This document shows, in pieces, positions 1 through 64,000 of a DNA stretch of 64,000 nucleotides (the first letter of the stretch is position 1; each line of letters begins with the position of its first letter). The notes beneath the pieces were generated by a model. The model was not told the DNA's origin. It saw only the letters and a list, made by a program, of their open reading frames with translations, and did not search any database. This stretch comes from Planctomycetota bacterium (lineage in GTDB: Bacteria; Planctomycetota; UBA1135), in assembly GCA_021776925.1 (NCBI GenBank), contig JAJFFB010000016.1:62001-126000 (forward strand), written 5' to 3'. Both the position numbers and the translations under genes were made by a program.

Positions 1-1
1 C

Positions 2-901
2 CAGCACACCGGTTTCGGCAACCTATTGGGACCGCTGCTGCTGCTGCTGCTGCCCGGCATGCTCGGCCTGCTGCGTCTTCCCAGGAGCGGGCGCCCGATG
101 TGGATGTTCGCCTTCGTACTCACCGCCGCCGCCTTGCTGGTGGCGCGTCTGCCGTGGGGCAACGAGTACAAACTGGCGCGGCTGGCTGGGGTGCTGTGGG
201 CGCTGCCGGTCGGGGTGTGGGCTGCCCAGTGCATCGCCGTGGCACATCAACAAGGCCGCCGCATGCCGGCGCTGCTGCCGTTGGCGTTGCTGGCGGTGAG
301 CCTGCCGACCACAGTGTTGTGTGCGACCGCCTACGTACGTTGGGGGGGGGGCAACACCGCGCCGCTGATCACCCATGTTGGCGGACGCCTGCAGGTGCGC
401 GCCTCCAGCTCTGCCGAGGTCCTGCCCGCCGCCATTGCGGCCGCCGAGGCAACGGCCCCAGCGGATGCGGTGCTGTTGCTGCACCCCTTTCAACCCGGAA
501 CCCGCGCCGACGGGGGCGTCGTCCAGGGCAATGCCCTGGCGCCGGTGTTCCACCACCCGCTGGACTACGACCACCCGCAGATCCATAACGACCGGCTGCC
601 CGATCTGCGCACCCGTCTGGACCAGGCCGCGCTGTTCTGGGTCGGCACCCTGTGGGGTGGCGGCGAAGCCCCTGCGGCCGGGACCACGCCCGGCGGAATG
701 GAACGATCGGGGGGTGCCTTGCAGTCGATTCGCGAGCGCCACCGCACCCGGCCCTTGCTGGTGCTGGCTCCGCCGCAGACGCTGCCGCAGGCGCTCAAAT
801 TGTTGCGCGCACAGGGCGAACCACGCGCCACGGCGAACGGCTTCAGCTTGTGGCTGCTCCCGGCGCTGGACCCGCCCCGGCCAGACTCAGACGGATACTG
901 A
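2..901 (+). CDS. membrane protein, C-terminal part (5' end outside window)
   Basis: Frame open to the window edge; several hydrophobic segments then a soluble C-terminal domain; the track start is an internal TTG. Confidence 0.6.
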   Translation, partial: QHTGFGNLLGPLLLLLLPGMLGLLRLPRSGRPMWMFAFVLTAAALLVARLPWGNEYKLARLAGVLWALPVGVWAAQCIAVAHQQGRRMPALLPLALLAVSLPTTVLCATAYVRWGGGNTAPLITHVGGRLQVRASSSAEVLPAAIAAAEATAPADAVLLLHPFQPGTRADGGVVQGNALAPVFHHPLDYDHPQIHNDRLPDLRTRLDQAALFWVGTLWGGGEAPAAGTTPGGMERSGGALQSIRERHRTRPLLVLAPPQTLPQALKLLRAQGEPRATANGFSLWLLPALDPPRPDSDGY

Positions 902-2381
902 GCGCCTGCAACAGGTGCGTGCGCTGAATAGAATCACTGTCATCGAGGTCGGCGAGAGTGCGTGCGACGCGCAAGGCGCGCAGGGTGCCGCGGCCGCTGA
1001 GGCTGAGGCGTTCGGCGGCGAGATGCAGCGCGGCTGCAGCATTGGGATTGACCCCGAGCTGGCGCAGCTGTTCGAGGCTGGCGTCGCCGGCCGGGCCGCA
1101 GGATGCCTGCGCGATACGCCGGCGCTGGCGCGCGCGCGCCACCTCCATTTGCGCGCGCACCTCTTCGTCGTGGGGGGGGGTGGGCTCGCCTTGCAATTGC
1201 TCGGCGGCCACTGGTCCCATTTCGACCAGCAGATCGAAGCGGTCGAGCAACGGTCCGCTGGTGCGCAGCTGATAGGCCGACAGCCGCGCCGGGGTGCACT
1301 GGCACGGCACCGTCGGATGAGTGGCGAAGCCACACGGGCATGGATTGCGCGTGGCCACCAGCAGGACCCGTGCGGGAAAGCGCGCCCATTCGCGCGCGCG
1401 CTGTAAACGCACCTCGCCCTCTTCCAGGGGTTGGCGCAAGCCCTCGAGCACCGGCCGCGCGAATTCGGGCAGTTCGTCGAGGAACAGCACCCCACCGTGG
1501 GCGCGCGCGATCTCGCCCGGGCGCAGCGGCGCTCCGCCGCCGAGCATGCCCTGCGCGGAAACCGTCGGGTGCGGGGCGCGCAGTGGCGGACGCAGGCCGT
1601 GCGGATGCACCGGGCCGAGCTGCGCTTCGATCTGCGCGAGTTCGAGCGTGGTGGTTTCGTCGAGCGGCGGCAGCAAAGCGGGAATGCGCCGCGCCAGCAG
1701 GCTTTTGCCGGTGCCGGGAGGACCCTGCAGCAGCAAAGGGTGACGGCCGGTGGCGCACAGCACCGCGGCCTTGCGCGCCTGTGTCTGGCCGCGCACGTCG
1801 TCGAGGCGCAGTTCGACTCCGTGTGCTGCCGCCGGGGGCGGCTGCGGCCGAGGTTGGGCGTTGCATTCCTGGTGGCCTTGCAGGAAATCAATCACCGCGC
1901 CGAGGTCGCGCAGGGCGAAGGCGGCGATGCCTGGAGCCATGGCGGCCTCTTCGACTGCTTCGGGGGCGGTGATCACCTGGCGGATGCCCTTACGCAGCGC
2001 GCACATCGTCGCCAAAAGGGTGCCGCGGGCGGGTGGGCGCAGGCGCCCGGCCAGATCGAGCTCGGCGAGGAAGAGGGTGCGGCCCGACCACGCGCGCAGA
2101 TGCCCTTGCGCTTGCAGGAGTGACACCGCCAGGGCCAGATCCAGGGGCAGGCCGGACTTTGGCAACTGCGCCGGGATCAGGTTGAACAGGGTCTTGCCGT
2201 GGGGGTACTCATAGCCATGACTGGCCAGAGCGGCGGGCAGGCGCTCGCGGGCTTCGCGCGCCACGGCGTCGGCCATGCCGACCAGAATGGTGCGCTGCAA
2301 CCCGCGGCCGAGCAGGGTTTCGACCCCCACCAGTCGTGCGCTGCCGCCGAAGAGCGTTGCCCCGAAGACTGCCTGATCCAC
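843..2381 (-). CDS. comM: YifB/ComM family Mg-chelatase-like AAA+ ATPase
   Basis: GPPGTGKSLLARRIPALLPPL Walker A, GVLFLDELPEF Walker B, NPCPCGF zinc motif; likely GTG start at 2381 (MDQAVFGATLFG), shorter than the track ORF. Confidence 0.92.
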   Translation of the reverse strand: MDQAVFGATLFGGSARLVGVETLLGRGLQRTILVGMADAVAREARERLPAALASHGYEYPHGKTLFNLIPAQLPKSGLPLDLALAVSLLQAQGHLRAWSGRTLFLAELDLAGRLRPPARGTLLATMCALRKGIRQVITAPEAVEEAAMAPGIAAFALRDLGAVIDFLQGHQECNAQPRPQPPPAAAHGVELRLDDVRGQTQARKAAVLCATGRHPLLLQGPPGTGKSLLARRIPALLPPLDETTTLELAQIEAQLGPVHPHGLRPPLRAPHPTVSAQGMLGGGAPLRPGEIARAHGGVLFLDELPEFARPVLEGLRQPLEEGEVRLQRAREWARFPARVLLVATRNPCPCGFATHPTVPCQCTPARLSAYQLRTSGPLLDRFDLLVEMGPVAAEQLQGEPTPPHDEEVRAQMEVARARQRRRIAQASCGPAGDASLEQLRQLGVNPNAAAALHLAAERLSLSGRGTLRALRVARTLADLDDSDSIQRTHLLQALSIRLSLAGAGPAPGAATS

Positions 2382-2410
2382 TCTTGCTAGACGCGCCCAG
2401 CCGCTTCGGG

Positions 2411-4612
2411 TTACCGCGGCCACACCAGCGCCCCGCGGAGCGTGGTCTGCCAGCGCAGGCCGCGGCGCTCGAGCAGCGGGCGCACCGGTAAGGGCCGGTC
2501 GCGGCGCGCGCACGAGATCCAGCACAGGCGCGGCTGCAGGCGCTCCAGCAGCGCCGGCACGCCGTCGGTGGTCAGGCCGTGGTGAGGCAGCAACAACACC
2601 TCGAGCGGCTCTGGGTGCAGGCGCTCGCCCAACTCCTCGAGGGCCTTGCCATAGGGATCGCCGAGCAGCAGCAGGCGGCCGCCGAGGCCATTGACTTCCA
2701 GGGCCTGGCCGCCGGCGTTGGCCTCTCCAGGCAGCGGAGCCACCCCATGGAGCAGGCGCACCCGCCACGGCGCCAGCCCGTGGATCGTGGCCTCGTCACC
2801 GGGCGGACAATCCAAGGTCTCGACTTCTTGCCACGCCTTCCAGGTGTCTACTCCGCTGCGGTGGTCCCAATCCATGTGGCTGAGGACCAGACGGTCCGGG
2901 GGCCACCAGTTGCGGCGGTTGAGGAAGGGCAGCAGGATGCGCTCGATCAGGGCGTCGGGCGGCCGTTCGCGCGATCCGATGTCGAAGACCAGGCTGCGGC
3001 GGTGGCCGGCGACGACCACCAGCAGGCCGTGGTCCACCGGCAGGCAGGCCACCCCGGGGATACGGGCGACCGGCCACAGCAGGACCACGCCGGCGCACGC
3101 CGCGACCCAGGCGCCGCGCCAGAGCCGACGCCGGCTGGCGCTGGCTGCGGCGAGCAGCACGCCCCAGGCGGCGACGGCAACCGCCGCGTCAGGCCACTGG
3201 GGCAACAGCATGGGAGTCGCCGGCAACGTGCAGACCGCGCCGAGCAAGCGGTCTTCCGCGCCGCCGAGCAGACCCAGGCTCCCGGCCGCGAGCGCGCCCA
3301 GCCACGGCAGCAGGGCGATCAGGCCGAGCACCAGACGCAGCGCCAGGAGCGGCACCATCAGCGGCGTCAGGAGGATGCTCCAGGGTTCGAGCGTGCCTTG
3401 AAAAGCGTGCAGCACTGGAGCGGTGGCGAGGAAGGCGGCGCATCCGGGTTGCAGCAAACGGCGGGTACGCGAGGAGGACGCAGGTGCCCGCCACAGCATC
3501 AGCCCGGCAGTGGCGCCATAGGACAAGAGGAAGCCGAGGCCCGCCGGACGCGCCGGCAGCAGCGCGGCTTCAGTCCATAACGCCGCAGCCCACAGACGCC
3601 AGCCCGGCACGCGCCCACCGCGCTGGGCGCACAGATCGCGCAGCGCGAGCGCGGTGCCGGCGCGCACCACCGCCGGCCCGGCCCCGGCGAGCAGTCCGCC
3701 GAGCAGCAGCGCGGGCCAGCGCAGCCGACGCAAAGGCGCGGGCAGGCTGCGGCGCAGCAGGGCATCCCACAGCCAGAAGTGCAGTCCCGAGACCGCCAGC
3801 AGATGGAGCAGTCCGAGGCGCCGGTAGAGCTGGCGGCGTGCGGGGACAAAAGCGTGGCGCTCGCCCAATAGGATGGCCTGGGCGTGCCCGCTCTCGCCCG
3901 GCGACAGGCGCAGGCTCAGTCGCTGGCGCAACCTGTGGCGCAGCTCATCCAGCGGCGCCAGCGAGGACGACCTGTGCAGATCGATCCAGGCGCCGCGTTG
4001 CAGGCGCGGGCGCTCTTGGCTGCCGGCGAGGATGCCGCAGCATTGCAACCATTGTCCGGGCCGTGGGGGCGGGCCGGGCTGGTGGCTGCTGAGGCCGAGG
4101 ACGAAGGACGCCGGCGCAATCGGCTGCCCGGCCAGGTCCTGCAACTGGTCCAGCAGGCCCCAGCCACCTCCGTTGGGGTGGGGCTGCCACGACAGCAACC
4201 GCCCCTGTACGCGGACCGGACGTGGATCGTCGAGCGGCGTCGGTGGGGGCGTCGGCTGGCCGCGCGCCCAGCCGAGCAAGGCGGCGCAGACCAGGAGGGC
4301 GGCCACCCGCGGCCAGCGGCGGCGGCCGGCGTGCTCCTGGCCCTGACCGCTAAACAACGCAGCCAGGGCGAGGAGCGCTCCCAGCCAGGCCGTGCCCTGC
4401 CATACCCCTTCGGTGCCCGCAGCGGCTTCGGCAGCCGCAGCGCCTTCGTCAGCCGCAGCGCCTTCGTCAGCCGCAGCGCCCTCGTCAGCCGCAGCGGCCT
4501 CGTCAGCCGCAGCGGCCTCGGCAGTTCCGGCGTTGGCGAGGAAACGGGCCAAGGCCGCAGCCAGATAGACCGCAGCCCCTGCCACGGCACCGTGGGTGGC
4601 CAGTTTTCCCAC
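2411..4612 (-). CDS. comEC: ComEC/Rec2 family DNA uptake channel with metallo-beta-lactamase domain
   Basis: LLAVSGLHFWLW competence domain, LVLSHMDWDHRSG and LLLPHHG MBL motifs, multiple TM segments. Confidence 0.92.
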   Translation of the reverse strand: MGKLATHGAVAGAAVYLAAALARFLANAGTAEAAAADEAAAADEGAAADEGAAADEGAAAAEAAAGTEGVWQGTAWLGALLALAALFSGQGQEHAGRRRWPRVAALLVCAALLGWARGQPTPPPTPLDDPRPVRVQGRLLSWQPHPNGGGWGLLDQLQDLAGQPIAPASFVLGLSSHQPGPPPRPGQWLQCCGILAGSQERPRLQRGAWIDLHRSSSLAPLDELRHRLRQRLSLRLSPGESGHAQAILLGERHAFVPARRQLYRRLGLLHLLAVSGLHFWLWDALLRRSLPAPLRRLRWPALLLGGLLAGAGPAVVRAGTALALRDLCAQRGGRVPGWRLWAAALWTEAALLPARPAGLGFLLSYGATAGLMLWRAPASSSRTRRLLQPGCAAFLATAPVLHAFQGTLEPWSILLTPLMVPLLALRLVLGLIALLPWLGALAAGSLGLLGGAEDRLLGAVCTLPATPMLLPQWPDAAVAVAAWGVLLAAASASRRRLWRGAWVAACAGVVLLWPVARIPGVACLPVDHGLLVVVAGHRRSLVFDIGSRERPPDALIERILLPFLNRRNWWPPDRLVLSHMDWDHRSGVDTWKAWQEVETLDCPPGDEATIHGLAPWRVRLLHGVAPLPGEANAGGQALEVNGLGGRLLLLGDPYGKALEELGERLHPEPLEVLLLPHHGLTTDGVPALLERLQPRLCWISCARRDRPLPVRPLLERRGLRWQTTLRGALVWPR
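4419..4526. repeat. about 6 tandem copies of an 18-bp unit inside comEC
   Basis: GCAGCGSCYTCGKCAGCC repeated; encodes AADEGA-type hexapeptides on the minus strand. Confidence 0.9.
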
Positions 4613-4660
4613 ATAGAAAGGACGCCTGCGCCGCGCTCAGGTGACCCTAGAATCCGGCTC

Positions 4661-5149
4661 ATGGCCGAACCCGCGCGCGCCCTTTACCCGGGCACCTTTG
4701 ATCCTCCGACCCTGGGCCACGTCGACCTGATCCGGCGTGGCGTCGAATTGTTCGGCGGCCTGGTGGTGGCGGTGGCCAATAACAACACCAAGCAGCCGCT
4801 GTTCAGCGCCGAGGAGCGCATGGACATGTTGCGTGGCGAGGTCGCCGACCTGCCGGTCGAGATCGAGTACTTCCGCGGCCTGGTGGTCGAACACGCGCGC
4901 GACCGCGGCCTCAGCATTATTCTGCGCGGCGTGCGTACGGTGTCTGATTTCGAATACGAATACCAGATGGCGATGACCAACCGGGTGCTCGAAGCCACCA
5001 TCGAAACCGCTTTCGTGATGCCGTCGGAGGCCTTCTCCTACCTTTCCAGCCGCCTGATCAAAGAGGTCTACGCGGCCGGCGGTGAACTGCGGCGCTTCCT
5101 GCCGCAGGCGGTGCACGATGCTCTGGTCGCGCGCCTGGCCCGTACCTGA
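4661..5149 (+). CDS. coaD: phosphopantetheine adenylyltransferase
   Basis: ALYPGTFDPPTLGHVDLIRRG, ILRGVRTVSDFEYE, SSRLIKEV; ATG at 4661. Confidence 0.97.
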   Translation: MAEPARALYPGTFDPPTLGHVDLIRRGVELFGGLVVAVANNNTKQPLFSAEERMDMLRGEVADLPVEIEYFRGLVVEHARDRGLSIILRGVRTVSDFEYEYQMAMTNRVLEATIETAFVMPSEAFSYLSSRLIKEVYAAGGELRRFLPQAVHDALVARLART

Positions 5150-5159
5150 ATCCGAACCC

Positions 5160-5534
5160 ATGCACCAAGTCCACACCGACGATGCCCCGGCCGCAATCGG
5201 CCCTTACAGCCAGGCCGTGATCAGTGACGGGCTGCTGTTCACCAGCGGCCAGATCGCGCTGTCCCCTGACGGCAGCTTTATCGCCGGCGACGTCATTGCC
5301 CAGGCGCAGCAGGTCTTCGCCAACCTCGACGCGGTGCTGCTGGCCTCTGGTTGCCGCCGCGACACGGTGGTCAAGGCCACCGTCTATCTCGCCGACATGG
5401 CCGACTTCCCGCGCGTCAACGAGGTCTACGCCGAGTTCTTCGGCGCGCATCGGCCGGCGCGATCCACCGTACAGGCCGCTGGGCTGCCCAAAGGCGCCGC
5501 CATCGAAATCGACCTGATCGCGCGGGTGCCTTAG
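5160..5534 (+). CDS. ridA: RidA family (YjgF) deaminase
   Basis: AIGPYSQAV, LFTSGQIAL, RSTVQAAGLPKGAAIEIDLIA. Confidence 0.93.
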   Translation: MHQVHTDDAPAAIGPYSQAVISDGLLFTSGQIALSPDGSFIAGDVIAQAQQVFANLDAVLLASGCRRDTVVKATVYLADMADFPRVNEVYAEFFGAHRPARSTVQAAGLPKGAAIEIDLIARVP

Positions 5535-5596
5535 GCGGCGTCGCGCAGGCGGTCAGGCTGTCGCGCCGACGGCTAGGCGGCGTCGCGCAGGTGGTC
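5532..5596. repeat. direct repeat of 23 nt (1 mismatch), copies at 5532-5554 and 5574-5596
   Basis: TAGGCGGCGTCGCGCAGGYGGTC twice, offset 42 nt; second copy is the 3' end of the permease gene. Confidence 0.9.
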
Positions 5597-6424
5597 GCCG
5601 ATCACGTTGAGGCTGAGCAGGGTCAGCGCCAGGGCGGTGGCCGGCACGCCGAGCAGCCAGGCGCTGTCGACCAGCGGATTGAGCGCCGCCAGGCCCTCGC
5701 TGGCGAGCAGTCCCCAGCTCACCGCCGGCGGGTCGACGCCGAGGCCGAGGAAGCTGAGGAAGGCCTCCATTAACACCACGCGTGGCACCGTCAGGGTCAG
5801 CATCACCAGCGCGGCGGGCACCAGATTGGGCAGGAAGTGGCGGCGCAGCAGGCGAGGGTTGCCGGCGCCGCTGGTGCGCGCGGCTTCGACAAAGGCCGCG
5901 GCGCGCAGTTTCAACGCCTCGGCGCGGGCGACGCGCGCGGTGGGCAGCCAGAACAGGCAACCTACGGCGACGAAAAAGACCTGAATGCGGCCGATGCCGA
6001 CCGCTTCCAACTCGCCGCGGTACTCCTGCAGGATCGAGAGCAGGAATAGGACCACCACCACCAACGGCAGGCCTTCGAGCAGGTCGGCAAGGCGCATCAG
6101 CAAGCGGTCGACGCGGCCGCCCTTGAGCCCCGCCCAGGCGCCATAGGGCAGGCCCACGGCGAGGGCCACCGCGCTGCCCAGCAGACCGACCAGCAGCGAG
6201 ATGCGCGCTCCCCATAAGGTGCGCGCGAGCAGGTCGCGACCCTTGGAATCGGTGCCCAGCACCGGGGCCTGGGTCCATTGCGGCGCCACCAGGCGCTGGC
6301 CGAAGTCCATCTCGCCCGGGTCGGCCAAAGGCAGCCACGGCGCCGCCAGGGCCGCCGCGCCCAGCAGCACCAGGAAGAGGACGGCCAGACGCAGGCCCCA
6401 GCGGCGGCGCGGCGGCGGCTTCAT
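5573..6424 (-). CDS. peptide ABC transporter permease (DppC/OppC type)
   Basis: LGTDSKGRDLLARTLWGARISLLVG; EAARTSGAGNPRLLRRHFLPN; start at 6424 overlaps upstream gene stop. Confidence 0.92.
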   Translation of the reverse strand: MKPPPRRRWGLRLAVLFLVLLGAAALAAPWLPLADPGEMDFGQRLVAPQWTQAPVLGTDSKGRDLLARTLWGARISLLVGLLGSAVALAVGLPYGAWAGLKGGRVDRLLMRLADLLEGLPLVVVVLFLLSILQEYRGELEAVGIGRIQVFFVAVGCLFWLPTARVARAEALKLRAAAFVEAARTSGAGNPRLLRRHFLPNLVPAALVMLTLTVPRVVLMEAFLSFLGLGVDPPAVSWGLLASEGLAALNPLVDSAWLLGVPATALALTLLSLNVIGDHLRDAA

Positions 6425-7338
6425 GACAGGCTTTGGATGCGTGGGTCGAGGCGCCGCAGCAGCAGGTCGGTGGCGAAGGTCATCAGGCCGAGCAGCGCCG
6501 TGTAGCTGACGGTGATGCCCAAGGCGAGGGTGTAGTCGCGGTTCAACGCCGCCTGCACAAAGTGCGCGCCGAGGCCGGGGAGGGCGAAGACCTGCTCGAT
6601 CACCAGGCTGCCGGTGAGCAGGCCGGCTGCGGCGGGGCCGAGGAAGGCCATCACCGGCACCAGTGCCTGGGGCAGCACGTGGCAGCGCATCAGGCGCGCT
6701 TCCGCCACGCCCTTGGCACGGGCGACGCGCACCGCATCGCTGTCCATCACCTCGAGCGCGGCGGTGCGGGTGAGGCGCGCCAGCTGCGCGGCAAAGGGCA
6801 GTCCCAGACATATGCATGGCATCAGCAGATGGCGCCAGCCACCGCTGCCGGCCGGCGGCAGCCAGCCGAGGCGGAAGGTGAACAGCGCAATGGCGGCGCC
6901 GGCGAGAACGAAATTCGGCAGCGACAGCGCCAGCGTGCTCGCCGCGAGAACGCCGCGGTCGGCGAACCGTCCGCGGCGGCGCGCGGCGAGCAAGCCCAGC
7001 GGCAGACCCAGCAGCAGCGCGGTGGTGAGTCCGCCGAGGCCGAGGCCCAGCGAAACCGGCAGCGCCTGGCGCAGGATCGTGCCGACCTCGGTGTCGCGAT
7101 AACTCATCGAAGGGCCGAAATCGCCGATCAGTGCGCCGCCGAGAGCGCGTTGATATTGGCGCCACAGCGGCTCGTCAAGGTGGTATTCGGCGCGCAAGGC
7201 CGCCTCCACCGCCGGGGCAAAAGTGCGGTCGCCGTCGAAGGGGCCGCCGCGCGCCGCGCGCACCAGCAGAAAGGCCAGCGCGTGCACCGCGAGCAGCGTC
7301 AGCAGCAGCGCCGCCAGCCTTCGCAGCAGCGCGTTCAT
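6421..7338 (-). CDS. peptide ABC transporter permease (DppB/OppB type)
   Basis: YHLDEPLWRQYQRAL, DAVRVARAKGVAEARLMRCHVLPQAL, TGSLVIEQVFALPGLG. Confidence 0.93.
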   Translation of the reverse strand: MNALLRRLAALLLTLLAVHALAFLLVRAARGGPFDGDRTFAPAVEAALRAEYHLDEPLWRQYQRALGGALIGDFGPSMSYRDTEVGTILRQALPVSLGLGLGGLTTALLLGLPLGLLAARRRGRFADRGVLAASTLALSLPNFVLAGAAIALFTFRLGWLPPAGSGGWRHLLMPCICLGLPFAAQLARLTRTAALEVMDSDAVRVARAKGVAEARLMRCHVLPQALVPVMAFLGPAAAGLLTGSLVIEQVFALPGLGAHFVQAALNRDYTLALGITVSYTALLGLMTFATDLLLRRLDPRIQSLS

Positions 7339-8825
7339 GGCACCACTTCCTGCAAGGAAAGGCGCCCCCAGTCGATGTAACCACGCAGGTTGCGGGTGAA
7401 GCCAGCGACCCGCGCCGCGACCAGCTCGAAGGTCGCCTCGTGGAACACCGGCACCATCGGCGCCTGGTCGAGCAGGCGCGCTTCGGCCGCCGCCAGGAGT
7501 TGGTTGCGATGCAATGGGTCGGTGGCGTGGCGCGCCTGGTTCAGCAATTGGTCATAGTGGGCGTCGCTCCAGCCGGTGCGGTTGTTGCCGCTGCCCGACT
7601 CGAAGATCTCGAGAAAGCTGAGCGGATCGAGATAGTCGGCGATCCAGGACGAGCGCGAAGCCTGGTATTCCAACGCGCGCTGCGCGGCGAGGAAGGTCTT
7701 GCGTTCCTGGTTGAGCAGACGCACGTGGACGCCGAGGCCGTCACGCCACTGGCGTTGCAGCACTTCGGCGACGTCGCGGTTCAGCTCGGAAGAGTTGTAC
7801 AGGTACTCCACCGGCGGCATCTGCGCCAGCTCGGCGAGCAGCTGTGGCTTGGTCGCCTGCTGCCGCCACGCCGGCGGCGGCGGCGGGATCCAACCGGCGA
7901 CTCCCGCAGGGACCAGTCCATGCGCCGGCGCACGGCCGCCGCCGACGTGGGCGGCGAGGTCCTGGGAGTGGACGCTGCGGGCGAAGGCGCGCCGCACCTC
8001 TAGGCGGTCGAAGGGCGGGGCAGTGGTGTTGAGGCGCAGGAAGGTGGTGGCGTACTGCGGCGCCGGCTGGAACTCGTGCGGATACTCGCGCAGCAGCGCC
8101 GGGATCGCCAGCGCCGGCACGTTGGCGAGGTAATCGACCTGGCCGGCGAGGAATAGATTGAGCGCGGTGAACTCGGATTCGACCGTCAGGAATTCAATCC
8201 CCGGGAGCGCCACCGCGGCGGCGTCCCAGTAGTAGGGATTGCGCTCGACCACCACGCGGTCGCGGATGCGCCGCGAGACCAGACGGAAGGGCCCGCTGCC
8301 GACCGCGGTGGCGGCGGCGTGCGCGGGCACCGGCGCCAGCGCGTGGTAGGCGCACATCTCGGCGAAACGCGGGCGCGGGAAGGGAAAGCGCACGTGCAGT
8401 TCCTCGCCGCCCGCGCTGCCGCTCTGCAGGCTCAGTTCGGCGTCGTTGAGCCACTCGCCGTAAGGGGCGCCGAAGGCCGGATCCTGCAGCTGCTGCCAGC
8501 TGCGCAGCACGTCGGCGAGGGTCAGCGGGTTCCCGTCCGACCAGCGCACCTGCGGGCGCAGCCGGAACCACCAGTGCGCGCCGCCGTCGACGCTGCCGAA
8601 GGCCTCGGCCAGGCTCGCTTCGGGTTCCAGGGTGGCCGGATCAAGGCGCGTCAGACCGGCGTGCAGTGCCTGCAGCACGCGTCCGTCGGCGGCGCTGGTG
8701 GCCTTTTGCGGGTGCAGCAAGGTGACGTCGTCGCCGTTGGCAACGCGCAGGCCCGGCTGCGACGGCGCGCACGCCGCCAAGATCCCGGCCGCCACCAGGA
8801 ATCCAATGCCGAAGCCGTGCTGCAC
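7335..8825 (-). CDS. oligopeptide ABC transporter substrate-binding lipoprotein
   Basis: Lipobox ILAAC; SBP family 5 pattern (LRPQVRWSDGNPLTLADVLRSWQ). Confidence 0.9.
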   Translation of the reverse strand: MQHGFGIGFLVAAGILAACAPSQPGLRVANGDDVTLLHPQKATSAADGRVLQALHAGLTRLDPATLEPEASLAEAFGSVDGGAHWWFRLRPQVRWSDGNPLTLADVLRSWQQLQDPAFGAPYGEWLNDAELSLQSGSAGGEELHVRFPFPRPRFAEMCAYHALAPVPAHAAATAVGSGPFRLVSRRIRDRVVVERNPYYWDAAAVALPGIEFLTVESEFTALNLFLAGQVDYLANVPALAIPALLREYPHEFQPAPQYATTFLRLNTTAPPFDRLEVRRAFARSVHSQDLAAHVGGGRAPAHGLVPAGVAGWIPPPPPAWRQQATKPQLLAELAQMPPVEYLYNSSELNRDVAEVLQRQWRDGLGVHVRLLNQERKTFLAAQRALEYQASRSSWIADYLDPLSFLEIFESGSGNNRTGWSDAHYDQLLNQARHATDPLHRNQLLAAAEARLLDQAPMVPVFHEATFELVAARVAGFTRNLRGYIDWGRLSLQEVVP

Positions 8826-8863
8826 CCAGGAAGCATAGCGGGGTCAGACACTAGAATCTCCCT

Positions 8864-10582
8864 GTGCCGGTTGGGCCCCTGCTCGAAATCCGTGACCTGC
8901 ACCTCGTCGCCCACGGCGCCGAGGGGGCACGCGATCTGGTGCGCGATCTGAGCCTATCGCTCCAGCCCGGCACCACCTTGGGCATGCTCGGCGCTTCGGG
9001 CAGTGGCAAGTCGCTGACCGCGATGGCGCTGCTCGGCCTGCTCCCCGCCGGGGTGGAACAGGCCGGCGGCGAGATCCATTTCGACGGCCGCCGCATCGAC
9101 AAGTTGGGCGCGCGCGAGTGGCTGAAACTGCGCGGCGCGCGCATCGCCCTGGTCTTCCAGGACCCGCTCAGTGCGCTCAATCCGGTACTCCGCGTCGGCA
9201 AGCAGATCGCCGAGGTGCTTGAGATCCACACCGCTCTCGGTGCTGCCGAGCGGCAGGCCGAAGTCCTGCGCCTGCTGCGCGAGGTCCAGCTCGAGCAGCC
9301 GCAAGTGCTGGCGCGGCGTTATCCGCACCAGCTCTCCGGCGGCCAGCGTCAGCGCGCCCTGATCGCGATGGCCCTGGCCGGCCAGCCGCAGCTGCTGATC
9401 GCCGACGAACCCACCACCGCGCTCGACGTGACCATCCAGGCCGAGATCCTCGACCTGGTCGCCACGATCCAGCGCCAGCGCGGCCTGGCGATGATCTGGA
9501 TCAGCCACGACCTCGAGGTGGTCGGCCAGTGCTGCCAGCGCGTGGTGGTGTTGCACCAGGGGCGCCTGGTAGAGAGCGGACCGGTCGAGGCGGTCTTCCG
9601 TACGCCGCAACACGCGCACACCCGCGCGCTGTTGGCGGCGCGTCCCGGGCGCACGCCTGCCGCGCCGCCTGTCGTGCGGCCTGCGGCGCAGGCTGTCTCT
9701 GGGCCCGCCGCGCAGACGGCCGCGGCGTCCGCACCTGAATCCACCCAAGCCCCAGAGTCCGAGGGCGCTGCTGCCAAGGCCCCGGTCCTGCAGGTCAAGG
9801 ATCTGCAGGTGCGCTACGCCGCGGGTCACGATCTGCTCGGCCGGGTGAATTCCTGGAAGACCGCGGTGGATCACGTCTCCTTCGAGGTGCACGCCGGCGA
9901 GTGTCTGGCCCTGGTGGGGGAATCCGGCTCCGGCAAGAGCAGCACCGCGCGCGCTCTGTTGCGACTGCAGCCCGCCGCCGGCGGCAGTGCTCATCTGCGG
10001 CCACCCGCTGACCAGGCCTTCGACCTGCTGGCCCTTCCGGAGCGCGAACTGCGCCGCCGCCGCCACCACCTGGCGCTGGTCTTTCAGGATCCACACGCCT
10101 CCTTGAACCCGCGCATGAGGGTGTGGAAGAGCGTCGCCGAGCCTCTCGAGATCCAGCGGCGCGCGCGCGGCAGCGCCTTGCGCGAGCGCGTCGATGCGCT
10201 GCTGCGACAGGTTCAGTTGGATCCGCAGCTGGGCGATCGACTGCCCGCGACCCTGTCCGGCGGACAACGCCAGCGCGTCGCCATCGCCCGCGCCCTGGCG
10301 CTCGATCCGTGCCTGCTGGTGTGCGACGAGGCGGTTTCGGCGCTCGACCTGGAAGTGCAGCAGGCGGTGCTGGAACTGCTGCAAGACCTCGGCCGCAAGC
10401 GCAATCTGGCCTACTTGTTCATTACCCATGATCTCTCGGTGGTGGCCGATTTTGCCGATCGTGTGGCGGTGATGAAGGATGGCCAGTTGGTCGAACAGGG
10501 GCCAGTGAAGAGCGTATTCGCGGCGCCCCAACATCCCTACACGCGGCGCCTGCTCGACGCCGTACCGCGGTTACCATTCTGA
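8864..10582 (+). CDS. fused double ABC ATPase of the peptide transporter (DppD-DppF fusion)
   Basis: Two Walker A (GASGSGKS, GESGSGKS) and two LSGGQRQR signatures joined by an Ala/Pro-rich linker; GTG start. Confidence 0.94.
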   Translation: MPVGPLLEIRDLHLVAHGAEGARDLVRDLSLSLQPGTTLGMLGASGSGKSLTAMALLGLLPAGVEQAGGEIHFDGRRIDKLGAREWLKLRGARIALVFQDPLSALNPVLRVGKQIAEVLEIHTALGAAERQAEVLRLLREVQLEQPQVLARRYPHQLSGGQRQRALIAMALAGQPQLLIADEPTTALDVTIQAEILDLVATIQRQRGLAMIWISHDLEVVGQCCQRVVVLHQGRLVESGPVEAVFRTPQHAHTRALLAARPGRTPAAPPVVRPAAQAVSGPAAQTAAASAPESTQAPESEGAAAKAPVLQVKDLQVRYAAGHDLLGRVNSWKTAVDHVSFEVHAGECLALVGESGSGKSSTARALLRLQPAAGGSAHLRPPADQAFDLLALPERELRRRRHHLALVFQDPHASLNPRMRVWKSVAEPLEIQRRARGSALRERVDALLRQVQLDPQLGDRLPATLSGGQRQRVAIARALALDPCLLVCDEAVSALDLEVQQAVLELLQDLGRKRNLAYLFITHDLSVVADFADRVAVMKDGQLVEQGPVKSVFAAPQHPYTRRLLDAVPRLPF

Positions 10583-10583
10583 G

Positions 10584-11315
10584 GTGACGGACCCCACCGG
10601 CCTGCGGGCGATCTTCTTCGACATCGATGACACGATGTTCTCGACCACCCCCTTCGTGCAACGGGCACGTGAGCGGGCGATCCAGGCGATGGTCGAGCGC
10701 GGCCTTGATCTGCCGGTGGAGAAGGTCCTCGAAGAACTCCAGGCGGTGGTCGAAGAATTCGGCTCCAACGACACGCGTCACTACGACCGCCTGCTCAAGC
10801 GCTTGCCGAAGAAAGCCACCGCGGGCAGCAATCCAGACCTGTTGGTCACCGCCGGAGTGATCGCCTACCACGAGACCAAGTGGCGCGAACTGCGCATCCG
10901 CGACGAAGCCCGTGCGCTGCTCGAGGACCTGCGTCAGACCGACCTCAAGCTCGGTGTGATTTCCGCCGGTCTGGCGCGCAAGCAGATGGAGAAGATCCTG
11001 CGCCTCGGCCTCGACTCCTATATCAGTCCGCACCTGATCCTGATCACCGACCAGGTGGGGGTGGCGAAGAGCAATCCCAAGCTCTATCGCATGGCGGCGC
11101 GGCGCGCCCAGGTGCGCCCGGCGCAGGCGATGCACGTCGGCGATCACCCCTTGCGCGACATTGAATCGGCCAAACGCGCCGGCATGAAGGCGGTGTGGCA
11201 CCATGGCGCCGGCAAATATGCCAGCCTGGCGCCCTCGCGCAAGCCCGATCACGAGATCGACAGCCTGGAAGAACTTCGACCGATCCTCGCCGAGGTCTAC
11301 GGCGTGCTGAAATAG
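10584..11315 (+). CDS. HAD superfamily hydrolase
   Basis: FFDIDDTMF, LGVISAGL, HVGDHPLRDIESAKRAGMKAVW. Confidence 0.9.
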   Translation: MTDPTGLRAIFFDIDDTMFSTTPFVQRARERAIQAMVERGLDLPVEKVLEELQAVVEEFGSNDTRHYDRLLKRLPKKATAGSNPDLLVTAGVIAYHETKWRELRIRDEARALLEDLRQTDLKLGVISAGLARKQMEKILRLGLDSYISPHLILITDQVGVAKSNPKLYRMAARRAQVRPAQAMHVGDHPLRDIESAKRAGMKAVWHHGAGKYASLAPSRKPDHEIDSLEELRPILAEVYGVLK

Positions 11316-11317
11316 CA

Positions 11318-11343
11318 CCGCCGCGGCCGGCAGGCCGCGGCGG
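11318..11343. terminator. perfect 11-bp GC hairpin between convergent genes, probable bidirectional terminator
   Basis: CCGCCGCGGCC-GGCA-GGCCGCGGCGG; no clear U-tract. Confidence 0.6.
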
Positions 11344-11358
11344 AAAGCCTTGCGGCTA

Positions 11359-14010
11359 CTAGTTGCGCCGGCTGCCGCGCCGATCCATCTCGGCCATCAC
11401 TTCGGCGGTGTCCAGGATCTGCGCCCGGATCAGGATGATGATGTCCTCGTTCTCGTTGGCCTCGCCTTCGGCCTTGAACAGTGCCGACAAGATCGGAATC
11501 TTGGCCAGGAAGGGGATCTCGGAGCGCTGTTCGACGTTGAGCAGCTTGCGCAGGCCGGCGATCACCACGGTGCCGCCGTCGGGCACGATGGCGTTGGTCT
11601 TGGCACTGGCGATAAACAGCTCCGGCAGCTGCAGGGTGACCGGGGTGGTCAGGCCGGCGAGCGAGGAGGTGAACTCAGGGATCGGCCGCAGCAGGGTGGC
11701 CACGGTCGGCTGCAGTTCCAGCGTGATGTACTTGCGGTCGTGCGAGATGATCGGGCGCACGTCGATGACAATGCCGTCGGAAACCACCCCAACCACCGGG
11801 TCGGCGACCGAGGCGGCTTGCGCGACCTCGACGTCCATGTCCTGGATGTAGGTGACCTGGTTGAGCACCGTCATGAAGGAGCGCTGCGTGTTCTGCGCCA
11901 TCACGCTCGAGCTGTTGAGCTCTTGCGCTCGGTTGCTCTTCTCGACCGCGCGCAGAATCATCGAGGTCTGGGCGTCGTCGAGGAAGGCGAACTGCATGGT
12001 CAGACCACCGAGGGTCGACATGCGCTCGGTGCCGTAATCCGGCAGCATGTTTTCGGTGCGCGCGCGCAATTGCGAACGACCGGCTTCGTCGAAGAACAGA
12101 CCCGCCGACGGGTTGGTGTCGGCGCCGACCGGCAGACCCGAGCCGTTGTTGTCGAGGCCGGCGGAAGCGTTGTCCTCGAGGCCGGAGGTGACGTCGTCGA
12201 GGTTGACCAGGTCGTTGGCGTCGGGCAGACCGCCGAGGCCACGGAAGTCGACGCCGATCTCGCGCAGGTAGTCCTTTTGAATGGTGAGGAAGCGCGCTTC
12301 GATCGACACCATCGAGGCGTTGTAGCGCCGCAGGCCCTGGAGGAAATCATCGACCAGCCACTGCACCTCGGGGGTGTGGGTGACGATCAGGAAACCCTCG
12401 GCGTATTCAGCGGTGTTGTCGTCCCAGGTGCCGGGCGCGACCACCTGCATGACCAGGTCGGCGATCTCGTCGGGGTTGACCAGGGTGCGCGGTTCACCGA
12501 AGGGGCCACCGTAGATCGAACCCTCTTCTTCTTCGTTCGGATCCATTTCGGTCAGCCAGATGCGGTCGATGCGCGGGCCGGCGAAGTCGGTGAACTGGTT
12601 GGTCAGGTCCTTGATGTCGTGCGGGGTGATGATGACCTGGCCGAACGCCTTGTCCTTGGTGGTGAGGTGCACCACGCCGTTGTCGATCATGTAGACCACC
12701 TCTTCGCCCGCCGCCTGGGTGATCAGGCGCAGCGCGTTGAGCACGGTGATCTCGGAGCCCAGGGTCAGATTGAACTCGATGCTCTCGTTGTCGACCGCTT
12801 CGATCGCCGACTGGTGGACGACGAAGTTGATGTCGGAGTAGTTCTTGAGCTGTTCGATGACCTCGGCGAGGTCGGTGACGCCGTCGAGGCGCAGACCGGG
12901 AATGCGCTGGTTGGCGATCTCGTGGGCGAGCGCCTCGTTCTCCAGCGAATCGGCCGAGGTGCTCTCGATGCCGAGGTTGCGGTACTTTTCGCGCAGTCCG
13001 GTGATCCGGTCCCAGTGGTCCTGATCGGGCGCGGTGAAGTCTTCGCTGATCGGGATGCGCGAGGCCTCGAGCTCTTCCTGCCATAGACGGAAGCGTTCGC
13101 GCCGATCGTCGACGAAGTTGGCCGAAGTGAGCTGGTACTGCGTCTTCATCGACGCGTCGCGTACTTCGGCGGCGCGCAGGTTATGCGGATCCAGGCGAAT
13201 GATGTCTTCGGTCAGGCTCTTGGCCTTGTCGAAGTCTTCGTGGGCGAAGGCGTTGATCGCCTCTTCCAGCATCATGCCGAGACGGCGTTCCTGCTGGGCG
13301 CGGCGCGCGGCCTCTTCGGCCTGCAGAGTGCGGAAGGTCTGGCTCTGGTGTTCTTCGCGCGAGGCGATCGCCGCCAGTTCCTTTTCGCGTTTGGCGCGCG
13401 CCAGGCCGGCCTCGACCTCGGCGGGCAGGTTGCCCCACTCGATGTCGTAGGCCATGCTTTTGATGTTGGCCTTGGCCAGGCCCAGATAACCCAGGGCGCC
13501 TTCGTAGTCACCCTCGTCGAGTTGGCGCAGGCCGGCCTCGGCGTTGGCATGGGTGTCGGCCTTCAACTGCGCCAGGCGTGCCTTGGCGCGGCTGAGCGCG
13601 TCGGACGAACCATCAGCAGCCGCCACGCCCCTGGCCGCCTGCACGTCGCGCAGCAGCGCAATGGCTGCGGCGTTGGTGGGGTCGAGATCCAACGCCATCT
13701 GCAGCTGATTGGCGGCGTCGAGATGACGCCCGTCGGCGTAGGCCGCCTGGGCGTTGGCCAGCCGTTCTTCGACCAGCAGCACGATCTTCTGCTGCTTCAG
13801 CGTGTTCTGGGTCGCGGCTTCCTGAATGAGGTCGCTGGAATCGGGCTCCTGGCCGACCTGGATGCGGTCGGGGTCGCTCGAGACCACCGGGGCCGGCGCG
13901 CCGGGATCCTCGGTGAAGGCGGGGGACTCATCTTGAGGGACGCTCGTACCACAGGCACTGAGAAACAGCGCGAGAGGCACGAAGACAACCGGGAAGAGGT
14001 GCTTCTTCAT
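11359..14010 (-). CDS. secretin-family outer-membrane lipoprotein with N-terminal TPR-like repeats (paralog 1)
   Basis: Lipobox LSAC; secretin C-terminus VPDGGTVVIAGL..EIPFLAKIPILSALF; DFRGLGG. Confidence 0.88.
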   Translation of the reverse strand: MKKHLFPVVFVPLALFLSACGTSVPQDESPAFTEDPGAPAPVVSSDPDRIQVGQEPDSSDLIQEAATQNTLKQQKIVLLVEERLANAQAAYADGRHLDAANQLQMALDLDPTNAAAIALLRDVQAARGVAAADGSSDALSRAKARLAQLKADTHANAEAGLRQLDEGDYEGALGYLGLAKANIKSMAYDIEWGNLPAEVEAGLARAKREKELAAIASREEHQSQTFRTLQAEEAARRAQQERRLGMMLEEAINAFAHEDFDKAKSLTEDIIRLDPHNLRAAEVRDASMKTQYQLTSANFVDDRRERFRLWQEELEASRIPISEDFTAPDQDHWDRITGLREKYRNLGIESTSADSLENEALAHEIANQRIPGLRLDGVTDLAEVIEQLKNYSDINFVVHQSAIEAVDNESIEFNLTLGSEITVLNALRLITQAAGEEVVYMIDNGVVHLTTKDKAFGQVIITPHDIKDLTNQFTDFAGPRIDRIWLTEMDPNEEEEGSIYGGPFGEPRTLVNPDEIADLVMQVVAPGTWDDNTAEYAEGFLIVTHTPEVQWLVDDFLQGLRRYNASMVSIEARFLTIQKDYLREIGVDFRGLGGLPDANDLVNLDDVTSGLEDNASAGLDNNGSGLPVGADTNPSAGLFFDEAGRSQLRARTENMLPDYGTERMSTLGGLTMQFAFLDDAQTSMILRAVEKSNRAQELNSSSVMAQNTQRSFMTVLNQVTYIQDMDVEVAQAASVADPVVGVVSDGIVIDVRPIISHDRKYITLELQPTVATLLRPIPEFTSSLAGLTTPVTLQLPELFIASAKTNAIVPDGGTVVIAGLRKLLNVEQRSEIPFLAKIPILSALFKAEGEANENEDIIILIRAQILDTAEVMAEMDRRGSRRN

Positions 14011-14061
14011 GGACAGCGGGGGGATCCGACGGCCAGGGGGGCCGAATCTGGGTGCAGGAAT

Positions 14062-15525
14062 CTAGCAGTGCCGCTCCTCCGGCGCCACGGTCGAGACCAG
14101 GCTTCGGTGAGCGATTTCGAGGGATGCGAGCAGACGGGAAAGATGCTCCCGAGTGCCGCTTGGATTGATCGACACCACGCGGTGGACGGGGTCGCCCTGG
14201 ATGCGGGTGTAGGAGGACCACAACTGCCCTTCGGCCTCGACCGCGCGGTGCGCGGCTGCAATCGCCGAGGTCCAGGCCGGATCGCGCGGAGCGAAGGCCT
14301 GGACGTTGAGATCGGGCGTATGGCAGGGGGCAAAAACCGGATGGGCCGCCAGTTCCTGGTGGAACCAGCGGATCAGGGCCAGGCGTTCGTCCAACAGGCG
14401 GGCGATGCCGTTACGGCCCAGATGACGCAAGACCAGCCACAGCTTGAGCGCGTCGAAACGGCGGCTGCCGTCAAGGGCGCGCCGGCCCTGGCTGACCGGG
14501 AGGGCCTCTCCGTGAGAGGTGAACCGGTCCAGGTAGGGAGCCTGGTACTGGGCCGTAACCCAATCTTCGCCGTTGCGCAGCAGCAGGATGCCGGTGCTCT
14601 TGGGCAGGAACAGCCATTTGTGCGGGTCCAGCGACACCGAATCGGCGCGCTGGATGCCGTTCAGGCGGTGGCTTTCCTGCGGATGCAGCAGCAGCGCGCC
14701 GCCGTGGGCGCCGTCGACGTGCAGCCACAGGCCGCTTTCAGCGCAGAAGTCGGCGCAGGCCGTGAGCGGATCGATGGCGCCGCAACTGGTGGTCCCGGCG
14801 GTGGCGACCAGGGCGATCGGCTGCAAACCGGCGGTGACCGCATCGCGGTAGACGTGCGGCAGTTGCGCGGCGTCGAGGCGCCGCTCGGGGCCGGCGACTG
14901 GAACCTTGAGGACCTGGTCGCTGCCGAGGCCGATCACCGCGGCGGCCTTGGCGATCGAGTAGTGCGCGTCGGCCGAGCACAGGATGCAGGCGCGGTCCTG
15001 GCCGGCGAGGCCGTCGCGCGAGGCGTTGCGCATGAAGCCGTCGCGGGCCTGCAGCAGAGCGGTGAGGTTGGCGGTGGTACCGCCGGTGGTGAAAATACCG
15101 CCGGCGCTCTCCGGCAGCCCCGCCAGCCGCGCAAAACTGCGCACCAGCTTCTGCTCCAGCAGGGTGGCTCCCGGCGCCAGTTCAAAGGCGAGCAGGTTCT
15201 GGTTGAGGGTCGAGGCGAGCAGGTCGCCGACGATACCGGCGACCGCGACGCCCGAGTCCATGTGGCCGAAGTAGCCCGGGTGGTGCACGTGCACCGCGTT
15301 GTCGGCGGCCCAGGCGGTGACTTCAGTCAGCGCGGGGCCCAGTTCCTGGCCGTCATCCGGAATCAGCTCGCCTGCCGGCGCCTGGGCGTCGAGCGGGAAG
15401 ATCGGCCGCTCTTCGACGTCGCACAGGTAGTCGACCACCGCGTCGGCGGCCTGATGCAAAACGCGGCGCAGGCCCTCGCGGGCCTGCGCATCGGAAGCCG
15501 GGAAGATCGGAGGGATGTCGGCCAT
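14062..15525 (-). CDS. PLP-dependent group II (aromatic-L-amino-acid type) decarboxylase
   Basis: VHVHHPGYFGHM, FTTGGTTANLTAL, VSLDPHKWLFLP (PLP Lys). Confidence 0.92.
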   Translation of the reverse strand: MADIPPIFPASDAQAREGLRRVLHQAADAVVDYLCDVEERPIFPLDAQAPAGELIPDDGQELGPALTEVTAWAADNAVHVHHPGYFGHMDSGVAVAGIVGDLLASTLNQNLLAFELAPGATLLEQKLVRSFARLAGLPESAGGIFTTGGTTANLTALLQARDGFMRNASRDGLAGQDRACILCSADAHYSIAKAAAVIGLGSDQVLKVPVAGPERRLDAAQLPHVYRDAVTAGLQPIALVATAGTTSCGAIDPLTACADFCAESGLWLHVDGAHGGALLLHPQESHRLNGIQRADSVSLDPHKWLFLPKSTGILLLRNGEDWVTAQYQAPYLDRFTSHGEALPVSQGRRALDGSRRFDALKLWLVLRHLGRNGIARLLDERLALIRWFHQELAAHPVFAPCHTPDLNVQAFAPRDPAWTSAIAAAHRAVEAEGQLWSSYTRIQGDPVHRVVSINPSGTREHLSRLLASLEIAHRSLVSTVAPEERHC

Positions 15526-15565
15526 GGGCCCTTGTCACCCTGGACCGCCGCGGCGGCCCGCAGGA

Positions 15566-16102
15566 TCAGCCTTGTTCCTGGGCGCCCGAGAAGGAGACCT
15601 TTTCGAACTCCATGTCGATGACCAGGTCGAGGACCGCGATGATGTCGCCGTAGATGATGTCCTGGCGCGCGTCGAGGGTGATCGGGGTGATGTCGCGTTC
15701 GTAGGCATCGAGCGCGGTGCGCACCTCGCGCAGGTCGAGCAGCAGCTTGTCGTCGTCGAGGACGTCGGCGCGGATCATGAAGGTCGCGGTGCCGATCTGC
15801 AGGCGCATCACGCGGTTGGTGTAATGCTTCAGGCGCCCGAGCGGCTTGGAGGTCGTCCTGGTACTGCGGTCCAGGACCAGGTCGCCGGCCCGCGCCACCG
15901 ACATCACGATGTCGACCTTTTCAATCGGTTCGGTCTCGATGGTCTGGGTGCCCATGTCCTTGGGCAGGTGGGAGTCGAGCCGACCTTCGAGGGTCTTGAA
16001 CTTGAGGGTGACGATGAAGAAGATCAGCAGCAGAAAGGTGACGTCGATCATCGGCGTCAGGTCCGGCTTGGTCTCTTCGAATTTCTTTTTGATCTTTGCC
16101 AT
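15566..16102 (-). CDS. ExbD/TolR family protein
   Basis: DLTPMIDVTFLLLIFFIVT. Confidence 0.9.
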   Translation of the reverse strand: MAKIKKKFEETKPDLTPMIDVTFLLLIFFIVTLKFKTLEGRLDSHLPKDMGTQTIETEPIEKVDIVMSVARAGDLVLDRSTRTTSKPLGRLKHYTNRVMRLQIGTATFMIRADVLDDDKLLLDLREVRTALDAYERDITPITLDARQDIIYGDIIAVLDLVIDMEFEKVSFSGAQEQG

Positions 16103-16129
16103 CGGCGGAATCCTGGCTGAAGCGTGGCC

Positions 16130-16675
16130 CTATTGTTTTGGCTCGGGTTCGGAAGCAGCGAGCTGCACCTTCCATATCTTGATCTCTACACGGGAGCACA
16201 CTTCCATGATCCGCTGGATGTAGCGGAAAGGCGTATTGCGGTCGGCGCGGATCAGGATCGGGTCATCCGGCAGCGGCCCGAGGCCAGGGTTGTCCGGATC
16301 GACCACCATGCGTCCGTTGATTTGCATGTTGGGGATCAGGGTCCCGGCCATGAAGTCGTGGAGTTTCCAGTAAGGGTCAGGGCGTGGTACCCGGATCGGG
16401 TCGATGCGGCCGGGGGGTATATCGATACCCGGGTAGTAGAACTTGTTCCCTTTCCAGATGATCGTGCCATCGTCGAGCACGTTGAGGATGGCGCGGTCCT
16501 CGGGAGGGTCATCGTGGCCCGCTTTCTGTGCCACCGGCAGCTTCAGATCTTCGAGCTCCTGCTGGGTCATGTCGTTGACGATGATGAAGAAGATGATCAG
16601 CAGGAAGGTGACATCGATCATCGGGGTCATGTCGACCTCGACCTCTGAGCTGTAGTTGCGGGAGCGTCTGGTCAT
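16130..16675 (-). CDS. ExbD/TolR family protein with internal insertion
   Basis: VDMTPMIDVTFLLIIFFII, DPILIRADRNTPF; insertion between TM and periplasmic core. Confidence 0.9.
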   Translation of the reverse strand: MTRRSRNYSSEVEVDMTPMIDVTFLLIIFFIIVNDMTQQELEDLKLPVAQKAGHDDPPEDRAILNVLDDGTIIWKGNKFYYPGIDIPPGRIDPIRVPRPDPYWKLHDFMAGTLIPNMQINGRMVVDPDNPGLGPLPDDPILIRADRNTPFRYIQRIMEVCSRVEIKIWKVQLAASEPEPKQ

Positions 16676-17400
16676 TACTCAGTGGCGCGGAAGCGCTCGA
16701 ACATGTCTTCAATCAGGGCACCAATCTCTAGCGTGGTCATGGTCACCCGGTTCTTGAAAAATGCGTAGAAACCGGTGGTCGGGATGGCCACGGTCAGACC
16801 CAACACGGTGGTCATCAGCGCCATCGAGATGTCCCCGGCGAAGTCGGCCGGCTCAACCCCACTTTCGGCCTGGGCGATGGTGGCGAAAGCGCCCACCATT
16901 CCGACCACCGTGCCGAACAGACCCATCATCGGGCCGATGCCGGCGATCATCGACAGCCAGCCGATCTTCTGTTGCAGCTTGATGGATTCTTCGTCTTCCA
17001 TCTCCTCGATCGACTTCTCCATCGCGGCGAAGGAATGGCCGATCTTGCGGATGCCGGCGGCGGCGACGTTGGTGAAGAAGTTCTGTTCGCCTTCGCACAG
17101 CTCCAGGGCCTCCTGGTAGTTGCCCTCGGAGAGCAGTTCCTCGATCTCGTCGATGGTCTCCGGGGGGGCCAGCTTTTCGCGCTTGATGCTGGTGAAGTGC
17201 TCGATGACCAGAGCTCCGGCCACCATGGACATCAGGATGATCAGATAGCCGATGACACCGGCCTGGTTGATCGCCTCGAGGACGTTGACGCCGGAATCTT
17301 TAGCAGCCCCTTCGGCAGGGGGATCCTGTACGGCGAGGGCCAGGGGGGAAGTCAGGAGGACGCCCGCGAGGGCGAGGAACAGGGTACGCAGACGAGACAT
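16675..17400 (-). CDS. MotA/TolQ/ExbB proton channel family protein
   Basis: GLFGTVVGMVGAFATIA, ISMALMTTVLGLTVAIPTTGFYAFF; N-terminal signal-like segment. Confidence 0.93.
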   Translation of the reverse strand: MSRLRTLFLALAGVLLTSPLALAVQDPPAEGAAKDSGVNVLEAINQAGVIGYLIILMSMVAGALVIEHFTSIKREKLAPPETIDEIEELLSEGNYQEALELCEGEQNFFTNVAAAGIRKIGHSFAAMEKSIEEMEDEESIKLQQKIGWLSMIAGIGPMMGLFGTVVGMVGAFATIAQAESGVEPADFAGDISMALMTTVLGLTVAIPTTGFYAFFKNRVTMTTLEIGALIEDMFERFRATE

Positions 17401-17533
17401 CTAAGTATCGTTCTTGACAGTGGGGGGGGTCGGAACCCGGATTGGGACCCGGAGGGTGGTCTCCGCCGCAAGCGGAGCAGGAGTCTAGCGCTTTTCGCGC
17501 GGTTTGGGTGCGGCCGCAGGGGGCTGCTGAGGC

Positions 17534-18619
17534 CTACTGGCCCAATTTCTTACGCGCCTGGCTGGCCCAGGTCGAGGAAGGGTAGAGGTCGATGACACGC
17601 TGGAAATAGACCTTGCCCGGGGTCGGTTTGTCCCCGAGTTCGGCGCAGACTTCTCCCAGCGAGTACAAGGTCCGGGCAGCGGTATCGGGCCCGGTGTTGA
17701 GGACGGCAGCGATTTCGGCGAGGGCGAATTGCGCCTCGCGCAGTTTGCCCTGCGCGCGCGCGGCGTTGGCCATGGCGATCTGGCCGGCGGCGCGGGCGTC
17801 GGCGCCGAGACCGGTCTCGGTGCGCAGGATGCGCTCCCAGTAGCGTTGGGCGCCTTCCAGACCGTCGATCGACTCGATCGTGTCGCCGAGCAGGATCTGC
17901 GCACTCTGCCACTGCTGGCGCAGGGAAGCACGCAGCGCGGGTGGCGAGGCGGCGTCTACGGAGGCTTGCTTCAGGGCCGCCACCAGTCCGCCGCTGCCCT
18001 CGAGGCGCTGGCGCGCCAGGGCCGCCTGGTCGGCGGTCAGATAGACCCGGCTGCGGGTCAGCCGTGCCTCGAATTCAACGCGTTTGCCAAGGTTCTTCTC
18101 GAAGGCAAAATTGGCCAGGTCCTGCATTTCGTTGGCCGCGTCTTCCACCTTGCCCTCGAGGGCCAGGGCTTGGGCCAGACCCATGCGCGCGCGCGGGATC
18201 CAGAAATGGTCTGGGTGGCTGGCGGTCCACTCACGGAAGGCGCTGACCGCTTCCGGGGCGTGCCCGCGATCGAAGGAGGCCCAGCCGAGCAGGGCTTCGG
18301 CGCGGCCGAGCTGGGCGAAGGGGGTGACCCAGGCGTCGCCGCCGGTGGTGGCCGCCTCGGCGTAGAGGTTGGCCGCGTTCTGGAATTCGAGGCGCGAGGC
18401 TGCGGCCGCTGCTTGAGCCACCATCGGCGGCGGCGGGCCGAAGTGAAGACGCAGGACCTGACCGGGGGGAATCGTCTGGTCGCTGCCATCGACGCGCAGG
18501 CTGACGCCTTCAACGGTGGCCGCGGTGATGGTGCCTTGGATGACGGTGCCGTCGATCTGGACCACCCGGCCCTGCGCGAGCAGAGGCACAGCGAGCAGGA
18601 AGGATGTGAGGCTCAGCAT
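17534..18619 (-). CDS. exported TPR-repeat protein
   Basis: Signal-like N-term MLSLTSFLLAVPLLAQG; TPR-like helices; ATG at 18619. Confidence 0.75.
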   Translation of the reverse strand: MLSLTSFLLAVPLLAQGRVVQIDGTVIQGTITAATVEGVSLRVDGSDQTIPPGQVLRLHFGPPPPMVAQAAAAASRLEFQNAANLYAEAATTGGDAWVTPFAQLGRAEALLGWASFDRGHAPEAVSAFREWTASHPDHFWIPRARMGLAQALALEGKVEDAANEMQDLANFAFEKNLGKRVEFEARLTRSRVYLTADQAALARQRLEGSGGLVAALKQASVDAASPPALRASLRQQWQSAQILLGDTIESIDGLEGAQRYWERILRTETGLGADARAAGQIAMANAARAQGKLREAQFALAEIAAVLNTGPDTAARTLYSLGEVCAELGDKPTPGKVYFQRVIDLYPSSTWASQARKKLGQ

Positions 18620-18621
18620 GG

Positions 18622-21465
18622 CTAGTTCTGACCCTTGAGCCAGCGGAAGATCTGCGGTAGGGCTTGGTTTTCGTGCTGGGAGAGGCCGAAGTCGGGTGCC
18701 ATCTGTTCCAGTGATTGGATCGATCTGTTGTGCTTGCCCTTCTGGTTTGAATCGACCTTGCCCCACTTGTAGAAGATGTAGATCTGCTGCATTCTGGACT
18801 CCCACCAGATGGTAGATTCAAAGCGGGATTTTCCGTCCTTGCGCGCCTCGGAGTCGGCGGTCGCAAGAAGCTCCGCGACCAGCTTCGCGGCCTGCTGATA
18901 GGCGGTGGCAGTGTCCTCGCCGGGCACCTCGATGATGCGGCCGTTGCGGTAGGCGGGAAAGCCGGCTTTGATTTTCACGGCCATTGACTTGACCTTGAGG
19001 TTGGTCGGCCGGCTGGCGAGCAGTTCGTCCAGGATCGGCACCGCGATGCCGGTCTGGCCGAGTTCCAGGTAGCTCTGGATCAGGTCCAGCTTGGCGTAGA
19101 ACAGGTGGCTGTCGGTGAAGCCCTCCTTGCCGCCAAAACGCTCGATGGTGTCCGCCAGCAACTTGGTGGCGGTGGCCATTTCGCCGACGGCGGCGTGCAG
19201 ACGCGATTCGTTAAGCAGATTCGGCCATTGCTGCCGCGGCGCCTTGCTATTGGCGAGATGCAGATATTTGACCGCTTGTTTCTGTGCTTCGAGCAGGGCC
19301 ACCTCGTCGTCGACCGCAGCGGCCGCCTTGTCCTTGTAGTGGCGGTAGATCCCGAAGGAGCTCAGGTTCTGGAAGGCATCGCTGACCGGCAGAGCGGTCA
19401 TCTGGTCGAACTGGGCCAGCGCGTCGCTCTCGCGCCCGAGAGCCAGGTAGGCCTCGACCCGGTAGGCCATCACCGCGCCGATGAAGCTGAATTGATCCGG
19501 GTTGCGCTCTTCGTAGCCGGCGAAGCTGCCGAGCATCTTGTCCCAGGCGCTGAGGTCGCCAGCCAACGCCAGCAACCGATGGGTGGCGCCGCGGTGGTAA
19601 TCGGCGACCGGAACCATGTTGGCGCGCGATTGCTTGGCCTTGGGGGTGGTCGGCGCGTACTGCGGATCGTTGACGTGCTTGTCGAGGAAGGTACTGAAAA
19701 CCTGCAGAGCGCGCTCGGCGCTGCTCGGATCCCAGGCGAACTTCTGAAATTCGCACTGGCCGATCGAAACCACCGCCTCGTCGTAGTAGGGGCTGTGGTT
19801 TTCGATGCGCTGCCATGAGGCGATCGCGCGGTCGAACTGGTTCAGCACCTGGCGCGCCTCGGGGCTGCCGGCGTCGGCGCCGGCGGCTTTCTTGAGGTCG
19901 TCCACCGCCTGGCGCATGTCCGAGCGGGCGGCGCGGACCAGGGCCAGATCGGGGGCGGCAGAGCCGATCGAGGAGGCCGCGTCGAGCGCGTCCTTGAAGA
20001 AGGTGTCGAGGAATGCGTCGCGGGGGTCGGCGTTGCGGAAATTCTCGGCCAGCCTGCGCCATCCAGTGGCCAGATCCAGGTTCAGCTTTTCGACCTCGTC
20101 GTAGAGCTGGAAACCTTTTTGGTAAGCCACCGCAGCTTCGAGCAGCAAAACGTCTTTTTCCAGCGAGCGCGCCAGGTAGAGATAGGCCTTGGCGCCGAGT
20201 TCGTCATCGGCGGGAGCGAGACGCGTGATCAGCTGGCGTAGGAAGGGGGCCGCTTCTTGGTAGCGCTCCTGGAAGTAGGCGCCCTGGCCGGCCTGGAATA
20301 GGATCTCGAGGTCGATTTCGGCGTTGGCTGGAGCGCTGGCAATGGCTTCACCCATCAGCGCGTTGGCCTCGAGCCGCAGGGGACTCTCGGGGTTGGCTTC
20401 GGCGACCTCGCGCAACATGGCCAGGGCCGGACCGATGTTGCCGCTATTGATCTCTTCGGCGGCCACGGTGAGCTGCACCTGATAGCCGGCCTGATTGAGG
20501 GAGACGCGGTTGCTGCTGACCCATTCCTGGAAGGTGCTGGACAGCGCCGGGATTTCACCGCCGCGCCCGGCCTGGGACAGGGCCTGGAACAGGCCGAGGA
20601 AGGCATCCTGCTGGACGGCGCGGCGGGCGCGCAGCTCCGACGCCTGCATGACGCTGAGTGCGTCGGGGCTGATGCCCTCTTCGATGATGAAGTAATAGAA
20701 CTCCTCGGCGTCTTCGATGTTGCCGAGGGCGACGTAACCGTCAGCGAGGTGGCGGTAGGCCATCAGGCCGGCGGTGGACATTTCGCCTGCGGAAAAGGCG
20801 AAGCTGGTCAACAGGTCGATCGAACGCGCGACGTTGTCTTCGCGCTCGACGCTATTGGGCGGATAGAGCACCCCCCAATGAAGGTAGATCAGAGCCTGGT
20901 AGAAGGATGCCGGATAGAGGTAGATGTATTTGGCTCCCTCCTTCACGTCGGGGTTCTGGATGCCATTCCACCACCGGATCAACAGGTTGAGCTGGGTCAG
21001 CCCCTGGCCGAACATCTCTTCGGCCTCGGTGATCATGGTGGCGCGCTCGCCGGGGTCGCTGGTCAGCAGCGGCAGATACGCGTTGAGTTTCTCGGCGTAG
21101 CTGTTGGCAACCGCGCCGAGCTGGCGCTGGGCCAGCAGGCCCTGTTCTCCGCTCGGCTCAGTGGCCAGGAAGTCCATATAGGCGCGACCGGCCTCTTGCA
21201 GCGCGGCGATCTGCTCGGCCGGTCCAGCCGGCCGGCGGGTGACCAGCTCAAGGACCTGGCAGCGCGCCAGCAGCACGGCACTGCGGTCCTCGCGGCTGTT
21301 GGCCTTGGCCAGAGCCTCGTCGAGGACGATCTCGGAGAAGTTCTCGAAGCCGAGCTGACTGGTCAGCTGCAGAGCGAACTTGGCGTCTTGTTCGAGCGAA
21401 GCGCTGCCGCCGTCCTGGGGTGCCAGGAGCAAGGCAGTGGCGAGGATCCCGGCCTGGAAAAACAT
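18622..21465 (-). CDS. large exported TPR-repeat protein (947 aa)
   Basis: Signal-like MFFQAGILATALLLAPQ; many TPR-like helical repeats. Confidence 0.78.
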   Translation of the reverse strand: MFFQAGILATALLLAPQDGGSASLEQDAKFALQLTSQLGFENFSEIVLDEALAKANSREDRSAVLLARCQVLELVTRRPAGPAEQIAALQEAGRAYMDFLATEPSGEQGLLAQRQLGAVANSYAEKLNAYLPLLTSDPGERATMITEAEEMFGQGLTQLNLLIRWWNGIQNPDVKEGAKYIYLYPASFYQALIYLHWGVLYPPNSVEREDNVARSIDLLTSFAFSAGEMSTAGLMAYRHLADGYVALGNIEDAEEFYYFIIEEGISPDALSVMQASELRARRAVQQDAFLGLFQALSQAGRGGEIPALSSTFQEWVSSNRVSLNQAGYQVQLTVAAEEINSGNIGPALAMLREVAEANPESPLRLEANALMGEAIASAPANAEIDLEILFQAGQGAYFQERYQEAAPFLRQLITRLAPADDELGAKAYLYLARSLEKDVLLLEAAVAYQKGFQLYDEVEKLNLDLATGWRRLAENFRNADPRDAFLDTFFKDALDAASSIGSAAPDLALVRAARSDMRQAVDDLKKAAGADAGSPEARQVLNQFDRAIASWQRIENHSPYYDEAVVSIGQCEFQKFAWDPSSAERALQVFSTFLDKHVNDPQYAPTTPKAKQSRANMVPVADYHRGATHRLLALAGDLSAWDKMLGSFAGYEERNPDQFSFIGAVMAYRVEAYLALGRESDALAQFDQMTALPVSDAFQNLSSFGIYRHYKDKAAAAVDDEVALLEAQKQAVKYLHLANSKAPRQQWPNLLNESRLHAAVGEMATATKLLADTIERFGGKEGFTDSHLFYAKLDLIQSYLELGQTGIAVPILDELLASRPTNLKVKSMAVKIKAGFPAYRNGRIIEVPGEDTATAYQQAAKLVAELLATADSEARKDGKSRFESTIWWESRMQQIYIFYKWGKVDSNQKGKHNRSIQSLEQMAPDFGLSQHENQALPQIFRWLKGQN

Positions 21466-21506
21466 GGCAGTGGGGGGGTTAGCTGGGAAGCTAGGGGCAG
21501 TAACGG

Positions 21507-21554
21507 ACGCGGCCGGGAGGCGCCCGGGGGGGGACGCCTTTTTCCCGGCCGCGT
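21507..21554 (-). terminator. compound hairpin between secretin 2 and the TPR gene (terminator or attenuator)
   Basis: Outer stem ACGCGGCCGGG/CCCGGCCGCGT (11 bp), inner AGGCG/CGCCT. Confidence 0.55.
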
Positions 21555-21561
21555 TGGGATG

Positions 21562-24198
21562 CTAGTGGACGACGCCGGCGCTGGTAACATCCGGAGCGCG
21601 TTCGTCCGGAATGATGATGTGGGCGGTCAGCAGCACCACCAGGCGCTGGTAGGACTCGTAGTTGCCCTGGCGCTGGAAGAAGAAGGACAGGATCGGAATC
21701 CGGTTGAGGAAGGGGATTCCAGAAGTCATGTCCTGTTGCTCGATGACCTTGAAGCCACCCACCAGCAGGGTGCCGCCGTCGGGGACGGTGGCGCGGGTAC
21801 GCACTTTTTGCAACTCCAGTTCCGGCAGCATGATGGTCACCGGCGATCCGGAACCCAGCGAGGTCTGGAAGGTGCGGATCGGGCGCTTCAGCGTGGCCAC
21901 GGTGGGGCGCAGGTCGATCGACACCGAGCGCCGGTCGGAGCTGACCACCGGGGTCACGTCGAGGAACACGCCGTCCATGATCACGCGCACGATGGGTGCG
22001 GCGATCGAGGCGGCCTGCGCGATCTCGACGTCGAAGTCGGCTACGTAGCTGACCTGGTTGGCGACGGTGAGCGTGGCACGGGTGGCGTTGTAGACCATCA
22101 GGCGCGGCTCGGTGACCACCTCGGAGCGCTTCGACTTCTCGACCGCGCGCAGGATCATCTGCACCTCGGCGTCGTCGAGCAGCGCCCATTGCATCGACAG
22201 GCCGCCGCTGTTGGTGAGGCCATCGGCTCCGGTGTCGTCGGCGAGGCCGGAGCTGTTGCCATCGAGGAAGCGCGAGCGCTGACGACCGGCGCCGAGGCCG
22301 AGGTCGTACAGGTTCTCGGTGCGGCCGTAGATGTTGACGTCGTCGTCGGCCTCGCGGAAGAAGAAGCCGGCGTCGCCGTCGGTGCCGAGGATGCCGGTCG
22401 GATCTTCGCCGAAGTCGTCGAAGCCGACGTTGCTGCCGATGCCCGGGATGCCCTCGGTGGACTGGTTGCCCAGCCCGCGGAAGTCGATGCCGACGTCTTG
22501 CAGGAAGCTGTCCTCGACCTTGAGGAAGCGCACCTTGATCTCGACCGAGGTGTTGGTCGACTTGCGCAGGTCGGCGAGCAGGTCGCGAATCTCCTGCTGC
22601 TTCTCAGGCTGGTGGTACACGATCAGCGTGCCTTCCTGGATGCTGGCCGAGGCCGGCTCCTCCCAGTCATCGACGCCGAGGATGGTGAGCAGGGTGTCTT
22701 CGGTAAGGAGGTTGGCTTCCTTGTCCTCGTTCAGCGGCTCGGGCTCGAAGTCGATGCCACCGGAGGGCGACAGCTGGATCTCCTGGCCGTCGAAGTCGGG
22801 CAGCGGGCGGATGATCGAGCGTACTTCGTAGCGCCGCAACACGTGGCCGGTGTTGGCCTCTTCGGAGGAAATCACGTTGACCGCGCCGTGCTGGATGCGG
22901 AACTTCAGGGCGCCGCCCGACTGCGCTTCGATGATGTCCAGGATCTGGCTCACCGGCATCGGCTTGGTGAAGGCGAAGTTGACCTGCTTGACGTCGTCGT
23001 CGACGTCTTCGCGCACCGCGCGCGAGACCACGAAGTTGACGTGGGTCAGCGCGGCGAGGTTCTCGGCGACCTCTTCGATCGGGTTGTCGAAGCGCGGCGT
23101 CACCGGAGTGTTCTCGAGCATGCGCCGGATCGCCTCGGCCTCGGGGTCGGCGGCCAATTCGTCGTCGATCTCATCGATCGGACGGCGATTGATGCTGATC
23201 TTTGCCCAATGCGCCTTGTCAAATTCGACCGAGGAAAGGGGCGGCACTGCCAGCGAGCGCAGGTCCTGGAAGGTCTTCTTCCATTCTTCGCGGAAGCGGT
23301 CGGCGTTGCGCCGCTCGGTCTGCTGGTGCCAGGCCTCGTTGGCGATGGCGCGCAGTTCCTTGGCGTCGCCGTTGCGCGGATCGGCGCCCAGGACCTTGTC
23401 GAGCGTGGTGATGGATTTCTGGTAGAAGCCGTTCTCGAACTGGTTGTTGGCTTCGCCGAACAGCGTGCGGATGCGGTTCTCCTGATAGGTACGGCGCGCC
23501 TCTTCTTCGGCTTCGGCTTCGCGCCGCGAAAGCTCGGCATCGGCGCGTCGCGTGGCTTCGGCGGACTGCACGCCGGCTTCGCGGGCCTGCTCGAGCTTGC
23601 CCTGCACCAGGGCCTGGTTGAGGCTGTCGTTGGCGATGTTGGGGGAGAAGCGCAGCGCCTGCTGGGCGGTCAGATAGTGATCGGCCGCGGCGGCGAATTC
23701 GCCACCAATCATGGCCATGTCTCCGTCCTGGATCAGGCCTTCGACCTTCAGTCGGGTGGCGCTCCAGCGCAGTGCCTGCTGCTCGACGACGCCTTCCTGG
23801 TCGAGCCAGCTCCAGCCGTCGCCGCCGAGTGCCGCCTGGGTGCGGCGCAGACCGTCGCGCGCATCCTTGCTCTCAGGATCGAGCTGGAACGCCTCTGAGT
23901 ACTGCTGCATCGCACCGCGGAAATCGTTGCGCTGGAAGCGGTCGTCGCCGAGGGCGACGTAGTTACGGGCCAGCAGGCGGCGTTTCTGCCGGCGGGCTTC
24001 GACGGCGGAGAACTGCGCTCGCGGGTCGTCCTGGACCTGGCTGCCGGCGGCCGGCTCCTGAGAGACGGCGGGGCTGCTGGACGCGGGCTCAGCGGCGAGG
24101 GTCTCCACGCTTTCACCAGGGTCATAGCCCGCGACGTCGGCGCAGGCGGCAACCAGCAAGCAAGGGAGAAGAAGAAGGATCTTCCTGGGATTGCGCAT
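21562..24198 (-). CDS. secretin-family outer-membrane lipoprotein (paralog 2)
   Basis: Lipobox LLVAAC; VPDGGTLLVGGFKV..GIPFLNRIPILSFFF; GIDFRGLGNQ; similar architecture to 11359..14010. Confidence 0.88.
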   Translation of the reverse strand: MRNPRKILLLLPCLLVAACADVAGYDPGESVETLAAEPASSSPAVSQEPAAGSQVQDDPRAQFSAVEARRQKRRLLARNYVALGDDRFQRNDFRGAMQQYSEAFQLDPESKDARDGLRRTQAALGGDGWSWLDQEGVVEQQALRWSATRLKVEGLIQDGDMAMIGGEFAAAADHYLTAQQALRFSPNIANDSLNQALVQGKLEQAREAGVQSAEATRRADAELSRREAEAEEEARRTYQENRIRTLFGEANNQFENGFYQKSITTLDKVLGADPRNGDAKELRAIANEAWHQQTERRNADRFREEWKKTFQDLRSLAVPPLSSVEFDKAHWAKISINRRPIDEIDDELAADPEAEAIRRMLENTPVTPRFDNPIEEVAENLAALTHVNFVVSRAVREDVDDDVKQVNFAFTKPMPVSQILDIIEAQSGGALKFRIQHGAVNVISSEEANTGHVLRRYEVRSIIRPLPDFDGQEIQLSPSGGIDFEPEPLNEDKEANLLTEDTLLTILGVDDWEEPASASIQEGTLIVYHQPEKQQEIRDLLADLRKSTNTSVEIKVRFLKVEDSFLQDVGIDFRGLGNQSTEGIPGIGSNVGFDDFGEDPTGILGTDGDAGFFFREADDDVNIYGRTENLYDLGLGAGRQRSRFLDGNSSGLADDTGADGLTNSGGLSMQWALLDDAEVQMILRAVEKSKRSEVVTEPRLMVYNATRATLTVANQVSYVADFDVEIAQAASIAAPIVRVIMDGVFLDVTPVVSSDRRSVSIDLRPTVATLKRPIRTFQTSLGSGSPVTIMLPELELQKVRTRATVPDGGTLLVGGFKVIEQQDMTSGIPFLNRIPILSFFFQRQGNYESYQRLVVLLTAHIIIPDERAPDVTSAGVVH

Positions 24199-24289
24199 GA
24201 AGGCAGGGGGTATTCAGTTTCCGGTCCGCCGCGGTTGGGGGGCGGCAGGGTCTGCAGCTGCTCGGGGGTCGAGGGCGCTGCGGAAGGGG

Positions 24290-24318
24290 ATTGTGCCGTA
24301 GTCCCCGCAGGGAGTAAA
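24290..24318 (-). promoter_or_regulatory. candidate sigma70 promoter for secretin 2
   Basis: Minus strand TTTACT-N17-CACAAT in the 145-bp gap upstream of secretin 2. Confidence 0.45.
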
Positions 24319-24343
24319 GATGCAAGCCCCGAGGTCTCGTGGA

Positions 24344-25294
24344 TCAGTGTCGGGAGCCCACACCGTCGGCCTCGGGGCCGGGCGGCAGCAGGAGGTCCTG
24401 CCGGCGGGGGCTGCCACATGGATCGAGCAAATGAACGGTCGCGAATCCGCGCATGGCGGTGGTGTCGCGGCTTCGGAAGGCCGGTCGGCCATCCACCAGG
24501 ATGCGCCGCCCGAGGGCGTCGAAGCGCGGGATACTAGTCTGGACCTGGACCTCGGTTTCTCCCTTCGTAAAGGATTCGAGGCGCCACCCGGTCTGCCCCA
24601 GGATTTCTCCGGGGCGGGCGCGCAGCGGGCCGGACTCGGCGCCCTGCGAACCCGTCAGGCTGAGCACCAGGGAGCCGTCTTCTTCCACCGCAAGTGCTTT
24701 CCACACACTGAGTAATGGCACTTGGACCTGGGTTGTGGCAGCTGGGCTGGAGCGCCGCACCGAACGCCCGCTGGGACCCGGCCGCTGCAACACGGCATAG
24801 AGACGGTAGTGGTAGGACTGCCCTTCGCAGCGCGGCAGGTCGACCTGTTCCAGGCCTTCGGTTTGGTGGGTTGCTTCGGGGCGGCCATCCGGATTCCAGC
24901 GCACCAGGCGGTAGCTCAGCCCCTCGACCGGATTGCGCGGATGGGGCAGCCAGTTCAGGCGCACCCCGGCGGCTCCGGCGGTGGCACTGAGGCCTTGCGG
25001 CGGGAATAGGCTGGGGAAGTCCCCCAGAGCAGGGGTGCGCGCCTCGGCCGGACGGTTGCGGCCGAAGACGCCTTCCAGTTGCGGCCCGCCGGCGGGATGC
25101 GCGCGGTCGAGCGCCTGACGGAAGGCGCGCACGTCGAAGGTGCGGCTGGTGGAGCCGGCCCCGGCGAGGATGGCGCTGGCCGAGCGGGCCTCGCCGACCT
25201 CCGGGCGTGGATGCACCAGGATCACCAGGGCCACCGCCAAGGCAGCCGCGGCAGCCAGCAGGCTGACCCCCAGAGTGAGGTGCGCGGCTCTCAT
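24344..25294 (-). CDS. single-TM protein with FN3-like region, GspC/PilP-like position
   Basis: N-terminal TM then soluble domain; ATGA overlap with upstream gene; just before secretin 2. Function inferred from position. Confidence 0.55.
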   Translation of the reverse strand: MRAAHLTLGVSLLAAAAALAVALVILVHPRPEVGEARSASAILAGAGSTSRTFDVRAFRQALDRAHPAGGPQLEGVFGRNRPAEARTPALGDFPSLFPPQGLSATAGAAGVRLNWLPHPRNPVEGLSYRLVRWNPDGRPEATHQTEGLEQVDLPRCEGQSYHYRLYAVLQRPGPSGRSVRRSSPAATTQVQVPLLSVWKALAVEEDGSLVLSLTGSQGAESGPLRARPGEILGQTGWRLESFTKGETEVQVQTSIPRFDALGRRILVDGRPAFRSRDTTAMRGFATVHLLDPCGSPRRQDLLLPPGPEADGVGSRH

Positions 25295-25881
25295 GAAGAG
25301 GCTCCGGCAGGCGCAATGAAGGCCTCGGCCGGCCACACGCGCAGCGCGAGATCGAGCTGCAGCCGCTGGTCGGCGACCTCGCGCAGGTGGATGCGCGCCA
25401 CGTCGGTCAGGTAGCCGCTGTCGGTCTCGGCGGCGAGGAGGTGGCTGAGCCAGGCAAGCACGGTGGCCTGGTCGCCCAGGCAGACCAGATCGAGGACCAC
25501 TGCTGGCACGGCGCTGCCATCGGCCGCGGTGGCCGCGCGCAGCCCCCAGCTGTGGATGTCGAGGCCGAGGTCGCCAAGTTCTCCCCAGCGCTCCAATTCG
25601 CGCTGAGCGGCGGCGGCGCGGGGAGATTTTTCTTCGAGCAACTCAAGGCCGGTGGGCTGCTGCGCGGCCCAATCCAGGGGTGCGGTCGCGGCGTGCGTGG
25701 CGCGCTGCCCCAGACTCTGCTGCAGCCAGTCGAGCTGCGGCTGCTGGATCTTGAGGCTGGAACTCTCGGCCAGCCGCAGCCGTTCAACCCGCAGCGAGCG
25801 GTCCTTCCAGGCGAGCTGCAGACCGAATGCGGCGAGCAGCAGCAGGATCAGCAGCAAGGGATGGCGCAGCGCTGCGGCCAT
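25291..25881 (-). CDS. GspM/PilO-like bitopic protein
   Basis: Short N-terminal TM, then coiled segment and small alpha/beta domain; operon position. Confidence 0.5.
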   Translation of the reverse strand: MAAALRHPLLLILLLLAAFGLQLAWKDRSLRVERLRLAESSSLKIQQPQLDWLQQSLGQRATHAATAPLDWAAQQPTGLELLEEKSPRAAAAQRELERWGELGDLGLDIHSWGLRAATAADGSAVPAVVLDLVCLGDQATVLAWLSHLLAAETDSGYLTDVARIHLREVADQRLQLDLALRVWPAEAFIAPAGASS

Positions 25882-25884
25882 GGC

Positions 25885-26850
25885 TCAGTGGTGCCGCACG
25901 CGGGTATGGATGTCGTCGCTGTCCGCGGCGGAGAGGATTTCCATTTCGGCGATCGGGCCGAACTCGGCCTCGCGTGCGGGCAGGCCGGCGAGCGCGTCGA
26001 GCACCGCCTGACGGCGCTTGAGCAGGCGCTGGAGCGCCACCGGCGGCGCGCCGTAACGGACCTCCTGGAGGGCTTCGGCGGGTTGGGCGGGGCTGCGTTC
26101 CCAGGCGCGCAGGCGTGATTCCTGGACCAGGCTGAGGCCGCTGCCGGCGAGCACCGAGAGCAGGGCGAGCAGTCCCATGGCGCTGCGCCACGGGGCCGCC
26201 CGCTGGCGCGGTGCCGGAGCGTAGACCCCGGGGAACTCGGCATCGAGGGCGGCCAGGCCGGCGCCGGCTGCGGCCGGACTGGCGCCCATTTCCTCGGGCG
26301 GCCGGCGCAGGCGGCGCACCTGGTGGCCCAGACTTTCCAGCAGTTCCTGCACCAGTTCGCCGCCAGGCGCGTCGCCCTCGACGTAGAGCACCGCGGGGAA
26401 GCGCTCTTGGCGGGTGCGCCGCAGCACGTGGCCGAGGGCGACGCGCAACTGGTCCTGGCGCGGCACGGTGCCGGCGCGGCCACGGCCCGGCTGGCCGCGG
26501 TTCCAGTGCAGACTGGCGGCGCGCAGCCATAAATAGAGGTCGCCGCCGTCGATGCGCCCGTGACTCCAATCCCAGTGGGCGGCGGCCACCGCCGGGTGCA
26601 GCAGGCACGGGCGCTGGCTGCGCGGCAGCGGCCACGCCGACGGCAGCGAGGCCCTGCGCACCCCGAGCTGGGCGCTGGCCAGGCACCACGGCAGATTGCG
26701 TCCGGCCGACAATTTACGGTACAGCGCCCCGACCTCGCCTTTGCTAACGACGCCGGCGGCGAGCACCTGCGGCGCGGATTCGGCCATGGCTTCAACCAGG
26801 GCGTAGGCGACCTGGCCGCCGTAGAGATGGAAGCCGAGCGAGCGGGTCAT
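25885..26850 (-). CDS. GspL/PilM-PilN-like protein (degenerate actin-like domain plus TM)
   Basis: Cytoplasmic N-terminal domain, single TM (MGLLALLSVLAGSGLSLV) and short periplasmic tail; operon position. Confidence 0.5.
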   Translation of the reverse strand: MTRSLGFHLYGGQVAYALVEAMAESAPQVLAAGVVSKGEVGALYRKLSAGRNLPWCLASAQLGVRRASLPSAWPLPRSQRPCLLHPAVAAAHWDWSHGRIDGGDLYLWLRAASLHWNRGQPGRGRAGTVPRQDQLRVALGHVLRRTRQERFPAVLYVEGDAPGGELVQELLESLGHQVRRLRRPPEEMGASPAAAGAGLAALDAEFPGVYAPAPRQRAAPWRSAMGLLALLSVLAGSGLSLVQESRLRAWERSPAQPAEALQEVRYGAPPVALQRLLKRRQAVLDALAGLPAREAEFGPIAEMEILSAADSDDIHTRVRHH

Positions 26851-27512
26851 CGCGCGGGCGGGGTCAGGCCGAGGTGGTGCATGCCGATCTGGATGTCCTG
26901 CCAGCAGTCGCGCTTGGCGGCCGGATTGCGCAGCAGGTAGGCCGGGTGATAGGTGGCGAGCAGCGGCGGGCGACCGGGTTTTTCATGCAGTCGTCCGCGC
27001 AGGCTGCCCAGCGGCTGGTCGCAGCCGAGCAGATGGTTGGCGGCGTGGCGCCCGAGGGCAACCAGCAGGCGCGGCTGCAGACTGGCGATCTGCTGCTCAA
27101 GGAAAGGGGTGCAGGCTTCCTTCTCCTGCGCTTGCGGGTCGCGGTTGCCCGGCGGCCGGCACTTGAGGACGTTGGCGATGAACACCTGCTCGCGGCGCAG
27201 GCCCATGCCGCTTTCGATGATCTTGGTCAGCAACTGGCCGGCGGGGCCGACGAAGGGGCGGCCGCTGAGATCCTCGTCGCGGCCGGGCGCCTCGCCGACG
27301 AACATGACTGCCGCGCCGACCGCGCCCTCGCCGGGCACGGTGCAGGTGCGCGTGGAGGCCAGCGGACAGGCATGGCAGCCAGCCACCGCGGTGGCGATCT
27401 GCTCCAGGCCGAGGGCGGCTGGCGGTGCTGGGGGGGCGAGGCAATCGACCCCGAGTTCGCCCAGCTCCTGTTGCAGGAGCAGGGCGGCAGCGGCATGCAC
27501 GGGATCGGCCAT
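26847..27512 (-). CDS. family 4-type uracil-DNA glycosylase (Fe-S)
   Basis: [53 protein letters not shown]. Confidence 0.93.
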
Positions 27513-27518
27513 GACCCT

Positions 27519-27547
27519 ATTCTTGGCATCGGCAGCCGTCGGCTCAA
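27519..27547 (-). promoter_or_regulatory. candidate promoter for the UDG-PilMNO-like operon, predicted leaderless
   Basis: Minus strand TTGAGC-N17-AAGAAT, then 6 nt, then ATG at 27512. Confidence 0.55.
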
Positions 27548-27561
27548 GAGGGGACTCAGCG

Positions 27562-27590
27562 TTGCCTTTTGCGCCGGAGTGCATTATCCT
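27562..27590 (+). promoter_or_regulatory. candidate promoter for 27611..28237
   Basis: TTGCCT-N17-TATCCT. Confidence 0.45.
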
Positions 27591-27610
27591 TACCGGGCTG
27601 TACGACGGCC

Positions 27611-28237
27611 ATGGCACGCCGAAAGCGCGAACTTCTAGATCTTCTCCGCGAGCGTCCGCCCCAGTCCGGGTCGGCGAAGGGTCCTTCCGAAGACCGCCCG
27701 ACCCGCGCCAAACCGTCCGCTCCCTCTCAAAAACCGGTTTCGGCGCCTCCTCAAAGGCCTTCCACGCTCGCCGCCAAGCCTCCCTCCCAGTCGGGGCGGA
27801 GTGCTGGCTCCAAGTCCGGGGGTCCGTGGGCCTACCTGAAAATCCCCACCTTGGTGGTGGCGGTCTTCGGCCTGGTGGCTCTTGGCCTGGCCATGCCACG
27901 CCTCTTCGGCGGCAACTCCTCGCTCAAGGCGGCCGCGGGCGATCCGCCCTTCGCCATCCTCGCGGCTCAATACGCCAGCAGCCGCAAAGACATCGCCATC
28001 GCCACCGCGCAGGCCATGAAGGTCCAGCTCGGTGACCAGGTGCCGGTCCAACTCATCCGTTACCAGGCCTCCGAACAGGAACTGCTCGAACTCTGGATCG
28101 GCGAAGCCACCGAGGCCATCGCCCTCGAGGCTCTGCTGCTCCGCATCCAGGCCGCCCAGGTCCCGACCGACCGCAACAACTCCCAGCCTTTCGCCACCGC
28201 CCTCATCGATCGGCGGCGCCGGGTCAACGCAGACTGA
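27611..28237 (+). CDS. single-TM hypothetical protein
   Basis: Basic Pro/Ser-rich N-terminus, one TM, soluble C-terminal domain; ATG at 27611. Confidence 0.7.
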
Positions 28238-28245
28238 ACAGAATC

Positions 28246-28560
28246 ATGTCCATCCACAAATCCCTGCACATCGCCGGCGGCCAGTCCACCGGCCGCTCGG
28301 TGTTCACCCGTCGTGAGCGCATCGAAAAACTGATGTCGAAGGGCAATTTCGAAGAGGGCGATTCGGTCTACGGACTGCCCAAGGTGCGTACTGCGGTCAA
28401 GACCCTGAGCAAGAAGCAGCTCAAAGCCCTGCACGCCGCGCGCATGGAAGCCGAGGCGCTGGCCTCGGGCGAGGTTCTTGAGCCCGCCGAAGGCGAAGAG
28501 GCCGCCGCCGAAGGCGACGAGGCCGGCGGTGATTCCAAGGCCGAGCAGGAGGCTCTCTAG
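28246..28560 (+). CDS. PVC-superphylum type small basic protein with an acidic tail
   Basis: MSIHKSLHIAGG..RSVFTRRERIEKLMSKGNFEEGDSVYGLPKVRT matches the remembered PVC small basic protein pattern. Confidence 0.8.
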   Translation: MSIHKSLHIAGGQSTGRSVFTRRERIEKLMSKGNFEEGDSVYGLPKVRTAVKTLSKKQLKALHAARMEAEALASGEVLEPAEGEEAAAEGDEAGGDSKAEQEAL

Positions 28561-28562
28561 CC

Positions 28563-29405
28563 CTGCCGCGCGAACGGATCCTGGCCCACCTCGACGAAAT
28601 TTTCCTCTCCATTCAGGGAGAGGGCGGCGAACTGGGCCGGCCCCACCTGTTCGTGCGTTTCGGGGGTTGTCCGCTGCGCTGCCACTATTGCGACACCCCG
28701 AGGTCGTGGTCGCGGCGCTCCCATTTCGACTGGCACGGCAGCGGCGGAATGGAGCAACGCGCCAATCCGCTCAACCCAGGGGCCTTGAGCGCGGCGCTGT
28801 ACGAAATGGCGGCCACCCACGGGGTGCCCGCCGCGCGCACGATGGTGGCGCTGACCGGCGGTGAGCCCTTGTTGCAGCACGCTTTTCTGCACGCCTGGCT
28901 GCCGACCTGGGAGGGCCCGGTGATGTTGGAAACTGCCGGGATCTACGCCGACCGGCTGCAGGCTTTGCTGCCCGAAATCGATGCCCTTTCGCTGGATTGG
29001 AAGATGAATGCGGATCTTGATCAAGGTGCCGACCTGAACGCCGCCGCCGAGTGTATCGAGGTGGCCGAGAGCGCCCGGCGTGACCGCGCTCTGGACTATT
29101 GGTGCAAGCTGGTGGTCAGCGCCGCCACCCCGGCGCGCGCCGTGCTGGATGCGTGTAGCCAGATCGCTGCGCTGGCTCCCGGATGCCGTGTCCTATTGCA
29201 ACCGGTGACCCCGCTGGCGTCCGCCGTGGCCGGTGGGCCCACCAATGAGAGTGCCGCCGCGCCCCGCGGCGCCGCCCTGGCCGCAGGGCCGGCGCTGCAA
29301 CCGCCGTGCGCCCAGACCCTGCTCGCCTACCTGGCCGCGGCCCAGGATCTTGACCTCGACCTGCGCGTGGTGCCCCAGGTCCATCCGTTGCTCGGAGCTC
29401 GCTAG
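28563..29405 (+). CDS. queE: 7-carboxy-7-deazaguanine synthase (radical SAM), probable CTG start
   Basis: EIFLSIQGEGGELGRPHLFVRFGGCPLRCHYCDTP; no in-frame ATG/GTG/TTG between the stop at 28530 and 28653; AGGAGG at 28547-28552. Confidence 0.85.
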   Translation: MPRERILAHLDEIFLSIQGEGGELGRPHLFVRFGGCPLRCHYCDTPRSWSRRSHFDWHGSGGMEQRANPLNPGALSAALYEMAATHGVPAARTMVALTGGEPLLQHAFLHAWLPTWEGPVMLETAGIYADRLQALLPEIDALSLDWKMNADLDQGADLNAAAECIEVAESARRDRALDYWCKLVVSAATPARAVLDACSQIAALAPGCRVLLQPVTPLASAVAGGPTNESAAAPRGAALAAGPALQPPCAQTLLAYLAAAQDLDLDLRVVPQVHPLLGAR

Positions 29406-29414
29406 GAAGCCTTG

Positions 29415-30761
29415 ATGTCTACTCCCCCTGCACGCCGTCCGCTGATCGCCATCGTCGGCCGCCCCAACGTCGGCAAGTCGTCGCTGTTCAATCGCATCGT
29501 CGGTGCCCGCACCGCGATCGTCGAAGCCACCGCCGGCGTCACCCGCGACCGTCTGGTGCTGCCGGTCGAGCTGGCGGGCGAGGGGTTGCGATTCGACCTG
29601 ATGGACACCGGCGGCATCGGCATCGTCGACCGCGCCGACCTCGCCGAGTCGGTCGAATACCAGGTTCTGACCGGTCTGCACGTCGCCGACGTGGTGGTGT
29701 TCCTGGTCGACGCGCGCGAGGGCCGCACCCACCTCGACGAAGAGGTCGCGCGCCTGTTGCGCAAGGGCGGCCACAAGATTCTGATCTACGCCAACAAGGC
29801 GGAGAAGGGGGTTTCACGTCAGAACCTGGTCGACTTCGATGCGCTCGGTCTGGGACCCGCCGAAGCCTTGTCGGCGCAAGAGGGCAAGGGCATGGAGCAG
29901 CTCTACGCCGATCTGCGCGAACTCCTGCCGCCCCCCGAGGAGATCGAGCAAGAGGGCGAACGGATCCGCATCGCCGTGATCGGACGCCGCAACACCGGCA
30001 AGTCTTCCTTTGTCAACGCCCTGGTCGGCGAGGAACGCTTGATCGTTTCTGAGATCCCCGGCACCACCCGCGATGCGATCGACGTCGAGTTCGATTGGCA
30101 GGACAGTGCGCTGACCCTGGTCGACACCGCGGGCGTGCACCGCCGCGGCAAGGTCGCCAACGCGATCGAATACTTCTCGCTGACGCGCAGCGACCAGGCG
30201 GTGCGCCGCGCCCACCTGGCGCTGTTGTTCCTCGACATGAGCGAACCCTTCGCGCGCCTCGACCAGGAACTCGCCCGCACCGTGGTCGACCGCTACAAAC
30301 CGGCGGTGATCGTCGGCACCAAGAGCGACCTGGTCCCGGACCTCAAGGCGCGGGCCTTCCGCGAAACCGTGGAGCACCGCTTTCCGCACCTGCGTGGCGC
30401 GCCGATGGTGATGACCTCAAGCAAGACGCAGAGCGGTCTCAAACGGGTGCTGAGCGAAGCCTGCGCTCTGCACCAGGAAGCCGCCACGCGCGTCGGCACC
30501 GGCGAGCTCAACCGCGCGCTGGAGCAGACCATGCGCAAGATCCGTTTCCGCGGCCGTAGTGAAAAACCACGCGCTTTCTACGCCACTCAGCTGCGCGTGC
30601 ATCCGCCGACCTTCCTGCTCTTCGTCAACCGCCCGGCGCTGTTCGACAAGGAAGCCATTCGTACCATCAGTCGCGAACTGCGGCGGCTGCTGAAATTGGA
30701 ACGGGTGCCGCTGCGATTGGTCCTGCGCGCACGCAAACGCAGCCCCAGCAACAAGGGCTGA
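29415..30761 (+). CDS. der: double-Era GTPase Der (EngA)
   Basis: GRPNVGKSS and GRRNTGKSS P-loops, DTGG and DTAGVHRRGKV, C-terminal KH-like domain. Confidence 0.96.
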   Translation: MSTPPARRPLIAIVGRPNVGKSSLFNRIVGARTAIVEATAGVTRDRLVLPVELAGEGLRFDLMDTGGIGIVDRADLAESVEYQVLTGLHVADVVVFLVDAREGRTHLDEEVARLLRKGGHKILIYANKAEKGVSRQNLVDFDALGLGPAEALSAQEGKGMEQLYADLRELLPPPEEIEQEGERIRIAVIGRRNTGKSSFVNALVGEERLIVSEIPGTTRDAIDVEFDWQDSALTLVDTAGVHRRGKVANAIEYFSLTRSDQAVRRAHLALLFLDMSEPFARLDQELARTVVDRYKPAVIVGTKSDLVPDLKARAFRETVEHRFPHLRGAPMVMTSSKTQSGLKRVLSEACALHQEAATRVGTGELNRALEQTMRKIRFRGRSEKPRAFYATQLRVHPPTFLLFVNRPALFDKEAIRTISRELRRLLKLERVPLRLVLRARKRSPSNKG

Positions 30762-30809
30762 CCACTGGCCTAGGAGGCCGGCGCGCTGCCTGGCTGCTAG
30801 AATCCGCTC

Positions 30810-31397
30810 ATGCTGCGATTCCTGGTGCTGTTGTCGGTGGTTGGTTTCATCCTGCCTGCCTGCAGCCTGTTCATGCCGGCCGAGGAAGAGGAATTGTGGG
30901 TCCACGAGATCCTCGAGGACGGCCCACCGTTGCGCGACGTGCTGGCCAATTGTGAGTGGGCCCTGATCCAGGCTCAGTTCCCGCCCGGCGACCGCGACGA
31001 CGGGGCGGCGCGGGTGACCTCCGGCTGGGACGAGATGATCCAGCCCTTCTCCAGCAACGGCCGCCGCTTCCAGGGCATCTTCGAGGTCGAACCCCTGGGC
31101 GAACAGGGGCTGTACCGGGTCAGCGTGCGGGTGCGCCAGCAGACCAACAAGGAAGTACACAAACCGCTGGACCCCGGCGCGGCGCAATGGGAGTCGATCG
31201 GAGACAACCAGGAACGCGCGCGCACCCTGCTCTACCACCTGCTGACGCGGATCAAGGATCCTGGGCCGTCGGAAGATTTCTATCGGCGCAAGCCTTGGCG
31301 CGACGACGACGCCGCCGGCAGCGCGGGTGCTGGGAATGGCAGCGCCGATGCTGGGGGCGAGAGCGCGGGTGCTGGGGGCGGCCAGGGCAATGGTTGA
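30810..31397 (+). CDS. lipoprotein with Gly/Ala/Ser-rich C-terminal tail
   Basis: Lipobox ILPAC; low-complexity AGSAGAGNGSADAGGESAGAGGG tail. Confidence 0.75.
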   Translation: MLRFLVLLSVVGFILPACSLFMPAEEEELWVHEILEDGPPLRDVLANCEWALIQAQFPPGDRDDGAARVTSGWDEMIQPFSSNGRRFQGIFEVEPLGEQGLYRVSVRVRQQTNKEVHKPLDPGAAQWESIGDNQERARTLLYHLLTRIKDPGPSEDFYRRKPWRDDDAAGSAGAGNGSADAGGESAGAGGGQGNG

Positions 31398-31971
31398 CTG
31401 GAAGACCGAGCGGCGGCAGGGCGAATGCCACGCCTGTGCACGCGCCTTCGCCAGCGGCGAAGCGGTGTTCTCGATGCTGCACTTCGAGGGCGAGGAACTG
31501 CGCCGCGGAGATTTATGCAGCGCGTGTTTCGACCGGCGTGATCCCGCCGACGACCTGGTGTGGTGGCGTACCAGCCACCAGGACGCGCGCGGCGGACTGC
31601 GCCTGGACTACGACCTGATCCTGGCCCTGCTGGGCCAGCTCGAGGCCGATTCGCGTCCCGAACGCCTGGATCTGCGTTTCCTGCTCGCTCTGCTGCTGGT
31701 GCGCCACCGCAAGCTGCGCCTGGTCGGCGTGCGCCAGCGCGGCGCGCGCGAGTTCCTGCATCTGCGCAAGGTGCGCAGCCAGGCAACCCTCGACGTGGAA
31801 GTGCGCGAACTGGCCGAGGAACGGCGCCAGCAGCTGACGCAGGTGCTCTCGGGCCTGCTCGACCCGACCGCGGACACCGGTCTGGATGCCCTGCTCGGGA
31901 GCCCGGCGCCGTCGGGCCTGCCGACGGCGAGTCCTGCCGAGGCCGGTGATGAGCCAGGCCCAGAAAGCTAA
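31390..31971 (+). CDS. zinc-ribbon hypothetical protein
   Basis: CHAC..CSAC Cys pairs; ATG at 31390 overlaps upstream stop. Confidence 0.7.
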   Translation: MVDWKTERRQGECHACARAFASGEAVFSMLHFEGEELRRGDLCSACFDRRDPADDLVWWRTSHQDARGGLRLDYDLILALLGQLEADSRPERLDLRFLLALLLVRHRKLRLVGVRQRGAREFLHLRKVRSQATLDVEVRELAEERRQQLTQVLSGLLDPTADTGLDALLGSPAPSGLPTASPAEAGDEPGPES

Positions 31972-32035
31972 GTTGCTCTCCTCAAAGGACTAAGCGAAAT
32001 CTCCACAGGGTCCCGGCGAAAGCCAGGATTTTTTC

Positions 32036-32063
32036 TTGTCAAGTGGAGATTCAGTGTCAGAAT
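32036..32063 (+). promoter_or_regulatory. mraZ promoter
   Basis: TTGTCA-N16-CAGAAT upstream of the MraZ-box array. Confidence 0.65.
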
Positions 32064-32070
32064 GGGCCGG

Positions 32071-32100
32071 TGGGGCAAAGTGGTGGAAAGTGGTGAACGA
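32071..32100 (+). promoter_or_regulatory. MraZ-box array (three 10-nt phased repeats)
   Basis: TGGGGCAAAG TGGTGGAAAG TGGTGAACGA; resembles known TGGGN direct repeats bound by MraZ. Confidence 0.75.
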
Positions 32101-32119
32101 GTCACCTGCCCCTCCTAGC

Positions 32120-32608
32120 ATGGAATTCTTCACCGGCGTCTACGAGCACAAAATCGACAAGAAGGGTCGATTGTTCGTACCGAAGCGCCTGCAAGAGGCC
32201 ATCGAAGGCAATCTGGCCGAAATGCGCTTTGTCGTGACCCTCGGCCTGGATGGCTGCCTGTACCTGTTCACCAAGGCAGATTTCCGCGAGCACCTCGCGG
32301 GACTGAGAAAGGCGGCCTTTGGCACCCCGGAGTATCGCGCCGTGATGAGGGGGATCGGCGCACTGTCCTGTGAACAGACTCTGGATGGCCAAGGCCGTCT
32401 TCTCATTCCTGACTCCCTGCGCGCCAAAGCGGGCCTGGGAGACGCCGCCGTGGTCATCGGCGCCATCGACCACATCGAGATCTGGGACGCCCAGATCTAC
32501 CACACCCAAGCCGCCCCCGCGGCGGAGGAAACCTATCTGCAACAGGCCGAACGCTTCCTTGACGGCGCGGCCGACAACCCGGAGACACGTGGTGATTCTT
32601 TTGTGTAG
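32120..32608 (+). CDS. mraZ: transcriptional regulator MraZ
   Basis: HKIDKKGRLFVPKRLQ and TLDGQGRLLIPDSLR AbrB-like repeats; next to rsmH. Confidence 0.94.
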   Translation: MEFFTGVYEHKIDKKGRLFVPKRLQEAIEGNLAEMRFVVTLGLDGCLYLFTKADFREHLAGLRKAAFGTPEYRAVMRGIGALSCEQTLDGQGRLLIPDSLRAKAGLGDAAVVIGAIDHIEIWDAQIYHTQAAPAAEETYLQQAERFLDGAADNPETRGDSFV

Positions 32609-33527
32609 AGATTTCCAAAGCGCCCCAGGCCCGAGCGGGCCTACGCGCCACCTGCCCGTCCTGCTCGAGGAGTGCATGTCTGCGCTCGATCCGGAGCGCG
32701 GCGGCAAGTTCATCGACGCCACCCTCGGCGGGGGGGGGCACGCCGAGGCCATGCTCCAAGCGAGCCCCGCTGTGCAACTGCTGGCCCTGGACCGCGACTC
32801 CCACGCGCTGGCGCGGACGCGCAAACGGCTGGCGGTCTTCGGCGACCGCGTCCACTTCGTGCACGCGCCGTTCTCAGCGGTCGGGGCGCACCTGCCGCCC
32901 GGCTGGGTCGGCGAGGTCGACGGCATCCTGGCAGACCTTGGCCTGTCCTCCGACCAGATCGAGGATCCGGAACGGGGCTTTTCCTTCCAGCAGGACGGGC
33001 CCTTGGACATGCGCATGGATGCATCCGCGCAGAAGACCAGCGCCGCGGTCCTGCTCGCCAACGCGAGTGAGGACGAAATCGATCGCTGGCTGCGTGAATA
33101 CGGCGAGGAACGTTGGTCGCGCCGCATTGCGCACGCCATCGTGCAGGCGCGTCGCATGGGTCCCTTGTTGCGGACCTCACAATTGGCCGACCTGGTCGAA
33201 CGCACTGTACCGCGAGGGCGCCACGGGATCCACCCGGCAACGCGCACCTTCCAGGGCATCCGCATCGCGGTCAATCGCGAACTGGACGAGATCCAGGCCT
33301 TCCTCGAGTGCGCGCCGCGTCTGCTGGCCGCCGACGGCCGCCTGGCCATGATCAGTTTCCATTCTTTGGAAGACCGCTGCCTTAAGCGCGCCTTCCGCAA
33401 CGAGGCGCGCAGCGCCGACTTCGAAGACCTGCTGCCCGGCGGGGTCACCGCCGCGCGCAGCGAGGTGCGGCGCAACCCGCGTGCGCGCAGCGCGCGCCTG
33501 CGCGCCATCGTGCGGAGGAGTTCATGA
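32589..33527 (+). CDS. rsmH: 16S rRNA m4C1402 methyltransferase
   Basis: RHLPVLLEECMSAL, DATLGGGGHAEA, GILADLGLSSDQIED, ATRTFQGIRIAVNREL, ISFHSLEDR; GTG start 32589 or 32592. Confidence 0.95.
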   Translation: MVILLCRDFQSAPGPSGPTRHLPVLLEECMSALDPERGGKFIDATLGGGGHAEAMLQASPAVQLLALDRDSHALARTRKRLAVFGDRVHFVHAPFSAVGAHLPPGWVGEVDGILADLGLSSDQIEDPERGFSFQQDGPLDMRMDASAQKTSAAVLLANASEDEIDRWLREYGEERWSRRIAHAIVQARRMGPLLRTSQLADLVERTVPRGRHGIHPATRTFQGIRIAVNRELDEIQAFLECAPRLLAADGRLAMISFHSLEDRCLKRAFRNEARSADFEDLLPGGVTAARSEVRRNPRARSARLRAIVRRSS

Positions 33528-33568
33528 ACGACCGCTTGCCCGCCCTCGTCTGGCGGAGGAGTTCATGA
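33524..33568 (+). other. 14-codon mini-ORF between rsmH and ftsL-like gene, flanked by duplicated SD-ATGA junctions
   Basis: GCGGAGGAGTTCATGAA at 33512 and 33553; ORF MNDRLPALVWRRSS*. Confidence 0.6.
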
Positions 33569-33816
33569 AGGGTCGCCTGGCTGGCCTGGTGGTGCTCGCC
33601 CTGTGCGAGCTCCTGGCCGGCCTCGGTCTGCGCAACGAAGTCCTTGCTTCGCGCAGCCGCATCGAGCAGTACCGCCGCGACGTCCTCGTACTCGAGGATT
33701 ATCGCGCCCACTACGAGTATCTGCGCTGCAGTCTGAGCACCCCGGAAGCGCTGCGCGTGCGCCTGCAATGGCGCCGGGAGCTGGCCGACCAGGTGCAGCG
33801 CCTGCCCGAACTTTGA
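33565..33816 (+). CDS. FtsL-like small bitopic protein
   Basis: 83 aa, N-terminal TM then coiled segment, between rsmH and ftsI. Confidence 0.6.
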   Translation: MKGRLAGLVVLALCELLAGLGLRNEVLASRSRIEQYRRDVLVLEDYRAHYEYLRCSLSTPEALRVRLQWRRELADQVQRLPEL

Positions 33817-33858
33817 TGCACTGACCCGCGTTCCTCTCCCCACTCCCCAGCCCCCCTT

Positions 33859-35682
33859 GTGTGCATGAGCCGATTGAGTCCGATGCGTCCGTTGTGGATC
33901 CTGCTGCCCCTGGGACTGCTCTATCTGGTTCTGGGAGGGCGCCTGGTGCAGCTCCACGCCTTCCCCGGCGACGACGTCGGCGGCCTGATGAACGTGCTCG
34001 CCGACAGTTCTCGGCTGGACGCCGCGCGCGGTCCGATCACCGCCCGCGACGGCACCCCGCTGGCGCTAGACCGGCCGGTCTACCGGCTGGTACTCGACAG
34101 CCCATGGAAATACCGCCGTTTCCACCCGGAGAACCGCAACAGTCACGCGCGCAGCGGCGCCAGCGTGCGCAGCGAACTTGAACGGCTGGCGCAAGCCGCT
34201 GGCCTGCCGATGCTGGACCTGGCGATGATCCTGCTCGATCCGGTGCGCTCCTACAAGGTGGTGGTGGACGGCCTTGATCCGGTCGCGGTGCGGCGTCTGC
34301 GCGTGGAACTGCGCGATCTGAGCGGCAGCGGACTGCACCTGGAGCAGAGCTGGCAGCGCGTGCAGCTCTACGGCCGCGCCTTCAGCCACGTCGTCGGCGC
34401 GTGCCGCACCGACGAGCAAGGGCAGCGCCGCGGCAGCTTCGGTTTGGAGAAGACCGGCGAACAGCTCCTGCCGGGAGTGCCCGGTTACAAGCAGACGCAA
34501 CGGGTGACGGGGCGCTTCGGCGTCAACCCGGCGATGGGCTTCCGCATGCCGCAGGACGGTGCGGCCTTGCAGACCACTCTCGATGCGGCGCTGGGGGTCT
34601 TTGTTCATGCCGAGCTGCAGGCGGGATTTGCCGAGTACACGCCGGACTGGAACGCGGCGCTGGTGCTCGACGCGCGCAGCGGCGAAATCCTGGCGGTGCA
34701 CGGGCTGCCCGACTTCGATCCGCAAGGCGCGGCCAGCGGACCGCTCTATGAAGACAGCTTTTTCCTGCCCGCGCGCAGTGCGGTGGAACCCGGTTCGACC
34801 TTCAAGCCCTTCGTGGTCGCGTGGGCGTTGGATCAAGGCGTCATCCGCGGCGACGAGATCTTCCACAGCCCCGGCACCTCGATCCGCCTTCCGGGTCGCA
34901 CGGTCAACAATGCCAACCTCGTCAGCACCGCCGACATGACCGCGGGCGGCGCCCTGGTCCACTCTTCCAACGTGGTCATGGTGCAGATCGGACGGCGCCT
35001 CGGCATCGCGCGCATGCGGGCGATGCTCGACGCCTTCCATTTCTGGGATCCGGTGAAGGTACTCGAGCCGGGCTTCGACCGTGGCTTGAAGCCGCCGGAG
35101 CACGAGTGGAAGGGCAGCAAGGGCGTCACCTGGACCCTGCCGTCGGTTTCCTTCGGCCAGCAGCTGATGATCAATCCACTGCGTCTGGGTCTGGCCTACG
35201 CCGCGTTGGTGCGCTGCGAACCTGTGCGCACCCCGCGCCTGCTACGCGCCGCACCGGCCGCGCAACAGGTGCCGTCCGCGGGCGTCGCACCGCTGCGGCC
35301 CCAGACCAGCGCCTACATCCTGCAGCACATGCAGCAGATGGTGCAGCGACGTGCCGGGCGGCCGCTGCCGCACTGGGAGGATCTGGAATGGGGCGGCAAG
35401 AGCGGCACCGCCCAATTGCCCGGCAACGAACTGGTCAACACCTGCACCTTCGTCGCCGTCGGGCCGGTTGCCGATCCGTCCATCGTCGTGGTCGTGGTGC
35501 AGCAGAATCCGGTCGCGGAAAAAATCAGCGGCACGCAGATCGCCGGACCGATCGCCGGCCGCATCTTGCGCCGCGCCCTTGAGCTGCGCGGAGAAGTCGC
35601 GCCGATCCTCGGCCCGGCGTCGTGCATCTGCTTGGATTCACCGGCCTCGGCGGCTACCTTGGACGGGCGAGGAGGGGAATAG
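33859..35682 (+). CDS. ftsI: penicillin-binding protein (FtsI/PBP3-like transpeptidase)
   Basis: STFK active site, SSN, KSGTA; single N-terminal TM. Confidence 0.9.
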   Translation: MCMSRLSPMRPLWILLPLGLLYLVLGGRLVQLHAFPGDDVGGLMNVLADSSRLDAARGPITARDGTPLALDRPVYRLVLDSPWKYRRFHPENRNSHARSGASVRSELERLAQAAGLPMLDLAMILLDPVRSYKVVVDGLDPVAVRRLRVELRDLSGSGLHLEQSWQRVQLYGRAFSHVVGACRTDEQGQRRGSFGLEKTGEQLLPGVPGYKQTQRVTGRFGVNPAMGFRMPQDGAALQTTLDAALGVFVHAELQAGFAEYTPDWNAALVLDARSGEILAVHGLPDFDPQGAASGPLYEDSFFLPARSAVEPGSTFKPFVVAWALDQGVIRGDEIFHSPGTSIRLPGRTVNNANLVSTADMTAGGALVHSSNVVMVQIGRRLGIARMRAMLDAFHFWDPVKVLEPGFDRGLKPPEHEWKGSKGVTWTLPSVSFGQQLMINPLRLGLAYAALVRCEPVRTPRLLRAAPAAQQVPSAGVAPLRPQTSAYILQHMQQMVQRRAGRPLPHWEDLEWGGKSGTAQLPGNELVNTCTFVAVGPVADPSIVVVVVQQNPVAEKISGTQIAGPIAGRILRRALELRGEVAPILGPASCICLDSPASAATLDGRGGE

Positions 35683-35685
35683 AAA

Positions 35686-37257
35686 TTGGCGCAGCCGCTG
35701 ACCCGCCTGGCTCGCAATCTCGAGCCGTGGTGTACTTTGGCTCCGGGCGGCCCGACCTCCGCTACGGAAGGGGGTGGGCTCACCTCTGAGCAGGCCACCG
35801 AGGTGCTGCTGCAGCGCGCCTGCTTCGATTCGCGCCGGGTGCAGCGCGGCGACCTCTATTGCGCCATTCCTGGCGTCCACGTCGACGGCGCGCTGTTCCT
35901 GAACGAAGCCATCGCGCGCGGTGCCGGCGCGGTGCTCCACCGCGGCCGTGTCGCCTGCAGCGTGGCGCAGCTCAAGGTCGACCTGGGGATCGACGTCGCC
36001 AGCGCCGCCGGCCACGCCGCCGCGCAGCTCGCCGGCCGCCCGGGCGCCGAAATGATGGTGGCCGCGGTCACCGGCACCAACGGCAAGACCACCGTGGTGC
36101 ATCTGCTCGAGCAGGCCTGGAACGCCTGCGGGGTGCCCGCCGCGCGCGTCGGCACCCTGGGCTACGCCTTTGCCGGGGACACCCAGACCAGTCTCAACAC
36201 CACGCCGCCGGCCGACCTGCTGCACGCCTGGCTGGGCGAGCAGCGCCGCCGCGGAGCTCGGGCGCTGGCCCTCGAGGCGTCTTCGCACGGCATCCACCAG
36301 CAACGCCTGGCCGGCCTGGATGTCGACCTGGTGGGCTGGACCAACCTCAGTCACGACCACCTCGACTACCACGGCGACCTCGACCACTACGCCGCGGCCA
36401 AGGCGCGCCTGGTGCACGAGCTGCCCGCCGACGGTCTGGCCTTGTTGCCGCAGGGCGACGCGCGCATCGACGCCGCCTGTGAGGGCAGCCGCTGCACCAG
36501 TCTGCGCTGGGGATTGGCGGTCTCCACTGATGCGGGTGCGTCCTGGAGGGGCGCGGTGCCGGCGCTGCACGGTACCTTGCTGGGTGAGCACGCCGCCGGT
36601 CTGAGCCTTGAGATCGACGGTGTCTACGGTCAGGCGCGTATCGACAGCGGGCTGGTCGGGCGGCACAACGCCGAAAACCTGCTGCTCGCTTTTTCACTGC
36701 TGCGTGCGTCCGGAATCGATGGCGCCGACGCGGCGCGCGCGCTGGCCGCCGCCGGCGCGGCTCCCGGACGCCTCGAACGCGTTCCCAGTGCGCAGCCGTG
36801 GTCGCTCTACGTCGACTACGCCCATACTCCCGAGGCGCTGGAACGGGCCCTGGCGGCGCTGCGCAAAGCCCACCCGCAGGCCCGTCTGGGCATCGTCTGC
36901 GGTGCTGGCGGCGATCGCGACGCCGACAAGCGCGGACCGATGGGCTTCCAGTCGGCGCGCGGTGCGGACTGGTGCATGCTGACCAGCGACAATCCGCGTA
37001 GCGAAGACCCGGACCTGATCCTGCAGCAGGTCCACGACGGTGCGCAGGCTGCCCAAGCGGCTGGCAACTGCGCCGCCGAGATCCTGATCGAGGCCGACCG
37101 CCGTCAGGCGATTCGTAGGGCGGTGGCGCGGCTGCAGCCGGGCGATGTCCTGCTGGTCGCCGGCAAAGGACACGAGGACTACCAGGAGATTCATGGCCAG
37201 CGCTTGCCCTTCGACGATCGCCAGGAACTGACCGAGGCAGTGCAATGCCTGGGCTGA
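35686..37257 (+). CDS. murE: UDP-MurNAc-tripeptide synthetase (meso-DAP type)
   Basis: GTNGKTT, TTPPADLLHAWL, DYAHTPEAL, DNPRSEDP (meso-DAP motif). Confidence 0.95.
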   Translation: MAQPLTRLARNLEPWCTLAPGGPTSATEGGGLTSEQATEVLLQRACFDSRRVQRGDLYCAIPGVHVDGALFLNEAIARGAGAVLHRGRVACSVAQLKVDLGIDVASAAGHAAAQLAGRPGAEMMVAAVTGTNGKTTVVHLLEQAWNACGVPAARVGTLGYAFAGDTQTSLNTTPPADLLHAWLGEQRRRGARALALEASSHGIHQQRLAGLDVDLVGWTNLSHDHLDYHGDLDHYAAAKARLVHELPADGLALLPQGDARIDAACEGSRCTSLRWGLAVSTDAGASWRGAVPALHGTLLGEHAAGLSLEIDGVYGQARIDSGLVGRHNAENLLLAFSLLRASGIDGADAARALAAAGAAPGRLERVPSAQPWSLYVDYAHTPEALERALAALRKAHPQARLGIVCGAGGDRDADKRGPMGFQSARGADWCMLTSDNPRSEDPDLILQQVHDGAQAAQAAGNCAAEILIEADRRQAIRRAVARLQPGDVLLVAGKGHEDYQEIHGQRLPFDDRQELTEAVQCLG

Positions 37258-38627
37258 GCCTGCTCGACATCGCCCGCGCCGTCGGCGGCGACCTGCGCGG
37301 CGGCAGCGGCGACGAAGGCGTGAGCGGAGTCGTCGTCGACAGCCGCAAGGCGCGCCAGGGCGACCTGTTCGTCGCCCTGGCCGGGGCGCGCACCGACGGC
37401 CACGCCTATCTGCGCGAGGTGCAGCAGTCCGGCGCGGTGGCCGCGCTGGTGCTGCCGGACCGCGGCGAACGCCCGGCCGGGCTGCCATGCATCGTCGTGC
37501 CCGACACCCTGGCGGCGCTCGCCGCGCTGGCCCGCTTCCACCTCGGCCGCCTGTCGGCGCGCGTCATCGGGGTCACCGGCAGCGTCGGCAAGACCACCGC
37601 CAAGGACTTTCTGCACTGCCTGCTCGGCGGCGCCGACGAAGGTGTCTACGCCGCGCCGGCTTCCTACAACTCGGAGTGCGGTCTGCCCTTGGCGATCCTC
37701 GGCGCGCCGCTGGCCACGCGCCTCATGGTGCTCGAATACGGCGTCAACGCACCTGGCGAAATGGACCGCCTATTGGCCATCGCGCGGCCGCACCACACGC
37801 TGATCACCGCCCTCACGCCGGTGCACCTCGAGGGCATGGGCAGCCTCGAGACCATCGTTGCCGAAAAGCTGTTGCTGGCCGCGGCTACACGCTCGGGTGG
37901 CTGGGTGTGGGTCGATGCCGCGGTACGCGCGCACGTCGCCGAACACGCGCTGCAATGGAAGGCACGCATGGTCGAGCACCCGCCGGCGCCCGCGGTGAGC
38001 GGGGCGCCGGGGGCCTGGCAGGTCGAGGCCCAGGGCCTGGGCCTGGTCGAGCTGCCGGTGGTCGCCGCGCACGAAATCGAATTGGCGCTGCGTTGTGCGC
38101 AGGCGGCGCGCCAGCTCGGGGTTGAAACGACGCTGCTGCACCGGCGTCTGGCAGCCTTGCGCCGCCCGGTCGGCCGTCTGGAAATTCATCAGCTCGGCGG
38201 GGTCACGGTGCTCGACGACGCCTACAACGCGAGTCCAGCGGCGATGAGCAGCGCCTTGCAGGTTCTGCGCACCTGGCCGAGTGCACAGCGCCGCATGGCG
38301 GTGCTCGGCACCATGCATGAACTGGGCCCCGGAGCCGCCAAGTGGCATCAATTGGTCGGTCGCGAGGCTGCCGAAGCCGGCCTCGACGCGCTCTTTGCAG
38401 TGGGTGCAGGCGGCGCCTGGATCGCCAGAGCAGCGCAGGAAGCCGGCTTGCCGGCGTGGGCCGCCGACGACGTCGACGCGGTTGCCACCCTGCTGGTGCC
38501 GCGGCTTCGCGACGGCGACGTGGTGCTGCTCAAAGCCTCGCGCAGTGAGAAGTTGGAGCGTCTGCTGGAGCCCTTGCGCCAGGGTCGCCCGCAACCTGCC
38601 CCGCGCAGCGAGGAGAGCAGCGGATGA
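37245..38627 (+). CDS. murF: UDP-MurNAc-tripeptide--D-Ala-D-Ala ligase
   Basis: VTGSVGKTTAKDFL, LEYGVNAPGEMDRL, DDAYNASPAAM. Confidence 0.95.
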   Translation: MPGLSLLDIARAVGGDLRGGSGDEGVSGVVVDSRKARQGDLFVALAGARTDGHAYLREVQQSGAVAALVLPDRGERPAGLPCIVVPDTLAALAALARFHLGRLSARVIGVTGSVGKTTAKDFLHCLLGGADEGVYAAPASYNSECGLPLAILGAPLATRLMVLEYGVNAPGEMDRLLAIARPHHTLITALTPVHLEGMGSLETIVAEKLLLAAATRSGGWVWVDAAVRAHVAEHALQWKARMVEHPPAPAVSGAPGAWQVEAQGLGLVELPVVAAHEIELALRCAQAARQLGVETTLLHRRLAALRRPVGRLEIHQLGGVTVLDDAYNASPAAMSSALQVLRTWPSAQRRMAVLGTMHELGPGAAKWHQLVGREAAEAGLDALFAVGAGGAWIARAAQEAGLPAWAADDVDAVATLLVPRLRDGDVVLLKASRSEKLERLLEPLRQGRPQPAPRSEESSG

Positions 38628-39772
38628 TCTACCTGATGGCGCCGTGGTTGCAGGAGTTGTGGAGCCCGCTCCGCATCCTGCAATACGTGTCGGTGCGCGC
38701 GGCGCTTGCCGCCGGGATGGCCTTCGTCGTCGCGCTGGTTCTCGGCCCGCCCCTGATCCGCCGTCTGAAGGCCGCCGGCGTCGGCGAGAACGCCGCGCTT
38801 TCTGACAGCGACGAGGTGTCGGAAGCCAACCGCGCCTCGGACAAAGACGGCACTCCGACCATGGGCGGGGTGTTCTGGTCCGCGGCGGTCCTGCTTGCCA
38901 CGCTGCTGTTCGCCAATCCGAATGAATTGCTGGTGGTCAATGGTGCGGTGCTGCTGGTCGGCATGGGTGTGATCGGTTTCATCGACGACTACATCAAATG
39001 GAAGCGCGACGGCGGCCGCACCGGCTTGTCACGCATGGCCAAGCTGCTGCCCTCGCTGCTGGTCGCCGGCTACGTCATGGTGATGCTATGGATGCTCGGC
39101 GAAGAGACCGGACGGCCGCAGATCGGGCGCATCTACTTCCCACTTCTGGAAGACCTCTATGCGGATCCGGCGCAGCTCGGCATGTGGGGTCTGGTGCTGT
39201 TCGTGGTCTTCGAGTCTTTCGTCGTCCTGGCCTGCAGCCACGCGGTCAACGTCACCGACGGCCTCGATGGCCTCGCCGCCGGCGCCGCGCTGCCGGCCTT
39301 CGGCGCGCTGATCCTGGCGCTCTACGGGGTGGCTCTGCCGGGGGTCGCGGAATACCTCAATCTGCCCGAGATCCGCGGCGCCGGCGAACTCGCGGTGATG
39401 GGCGGCGGGGTACTCGGCGCCACGCTTGGATTCTTGTGGTTCAACACCCATCCGGCGCAGATCTTCATGGGCGACAGCGGCTCGCTGCCGATGGGGGCGT
39501 TGCTGGCCTATTTCGCCATCGTCGCCAAACAGGAACTGATCCTGCCGTTCATCGCGCTGGTCTTCGTCATCGAGGTCGGCAGCAGTTTCATCCAGATCGC
39601 CGGCTTCAAGCTGACGCGCATCTTCACAGGCAAGGGGCGCCGCCTGCTGCCGATCGCACCGATCCACCACTACTTCCGGCGCACCCTGCCGGAACAGAAG
39701 GTGGTGGTGCGTTTCTGGCTGGTCGCCGCGGTTGGCGCCGCCGCATCGCTGTTGATGGTCAAGGTGCGCTGA
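38624..39772 (+). CDS. mraY: phospho-MurNAc-pentapeptide transferase
   Basis: KDGTPTMGG, GFIDDYIKW, NVTDGLDGLAAG, GDSGSLPMGALLAY. Confidence 0.96.
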   Translation: MIYLMAPWLQELWSPLRILQYVSVRAALAAGMAFVVALVLGPPLIRRLKAAGVGENAALSDSDEVSEANRASDKDGTPTMGGVFWSAAVLLATLLFANPNELLVVNGAVLLVGMGVIGFIDDYIKWKRDGGRTGLSRMAKLLPSLLVAGYVMVMLWMLGEETGRPQIGRIYFPLLEDLYADPAQLGMWGLVLFVVFESFVVLACSHAVNVTDGLDGLAAGAALPAFGALILALYGVALPGVAEYLNLPEIRGAGELAVMGGGVLGATLGFLWFNTHPAQIFMGDSGSLPMGALLAYFAIVAKQELILPFIALVFVIEVGSSFIQIAGFKLTRIFTGKGRRLLPIAPIHHYFRRTLPEQKVVVRFWLVAAVGAAASLLMVKVR

Positions 39773-40983
39773 TGCAAACGCACCCTCGCGACGACCCGCG
39801 TCCGCCCAGGCACGCGCGCCCCCAAGACGGCCAGCGCGCGTCGAGGCACGCGCGCGCGGCCGAACAGCCTAGCCCGCTGGCTCCGCTCACTGGCATGATC
39901 GCCTGCGCCATGGCCTTGGCCGCCTGCGGTGTGGTCGCGGGGGTGTCCTCGGCGCCGCCCGGACAGGGCTGGGACGTTTTATCGCTGCACGTTGGCCACC
40001 TGGTCATCGCGCTGACCGCCTTCCTGGCCAGCTATTCGCTGCCGTCGCAGGACCTGCGCCGCGCCGCACCGGGTCTGCTGGTGGTCCTGTTCCTAGTGCT
40101 GGTCGCGATGTTGTTCCCAGGGGTCGGCCACAGCAGCCACAACGCCGAACGCTGGATCCTGCTGCCGGGCGGCTTCACTCTGCAGCCGTCGGTGCTGCTG
40201 CAGTGCCTGTGGCCGGTGGCGTTGGTGTCGTGGGCGGCACGCGATCCTTTACGCCTGACCCAGCCGCTGCAGGTCGCGCGCCTGATGGGGGGCTTCATCC
40301 TGCTGATGCTGCCGGTGATGTTCCAGCCCGACCTCGGTTCGGTGATGGTGCTGATCGTGGTAACCGGCATCACCCTGTTCTTCGCCGGCGTGTCGATGCG
40401 CTTCCTGCGCGTGATCGTGCCACTGGCGGTGGTGGCGCTGTTCAGCGCGTCGATGCTGTTCAAGCACGTCAGCGATCGCTTCACCCTGTACTTCTCCGGC
40501 GAGCACGGGCACCAGGTCGGACGCGCCCTCGAGGCCTTCGCCGCCGGCGGAGTCAGCGGCAGCGGACCGGGGCAGGGGCAGCTCAAGTTCGGCTGGGTGC
40601 CCGAGGGCGAAACCGATTTCATCCTCGCCCTGGTGGCGGAAGAGTTTGGTCTCGCCGGCAGTCTGGTGCTGGTGCTCCTCTTCGGGGCGCTGACGGTGTG
40701 CGGCGTGGCTGCTGCACGACGCGCCGAGCGCCGCTATGGTGCGCTGCTGACCGCCGCCGCCACGGTGGTGATCTCTTTGCAGGCGGCGATCAACATCGCC
40801 GTGGTCACTGGCATCGCCCCACCCAAGGGCCTGCCGCTTCCCTTTGTCAGTCGTGGCGGAACCTCCGTCATGGCGCTGGCGGCGCTGCTCGGCCTGGCCG
40901 CGCGCGCCTGTCTGGAACGACGCAGTTCCAAGGTACCCGTCGAGGATCTGATCCCATGGACCGAGTCCAACGCAGCGGCCTGA
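39772..40983 (+). CDS. ftsW: FtsW/RodA SEDS glycosyltransferase
   Basis: FQPDLGSVMVL, GPGQGQLKFGWVPEGETDFILALVAEEFGL, PLPFVSRGGTSV. Confidence 0.93.
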   Translation: MQTHPRDDPRPPRHARPQDGQRASRHARAAEQPSPLAPLTGMIACAMALAACGVVAGVSSAPPGQGWDVLSLHVGHLVIALTAFLASYSLPSQDLRRAAPGLLVVLFLVLVAMLFPGVGHSSHNAERWILLPGGFTLQPSVLLQCLWPVALVSWAARDPLRLTQPLQVARLMGGFILLMLPVMFQPDLGSVMVLIVVTGITLFFAGVSMRFLRVIVPLAVVALFSASMLFKHVSDRFTLYFSGEHGHQVGRALEAFAAGGVSGSGPGQGQLKFGWVPEGETDFILALVAEEFGLAGSLVLVLLFGALTVCGVAAARRAERRYGALLTAAATVVISLQAAINIAVVTGIAPPKGLPLPFVSRGGTSVMALAALLGLAARACLERRSSKVPVEDLIPWTESNAAA

Positions 40984-41765
40984 TCGCCCTTTCCGTCCTC
41001 ATCATGACCGCGGTCGGAGCCCACCTGGTGGGCTTGCGGCCCGGCTCCGAGGCCACCATTCCGCCGCGCGTGGCGGTGCAGGATCCGTCCGCCCTCGAAA
41101 GCATTGAATTCCTGCCGCCGGAGCAACGTCGGCTGTTCGTGCACTCCGAGTCCTTCCGCCGAGCGCCGGTGCGCAATCCGCTTGAGGCGGAGCGCGGCAA
41201 CGACTCCACCGGCCCCGGCGCCCTGGGCGAGCTGATTGACCTCGAGGCGCCGCGGGTCGATCCGCTGCCGGCGCCGCGCCCACCGGTGGGTCGGCACGCC
41301 GACGTGGTTTCGTCACCCGGCGGTGAGGGCAGATTTGCACCGCCACCACGCACCACCCGGGTGCGCGAAGGCGAGAGCCTCAGCCAGGTCTCGGTGCGCG
41401 TTTACGACACCAGTCGGCGCTGGCCCGAGATCGCTGTACTGAACGCTCTGAAGGAGCCCTTTGTGGTGCGTACCGGACAATTGCTGCGGCTGCCTGAGGA
41501 CGGCGCCAGCCAAGGCACCTCAGTGGCCGGCGGTGGGGTCGCGGGCAGCGAGGCGGGCGGCGAGCGCGGCGGCGTGCGTTCGCAGCCGGCTTCGGCCCCT
41601 CGTCAATACATCGTGCGCAACGGCGATACGCCCAGCGAGATTTCGCAACAGGTCTACGGCAGCCAGGCCCACTGGCGCCGCATCCTCGAGCACAACCGCA
41701 TCCGCGATCCGCGCTTGATGAAGGCGGGGCAGGTGCTCGAGATTCCCGCCCTGCCAGGCGAGTGA
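40956..41765 (+). CDS. membrane-anchored protein with two LysM-like domains
   Basis: N-terminal TM; TRVREGESLSQVSVRVYDTSRRWPEIAVLN and YIVRNGDTPSEISQQVYGSQAHWRRILEHNR. Confidence 0.85.
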   Translation: MDRVQRSGLIALSVLIMTAVGAHLVGLRPGSEATIPPRVAVQDPSALESIEFLPPEQRRLFVHSESFRRAPVRNPLEAERGNDSTGPGALGELIDLEAPRVDPLPAPRPPVGRHADVVSSPGGEGRFAPPPRTTRVREGESLSQVSVRVYDTSRRWPEIAVLNALKEPFVVRTGQLLRLPEDGASQGTSVAGGGVAGSEAGGERGGVRSQPASAPRQYIVRNGDTPSEISQQVYGSQAHWRRILEHNRIRDPRLMKAGQVLEIPALPGE

Positions 41766-42805
41766 GCCTGCGGGTCCTGCTGCTGGGGGGGGGGACGGGC
41801 GGCCATCTGACCCCCGGCCTCGGCCTGGCCGAGGAACTGCAACGGCGCGGACACCGCTGCGTGTTTCTGACCAGCGGCCGTGAGGTCGAAAGCCAGTATC
41901 TGGGAGAGGGCGTGGAGCACCATTCCCTCGGCTTCGACGAGGGCGGCATGCCGCGGCCGCTGCGTTTGCTGCGTATGCTGCGGCGCGCGCGCCGCTTCGC
42001 CCGGGAGTATCTGCCGCAGCTGATGATCGGTCTCGGCGGCGCCAGCAGTGCGGCGGCTCTGGCGGTGCGCGGCAGGGTGCCGCTGGTGATGCTGGAAGGC
42101 AACTACGTCGTCGGCCGCGCGGTGCGCTGGATGCAGCCCTTCACGCGCACCACGCTGACTCTCTTCGCGCAACCCGCAACGCGCTTGAAACGAGCCACCT
42201 GCATCGGCCCGATCGGCCGCGACGTCCTCAGCCCACCCTCGAATCAGGAAGCGCGTCAACTCTTCGGCCTCGACCCGCAGGCTCCGGTGTTGTTGTTGAT
42301 GGGCGGAAGCCAGGGTGCGCAGGATCTCAACCAGCTGGTTGCGCGGCTTGCTCCCGACCTGGCTCACCACCACGCCCAGGTCCTCGCCTGCTGCGGCGCC
42401 GGTAAATCGGGTCCGCTGCGTGAGGCCCTGCACGCCGCCGGGGTGCGCGCCTGGGTCGAGGATCACTGCACCCAGATGGGGGCGGCCTACGCCGCGGCCG
42501 ATCTGGCCTACTGCCGCGGTGGGGCTTCGACCCTGGCCGAGTTGTGGTTGTTGCGGCTGCCGGCGGTGGTGGTGCCCTATCCCTACCACAAGGACCGCCA
42601 GCAGGAACTCAACGCGCGCGCCCTGGAGCCCGGCGTGCGCCTGTGTGCGGCGTTAGACGAGGGCGCCGGCAAGGACCTGCTGGAGCTCCTGTTGAACGTC
42701 GAGAAACGAGCTTCGATGCGCAACCATCTGCACGCCCTCGCCCCCGTGGACGGCCGCGTCCGCGCGGCGCAGTTGATGGAGGAAATCGCCGCGGCGACGG
42801 CGTAG
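41762..42805 (+). CDS. murG: UDP-GlcNAc--MurNAc-pentapeptide-lipid transferase
   Basis: LLGGGTGGHLTPGLGLAEEL, MGGSQGAQDLN, CRGGASTLAEL. Confidence 0.94.
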   Translation: MSLRVLLLGGGTGGHLTPGLGLAEELQRRGHRCVFLTSGREVESQYLGEGVEHHSLGFDEGGMPRPLRLLRMLRRARRFAREYLPQLMIGLGGASSAAALAVRGRVPLVMLEGNYVVGRAVRWMQPFTRTTLTLFAQPATRLKRATCIGPIGRDVLSPPSNQEARQLFGLDPQAPVLLLMGGSQGAQDLNQLVARLAPDLAHHHAQVLACCGAGKSGPLREALHAAGVRAWVEDHCTQMGAAYAAADLAYCRGGASTLAELWLLRLPAVVVPYPYHKDRQQELNARALEPGVRLCAALDEGAGKDLLELLLNVEKRASMRNHLHALAPVDGRVRAAQLMEEIAAATA

Positions 42806-42814
42806 GCTGGGACC

Positions 42815-44146
42815 ATGCAGGTGCGCAGTGCGGCTCGCGTTGAGGTCTCCGCCGACCGGGTCCTGGGCGCCCTCGCCGGCACCCACGGCTGCACGGCTTT
42901 CTTTGCCGGCGCCGGCGGCTGCGGCATGCGCGGCCTGGCCTCCTTCCTGCTCGAAGCCGGCTGGAAGGTGACCGGTGCCGACCGTTCCGGCTTGAGCGAG
43001 AACGACCCACTGGTGCGCGCCGGCCTGCAGCCGCTAGCTGAGCACGCCGCGCCACCGCCGGTCTCGCTGGCGGTGCGTTCGGCGGCGGTCCCCGAGGGCG
43101 ACGCCGCTTTCGTCGCCGCTTGCGCCGCCGGCGCGCGACCGCTCCTCTACGCCGAACTGCTCGGCGAGATCTCGCGCCTGCGCCCGGTCCTGGCGGTGGC
43201 CGGCTCGCACGGCAAGACCACCTGCACCGGCTGGATCGCGTGGGCGCTGCGCCGCGCCGGAGTGCCGGTGGGCTACCTGGTCGGCGCGCCGGTGCCGCAG
43301 CTGGGGGCCTCGGCCGAATGGGGCGATGCGCGCCTGCCGCTGGTGGTCGAGAGCTGTGAATACGCGCGTTCCTTCCACCATCTGCGCCCGACCGAAGTGG
43401 CGCTGGTCAACGTCGACGCCGAACACCCCGACACCTACCCAGGGGGATTGCCCGAGGTGCTGCAGGCTTTTGTCGAGTTCCTCGACCACGTGCCGCTCGA
43501 CGGGCGTGTCCACGCCGGCGTCGAAGCCCCCGACCTGGCCAGCGCCTGTGCCGGGCAGTGGTGTCCGGCGCCGCACCTGCCGGCCGCTTGGCAGGTCGGC
43601 CTGGCCGGCGCCCACAGCCGCCGCAACGCCGCGCTGGTCGCTGCGGTGCTGAGCGCCTTCGGCCTGGAAGAGAGCGTGGTGCGCGCTGCTCTGGCTGATT
43701 TCAAGGGCGCAGCGCGGCGCATGGAAGTGCTCGGCAGCTACCGCGGTGCCACCGTGGTCAGCGATTACGCCCACCATCCGGTCGAAGTCACCGCCACGCT
43801 GCAGGCCGCGCGCGAGCAATGGCCCGAGCGGCGCCTGGTGGTGGTCTTCCAGCCCCATCAGGCGCAACGCTTCCACGCCTATCGTGAGTTGTTCGCGCCA
43901 TCGCTGGACCAGGCCGATGCCCTGCTGCTGCTCGAGGTCTACCGCGCCCGCGACCCCGCCACGCTGCACGCCGACGTGGCCGAACTGCGCCCCGACCTGG
44001 AGATGCGCCGGCCGGGCCGGCCGCTGGGCGTGGCACGCAATCTGCACGAAGGCGCTGAGCTGTTGCATCCGCTGCTGCGGGAGCACGACGTGGTGCTGTG
44101 CCTGGGAGCCGGAGATGTCGACGACTTCGCCCGATCCCTACGCTGA
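42815..44146 (+). CDS. murC: UDP-MurNAc--L-alanine ligase
   Basis: FAGAGGCGMRGLA, AGSHGKTTCTGW, DYAHHPVEVTATLQAAR. Confidence 0.94.
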   Translation: MQVRSAARVEVSADRVLGALAGTHGCTAFFAGAGGCGMRGLASFLLEAGWKVTGADRSGLSENDPLVRAGLQPLAEHAAPPPVSLAVRSAAVPEGDAAFVAACAAGARPLLYAELLGEISRLRPVLAVAGSHGKTTCTGWIAWALRRAGVPVGYLVGAPVPQLGASAEWGDARLPLVVESCEYARSFHHLRPTEVALVNVDAEHPDTYPGGLPEVLQAFVEFLDHVPLDGRVHAGVEAPDLASACAGQWCPAPHLPAAWQVGLAGAHSRRNAALVAAVLSAFGLEESVVRAALADFKGAARRMEVLGSYRGATVVSDYAHHPVEVTATLQAAREQWPERRLVVVFQPHQAQRFHAYRELFAPSLDQADALLLLEVYRARDPATLHADVAELRPDLEMRRPGRPLGVARNLHEGAELLHPLLREHDVVLCLGAGDVDDFARSLR

Positions 44147-45032
44147 ACTGGCGCCGCTGCGGCACCATGAGCCGCTGGCACGCTGGACCACGCTGCGCAT
44201 CGGCGGCGCGGCGGATTATTTCTTTGAGCCACAAAAGCCTGAGCATCTGGCCGCGTTGCTCGATCGGCTCGAGGCCGACGCAGTGCCGTTCCGCCTACTT
44301 GGGGGGGGGGCAAACGTGCTCGCGCCCGACGGCGGAGTGCGCGGCGCGGTGGTGCATAGTGGCGGCATGCGCCGCATTTTCCGCGAGGACAACTGCTTGC
44401 GGCTGTGGCCGGGGGTGACCAATCCACAGCTGGTACGCAGTGCATCCGAACTCGGCCTGTCAGGGGTCGAGCGCCTGATCGGGGTTCCCGGGCACGTCGG
44501 CGGTTCGCTGGCGATGAACGCCGGATCCGCTGACTGGGGGCTGTGGGACCAGGTGCGCGAAGTCACCGTGTGGCAGCCCGGCGGCACCTTGCAGGCGCTG
44601 AGCCGCGAGCAGGTCGGCCCGCTTTACCGCGATGGCAACCTCGGTCAGGCGGTGGTGCTCGAAGCGCTGATCGAACTCGAAGCGCAGGATCCGGCGCAGG
44701 TGCGCCAGCGCGCCGAGGACTTCCTGCGGCGCAAGAACTCGTGCCAGCCAGTGACCCTGCCCAGCGCCGGTTGCGCCTTCCGTAATCCACCCGGGAAACA
44801 CGCCGGCCAGCTCCTCGACGCCGCCGGCCTGAAGGGTCTGGCGGTCGGCCAGGCGGTGGTTTCCGAGCGCCACGCCAATTTCATCGTCAATCGGGGGGGG
44901 GCCAGCGCCGCCGAAATACGCGCCTTGCTGGAACAAATGGAAAGCGCCGTTTTCGCTGCCCACGGCCTGCGCCTGCGGCGCGAACTGGTGGTGTGGCCAG
45001 AGCCTGCGGCGGTTTGCGGCGACAACAACTAG
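44115..45032 (+). CDS. murB: UDP-N-acetylenolpyruvoylglucosamine reductase
   Basis: TTLRIGGAADYF, LLGGGANVLAPD, GVPGHVGGSLAMNAG, AGCAFRNPPGKHAGQLLDAAGLKG. Confidence 0.94.
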   Translation: MSTTSPDPYAELAPLRHHEPLARWTTLRIGGAADYFFEPQKPEHLAALLDRLEADAVPFRLLGGGANVLAPDGGVRGAVVHSGGMRRIFREDNCLRLWPGVTNPQLVRSASELGLSGVERLIGVPGHVGGSLAMNAGSADWGLWDQVREVTVWQPGGTLQALSREQVGPLYRDGNLGQAVVLEALIELEAQDPAQVRQRAEDFLRRKNSCQPVTLPSAGCAFRNPPGKHAGQLLDAAGLKGLAVGQAVVSERHANFIVNRGGASAAEIRALLEQMESAVFAAHGLRLRRELVVWPEPAAVCGDNN

Positions 45033-45065
45033 AATCCCCCTGCGTCGCGAAGGCGCGGTACCCCG

Positions 45066-46223
45066 ATGGCGAGATTCCCCGTTTTCCCCTCCTTGGCGCT
45101 GCTCGGCGCCCTCAGCGTGCTGATGGCCGCCGTGTACTGGCCCGAGGCCGAAGCCGCCGAAGATCCGGGTGCCGGCATGGGCGGCGGTTTCCATCGTTTC
45201 CCGGCCACCTACGCGCGGGTCGCGCGTGGCGACGCGGTCGAGACCGTGGAACTGGTCGGCGACGTGGTGTCTTCGCGGCGCAGCACGCTGACCTTTGAGC
45301 GCACCGGCACCCTGGCGGCGGTGCACGCGCGCATGGGCGACCGCGTCACCGCCGGCCAGCTGCTGGCGGAACTCGAGGATTCGGTGCTGCAGGAAGAGCT
45401 GGCGGCGGCCCAGGCGGGGCTGCGCATCGTTGTCGAAGAAGCGGCGCTGGCCGAGCGCGACGCTGGCCGCGCCGAAGACGTCGGCGCCGACGCGGTGGCC
45501 GAGTCCGAGCGCGACCGGCTGCGGTCGCTGGCCACCACCGCCGCCGCCAAGGTCGCGCAGCAAGAAGCCGAGGTACGGCGCCTGCAGGCGCTGTTGCGGC
45601 GCGGACGTCTGAGCGCCCCCTTCGCTGGGGTCATCGCTCGGCGCCTGCTGGACGAGGGCGCGCAGGCCGGCGCCGGTATTCCGGTTTTCGACCTGCTCGA
45701 TCCGGCGCGACGGGAAGTGCGCCTCGAGGTGCCGCCGCCGCTGGTGGCGTCCTTGCAGACCGGATCCGCGGTGGTTCTCACGCTCGACGAACGCCCAGAT
45801 TTCGAACTCCCCTGCGTGTTGCACGCGCTGGTGCCGGCGGCCGATCCCGGCAGCCGCAGCTTCACCGCGGTGCTGCGGCTCGAACAGGAGGATGACCAGG
45901 GCGTGCTGCTGCCCGGTCTGTTCGTGCGCGCGCGGCTGACCCTGGGGCGCGCTGCGCAGCAGTTGCTGGTTCCGGTCGACGCGGTCATGGAGGGCGCCCA
46001 GGGCGCGGTGGTGGTGGTCGCCGATGCGCCCGTCGAAGGCAAACCGCAAGGAACCCCCGATAGTGCGCGTTTCGTGCCGGTGCGCATTCTGGTGCGCGGC
46101 GCCGAACTGGTTGCGGTGGTTCCTTTCCAAGAGGGCTCGCTGCAGGCCGGTGCACGCGTGCTGGTGACCGGGGTGCAGAACGTGTATCCGGGCGCCTTGC
46201 TGAGCCTGAACGAGGAATTCTAG
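45066..46223 (+). CDS. RND efflux periplasmic adaptor (HlyD/AcrA family)
   Basis: Lipoyl-like GTLAAVHARMGDRVTAGQLLAELE, SAPFAGVIARRLLDEGAQAGAG. Confidence 0.9.
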   Translation: MARFPVFPSLALLGALSVLMAAVYWPEAEAAEDPGAGMGGGFHRFPATYARVARGDAVETVELVGDVVSSRRSTLTFERTGTLAAVHARMGDRVTAGQLLAELEDSVLQEELAAAQAGLRIVVEEAALAERDAGRAEDVGADAVAESERDRLRSLATTAAAKVAQQEAEVRRLQALLRRGRLSAPFAGVIARRLLDEGAQAGAGIPVFDLLDPARREVRLEVPPPLVASLQTGSAVVLTLDERPDFELPCVLHALVPAADPGSRSFTAVLRLEQEDDQGVLLPGLFVRARLTLGRAAQQLLVPVDAVMEGAQGAVVVVADAPVEGKPQGTPDSARFVPVRILVRGAELVAVVPFQEGSLQAGARVLVTGVQNVYPGALLSLNEEF

Positions 46224-46227
46224 GGCC

Positions 46228-49200
46228 ATGAACCCGGTCCGTTTCAGCGTTCAGCGCCCCTACACCATCGCCGTAGCGGTGCTGCTGGCGCTGCTGTTCA
46301 GCGTGCTCGCCTACCGCGACATCCCGGTGCAGCTGAAACCGACGGTCGACTCGCCGACGATCAGTGTGACCACGGTCTACCGCGGCGCTGGACCGATGGA
46401 GGTCGAGGAGCAGATCACGCGCGAGGTCGAGGACCTGCTGCAGAGCGTCGACGGACTGCGCAAGCTGACCAGCACCTCCAGCGAGGGGGTCAGCCAGGTG
46501 GCACTGGAGTTCGAATGGGGGGTCAACAAGGACCGCGCCAACATCGACGTCATCAACAAGCTGTCGCAGATGCCGCCGTTGCCGCCTGAAGCGGAAGAGC
46601 CGGTGGTGTCGCTGACCAGCATGATGGACATGGAGATCGCGATGTGGCTGGTGGTCGAGTCGCATTACGACGCCAACCGCCTGCGCCAGCTGGTCGAGGA
46701 AGAGATCGGACCGCAGCTGAAACGCGTCGAAGGCGTTGCCGACCTGATGATCGTCGGCGGCAGCGAACGCGAGATCCGCGTGCTCATCGATCCAGACCGG
46801 CTGGCGGCGCGCGGGGTGACCTTCGCCCAGCTCACCGGTGCGCTGCAGCGTGGCCACGTCGACCTGCGCGGCGGCACCGTCGAAACGCCGTCGATGCAGT
46901 ACACGGTGCGCACCGAGGGGCGCACCCCGCTACTGGCCGAAATCGAGAAGATCGTGGTGCGCCGCGACGCCGAGGGCACGGTGCGCATCGGCGACGTCGC
47001 GCGGGTGCGCGACGGTTTCCAGGAAGGTGGCACCATCGTGCACACCGCCGGGTCGCCGACCGTGGCGATCGGCGTGCTGCGCGAGAGCGGCGCCAACGTG
47101 GTCGAGATGATCGAAGGCGCCGACCGCGTCATCGAGACGCTCAATCAGCGCTATCGCGAGCGCAGTCTCGACGTGTTCCTCAAGCCGGTGCACCGCGACA
47201 CCGAGTACTTGAACCAGGCGATGGCCTTCGTGCAGGACAATCTGCTGCTCGGCGCCGGCCTGGCGGTGGTGGTGCTGCTGCTGTTCCTGCGCAGCGTGCG
47301 CAGCGTGCTGGTGGTCGGTATCGCCATTCCGATCTCGCTGGTGAGCGTGTTCCTGGTCATGCAGGCACTCGGCCGCACCCTCAACGTGGTCAGCATGGCC
47401 GGTCTGGCCTTCGCTGCCGGCATGGTGGTGGACAACGCCATCGTGGTGCTGGAAAACATCTTCCGCCACCTCGAGCGCGGCCGCGATGGCGAAGAGGCCA
47501 CAGTGCGTGGCGGCCAAGAGGTTTGGGGGGGGGTGCTGGCGGCGACCCTGACCACGGTCGCGGTGTTCCTGCCGGTGGTGGCGATCGAAGAAGAAGCCGG
47601 GCAGCTGTTCGCCGACCTCGCGATCGCGATCTCGGCCGCGGTGGCGCTGTCTCTGGTGGTGGCGCTGACCGTGGTTCCAACCCTGGCGGCGCTGTTCTTC
47701 CGCCGCGGCAGCGGGGCGCATAAGCAGGCCCGCGAGGACCACCGCCCAGGTCCGGTCACGCGGCTCTACGGCCACCTCGTTGCGCGCCTGGCCGGCAGCG
47801 GCGGCGGCAACGTGATGTGGAAACTGGCGCTGCTGATGCTGGTGGTGGCCGGCACGCTGTCGACCTTGCGGCTGGTGCCGCCGGCCGGATATCTGCCCAA
47901 CGGCAACCGCAACCTGACCCTATATCTCGGCCAGCCGGTGCCCGGGATGCGCAACGAGGCGATGGTCAAGGCAATGCAGCCGCTGGAGCAGTGGCTGCTG
48001 ACCCAGCCCGAGATCGATCGCTACTTCCTGGTTCTGGCCGGCGCCTTCAACGGCGGCGGCGTGGTGCTGAAGGACGAATACGCCGACGGTCCCGGTCTGC
48101 AGGCCTTCCAGACCAAATTCCTGCCGGTGACCTTTTCGGTTCCCGGCTTCCGCTACCTGATTCCGATCCAGGCGAGCCTGTTCCGCGACTCGGGCAAGCA
48201 ATTCACGGTCGAGATCACTGGCCCGAACCTGGAGCAGCTGGCGACGACCGCCGCGGAGCTGCAGCAGCAGCTCGGCGAGTGGACGGGGGTGCAGCCCAAC
48301 GGGGTTTCCTCGGACTACGTCGAAGGCCTGCCCGAGCTGCGCGTGCGCGTCGACCCTCATCGTGCCGCCGAGGCGTCGATGTCGGTGCAGCAGGTCGGTT
48401 CGGTGGTCGAGACCGCGGTCGCTGGCCGCCGCGTGGGCTCGTGGTCGGATGGCAGCCGCGATTACGACCTGGTCGCGGTGGTGCCGCCCGAGCGCGTGCG
48501 CAGCGCCGAGGAATTGGCGGCAATGCCGGTGATCACCGATCGTGGCGACCGCACCTCGCTGGGAGCGCTGGCCACGGTGGAGCGCACCTCCGGACCGCAG
48601 AGCGTGCACCGGCTGGAACGCGAACGGGCGATCACCCTGACCGTCAACCTGCTACCCGAAGCGATCCTGCAGGAGGTCATGGAGGACGTCCGTCAGAACG
48701 TGGTGCTGCCCGCCCTGGCCGCGCTGCCTTCCGATTTCCGCATCGACCTCGGGGGTTCGGCCGACAAGTTCAGCCGCACCCTGCGCCAGCTCATCGGCAG
48801 CTTTTGGCTGGCGATCCTGATCACCTACCTGCTGTTGGTGGCCTTGTTCCGTTCGTGGCTGGCACCGCTGGTGATCCTGATCACCGTGCCATTGGCGCTG
48901 TCTGGCGGGCTGCTCGGCATTTCCATTGCCGCGCAATGGAGCCCCAACGCGAGTTACGACCTGCTGTCCATGCTCGGCTTCGTCATTCTCGCCGGGGTGG
49001 TGGTCAACAACGCGATCCTGATCATTCATCAAGCCAACAACTTGCGCCACGAAGGCCTGGAACGGCGCCAGGCGCTGATCGGCTCAGCGGTCTCGCGACT
49101 GCGTCCGATCGTGATGTCGGTAACCACCTCGGTGTGCGGCATGCTGCCGCTGGCCTTGGGCACCGGCTCCGGTTCCGAGTTGTATCAAGGTCTCGCCGCG

Positions 49201-49356
49201 GTGGTCGTCGGCGGCCTGCTGGTCAGCACCTTGTTCACCCTGTTCCTGGTACCGGCGATGCTCAGCCTCGGCTGGGACCTGCATGATCTGTTCCGCCGCC
49301 GCGCCCATATGGCGGTGGCCGGCGGTTTTGGAACGGGCGACCGCGCACCGGTCTGA
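46228..49356 (+). CDS. RND efflux permease (AcrB/HAE1 family)
   Basis: 1042 aa; RPYTIAVAVLLALLFSVLAYRDIPVQLKPTVD; GLAFAAGMVVDNAIVVLENIFRH. Confidence 0.95.
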   Translation: MNPVRFSVQRPYTIAVAVLLALLFSVLAYRDIPVQLKPTVDSPTISVTTVYRGAGPMEVEEQITREVEDLLQSVDGLRKLTSTSSEGVSQVALEFEWGVNKDRANIDVINKLSQMPPLPPEAEEPVVSLTSMMDMEIAMWLVVESHYDANRLRQLVEEEIGPQLKRVEGVADLMIVGGSEREIRVLIDPDRLAARGVTFAQLTGALQRGHVDLRGGTVETPSMQYTVRTEGRTPLLAEIEKIVVRRDAEGTVRIGDVARVRDGFQEGGTIVHTAGSPTVAIGVLRESGANVVEMIEGADRVIETLNQRYRERSLDVFLKPVHRDTEYLNQAMAFVQDNLLLGAGLAVVVLLLFLRSVRSVLVVGIAIPISLVSVFLVMQALGRTLNVVSMAGLAFAAGMVVDNAIVVLENIFRHLERGRDGEEATVRGGQEVWGGVLAATLTTVAVFLPVVAIEEEAGQLFADLAIAISAAVALSLVVALTVVPTLAALFFRRGSGAHKQAREDHRPGPVTRLYGHLVARLAGSGGGNVMWKLALLMLVVAGTLSTLRLVPPAGYLPNGNRNLTLYLGQPVPGMRNEAMVKAMQPLEQWLLTQPEIDRYFLVLAGAFNGGGVVLKDEYADGPGLQAFQTKFLPVTFSVPGFRYLIPIQASLFRDSGKQFTVEITGPNLEQLATTAAELQQQLGEWTGVQPNGVSSDYVEGLPELRVRVDPHRAAEASMSVQQVGSVVETAVAGRRVGSWSDGSRDYDLVAVVPPERVRSAEELAAMPVITDRGDRTSLGALATVERTSGPQSVHRLERERAITLTVNLLPEAILQEVMEDVRQNVVLPALAALPSDFRIDLGGSADKFSRTLRQLIGSFWLAILITYLLLVALFRSWLAPLVILITVPLALSGGLLGISIAAQWSPNASYDLLSMLGFVILAGVVVNNAILIIHQANNLRHEGLERRQALIGSAVSRLRPIVMSVTTSVCGMLPLALGTGSGSELYQGLAAVVVGGLLVSTLFTLFLVPAMLSLGWDLHDLFRRRAHMAVAGGFGTGDRAPV

Positions 49357-49360
49357 GCCG

Positions 49361-49397
49361 AAAAAAAAAGAGACCGCCCTTCCCACAGGAAGGACGG
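49361..49397 (-). terminator. intrinsic terminator for the minus-strand repeat-protein gene
   Basis: Stem CCGCCCTTCC-CACA-GGAAGGACGG; minus-strand product followed by TCTCTTTTTTTTT. Confidence 0.8.
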
Positions 49398-49424
49398 CCC
49401 CCTTGATTCTCCTCAGAGTCCGGT

Positions 49425-51743
49425 CTACTCGCTTTCGACCTCGAGGGTGTTGCGCGGACGAACCGCTCGGAAGTCCGCCGCGGTGGCGGAGGACTGCTGG
49501 CGCACCTCTTCGATGGCACGCAGCATGTCCGCTTCGGAGTGGGACGCGATGGCCGCGTTTTCTGCACGCTTGGAGCGCTGCAGCATCACGGTCGGATCAT
49601 CGTCCATTTCGCGGCGCAGGCGGTCGATCTCCTTGCGCAGGGCTTCCATTTCCGCGCGCATTTCTTCGAGCAGCTGACGCGCCTCATCGCGCTCAAAGCG
49701 CGCCCGTGGAGCGGGTGCCCCCTCGGGGAGCGGGCCGAATTGGATCCTGGCCTTGGGCGCCTTCGGGGCCTTCGGCGCTTTGAGTGGCTTGGGTGCCTTG
49801 GGCGGCTTAGGTGCCTTGGGCGGCTTAGGAGCCTTGGACGGCAACATCCCAGCCGAGTCGATTTCAAAGGCAATGTTGCCGTGGGGTACCGGAACCGCCC
49901 AGGTGTTTTCCTCGGCGCCTTCTAGGTGCATTTGATAGCGCATTCGAGTGCCATCCTTGATCACGTTGTCGTCGCTGTAGAAGAGGCCTTCATGGCTGCC
50001 TGCGCCGGAGTCAAAGAAGGTACCCGCGTGGGTATCCGGGGAACCGAACAACATCACGTTGCCACCGGAGTCGCTCCACACCATGGCGTCGTGGTCGTGG
50101 CCATCATCGTCATCGTCCTCGTCGTTGCAATCGCAGTCGCAATTGCAGCTCGCAGAAGGCGCGAAGAAGATGTTCTGGCCGCCACCACCGATGCTGTAGC
50201 CGCCGCCCTCACCGCCGAGGATGCGGTAACGGAGACCTTGGCCGCCGCCGTGGCCTTTGCCGCCGCCGCTGATGCCGAAGCGGCTGCGTTCGCCCTGGTG
50301 GAATTGCAGGACGCGCGGGGCCATGTGACGTTCTCCTTGCTGGCCGCGTTGTAGACGCACACGCGGAACGGCGAGGGAGGCGTGGCCTTCGCCGTCTTCG
50401 GTCATGATCATGAACTCGACTTCGACCTCGCCGTCGTCACCGTGTTGGCCGTGTTGGTCGTGTTCAGCATGTTGGCCGTGTTCACCGTGGAGACCGTCGC
50501 GGCCAGGCAAACGGATGCCGTGCGCTTCCAGATCGAAATCCTTGGCGTTGATGCGCTTGCCGTCCATGATGATGACCGGCTTCTGATCACCACGCTGCTC
50601 GATCACGATCATTCGCTTTTGCACCTTGGGTGCATCTTGCGCGCCGTCTTCGCTGAGCCAGCGCAGCACCTGCGGGCCGTCCTGGTGGTTGCCGCCGAGG
50701 CCACCGATGTGAACCTCGAAGTCGCCGAGGTCTTCGCCCTCGATGCCGCGCAGGCGGCCGCGCAGGCGGTCGACGACGGCTTCCTGGCGATCGAAGTCGA
50801 CTCCTTCGGCCCTCAGCCGCATGGTGAGGGCGAGGTCCTCTTTTCCGCCGAGGCCCTTGAGCGCGTGCAGTTCGCCCAGATCGCCTAACTGCTGGAGCCG
50901 GACGCGCAGGCCTTGCAGGTCACCGAGTTCCGCGAGGTGCTCGTGCAGGCCACTCAGTTCACCAAGTTCGGCGAGGTGCTCGTGTAGCTCTTCGCGGCCG
51001 ATCCACTCGCCCAACCTCTGCGGTTGGCCTTGTTGGTCCATCAGCAGACCGTGGATCTCGACGTTGGCACCCTCGAGGCCAGCCAAGGCCTCGTGGATGT
51101 GTGTGGCCAGGTCTGAGGGAGTGGGCTCTTGGCCACCGCGCGTGGTGTCGATTTCCTCGAAGAAGCGTTGCAGCTCTTCTTGGTGTTCCGGACTGGGCAT
51201 GGCTTCCCAGGTGACGGAGACTTCGCCGTCCCCACCTTCCTTGGCCCTTTCCTGGTAGCCCTGCATCGCCCTTTCATAGGCCTTGCGGGCATCGGCGTGG
51301 GTTCGCTCGAGCTTGATGCGCCGATCGACCTTGGCTTGGGCCGCGGCTTTGGCCTTGGCGTAGTCCTTTTCCTTGGCGCGGTCCTTGGCCTTGGCGCGGT
51401 CCTTTTCCTTGGCGCGGTCCTTGGCCTTGGCGGAACGGGCTTGGCGGGCGTCGCGCGGTGCGCGGGCCTCTTTTTTGCTGGCCTTCTGGTAGGCCTCAAG
51501 CAGGCGGGTGGCTTCCGAGGCGAGCTTGGCGGCTTGCGTGTTGTCGCCCGCGGCGGCGGCCTTTTGCGCCTTTGCAGCGAGTTGCGTCGCTTGTTTCAGC
51601 AGCGAGGATGCCTCGCTTTGTTCGCCATTTTGAACGACGATGCGTTGCTGTTTCTTGACCGGACCACGATCTTGGGCGGTGGCCGGTGACCCTGTCAGCG
51701 CCACGGTGGCGCCGATGAGGCCGGTGAGCAGGAGCTTGTTCAT
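49425..51743 (-). CDS. exported repeat-rich, His/Asp/Cys-rich protein of unknown function
   Basis: Signal peptide MNKLLLTGLIGATVALTGSPATA; repeat blocks DRAKEK/DRAKAK, HEHLAELGEL, HGQHAEHDQHGQHG, CNCDCDCNDEDDDDDGHDHD, KAPKPP. ATG 51743 or TTG 51764. Confidence 0.85.
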   Translation of the reverse strand: MNKLLLTGLIGATVALTGSPATAQDRGPVKKQQRIVVQNGEQSEASSLLKQATQLAAKAQKAAAAGDNTQAAKLASEATRLLEAYQKASKKEARAPRDARQARSAKAKDRAKEKDRAKAKDRAKEKDYAKAKAAAQAKVDRRIKLERTHADARKAYERAMQGYQERAKEGGDGEVSVTWEAMPSPEHQEELQRFFEEIDTTRGGQEPTPSDLATHIHEALAGLEGANVEIHGLLMDQQGQPQRLGEWIGREELHEHLAELGELSGLHEHLAELGDLQGLRVRLQQLGDLGELHALKGLGGKEDLALTMRLRAEGVDFDRQEAVVDRLRGRLRGIEGEDLGDFEVHIGGLGGNHQDGPQVLRWLSEDGAQDAPKVQKRMIVIEQRGDQKPVIIMDGKRINAKDFDLEAHGIRLPGRDGLHGEHGQHAEHDQHGQHGDDGEVEVEFMIMTEDGEGHASLAVPRVRLQRGQQGERHMAPRVLQFHQGERSRFGISGGGKGHGGGQGLRYRILGGEGGGYSIGGGGQNIFFAPSASCNCDCDCNDEDDDDDGHDHDAMVWSDSGGNVMLFGSPDTHAGTFFDSGAGSHEGLFYSDDNVIKDGTRMRYQMHLEGAEENTWAVPVPHGNIAFEIDSAGMLPSKAPKPPKAPKPPKAPKPLKAPKAPKAPKARIQFGPLPEGAPAPRARFERDEARQLLEEMRAEMEALRKEIDRLRREMDDDPTVMLQRSKRAENAAIASHSEADMLRAIEEVRQQSSATAADFRAVRPRNTLEVESE

Positions 51744-51760
51744 GTCCTTCGGTATGTTTT

Positions 51761-53215
51761 TCAACGATGTGGTTGGAACGGCATGTCAGCAGCGGAGACG
51801 GGTTCGGCCTCGGGGCTGAGCAATGAGAGGAGATCGGCCAGCAGGCCGCGCATCACGCGCAGGCGTTGCAGACGCTGGCTGATGCTGGTGAGGATCTCCT
51901 GGTAGTGGGGTTGGTCCTGCAGCGGTCCCAGATCGAGCAGCAGTTCGGCCAGCTGGAATTCCAGCGCGGTGAGTTGCAGGTCGAAGGGTTGCAGCAGCAA
52001 GTCCACCGGGTCGACCGGTGAAGGGGGTTGCAGCAGCCATTCCCCAGGCAGGTCTTGTGCCTCGAGGGCGGCGGCGTCGAGCGGCGCAGAAGGCACCAGC
52101 GCCGGCGCGGCGAAGGGGGCTGCGGCGAGGAAGACCAGCGCCAGCAGGCTGCGGCCGGCGCCACGGCGCACGACGTGCTCGGGCTGGCCGTCGATCAGGC
52201 GCTGCATGCGGTTGCGCAGGAGCGAACGGCGGCGTGCCATGGCCGGCACCGGCAAAGAGCGGCCGCCAGGTGTGAGCCACACCGCGACCTCGGTCAGCAC
52301 GCGGGCCATGGCCAGCGGATCGCCGGTCTGGCGTGCGCCCCAGGCGTCGCAGCGCTCCTCGATGGCTTCCATCAGCTGGCGCCGGGCGAGGCGCAGCAGC
52401 GGCTGGAAGAAAAGCAGGCGCTCGAGTGCCTGCAGGCCGAGGAGCCAGGCCGGGTCGCGGCGCATGTGGTGGGCAACCTCGTGGGCGAGCATCGAGTCTT
52501 GCTGGATGGCGCTCAATTCGGGCCAGCGCACCGGCAGGCAGATCTCGGGGCGAAGGATGCCGAAGGCCGCGGGCGAGGCAATTTCGGGGGTGTGGCTGAG
52601 GCGCGGTACGCGGCGCAGCCGTGCGGCACGGGCAAGGCCGACCAGAGAGGTGCGCAGGCGCAGGTCGCGAACCGGCGTGCGATGGCGCAGCGCCCAGTGA
52701 AAACCGGCCAGGCGGCTCAGGGCGAGTAGCGACAAGAGGCCCGCGATCGCGGCCCACAGCAGCGGCAGCCGTTGCACCCAGGCGGCGACACCGGCGCCGG
52801 TGGAACCTTCGGATGCAGCCAGCCCTGCGCTGGCGAGTTCGGATTCAAGCGCGTTGCCGGAGGCCCCCGTTGCGGTCTCGGACCAGGGCCGGGGTGCGCC
52901 GGTGGCCGCCGCAATGGCGGTGGCGTCGGGTACCAGGTAGATCACCCGGGGTTCCTGTCCGGAACCGGCGACTGGACCGGCGGAAACCTCAGGCGCAGTC
53001 GGATTCAGGGCTCCGGTGGCCAGGCTCCAACCCGGTAGCGGCTCGAACCCGGGAAGCTGTTGAGCCAAGGGGCCGATCAGCGAGGCGGCGAGGGCGGTCT
53101 TCCACAGGCTTTCGCGTACCCGCGGAGAGGCCTGCGAACGCCAGCGCAGAAAAAGGAAGGTGCCGCCGAGCCACAGGGTACTTTGCAGCAGAAAGGCGAG
53201 GAGGAGGGCGGTCAT
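51761..53215 (-). CDS. M56 family (BlaR1/MecR1-type) membrane metallopeptidase
   Basis: HEVAHH (HExxH), several TM segments; no beta-lactam sensor domain apparent. Confidence 0.9.
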   Translation of the reverse strand: MTALLLAFLLQSTLWLGGTFLFLRWRSQASPRVRESLWKTALAASLIGPLAQQLPGFEPLPGWSLATGALNPTAPEVSAGPVAGSGQEPRVIYLVPDATAIAAATGAPRPWSETATGASGNALESELASAGLAASEGSTGAGVAAWVQRLPLLWAAIAGLLSLLALSRLAGFHWALRHRTPVRDLRLRTSLVGLARAARLRRVPRLSHTPEIASPAAFGILRPEICLPVRWPELSAIQQDSMLAHEVAHHMRRDPAWLLGLQALERLLFFQPLLRLARRQLMEAIEERCDAWGARQTGDPLAMARVLTEVAVWLTPGGRSLPVPAMARRRSLLRNRMQRLIDGQPEHVVRRGAGRSLLALVFLAAAPFAAPALVPSAPLDAAALEAQDLPGEWLLQPPSPVDPVDLLLQPFDLQLTALEFQLAELLLDLGPLQDQPHYQEILTSISQRLQRLRVMRGLLADLLSLLSPEAEPVSAADMPFQPHR

Positions 53216-53607
53216 CAGGCGCTTCTCCGGGCTTCGGCTTCCTTTTCTTCGAGCAGGGCGCGCAGCTGTTCGAGTTCGCGCGGGTCGATCTCGCCGGCGC
53301 TGAGCAGGTGGTTGACCAGGGCGGCGCTGCTGCCGCGGAACAGGCGGTCGACCAGATCGCCGACCATGCCTTGGCGCACGTCACCCTCTTCCAAGGTTGG
53401 GCGATAGATGAACTGGCGGCCGCGGGCGCGGTGGCGCACCACCCCCTTGTCCTCCATTTTGCGCAGCATGGTGGCGATGGTGGTGGGGGCCAGGCCGCGC
53501 TCTTCGAAGAGGGCGGCGTGCACCTGGCTGGCGGATGCCTCGCCGGAGCGCCATAGGATGCGCATGATGGCGAGTTGCAAATCTCCGAGTTGGTGTCGGG
53601 TCGTCAT
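53215..53607 (-). CDS. BlaI/MecI/CopY family winged-helix repressor
   Basis: LGDLQLAIMRILWRSGEASASQVHAAL..APTTIATMLRKMEDKGVV. Confidence 0.95.
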   Translation of the reverse strand: MTTRHQLGDLQLAIMRILWRSGEASASQVHAALFEERGLAPTTIATMLRKMEDKGVVRHRARGRQFIYRPTLEEGDVRQGMVGDLVDRLFRGSSAALVNHLLSAGEIDPRELEQLRALLEEKEAEARRSA

Positions 53608-53632
53608 GGAGGTCTACCGGGGTGCGTTCTAG

Positions 53633-53660
53633 ACTACTCGGGTAGTTTTACCCTGGTAGT
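53633..53660. promoter_or_regulatory. candidate BlaI-type operator (clustered dyads)
   Basis: ACTAC-TCGG-GTAGT and TACC-CT-GGTA, with a further GTAGT at 53656, just upstream of the blaI-like gene. Confidence 0.6.
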
Positions 53661-53813
53661 TAAATTTTTCTGCTTTTTTTGAAGCCGGCGGTACCCATCC
53701 CGGGCGGGCCGGCGGCTCGCCGCCTCGGCGCGAGGCCGGCGCCACCAGTACCCTTGCTCCTGGTGGGGTGCAATCAGCGCTGGGGCGGCTAAAATCCCGC
53801 CTTCCCGAGCGCC

Positions 53814-55574
53814 ATGACCCTTCCCTTCGAGCCTCAGCAGGGCCCGGTCTCACTGCAGGCCCTGCGTCACAGCGTCAGCCACATCATGGCCGACGCCGTC
53901 CTCCGTCGATTTCCGGGTGCCAAGGTCGCGATCGGCCCCCCGATCGAGCACGGTTTCTACTACGACTTCGAGCTGCCGCGGCCGCTGACCGATGAGGATC
54001 TGCCGGCCATCGAAGAGGAGATGCGCGCGATCCTGGCCGAGGCCGGGGAATTCCAGCGTTCGACCATGAGCCGTGCCGACGCCGAAGCGCGCCTGCGCGA
54101 GGCCGGCCAGGAGTACAAGGTCGAACTGCTCGGCGACATTCCTGTGGGAGAAGAAATCTCCTTTTACGACCACGGCACCTGGAGCGATCTGTGCGAAGGA
54201 CCGCACGTCGAGAGCGCGCAGCAGATCCGCGGCGATGCCTTCAAGCTGACCTCGGTGGCCGGCGCCTACTGGCGCGGCGACGCCGACAAGGCGATGCTGC
54301 AGCGCATCTATGGCACCGCGTGGTGGTCGAAGAAAGATGTGCGCAAGTACCTCGACTACCTCGAGGAAATCAAGAAACGCGACCACCGCCGTCTCGGCCG
54401 TGAGCTGGATCTGTTTTCGTTGAATCCCGACTTCGGCGCCGGCCTGGTGTTCTGGCACCCCAAGCTCGGCCATGTACGCCGTCAGCTGGAACAGTGGTGG
54501 TGGGACCTGCACTACGCCGCCGATTACTGGCCGGTGTACACCCCGCACGTCGCCGGGGAAAAGGTCTTCGAACGTTCCGGCCACCTCGAGAACTACGCCG
54601 ACATGATCTGGGCGCCGATGGCGGTCGACGAGCGCCCGCACCGGGTCAAGCCGATGAACTGCCCGGGGCACGTCACCATCTTCAATTCGCGCCGTCACAG
54701 CTACCGCGATCTGCCGCTGCGCTTTGCCGAACTCGGCACCGTTTACCGCTACGAGCCGAGCGGAACCTTGCACGGCATGCTGCGCGTGCGCGGCTTCACC
54801 CAGGACGACGCGCACATCTTCTGCACCCCCGGCCAGCTCGCCGACGAGATTGTCGACGTGTTGAAAATGGTGCACACCATCCTCTCCACCTTCGGTTACC
54901 AGTACACCGCCTACCTTGCTACGCGGCCGCAGAAATCGCTCGGCACCGACGAGATCTGGGAGCACGCGATCGACGCGCTCAAGGCCGCGGCCGAGCGCCA
55001 GCAGCTGCCGTTGGAGGACGATCCCGGCGGCGGGGTCTTCTACGGGCCCAAGATCGACTACAAGATCAAGGACGCGCTCGGCCGCGAATGGCAGGGGCCG
55101 ACGGTGCAGGTCGATTTCAACCTGCCCGACCGCTTCGACATCCAGTTCAACGACGCCGACAATACGCTCAAGCGCCCGGTGATGGTACACCGCGCGATCT
55201 TCGGGTCGATGGAGCGTTTCGTCGGCGGTCTGATCGAACACTTCGGCGCCTGGTTCCCGTTGTGGATCAATCCCAATCCGATCGCCGTGCTGCCGATTAC
55301 CGACGAGCAGATCGAAGCCGCCACCTCTCTGCAGGCGCGCCTGGTCGAAGCCGGCTATCGCACCGCGATGTGGCCCGATGGTCCGTTGCGCAAACGCGTG
55401 CGCGAGGCCAATCTCGAGAAGATTCCCTACGTCGCCGTGCTCGGCGGACGCGAGGTCGAAGAGGGTACGGTCAACCTGCGCATCCACGGGCGCAAGGACC
55501 AGCTCAGCATGAGCATGGATGAGTTCGTGGCCTACCTCGACGACAAGCGGCGCAGCAAGAGCTTGGAGTTCTGA
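53814..55574 (+). CDS. thrS: threonyl-tRNA synthetase lacking N-terminal TGS domain
   Basis: MNCPGH, DDAHIF, VHRAIFGSMERF; editing motifs HSVSH and LCEGPHV. Confidence 0.96.
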   Translation: MTLPFEPQQGPVSLQALRHSVSHIMADAVLRRFPGAKVAIGPPIEHGFYYDFELPRPLTDEDLPAIEEEMRAILAEAGEFQRSTMSRADAEARLREAGQEYKVELLGDIPVGEEISFYDHGTWSDLCEGPHVESAQQIRGDAFKLTSVAGAYWRGDADKAMLQRIYGTAWWSKKDVRKYLDYLEEIKKRDHRRLGRELDLFSLNPDFGAGLVFWHPKLGHVRRQLEQWWWDLHYAADYWPVYTPHVAGEKVFERSGHLENYADMIWAPMAVDERPHRVKPMNCPGHVTIFNSRRHSYRDLPLRFAELGTVYRYEPSGTLHGMLRVRGFTQDDAHIFCTPGQLADEIVDVLKMVHTILSTFGYQYTAYLATRPQKSLGTDEIWEHAIDALKAAAERQQLPLEDDPGGGVFYGPKIDYKIKDALGREWQGPTVQVDFNLPDRFDIQFNDADNTLKRPVMVHRAIFGSMERFVGGLIEHFGAWFPLWINPNPIAVLPITDEQIEAATSLQARLVEAGYRTAMWPDGPLRKRVREANLEKIPYVAVLGGREVEEGTVNLRIHGRKDQLSMSMDEFVAYLDDKRRSKSLEF

Positions 55575-55599
55575 TCATCCCGGTTTCCCAGCCTTGCGC

Positions 55600-57495
55600 A
55601 TGCTGAACCTCGCCACCACTCGCGCAGCGTTGGGGCTGTTGCTGCTGTGCGCCGGCCCGGCGCAGGCGATGGGGCAGGAGCTCGGATTCAAGGCCGGGCG
55701 CGACTGGGATTTGGTCGGCGAAGTGGGCGCCAAGTACAAAGCCCCGGCCGGCTTGACCGCCAAGGTGCTGCGCGAGGACTATCTTCTGAGCGGGGGCACG
55801 CTGGTTCTGGGTTCGGCCGAGGACGCGGTGCTGCAGGTGTTGCGCAGCTATCAATCGCGCACCCTGTCCTCCAAGGCCAAGGACCGCAAATCCTACCTCG
55901 GCCGCTATCGCCTGACGGTGCTTGTGCTGCGCGATGACGACGCCCAATGGCCCGACAAAGAGGTGCGCCAGCAGCAGGTGCGCGGGCTCGCCACCGCCTT
56001 CCTGGAATGGAAGAAACCGCGCGGGGTGTTTTCAGAAAACAAGGCGCGGACTTCCAAGATTGGGCGCTACCAAGGTGTGCAGAGCGAGATCACCGGTTCG
56101 GTGACCGCCCGCGATGAGGATGGCTTGGAAATTGCGCTGCCCTACCGGGCGCACAGCTGGGCGGTGGACCTGCCGGGAAAAGACCTGCTGTTCCTGCTCG
56201 ACGGACCCGACACCGAGGCCTTCAAGCGCGCGGCGAAGGATGCCAAGTCGGTGTGGTCTTCGGTCAAGCTGCTGACCACCAGCGAGCTGGTCAAGCAGCT
56301 TGAGCAGGCAGGGCTGGCGGCGCGCAGCGGCAATTTTCCCGGCCTGGGTGCGGACTGGACCGCTGCCGAACGCACCTGGTCGGCTCCGCTGCGCGTGGTC
56401 GGTCCGTCCACCTGGCCAGCGCTCGAGAAGTTGCCGAAGAAGGTGCGGGCCGACCTGCTGCGGGCCGGGCAGTGGTTGCTGCGCAATCCGGTCGCAGCGG
56501 TGGCGGGCGAGGCTTCCGCGATCCAGCTCGGCGTCACCGCCTTGACCGGGCGCGCCCTGCTCGGATTGAACGACCCCGGACTCGGTCCCGAACGCCAAGC
56601 GGCGTTGGATCGCGTGGTCGCGTTCCTGCTTGAAGCGCAGGCTTCCGCGGCGGCCAGGTTCCCGGGCCTGATCGGCCAAGAGGATGGCAACGCCACCCTG
56701 TACGCGCATTCCATCGCAACCTTGTTTCTGTTGGACTGCTTCGGCAACCCGGGTTTTGTGGCTCGCCAGGAAGAGCTGCGCGCGCCGCTGCAGTCTGCTC
56801 TGGACTTGATTCTGGCGGCGCAAGGCAACAACGGCAGCTGGCGCTACACGCTGCGCGGCAGCGAGGTCAAGGGGCGCGACACATCGATCTCGGGGTGGGC
56901 GCTGCTGGCCTTGTTGCGCGCGCGCGAACTGGGTTTCACGTTGCCCGACCGGGCTTTGGCCGCGGGTCGCGACGGCCTGCTGGCTCTGGCCGGGGCCGAA
57001 TTCGGGCGCTTTGGTTACGGCGATGGCGGCGGCGGGGGTGCTGGCGGAGGCCCGGCCCGTACCGCGGCGATCTACGATCGTTTTCCCTCTCAGTTGTCCG
57101 AGTCATTGACCGGCATCGGACTTTACGCAACGCTTCTGGTTGATTCGCACCTGACTCCCGAGGGGCGCCCGAGCAACACCCAGTGGAAGGCGCTGCAACT
57201 TCTGATGCGCTTGCAGCCGCGGCTCGAGGCGGGGGCCTACGACCTGTACTACTGGCACTACGGCTCGTGCGCCTTGTCGCTGTTCGGCGGCAAGGAACTC
57301 AAAGTGTGGCGAGAGCAGCTGGTGTCCGTCTTGCAGGAGCGCCACCTGCGCAGCGCCGATGCCGCCGTAGAGGGATCCTACGCCGACAAGTCGGTGTGGT
57401 CCTCTGAGGGCGGGCCCGCCTACGCCACCTCGATGGCGGTGCTGGCGCTGCTCTCGGCGTATTCGGCGCGGCAGCAGGAGATTCTGGCAGACTGA
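55600..57495 (+). CDS. exported protein with terpenoid-cyclase/prenyltransferase-like alpha-toroid domain
   Basis: Signal peptide; C-terminal repeats such as AAQGNNGSWRYT and DTSISGWALLALL. Confidence 0.65.
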   Translation: MLNLATTRAALGLLLLCAGPAQAMGQELGFKAGRDWDLVGEVGAKYKAPAGLTAKVLREDYLLSGGTLVLGSAEDAVLQVLRSYQSRTLSSKAKDRKSYLGRYRLTVLVLRDDDAQWPDKEVRQQQVRGLATAFLEWKKPRGVFSENKARTSKIGRYQGVQSEITGSVTARDEDGLEIALPYRAHSWAVDLPGKDLLFLLDGPDTEAFKRAAKDAKSVWSSVKLLTTSELVKQLEQAGLAARSGNFPGLGADWTAAERTWSAPLRVVGPSTWPALEKLPKKVRADLLRAGQWLLRNPVAAVAGEASAIQLGVTALTGRALLGLNDPGLGPERQAALDRVVAFLLEAQASAAARFPGLIGQEDGNATLYAHSIATLFLLDCFGNPGFVARQEELRAPLQSALDLILAAQGNNGSWRYTLRGSEVKGRDTSISGWALLALLRARELGFTLPDRALAAGRDGLLALAGAEFGRFGYGDGGGGGAGGGPARTAAIYDRFPSQLSESLTGIGLYATLLVDSHLTPEGRPSNTQWKALQLLMRLQPRLEAGAYDLYYWHYGSCALSLFGGKELKVWREQLVSVLQERHLRSADAAVEGSYADKSVWSSEGGPAYATSMAVLALLSAYSARQQEILAD

Positions 57496-57503
57496 GGTCT
57501 GCC

Positions 57504-59024
57504 ATGATCGCGATCCTCCCATCCCTGTTCTTCGGCCTGGTCCTTTCGCTTTCGCAGCAGGCGGCCACCCCCTTCTATCGCATCCAGGTGGTCGACGCCG
57601 AAAGCGGCCGCGGGGTGCCGATGATCGAGTTGCGTCTGGTCGACAACAGCACCTATTACACCGACAGCCAGGGGGTGGTCGCCTTCTTCGAGCCCGGGCT
57701 GATGGACACCGAACTGTTTTTCCACGTGGCCGGGCACGGTTATGAACACGCGGCTGATTTTTTTGGCTACCGCGGCGCACGCCTGACTCCGACCGCCGGC
57801 GGCGCGGGCACCCTCGAGGTCGATCGCATCAACATCGCCGAGCGCATCTACCGCATCACCGGCGCGGGCATCTACCGTGATACGCGCCTGCTCGGCGAGC
57901 CGGCGCCGATCGCCAGGCCCTACATCAATGGTTTGGTCGCCGGCCAGGACTCAGCGTTGGCAATTCCGCACAATGGCAAACTGTACTGGTTCTGGGGCGA
58001 TACCAACCGCGTCTCTTATCCGTTGGGCAACTTCAAGGTTTCGGGTGCGACTTCCGATCTGCCTGGCAACGGTGGTCTTGACCCAGCGGTCGGCATCGAC
58101 CTGACCTATTGGGTCAACGCCGACGGTTTCAGCCGTGAGATGGCCCCGCTTGCCGGCAGCGGCGTGGTGTGGCTCGGTGGCCTGCAGACCGCGCCCGATG
58201 CCAACGGCAACCCGCGCATGTTCGCGCACTTCACCCGCCTGCTCGGCTTGGGTTCGCCGGTGGAGCAGGGAATGGTGCTGTGGAACGAGGCCACCGAAAC
58301 CTTTGAGAAGGTCTCGACCATCCCGCTGGACAATCCCTTGCATGGGTATGGCTCGGCGCCGTTCAAGCACATCGATCAGGGGACCGAGTACATCTACTTC
58401 TGCAACCCGTATCCGAGTCTGCGCGTGGCGGCGAAATTGGCGTTGATCGACCGCCCCGATCAGTACCAGGGTTATACGCCCTTGGTGGCCGGCACCCGAT
58501 TCGCCGGCAGCGCAACCCAATTGGACCGGGATGGCCAGGGCAAGCTGGTGTGGGCGTGGAAGGCGGATACGCCGCCGCTGACCCCGGCGCAGCAGCGCAC
58601 GCTGGTCAGCGCCGGCCTGATGAATCGCGGCGAGTCGCCCTTCCGCATCAAGGACTACGACACCGACAAGCAGATCGTCGAGCACTTCGGCACCGTCGCC
58701 TGGAACGCCTACCGCAACAAGTGGATCATGGTCTTCGGCCAGTCCTACGGCGGCACCTCCTTCCTCGGCGAGATCTACATCGCCGAATCAGCGCAGGTCG
58801 AAGGACCCTGGACGCGTGCGCGCAAGATCATCACCCACGACGACTACAGTTTCTACAATGTCGCCCAGCGCTCCTTCTTCGACCAGCAGGGCGGTCGCGT
58901 GATCTACATCGAAGGCACCTACACGCGCACCTTCTCGGGCGCCGAGGTGCCGACCCCGCGCTACAACTACAACCAGATCATGTACCGCCTGGACCTGGCC
59001 AACCCCCGCTTGTTCCTGCCCTGA
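57504..59024 (+). CDS. exported beta-propeller-like protein (GH43-like/DUF4185-like)
   Basis: Signal peptide; WFWGDTNRVSYPLGNF and IYIAESAQVEGPWTRARKI are propeller-like. Confidence 0.6.
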   Translation: MIAILPSLFFGLVLSLSQQAATPFYRIQVVDAESGRGVPMIELRLVDNSTYYTDSQGVVAFFEPGLMDTELFFHVAGHGYEHAADFFGYRGARLTPTAGGAGTLEVDRINIAERIYRITGAGIYRDTRLLGEPAPIARPYINGLVAGQDSALAIPHNGKLYWFWGDTNRVSYPLGNFKVSGATSDLPGNGGLDPAVGIDLTYWVNADGFSREMAPLAGSGVVWLGGLQTAPDANGNPRMFAHFTRLLGLGSPVEQGMVLWNEATETFEKVSTIPLDNPLHGYGSAPFKHIDQGTEYIYFCNPYPSLRVAAKLALIDRPDQYQGYTPLVAGTRFAGSATQLDRDGQGKLVWAWKADTPPLTPAQQRTLVSAGLMNRGESPFRIKDYDTDKQIVEHFGTVAWNAYRNKWIMVFGQSYGGTSFLGEIYIAESAQVEGPWTRARKIITHDDYSFYNVAQRSFFDQQGGRVIYIEGTYTRTFSGAEVPTPRYNYNQIMYRLDLANPRLFLP

Positions 59025-59108
59025 GTCGCTGCGCATCCTCTCGGCGTGGTTCGGGCGCATAGAGGCCGTCTACAAACATACCGCCCCACGACCTCCTAAG
59101 CTGAATGC

Positions 59109-62100
59109 ATGTTGGCCGCCACCTTCCTCGCGCTGATTTGTTCGCCGCAAACGGTTCCGTTGGAGGTCGGCAAGCCGGTCTCAGCCGCCCTTGGTTCCAC
59201 TGCCAGCCGGGTCCATACTCCGAATCTGGACGCCAATTTCACTCGGGCTCCGACACTGGGGGTGGCCTATTCGGTCGAAGTCGAAACCGCTGGCCTCTAC
59301 TCCATCGATTCACGATCCTACGATTTTGATACCTACCTGGTTTTGTCGGACGGCAGTGGCAAGGTCCTTGGCGAAGACGACGACGGCTGGATCCGAACGC
59401 ATTCCCGTCTGACCTTGGCGCTGGAGCCGGGCCGTTCCTACACCCTTTATGCGTGTGCACTGCACGGCGGACGTGGCTCTTTCGAGGTGGTCGTCAGGGC
59501 CGGAGCGGTGGATCCATTACCGGAGGAACAGCGCTGGCAGCTCGAAGCCGCCGATCTTCATGGCCGGATCCAGTACCTTGAGCAGCTTCCGCAGCATCGC
59601 TATCTGGACGAAGCGCAGACGCATCAGGATCTAGGGGCTCTTTACTACCGGCGCCAGATGGCGGATCAGGCCTTGGAGCAGTGGGACCGAGCCCTTGAGT
59701 TGTATCCCCAGGCCTCTGGCGGGCCGTTTTATTCCGAAGCGAACCTGAACCGCGCACTGTCTATGCTGTGGGAAGGAAAGGGAGATCTGGTTCGTGCCAT
59801 TGCCCACGCGCGCGCGCGATTGCAGATCACCGCGCAAGTGGTCGGCAAAGATGACTTCGATTTCGCCACCGCCGAGACCGAACTCGGTGCCTTGTTGAAG
59901 GCAGCGGGAGAGTACTCGGAAGCCGTGGAATTGTTCGAGAACGCGGTCACCGGGTATCAGGAGGCTCTAGGCGGCGATCACGAATACACCGTGATCGCCC
60001 TGAAAAACCTGCTTTCCCTGAACCAGGGCCTCGATCGCGCCGAGCAGGTCGTGGCGGTTCAACGACGCATCCTTGGCATCCAGGAACGGACCATGGGAGC
60101 GGATCATCCGCAACGGGCCCAACGCCTGAACTCGCTGGCCTTCTACCTGCATCAGCGCGGTGATCACCAGGCCGCACTTCCCTATTACCAGCAGGCCCTG
60201 GCAATTCGTGAACGTTCGCTCGGAGCGGAACACGCCGATACGGCGCTCAGTCTGAACAATCTTGCCTTCCTGCTGGAAGACCTTGGCCGTCCTGAAGAAG
60301 CGCTGCCGCATTATCTGCGCGGTCTGGCAATCCTGGACGCCGAAGGCCAGACTGACGTCAGCTTTCTGCGGGATCTGTCCACCAACCTCGGCAACCTGCT
60401 GATGTCGCTGGGCCGCATCATCGAGGCAGAATCGCACTTTCTGCGTGCCGTCGACCTGCTGGAATTGGAAGTCGGCGCGGATGATCCTCGCTTGTTGAAC
60501 GAGCTCAACCTGCTCGGTTCGTCGCTGGGCGATCTGGGCGCCTACGTGATCGCCGAAAACTTGATGCGGCGAGCCCTGGCGATCCGTCGCCGCACTTTGG
60601 AAACCGGCGACGTGCTCCTGGCGCCCGCGCTGAATAATCTGGCCATTGCCGCCACCGAGTTGGGAAAGTACCAGGAAGCCCGGGCCTGCTATGAAGAAGC
60701 CCTCCAGCTGAACATTCAGCACTATGGTCCCGAGCACCAGGAGGTCTCTGCGGTACTCGGCAATCTGGCCCAGCTCTATGAGCAACAAGGACTTTTGGAA
60801 ACCGCGCGGCCGCTGTCCGAGCGCGCCTTGGCGATCAGCATCAAGGCCTTCGGAGCGGCCCATCCGCAGACCGCCCGGGATCGCATCAACCTGGGCATTC
60901 TGCTGAAGGACCAGGGGCTGTACGGAGAAGCACAACCCTTGCTGGAGACCGCCCTGGCTGATCTTGAAGCGGCTCTCGATCCCCAGGATCCATTCCTGGC
61001 CACCGCGCTGAGCAATCTGGCCAATCTGTACGCTTCCATGACGCAATGGGACGCGGCCTATTCTTTGCTGAAACGAGCCTTGGATCTGCGCCAGGCAGTT
61101 TCCGGCCTGAGCCACCCGGAGACGGTCCGGACCAGGTGGAATCTGGTCTTCCTGTGCATCAAGACCAAGCGCTTCGGCGACGCCACAAAACTCCTCGAGG
61201 ACGACCAGGCTTTCAATCCAGAGGGTCCCTTACCCTGGAAGCTCCGCTCTTTGTTGTATTGGGAGCAAGGCGAAAAGGAAAGGTCGGTGGCTTCCTGGCA
61301 GCAAGCCGTGCTCCTCGAGGAGAAGCAGCACGGTCCTGAGCATCCGCAAGTGGCGCAGGCCAGGTATGAATGGGCGCGTGCCTTGCGTATGAGCGGGCGC
61401 TTCGAGGAAGCTGCCCCGGTCTTCGCCGGCAGCCTGGACGCGACCCTGAACTGGCTGGAAACGCAACTGCCGACCATGAGCGAGGCCGGGCGCTTGCGTT
61501 TGCTCGAGGTCAGCGCCGACCCGGGAGAGTATTTGCGCACCCTCGCGCGAGCGCCCTCGGCGAGCTCGGACCAGGCCTATGCGCGCTATCTGCGTTGGAA
61601 GGGCATGGCCACGCGTTTGCAGTCCGCCAGTCTCGAACTGGCTCCATTGATCTCGGATCCCGAGGTCCAGGAACTGCGCACCAACATTCAAAAGGTCGCG
61701 CGCCATCTTTCGCAGCAGGTCCTTCTGCCGCTGGATCAACAAAGCCCACAGCACTCTTTGCGCATCGCCAACCTGCGCCAGGAGCGACTCGGACTGGAGC
61801 GGGGATTGAACCGCCGCCTGGGGACAGCCCAGGCCCTTCACACCCCTGACCTTGCGCGCGTGCAGGCGGCCCTGCCTGCCGATTCCGTGCTGCTGGACTT
61901 CCACGTCGGGACCCACGTCCACGCCTGGGTCCTCGCCCGGAACGGCGAACCACGTCTGATCTCGCTGGGGGGGGCCAAAGAAATCCGCGCGGCGATGCAA
62001 TCCTTGTTGGAGTCGGCGGGGGTGCGCGGTGGCAAGCCCTTGAGCGAGGGAGCCGCAGATCCTGGTATGGAATTTCAGCGGCGCTTCTGGGAGCCCTTGA

Positions 62101-63083
62101 GCGAGGTGGTCGGCGATGCGGCAACGGTGTTCGTCAGCCCCGACGGCTTCCTCTGCGAGCTTCCTCTCGGTGTGGTGCCGGAAGAAGACGGTGGCTTTCT
62201 GCTGGAGAAACACCGATTCGTCTATCTATCCGATGCCACGCGTCTGATCCGCCCCCAACGGGCTGTGAAGATTGCGCAAGGACCTATGCTCGGCATCGGC
62301 GGGATCAATTATTTTCGCCGTGATGAGGCGCCGCCGCAGGCTGTGGCAGAAGATATTTCTACGCGTTCGCGCATCGGCAGCAATTGGATTTCGCTGCCGG
62401 CCACGAGGGTGGAATTGCAGACTCTGCGTGATCTGCACGATTTCGTTCTGGAATGGGACAGCCCGCTTGATGTGCTCGAAGGCCGGGCGGCCACCGAAGA
62501 GGCCGCGCGCGCGCGATTGCCCGGGCATCGTTACTTGCACATCGCCACCCACGGCTATTTCGAACCGGCAACCTTGCCCTCACTTCTTTTGGACGCCGAA
62601 CGGAAGCAGGCCGAAGCCCGGATCGGCGAACAAATCCATGCCACCGGCCTATTGCCCGGCCTGCTTTCCGGCCTGGTCTTCGCCGGAGTCAATGGTGCGC
62701 CCGATCCGACTCGCGACGACGGCTATCTCTCCGCGGAAGAAATCCAGCACCTCGATCTGTCGGCCTGCGACCTGGTCGTGCTTTCCGCCTGCGAGACCGC
62801 ACTCGGCAGCGCGCGTGCCGGCGAGGGCCTGATGTCCTTGCGCCGTTCCTTCGAGGTCGCCGGTGCCGATACCGTGATCAGTTCCTTGTGGAAGGTCGAT
62901 GACCAGGCCACCGCCGAACTGATGAAGGACTTCTACACCAACCTGTGGGAGACTGGTATGAATCGCGGCGAGGCTCTGCACCAGGCGAAACTGCGCCTGC
63001 TGCGGCGCAACCGCATCGAAAATGGCGGCGACGCCCGGCCCTCAACCTGGGGCGCCTTCGTGCTCAGCGGCGACTGGGAATAA
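59109..63083 (+). CDS. exported PPC-like/TPR/CHAT-domain protein (1324 aa)
   Basis: Signal-like N-term; beta-sandwich SYDFDTYLVL..GEDDDGW; many TPRs; CHAT motifs YLHIATHGYF and VVLSACETALG. Confidence 0.9.
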   Translation: MLAATFLALICSPQTVPLEVGKPVSAALGSTASRVHTPNLDANFTRAPTLGVAYSVEVETAGLYSIDSRSYDFDTYLVLSDGSGKVLGEDDDGWIRTHSRLTLALEPGRSYTLYACALHGGRGSFEVVVRAGAVDPLPEEQRWQLEAADLHGRIQYLEQLPQHRYLDEAQTHQDLGALYYRRQMADQALEQWDRALELYPQASGGPFYSEANLNRALSMLWEGKGDLVRAIAHARARLQITAQVVGKDDFDFATAETELGALLKAAGEYSEAVELFENAVTGYQEALGGDHEYTVIALKNLLSLNQGLDRAEQVVAVQRRILGIQERTMGADHPQRAQRLNSLAFYLHQRGDHQAALPYYQQALAIRERSLGAEHADTALSLNNLAFLLEDLGRPEEALPHYLRGLAILDAEGQTDVSFLRDLSTNLGNLLMSLGRIIEAESHFLRAVDLLELEVGADDPRLLNELNLLGSSLGDLGAYVIAENLMRRALAIRRRTLETGDVLLAPALNNLAIAATELGKYQEARACYEEALQLNIQHYGPEHQEVSAVLGNLAQLYEQQGLLETARPLSERALAISIKAFGAAHPQTARDRINLGILLKDQGLYGEAQPLLETALADLEAALDPQDPFLATALSNLANLYASMTQWDAAYSLLKRALDLRQAVSGLSHPETVRTRWNLVFLCIKTKRFGDATKLLEDDQAFNPEGPLPWKLRSLLYWEQGEKERSVASWQQAVLLEEKQHGPEHPQVAQARYEWARALRMSGRFEEAAPVFAGSLDATLNWLETQLPTMSEAGRLRLLEVSADPGEYLRTLARAPSASSDQAYARYLRWKGMATRLQSASLELAPLISDPEVQELRTNIQKVARHLSQQVLLPLDQQSPQHSLRIANLRQERLGLERGLNRRLGTAQALHTPDLARVQAALPADSVLLDFHVGTHVHAWVLARNGEPRLISLGGAKEIRAAMQSLLESAGVRGGKPLSEGAADPGMEFQRRFWEPLSEVVGDAATVFVSPDGFLCELPLGVVPEEDGGFLLEKHRFVYLSDATRLIRPQRAVKIAQGPMLGIGGINYFRRDEAPPQAVAEDISTRSRIGSNWISLPATRVELQTLRDLHDFVLEWDSPLDVLEGRAATEEAARARLPGHRYLHIATHGYFEPATLPSLLLDAERKQAEARIGEQIHATGLLPGLLSGLVFAGVNGAPDPTRDDGYLSAEEIQHLDLSACDLVVLSACETALGSARAGEGLMSLRRSFEVAGADTVISSLWKVDDQATAELMKDFYTNLWETGMNRGEALHQAKLRLLRRNRIENGGDARPSTWGAFVLSGDWE

Positions 63084-63101
63084 CCGGTATATTTGCCCAC
63101 T

Positions 63102-64000
63102 ATGTTCCATTTCTGGCTGGCTCTGACGCTCCTCATCCAAGAGCCCTCTGCACTCGAGGTTGGACGACCCTTGAGAGGACAGGTTTCTGATGCTTCGCCG
63201 GAGGTGAGTACGCCAACGATCGAAGCGAAATTCACCAAGGCGGAGACGGTCGGGGAGGCCTTCTCCCTTTCCGTGGTGGAATCACGTGCCTACCAGATCG
63301 ACCTGCGCTCGTACGAGTTTGACTCCTATCTGGTTCTTTTCGATGCTGAGGGGAATCTCCTTGGCGAAGATGACGACAGCTTGGTCGGGACCCATGCAAG
63401 GTTGGTTTTCAGCCTGGAGAAAGGAGAGTCCTACCGCTTGGTTGCCTGCGCCCTGCACGGTGCCCGAGGCGGTTTCACATTGACCGTGGTTCCAGGCAGG
63501 ACAGGGCCAAGGACCGCGGACGAACACCGACAGGATGAGCTCCAGGACCTTTATGGCCGCATTGAATTTTTAGAAAATGCCGGGGATGACAAGCTCCTCA
63601 GCCTGGCGCACACTGTTAGCAGACTTGGTTTCTTTTTCTACCAGAACGGAAACAATCCAGATGCACTGGTTCAGTTTCAGAGGGCATTGGCGATTCAAGA
63701 GACCGCTAGCGGACCGGAACATCCGAAAACGGCGGAGGTCCTGAACCTGGTCGCCTTTGTTTTGCAGGCCTTGGGCTCCTTTGAAGAAGCCAGGCCCCAC
63801 TACGAACGGGCTCTCCAAATCCGTGAACGCGTTCTTGGACCTGATCATGTGGATACTGCTACAAGCGTGAACAACCTCGGGTTTTTGTTCAATGCGCAGG
63901 GGAACCATCTGGCTGCACAGCCACTCTTTGCCCGCGCCCTGCGAATTCGCGAGCAGCTGCTGGGGCCTGATCATCCCGACACAGCAGCCAGTCTTGGGAA
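63102..64000 (+). CDS. second PPC-like/TPR protein, N-terminal part, probable CHAT paralog (runs off window)
   Basis: Not in the ORF track because no stop is reached; manual translation is open from ATG 63102; SYEFDSYLVLFDAEGNLLGEDDD and TPRs parallel the upstream gene. Confidence 0.85.
   Translation, partial: MFHFWLALTLLIQEPSALEVGRPLRGQVSDASPEVSTPTIEAKFTKAETVGEAFSLSVVESRAYQIDLRSYEFDSYLVLFDAEGNLLGEDDDSLVGTHARLVFSLEKGESYRLVACALHGARGGFTLTVVPGRTGPRTADEHRQDELQDLYGRIEFLENAGDDKLLSLAHTVSRLGFFFYQNGNNPDALVQFQRALAIQETASGPEHPKTAEVLNLVAFVLQALGSFEEARPHYERALQIRERVLGPDHVDTATSVNNLGFLFNAQGNHLAAQPLFARALRIREQLLGPDHPDTAASLG

Follow-up and report, generated by a model that had tools for sequence, protein, structure and literature searches.

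BlaI-M56 operons lacking the penicillin sensor and their exported coil partner in an order of uncultured Planctomycetota

A related BlaI-M56 signalling operon in Staphylococcus senses penicillin. Throughout an order of uncultured Planctomycetota this operon has lost the penicillin sensor, and an exported third protein almost always accompanies the BlaI repressor and the M56 protease. The short conserved helix of this partner may act as a detachable sensor. The explanation which we favour, at a probability of about 0.4, is BlaR1/BlaI signalling with a split sensor, in which the exported coil protein would dock on a helical hairpin of M56. The operon was analysed in a stretch of 64,000 nucleotides (hereafter the window), which is a part of a 4.59-Mb assembly of 203 contigs.

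Layout of the operon, the repressor and the protease

Three minus-strand genes coding for BlaI, M56 and the exported protein form one operon (53607-49425) with a strong terminator at its end. The features are as follows (window positions):

53647..53660, no strand assigned: putative degenerate second operator copy, minus-strand ACTACCAGGGTAAA, abutting the first copy, 2 mismatches
53633..53646, no strand assigned: exact palindrome ACTACTCGGGTAGT, predicted BlaI-type operator that lies 25 nt upstream of blaI
53215..53607, minus strand: blaI, BlaI/MecI-family repressor gene, 130 aa (Pfam Penicillinase_R, 1.1e-31)
51761..53215, minus strand: M56 (BlaR1-type) membrane metalloprotease gene, 484 aa (Peptidase_M56, 3.4e-16; best PDB matches S. 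aureus BlaR1)
52469..52483, minus strand: HEVAH zinc-protease motif, residues 245-249, with the downstream Glu286
51818..52009, minus strand: C-terminal tail of M56, residues 403-466, predicted by AlphaFold2 as a periplasmic two-helix hairpin where BlaR1 has its sensor domain
49425..51743, minus strand: gene of the exported, mostly disordered partner (772 aa, belonging to no Pfam family), from the ATG at 51743 to the last nucleotide of the stop codon at 49425
51672..51743, minus strand: signal peptide of the partner, MNKLLLTGLIGATVALTGSPATAQ (sequence; hydrophobicity test)
51329..51432, minus strand: Lys/Ala/Glu/Asp (KDRAKEKDRAKA) repeats (tandem-repeat array)
50437..50489, minus strand: His-rich repeat HGEHGQHAEHDQHGQHG (tandem-repeat array; clustering test)
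50096..50158, minus strand: Cys/Asp cluster CNCDCDCNDEDDDDDGHDHD (sequence; clustering test)
49752..49842, minus strand: KAPKPP repeats (tandem-repeat array)
49608..49676, minus strand: 23-residue heptad coil motif QLLEEMRAEMEALRKEIDRLRRE, the sole element common to all partners
49367..49404, minus strand: intrinsic terminator, 17-bp stem followed by a T run

The original prediction of a compact BlaI/M56/exported-protein operon with an intrinsic terminator is confirmed by the three genes and the 17-bp stem. Its span of 49361-53660 is correct, since it runs from the terminator to the operator; the operator at 53633-53646 is an addition to its inventory.

The operon is flanked by genes for an RND efflux adaptor and permease (45066-49356, convergent) and by the divergent thrS (53814-55574), a homologue of which is found near the operon also in the genomes G002, G011, G013 and G017. 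The threonyl-tRNA synthetase of the window (586 aa) seems to be devoid of the N-terminal TGS region, as judged by its length and sequence only. The top scores of the RND permease belong to multidrug permeases and not to CusA/CzcA. The pump was considered as a member of the regulon and rejected: it has no exact operator and, among the loci checked, adjoins the operon in the window and in G007 and at no other locus.

The window BlaI matches Penicillinase_R over the full length of the profile (1-115 of 115), which comprises the winged-helix DNA-binding and dimerisation region, as well as the solved structures of MecI and BlaI, with MecI aligned over 5-122. At the position of the S. aureus BlaI cleavage site, Asn101-Phe102 (PMC9834060), the alignment with MecI places His-Leu. 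The CopY/CopR copper repressors, which carry C-terminal CxC metal-binding motifs (PMC7253601), share the repressor superfamily with the window BlaI. However, its CopY_TcrY NCBIfam score of 72.9 bits is under the cut-off of 121.95, there is no Cys in its 130 residues and therefore no CopY-type CxC site, a copper exporter is absent, and the window operator differs from the CopY/CopR operator RNYKACANNYGTMRNY (PMC7253601). BlaI proteins of the relatives are similar in this respect (41 of 50 are Cys-free, with a maximum of 2 Cys in any). CopY-type metal sensing was rejected because of the absence of Cys from the window BlaI.

The AlphaFold2 model of M56 contains four membrane helices (2-25, 31-52, 140-176 and 353-369) and a protease domain predicted at high confidence, and S. 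aureus BlaR1 is the top PDB match. The residues H245, E246, H249 and E286 are invariant in 21 aligned sequences. A search against Pfam reveals no transpeptidase or beta-lactam-binding domain in this protein, and its blaR1_generic score is 24.3 bits vs the cut-off of 400; the earlier description of an M56 peptidase with no apparent beta-lactam sensor is thus accurate, the HExxH motif being intact. The ~114 residues past the final membrane helix are predicted to form a helical hairpin (helices 403-428 and 436-466, pLDDT mostly 85-89). Its heptad pattern is conserved across 73 short M56 tails, and the pattern of the first helix resembles that of the partner coil.

The exported partner and its coil

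The 772-aa window protein has a signal-like N-terminus, no further membrane helix and no Pfam family. Both ends of its model are helical and residues 455-679 have pLDDT below 50; the mean pLDDT of 52 was too low for a fold search, which was dropped. The Lys/Ala/Glu/Asp, His-rich, Cys/Asp and KAPKPP elements originally described are all present, and the clustering of potential ligands is above chance: there are 5 Cys pairs within 5 residues vs an expectation of 0.09 (p about 0.002), and one stretch of 20 residues holds 6 His (p about 0.005). The known domain HxsA4 (NCBIfam) was rejected, the match being weak, below the cut-off and limited to the His-rich stretch. The heptad motif scores 36.4 vs 12.0 for the best shuffle and is predicted as a helix with pLDDT of about 91.

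A plain protein search with the window protein found only two homologues among 61 relatives. On this result the third gene would look like a local peculiarity, which the gene neighbourhoods contradict. Ordinary homology search misses the family because only 23 residues are conserved. Position and codon bias, but not the coil, served to pick the third gene as the next one on the same strand after each short-tail M56, and 65 scorable genes were left after removal of contig-truncated, misread and duplicate cases; as the species are related, counts over these 65 genes are not counts of independent events. All 65 products carry a signal-like N-terminus, called from hydrophobicity only, and none has another membrane helix; the median length is 495 aa (range 216-933). 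The 23-residue heptad motif (consensus ELLEEMRAEVRELRAELRELRAE) is found in all of them, and the remainder of the sequence is hypervariable and not in Pfam (one marginal LRR match for 13 members searched). Leave-one-out motif scores exceed all 100 shuffles in 65/65 proteins; in 64/65 they also exceed the 99th percentile of 1185 control ORFs. The coil is not C-terminal throughout: in several lineages it is internal, 150-280 residues from the protein end. The third gene overlaps M56 by 4 nt at 32 of the 65 loci, and at 56 its start is no more than 30 nt away from the M56 stop. Linkage of the third gene in relatives, on which the original prediction had been staked beforehand, was found at every scorable locus, in the form of a coil-bearing exported gene. 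Two loci that had been set aside (L181 and L179) contain the motif in another frame, with scores of 25.2 and 25.0. The G007 coil protein (L036:3085-4473), likewise set aside, precedes blaI and has a LysM domain, and RND pump genes are nearby as in the window.

Large-tail M56 loci of the same order share the BlaI pairing and the protease domain. In contrast to the short-tail loci, these ten (L192, L218-L221 and L225-L229) carry a large periplasmic tail of 256-650 aa in cis and have blaI downstream of M56 in most cases; the coil gene accompanies none of them (0/10), and no neighbouring ORF scores above 5.5 for the motif. The three large tails compared with Pfam (L192, L221 and L229) all match ExbD/TolR, the match being weak for one and exceeding the curated cut-off for the other two. 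In G001 (L043), also set aside and truly devoid of the third gene, the operator and the regular first tail helix are absent together with it. Given the protease core, the coil covaries with the tail (partial Mantel 0.149, p about 0.012; one exploratory test, and a weak correlation); the same statistic is not significant for the N-terminal membrane helices (0.049) and for BlaI (0.066). We infer docking of the coil on the M56 hairpin, for which this covariation of sequences would be a weak support.

The ligand-rich stretches are less widespread than the coil. No mature Cys is found in 27 of the 65 partners; 31 have at least 3 mature Cys, which are clustered beyond chance in 20 of these 31, and significant His clusters occur in 8 of the 65. 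Acidic residues flank the Cys clusters that recur in the close relatives. The variable region may thus have been put to metal or ion binding in particular lineages. General metal sequestration was rejected as the shared function since 27/65 partners are Cys-free and Cys clusters occur only in some lineages.

The operator and its likely targets

The palindrome ACTACNNNNGTAGT precedes blaI exactly in 49 of the 69 short-tail loci with BlaI and with no more than 1 mismatch in 8 more; at 36 of the 69, at least two sites with 0 or 1 mismatch are present. Twelve loci show no site before blaI. They include G017 (L028), where the blaI start was called too early and an exact site is present at C254:1645, and G007 (L036), which has its site before the coil gene and not before blaI.

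Three exact copies are found in the 4.6-Mb window genome: in this operon and on contigs C140 and C20. The C140 site lies 21 nt before the gene of a 328-aa exported protein belonging to no Pfam family. The C20 site (G000) is 96 nt upstream of the gene of a 1002-aa TPR protein, which is followed by an ExbB-type channel protein (both genes at L155:3612-7355); as a BlaI target the TPR gene is only a lead. A one-mismatch site on C33 is located just before the gene of a 985-aa-class exported protein, and exact sites also precede the genes of its relatives in G002 and G011, of which the G002 protein carries CarboxypepD_reg repeats. Recurrence of the site before related genes in three genomes makes this protein the best supported candidate for a second target. 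The clear sites of the window genome outside this operon sit before exported or envelope genes. Control counts of the pattern demonstrate that rarity of the bare palindrome cannot be presumed for every genome, and therefore the position of a site outweighs the number of sites; operator-like matches in G001 C25, G011 C87 and G000 C181 were dropped, all being inside genes. Among the operator sites examined, none is followed by a metal-export, beta-lactamase or penicillin-binding protein gene.

Known systems and the role of the third protein

The operon resembles BlaR1-BlaI and MecR1-MecI of S. aureus and B. licheniformis in its BlaI/MecI repressor, its M56 protein with HExxH and four membrane helices, and its palindromic operator with the TAC/GTA core. 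Unlike those systems, it has no penicillin-binding sensor domain, the tail consists of two helices, a third, exported coil protein is encoded, and beta-lactamase is not among the likely targets; the operator cores are mostly TACCNNNGTA, vs TACA/TGTA there. The BlaI-BlaR pair of M. tuberculosis (Rv1846c and a BlaR1 homologue) likewise has an M56 protease domain with no equivalent sensor domain, and to our knowledge no exported coil partner adjoins it. Targets of M. tuberculosis BlaI include blaC and Rv1303, the latter being co-transcribed with ATP-synthase genes (PMC12565901), and the signal input of the sensor-less M56 has been described as unclear (PMC9834060).

BlaI-M56 operons of Gemmatimonadota have the same order of BlaI, M56 and an exported protein, but the partner is of another type (HEAT-repeat protein or lipoprotein) and the coil motif was not seen in it by eye. 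HEAT-like repeats occur in the M56 tail and similar ones in the next exported protein at L065, L066, L070, L072, L079 and L080, a possible parallel to the coil pairing. At L055, L060, L063 and L068 the gene next downstream of the BlaI-M56 pair is small (~130 aa), conserved and lipoprotein-like. A Rosetta-stone fusion of M56 with the downstream protein in L063 was rejected despite the single open frame, which is probably a read-through because the downstream part retains its own start and lipoprotein signal.

According to the split-sensor explanation, BlaI would repress its own operon through ACTACNNNNGTAGT, along with a few exported-protein genes. M56 would cross the inner membrane, the catalytic site facing the cytoplasm and the two-helix hairpin lying outside, in place of the penicillin-binding domain. 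The third protein would be the envelope-facing part: with its heptad coil docked on the hairpin, it would respond to the envelope state by means of its variable middle (disordered; rich in Cys, His or acidic residues in some lineages; with LysM once). A change in docking would switch the protease, BlaI would be cut, and the operon and the envelope genes would be turned on. Of this scheme, the gene order, the export signal, the conserved coil, the hairpin prediction, the intact active-site motif and the operator come from computation, and docking, the signal, the direction of regulation and BlaI cleavage are inferred. Linkage at 65/65 loci, translational coupling, the conserved hairpin, mutual exclusion with large tails, the joint loss in G001, the coil-tail covariation and the envelope link (the LysM coil protein of G007 and the sites before exported genes) speak for this explanation. 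Against it, a place in the operon would be expected of an output as much as of a sensor, a structural or effector protein could equally well have a hypervariable middle, the coil is internal in several lineages, and the cleavage position of BlaI is His-Leu.

Close behind ranks a reading in which the third protein is not a sensor but the output of the system. It would be a scaffold or filler of the envelope that oligomerises by its coil and is produced when M56 alone perceives a membrane or wall signal through the hairpin and the outer loop. The third gene is indeed the last one in a BlaI-controlled operon, the remaining likely targets are also large exported proteins, the middle region is long, disordered and variable, and the motif is plausible as a self-association coil. 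The 4-nt overlap at 32/65 loci, the missing coil gene beside large-tail M56, and the weak covariation together with the G001 co-loss fit a partner of M56 better. A metal-responsive sequestration, with the exported protein binding Cu/Zn/Ni and BlaI responding to the metal, is unlikely. It would agree with the acid-flanked Cys clusters, present beyond chance both in the window protein and in a number of relatives (20 out of 31 proteins having at least 3 Cys), with the His-rich stretch and with the distant relation of BlaI to CopY; BlaI proteins with 0-2 Cys offer no CopY CxC sites, however, 27/65 partners have no mature Cys, a metal exporter stands behind none of the examined operator sites, and the adjoining RND pump, whose best scores are with multidrug permeases, lacks an exact operator. 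Of the earlier idea of a metal- or envelope-stress sequestration or surface system, the envelope theme persists among the likely targets, and metal sequestration as a general function does not. Least probable of all appears a response to beta-lactams or cell-wall damage, in which beta-lactams would be read indirectly, e.g. through peptidoglycan fragments binding to BlaI as reported in B. licheniformis (PMC3305447). Membership in the BlaI/MecI family, the BlaI-type operator, LysM in the G007 partner and the ExbD/TolR-like tails of sister M56 proteins are in line with it; neither beta-lactamase nor penicillin-binding protein genes are found at the examined operator sites, the sensor domain is absent, and the sequence holds nothing specific to beta-lactams.

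No literature joining BlaI, M56 and Planctomycetes was found, and the partners constitute a family of exported proteins for which we found no published description. If the split-sensor explanation is right, which we hold to be somewhat less than an even chance, BlaR1-type M56 proteases of the whole order would be governed by a separate sensor subunit, exported and fast-evolving, that attaches via a short coiled coil, a modular arrangement of one protease with many sensors. A sensor-less M56 encoded together with an exported partner that has one contact-like motif turns the question of signal input into a defined binding and deletion test.
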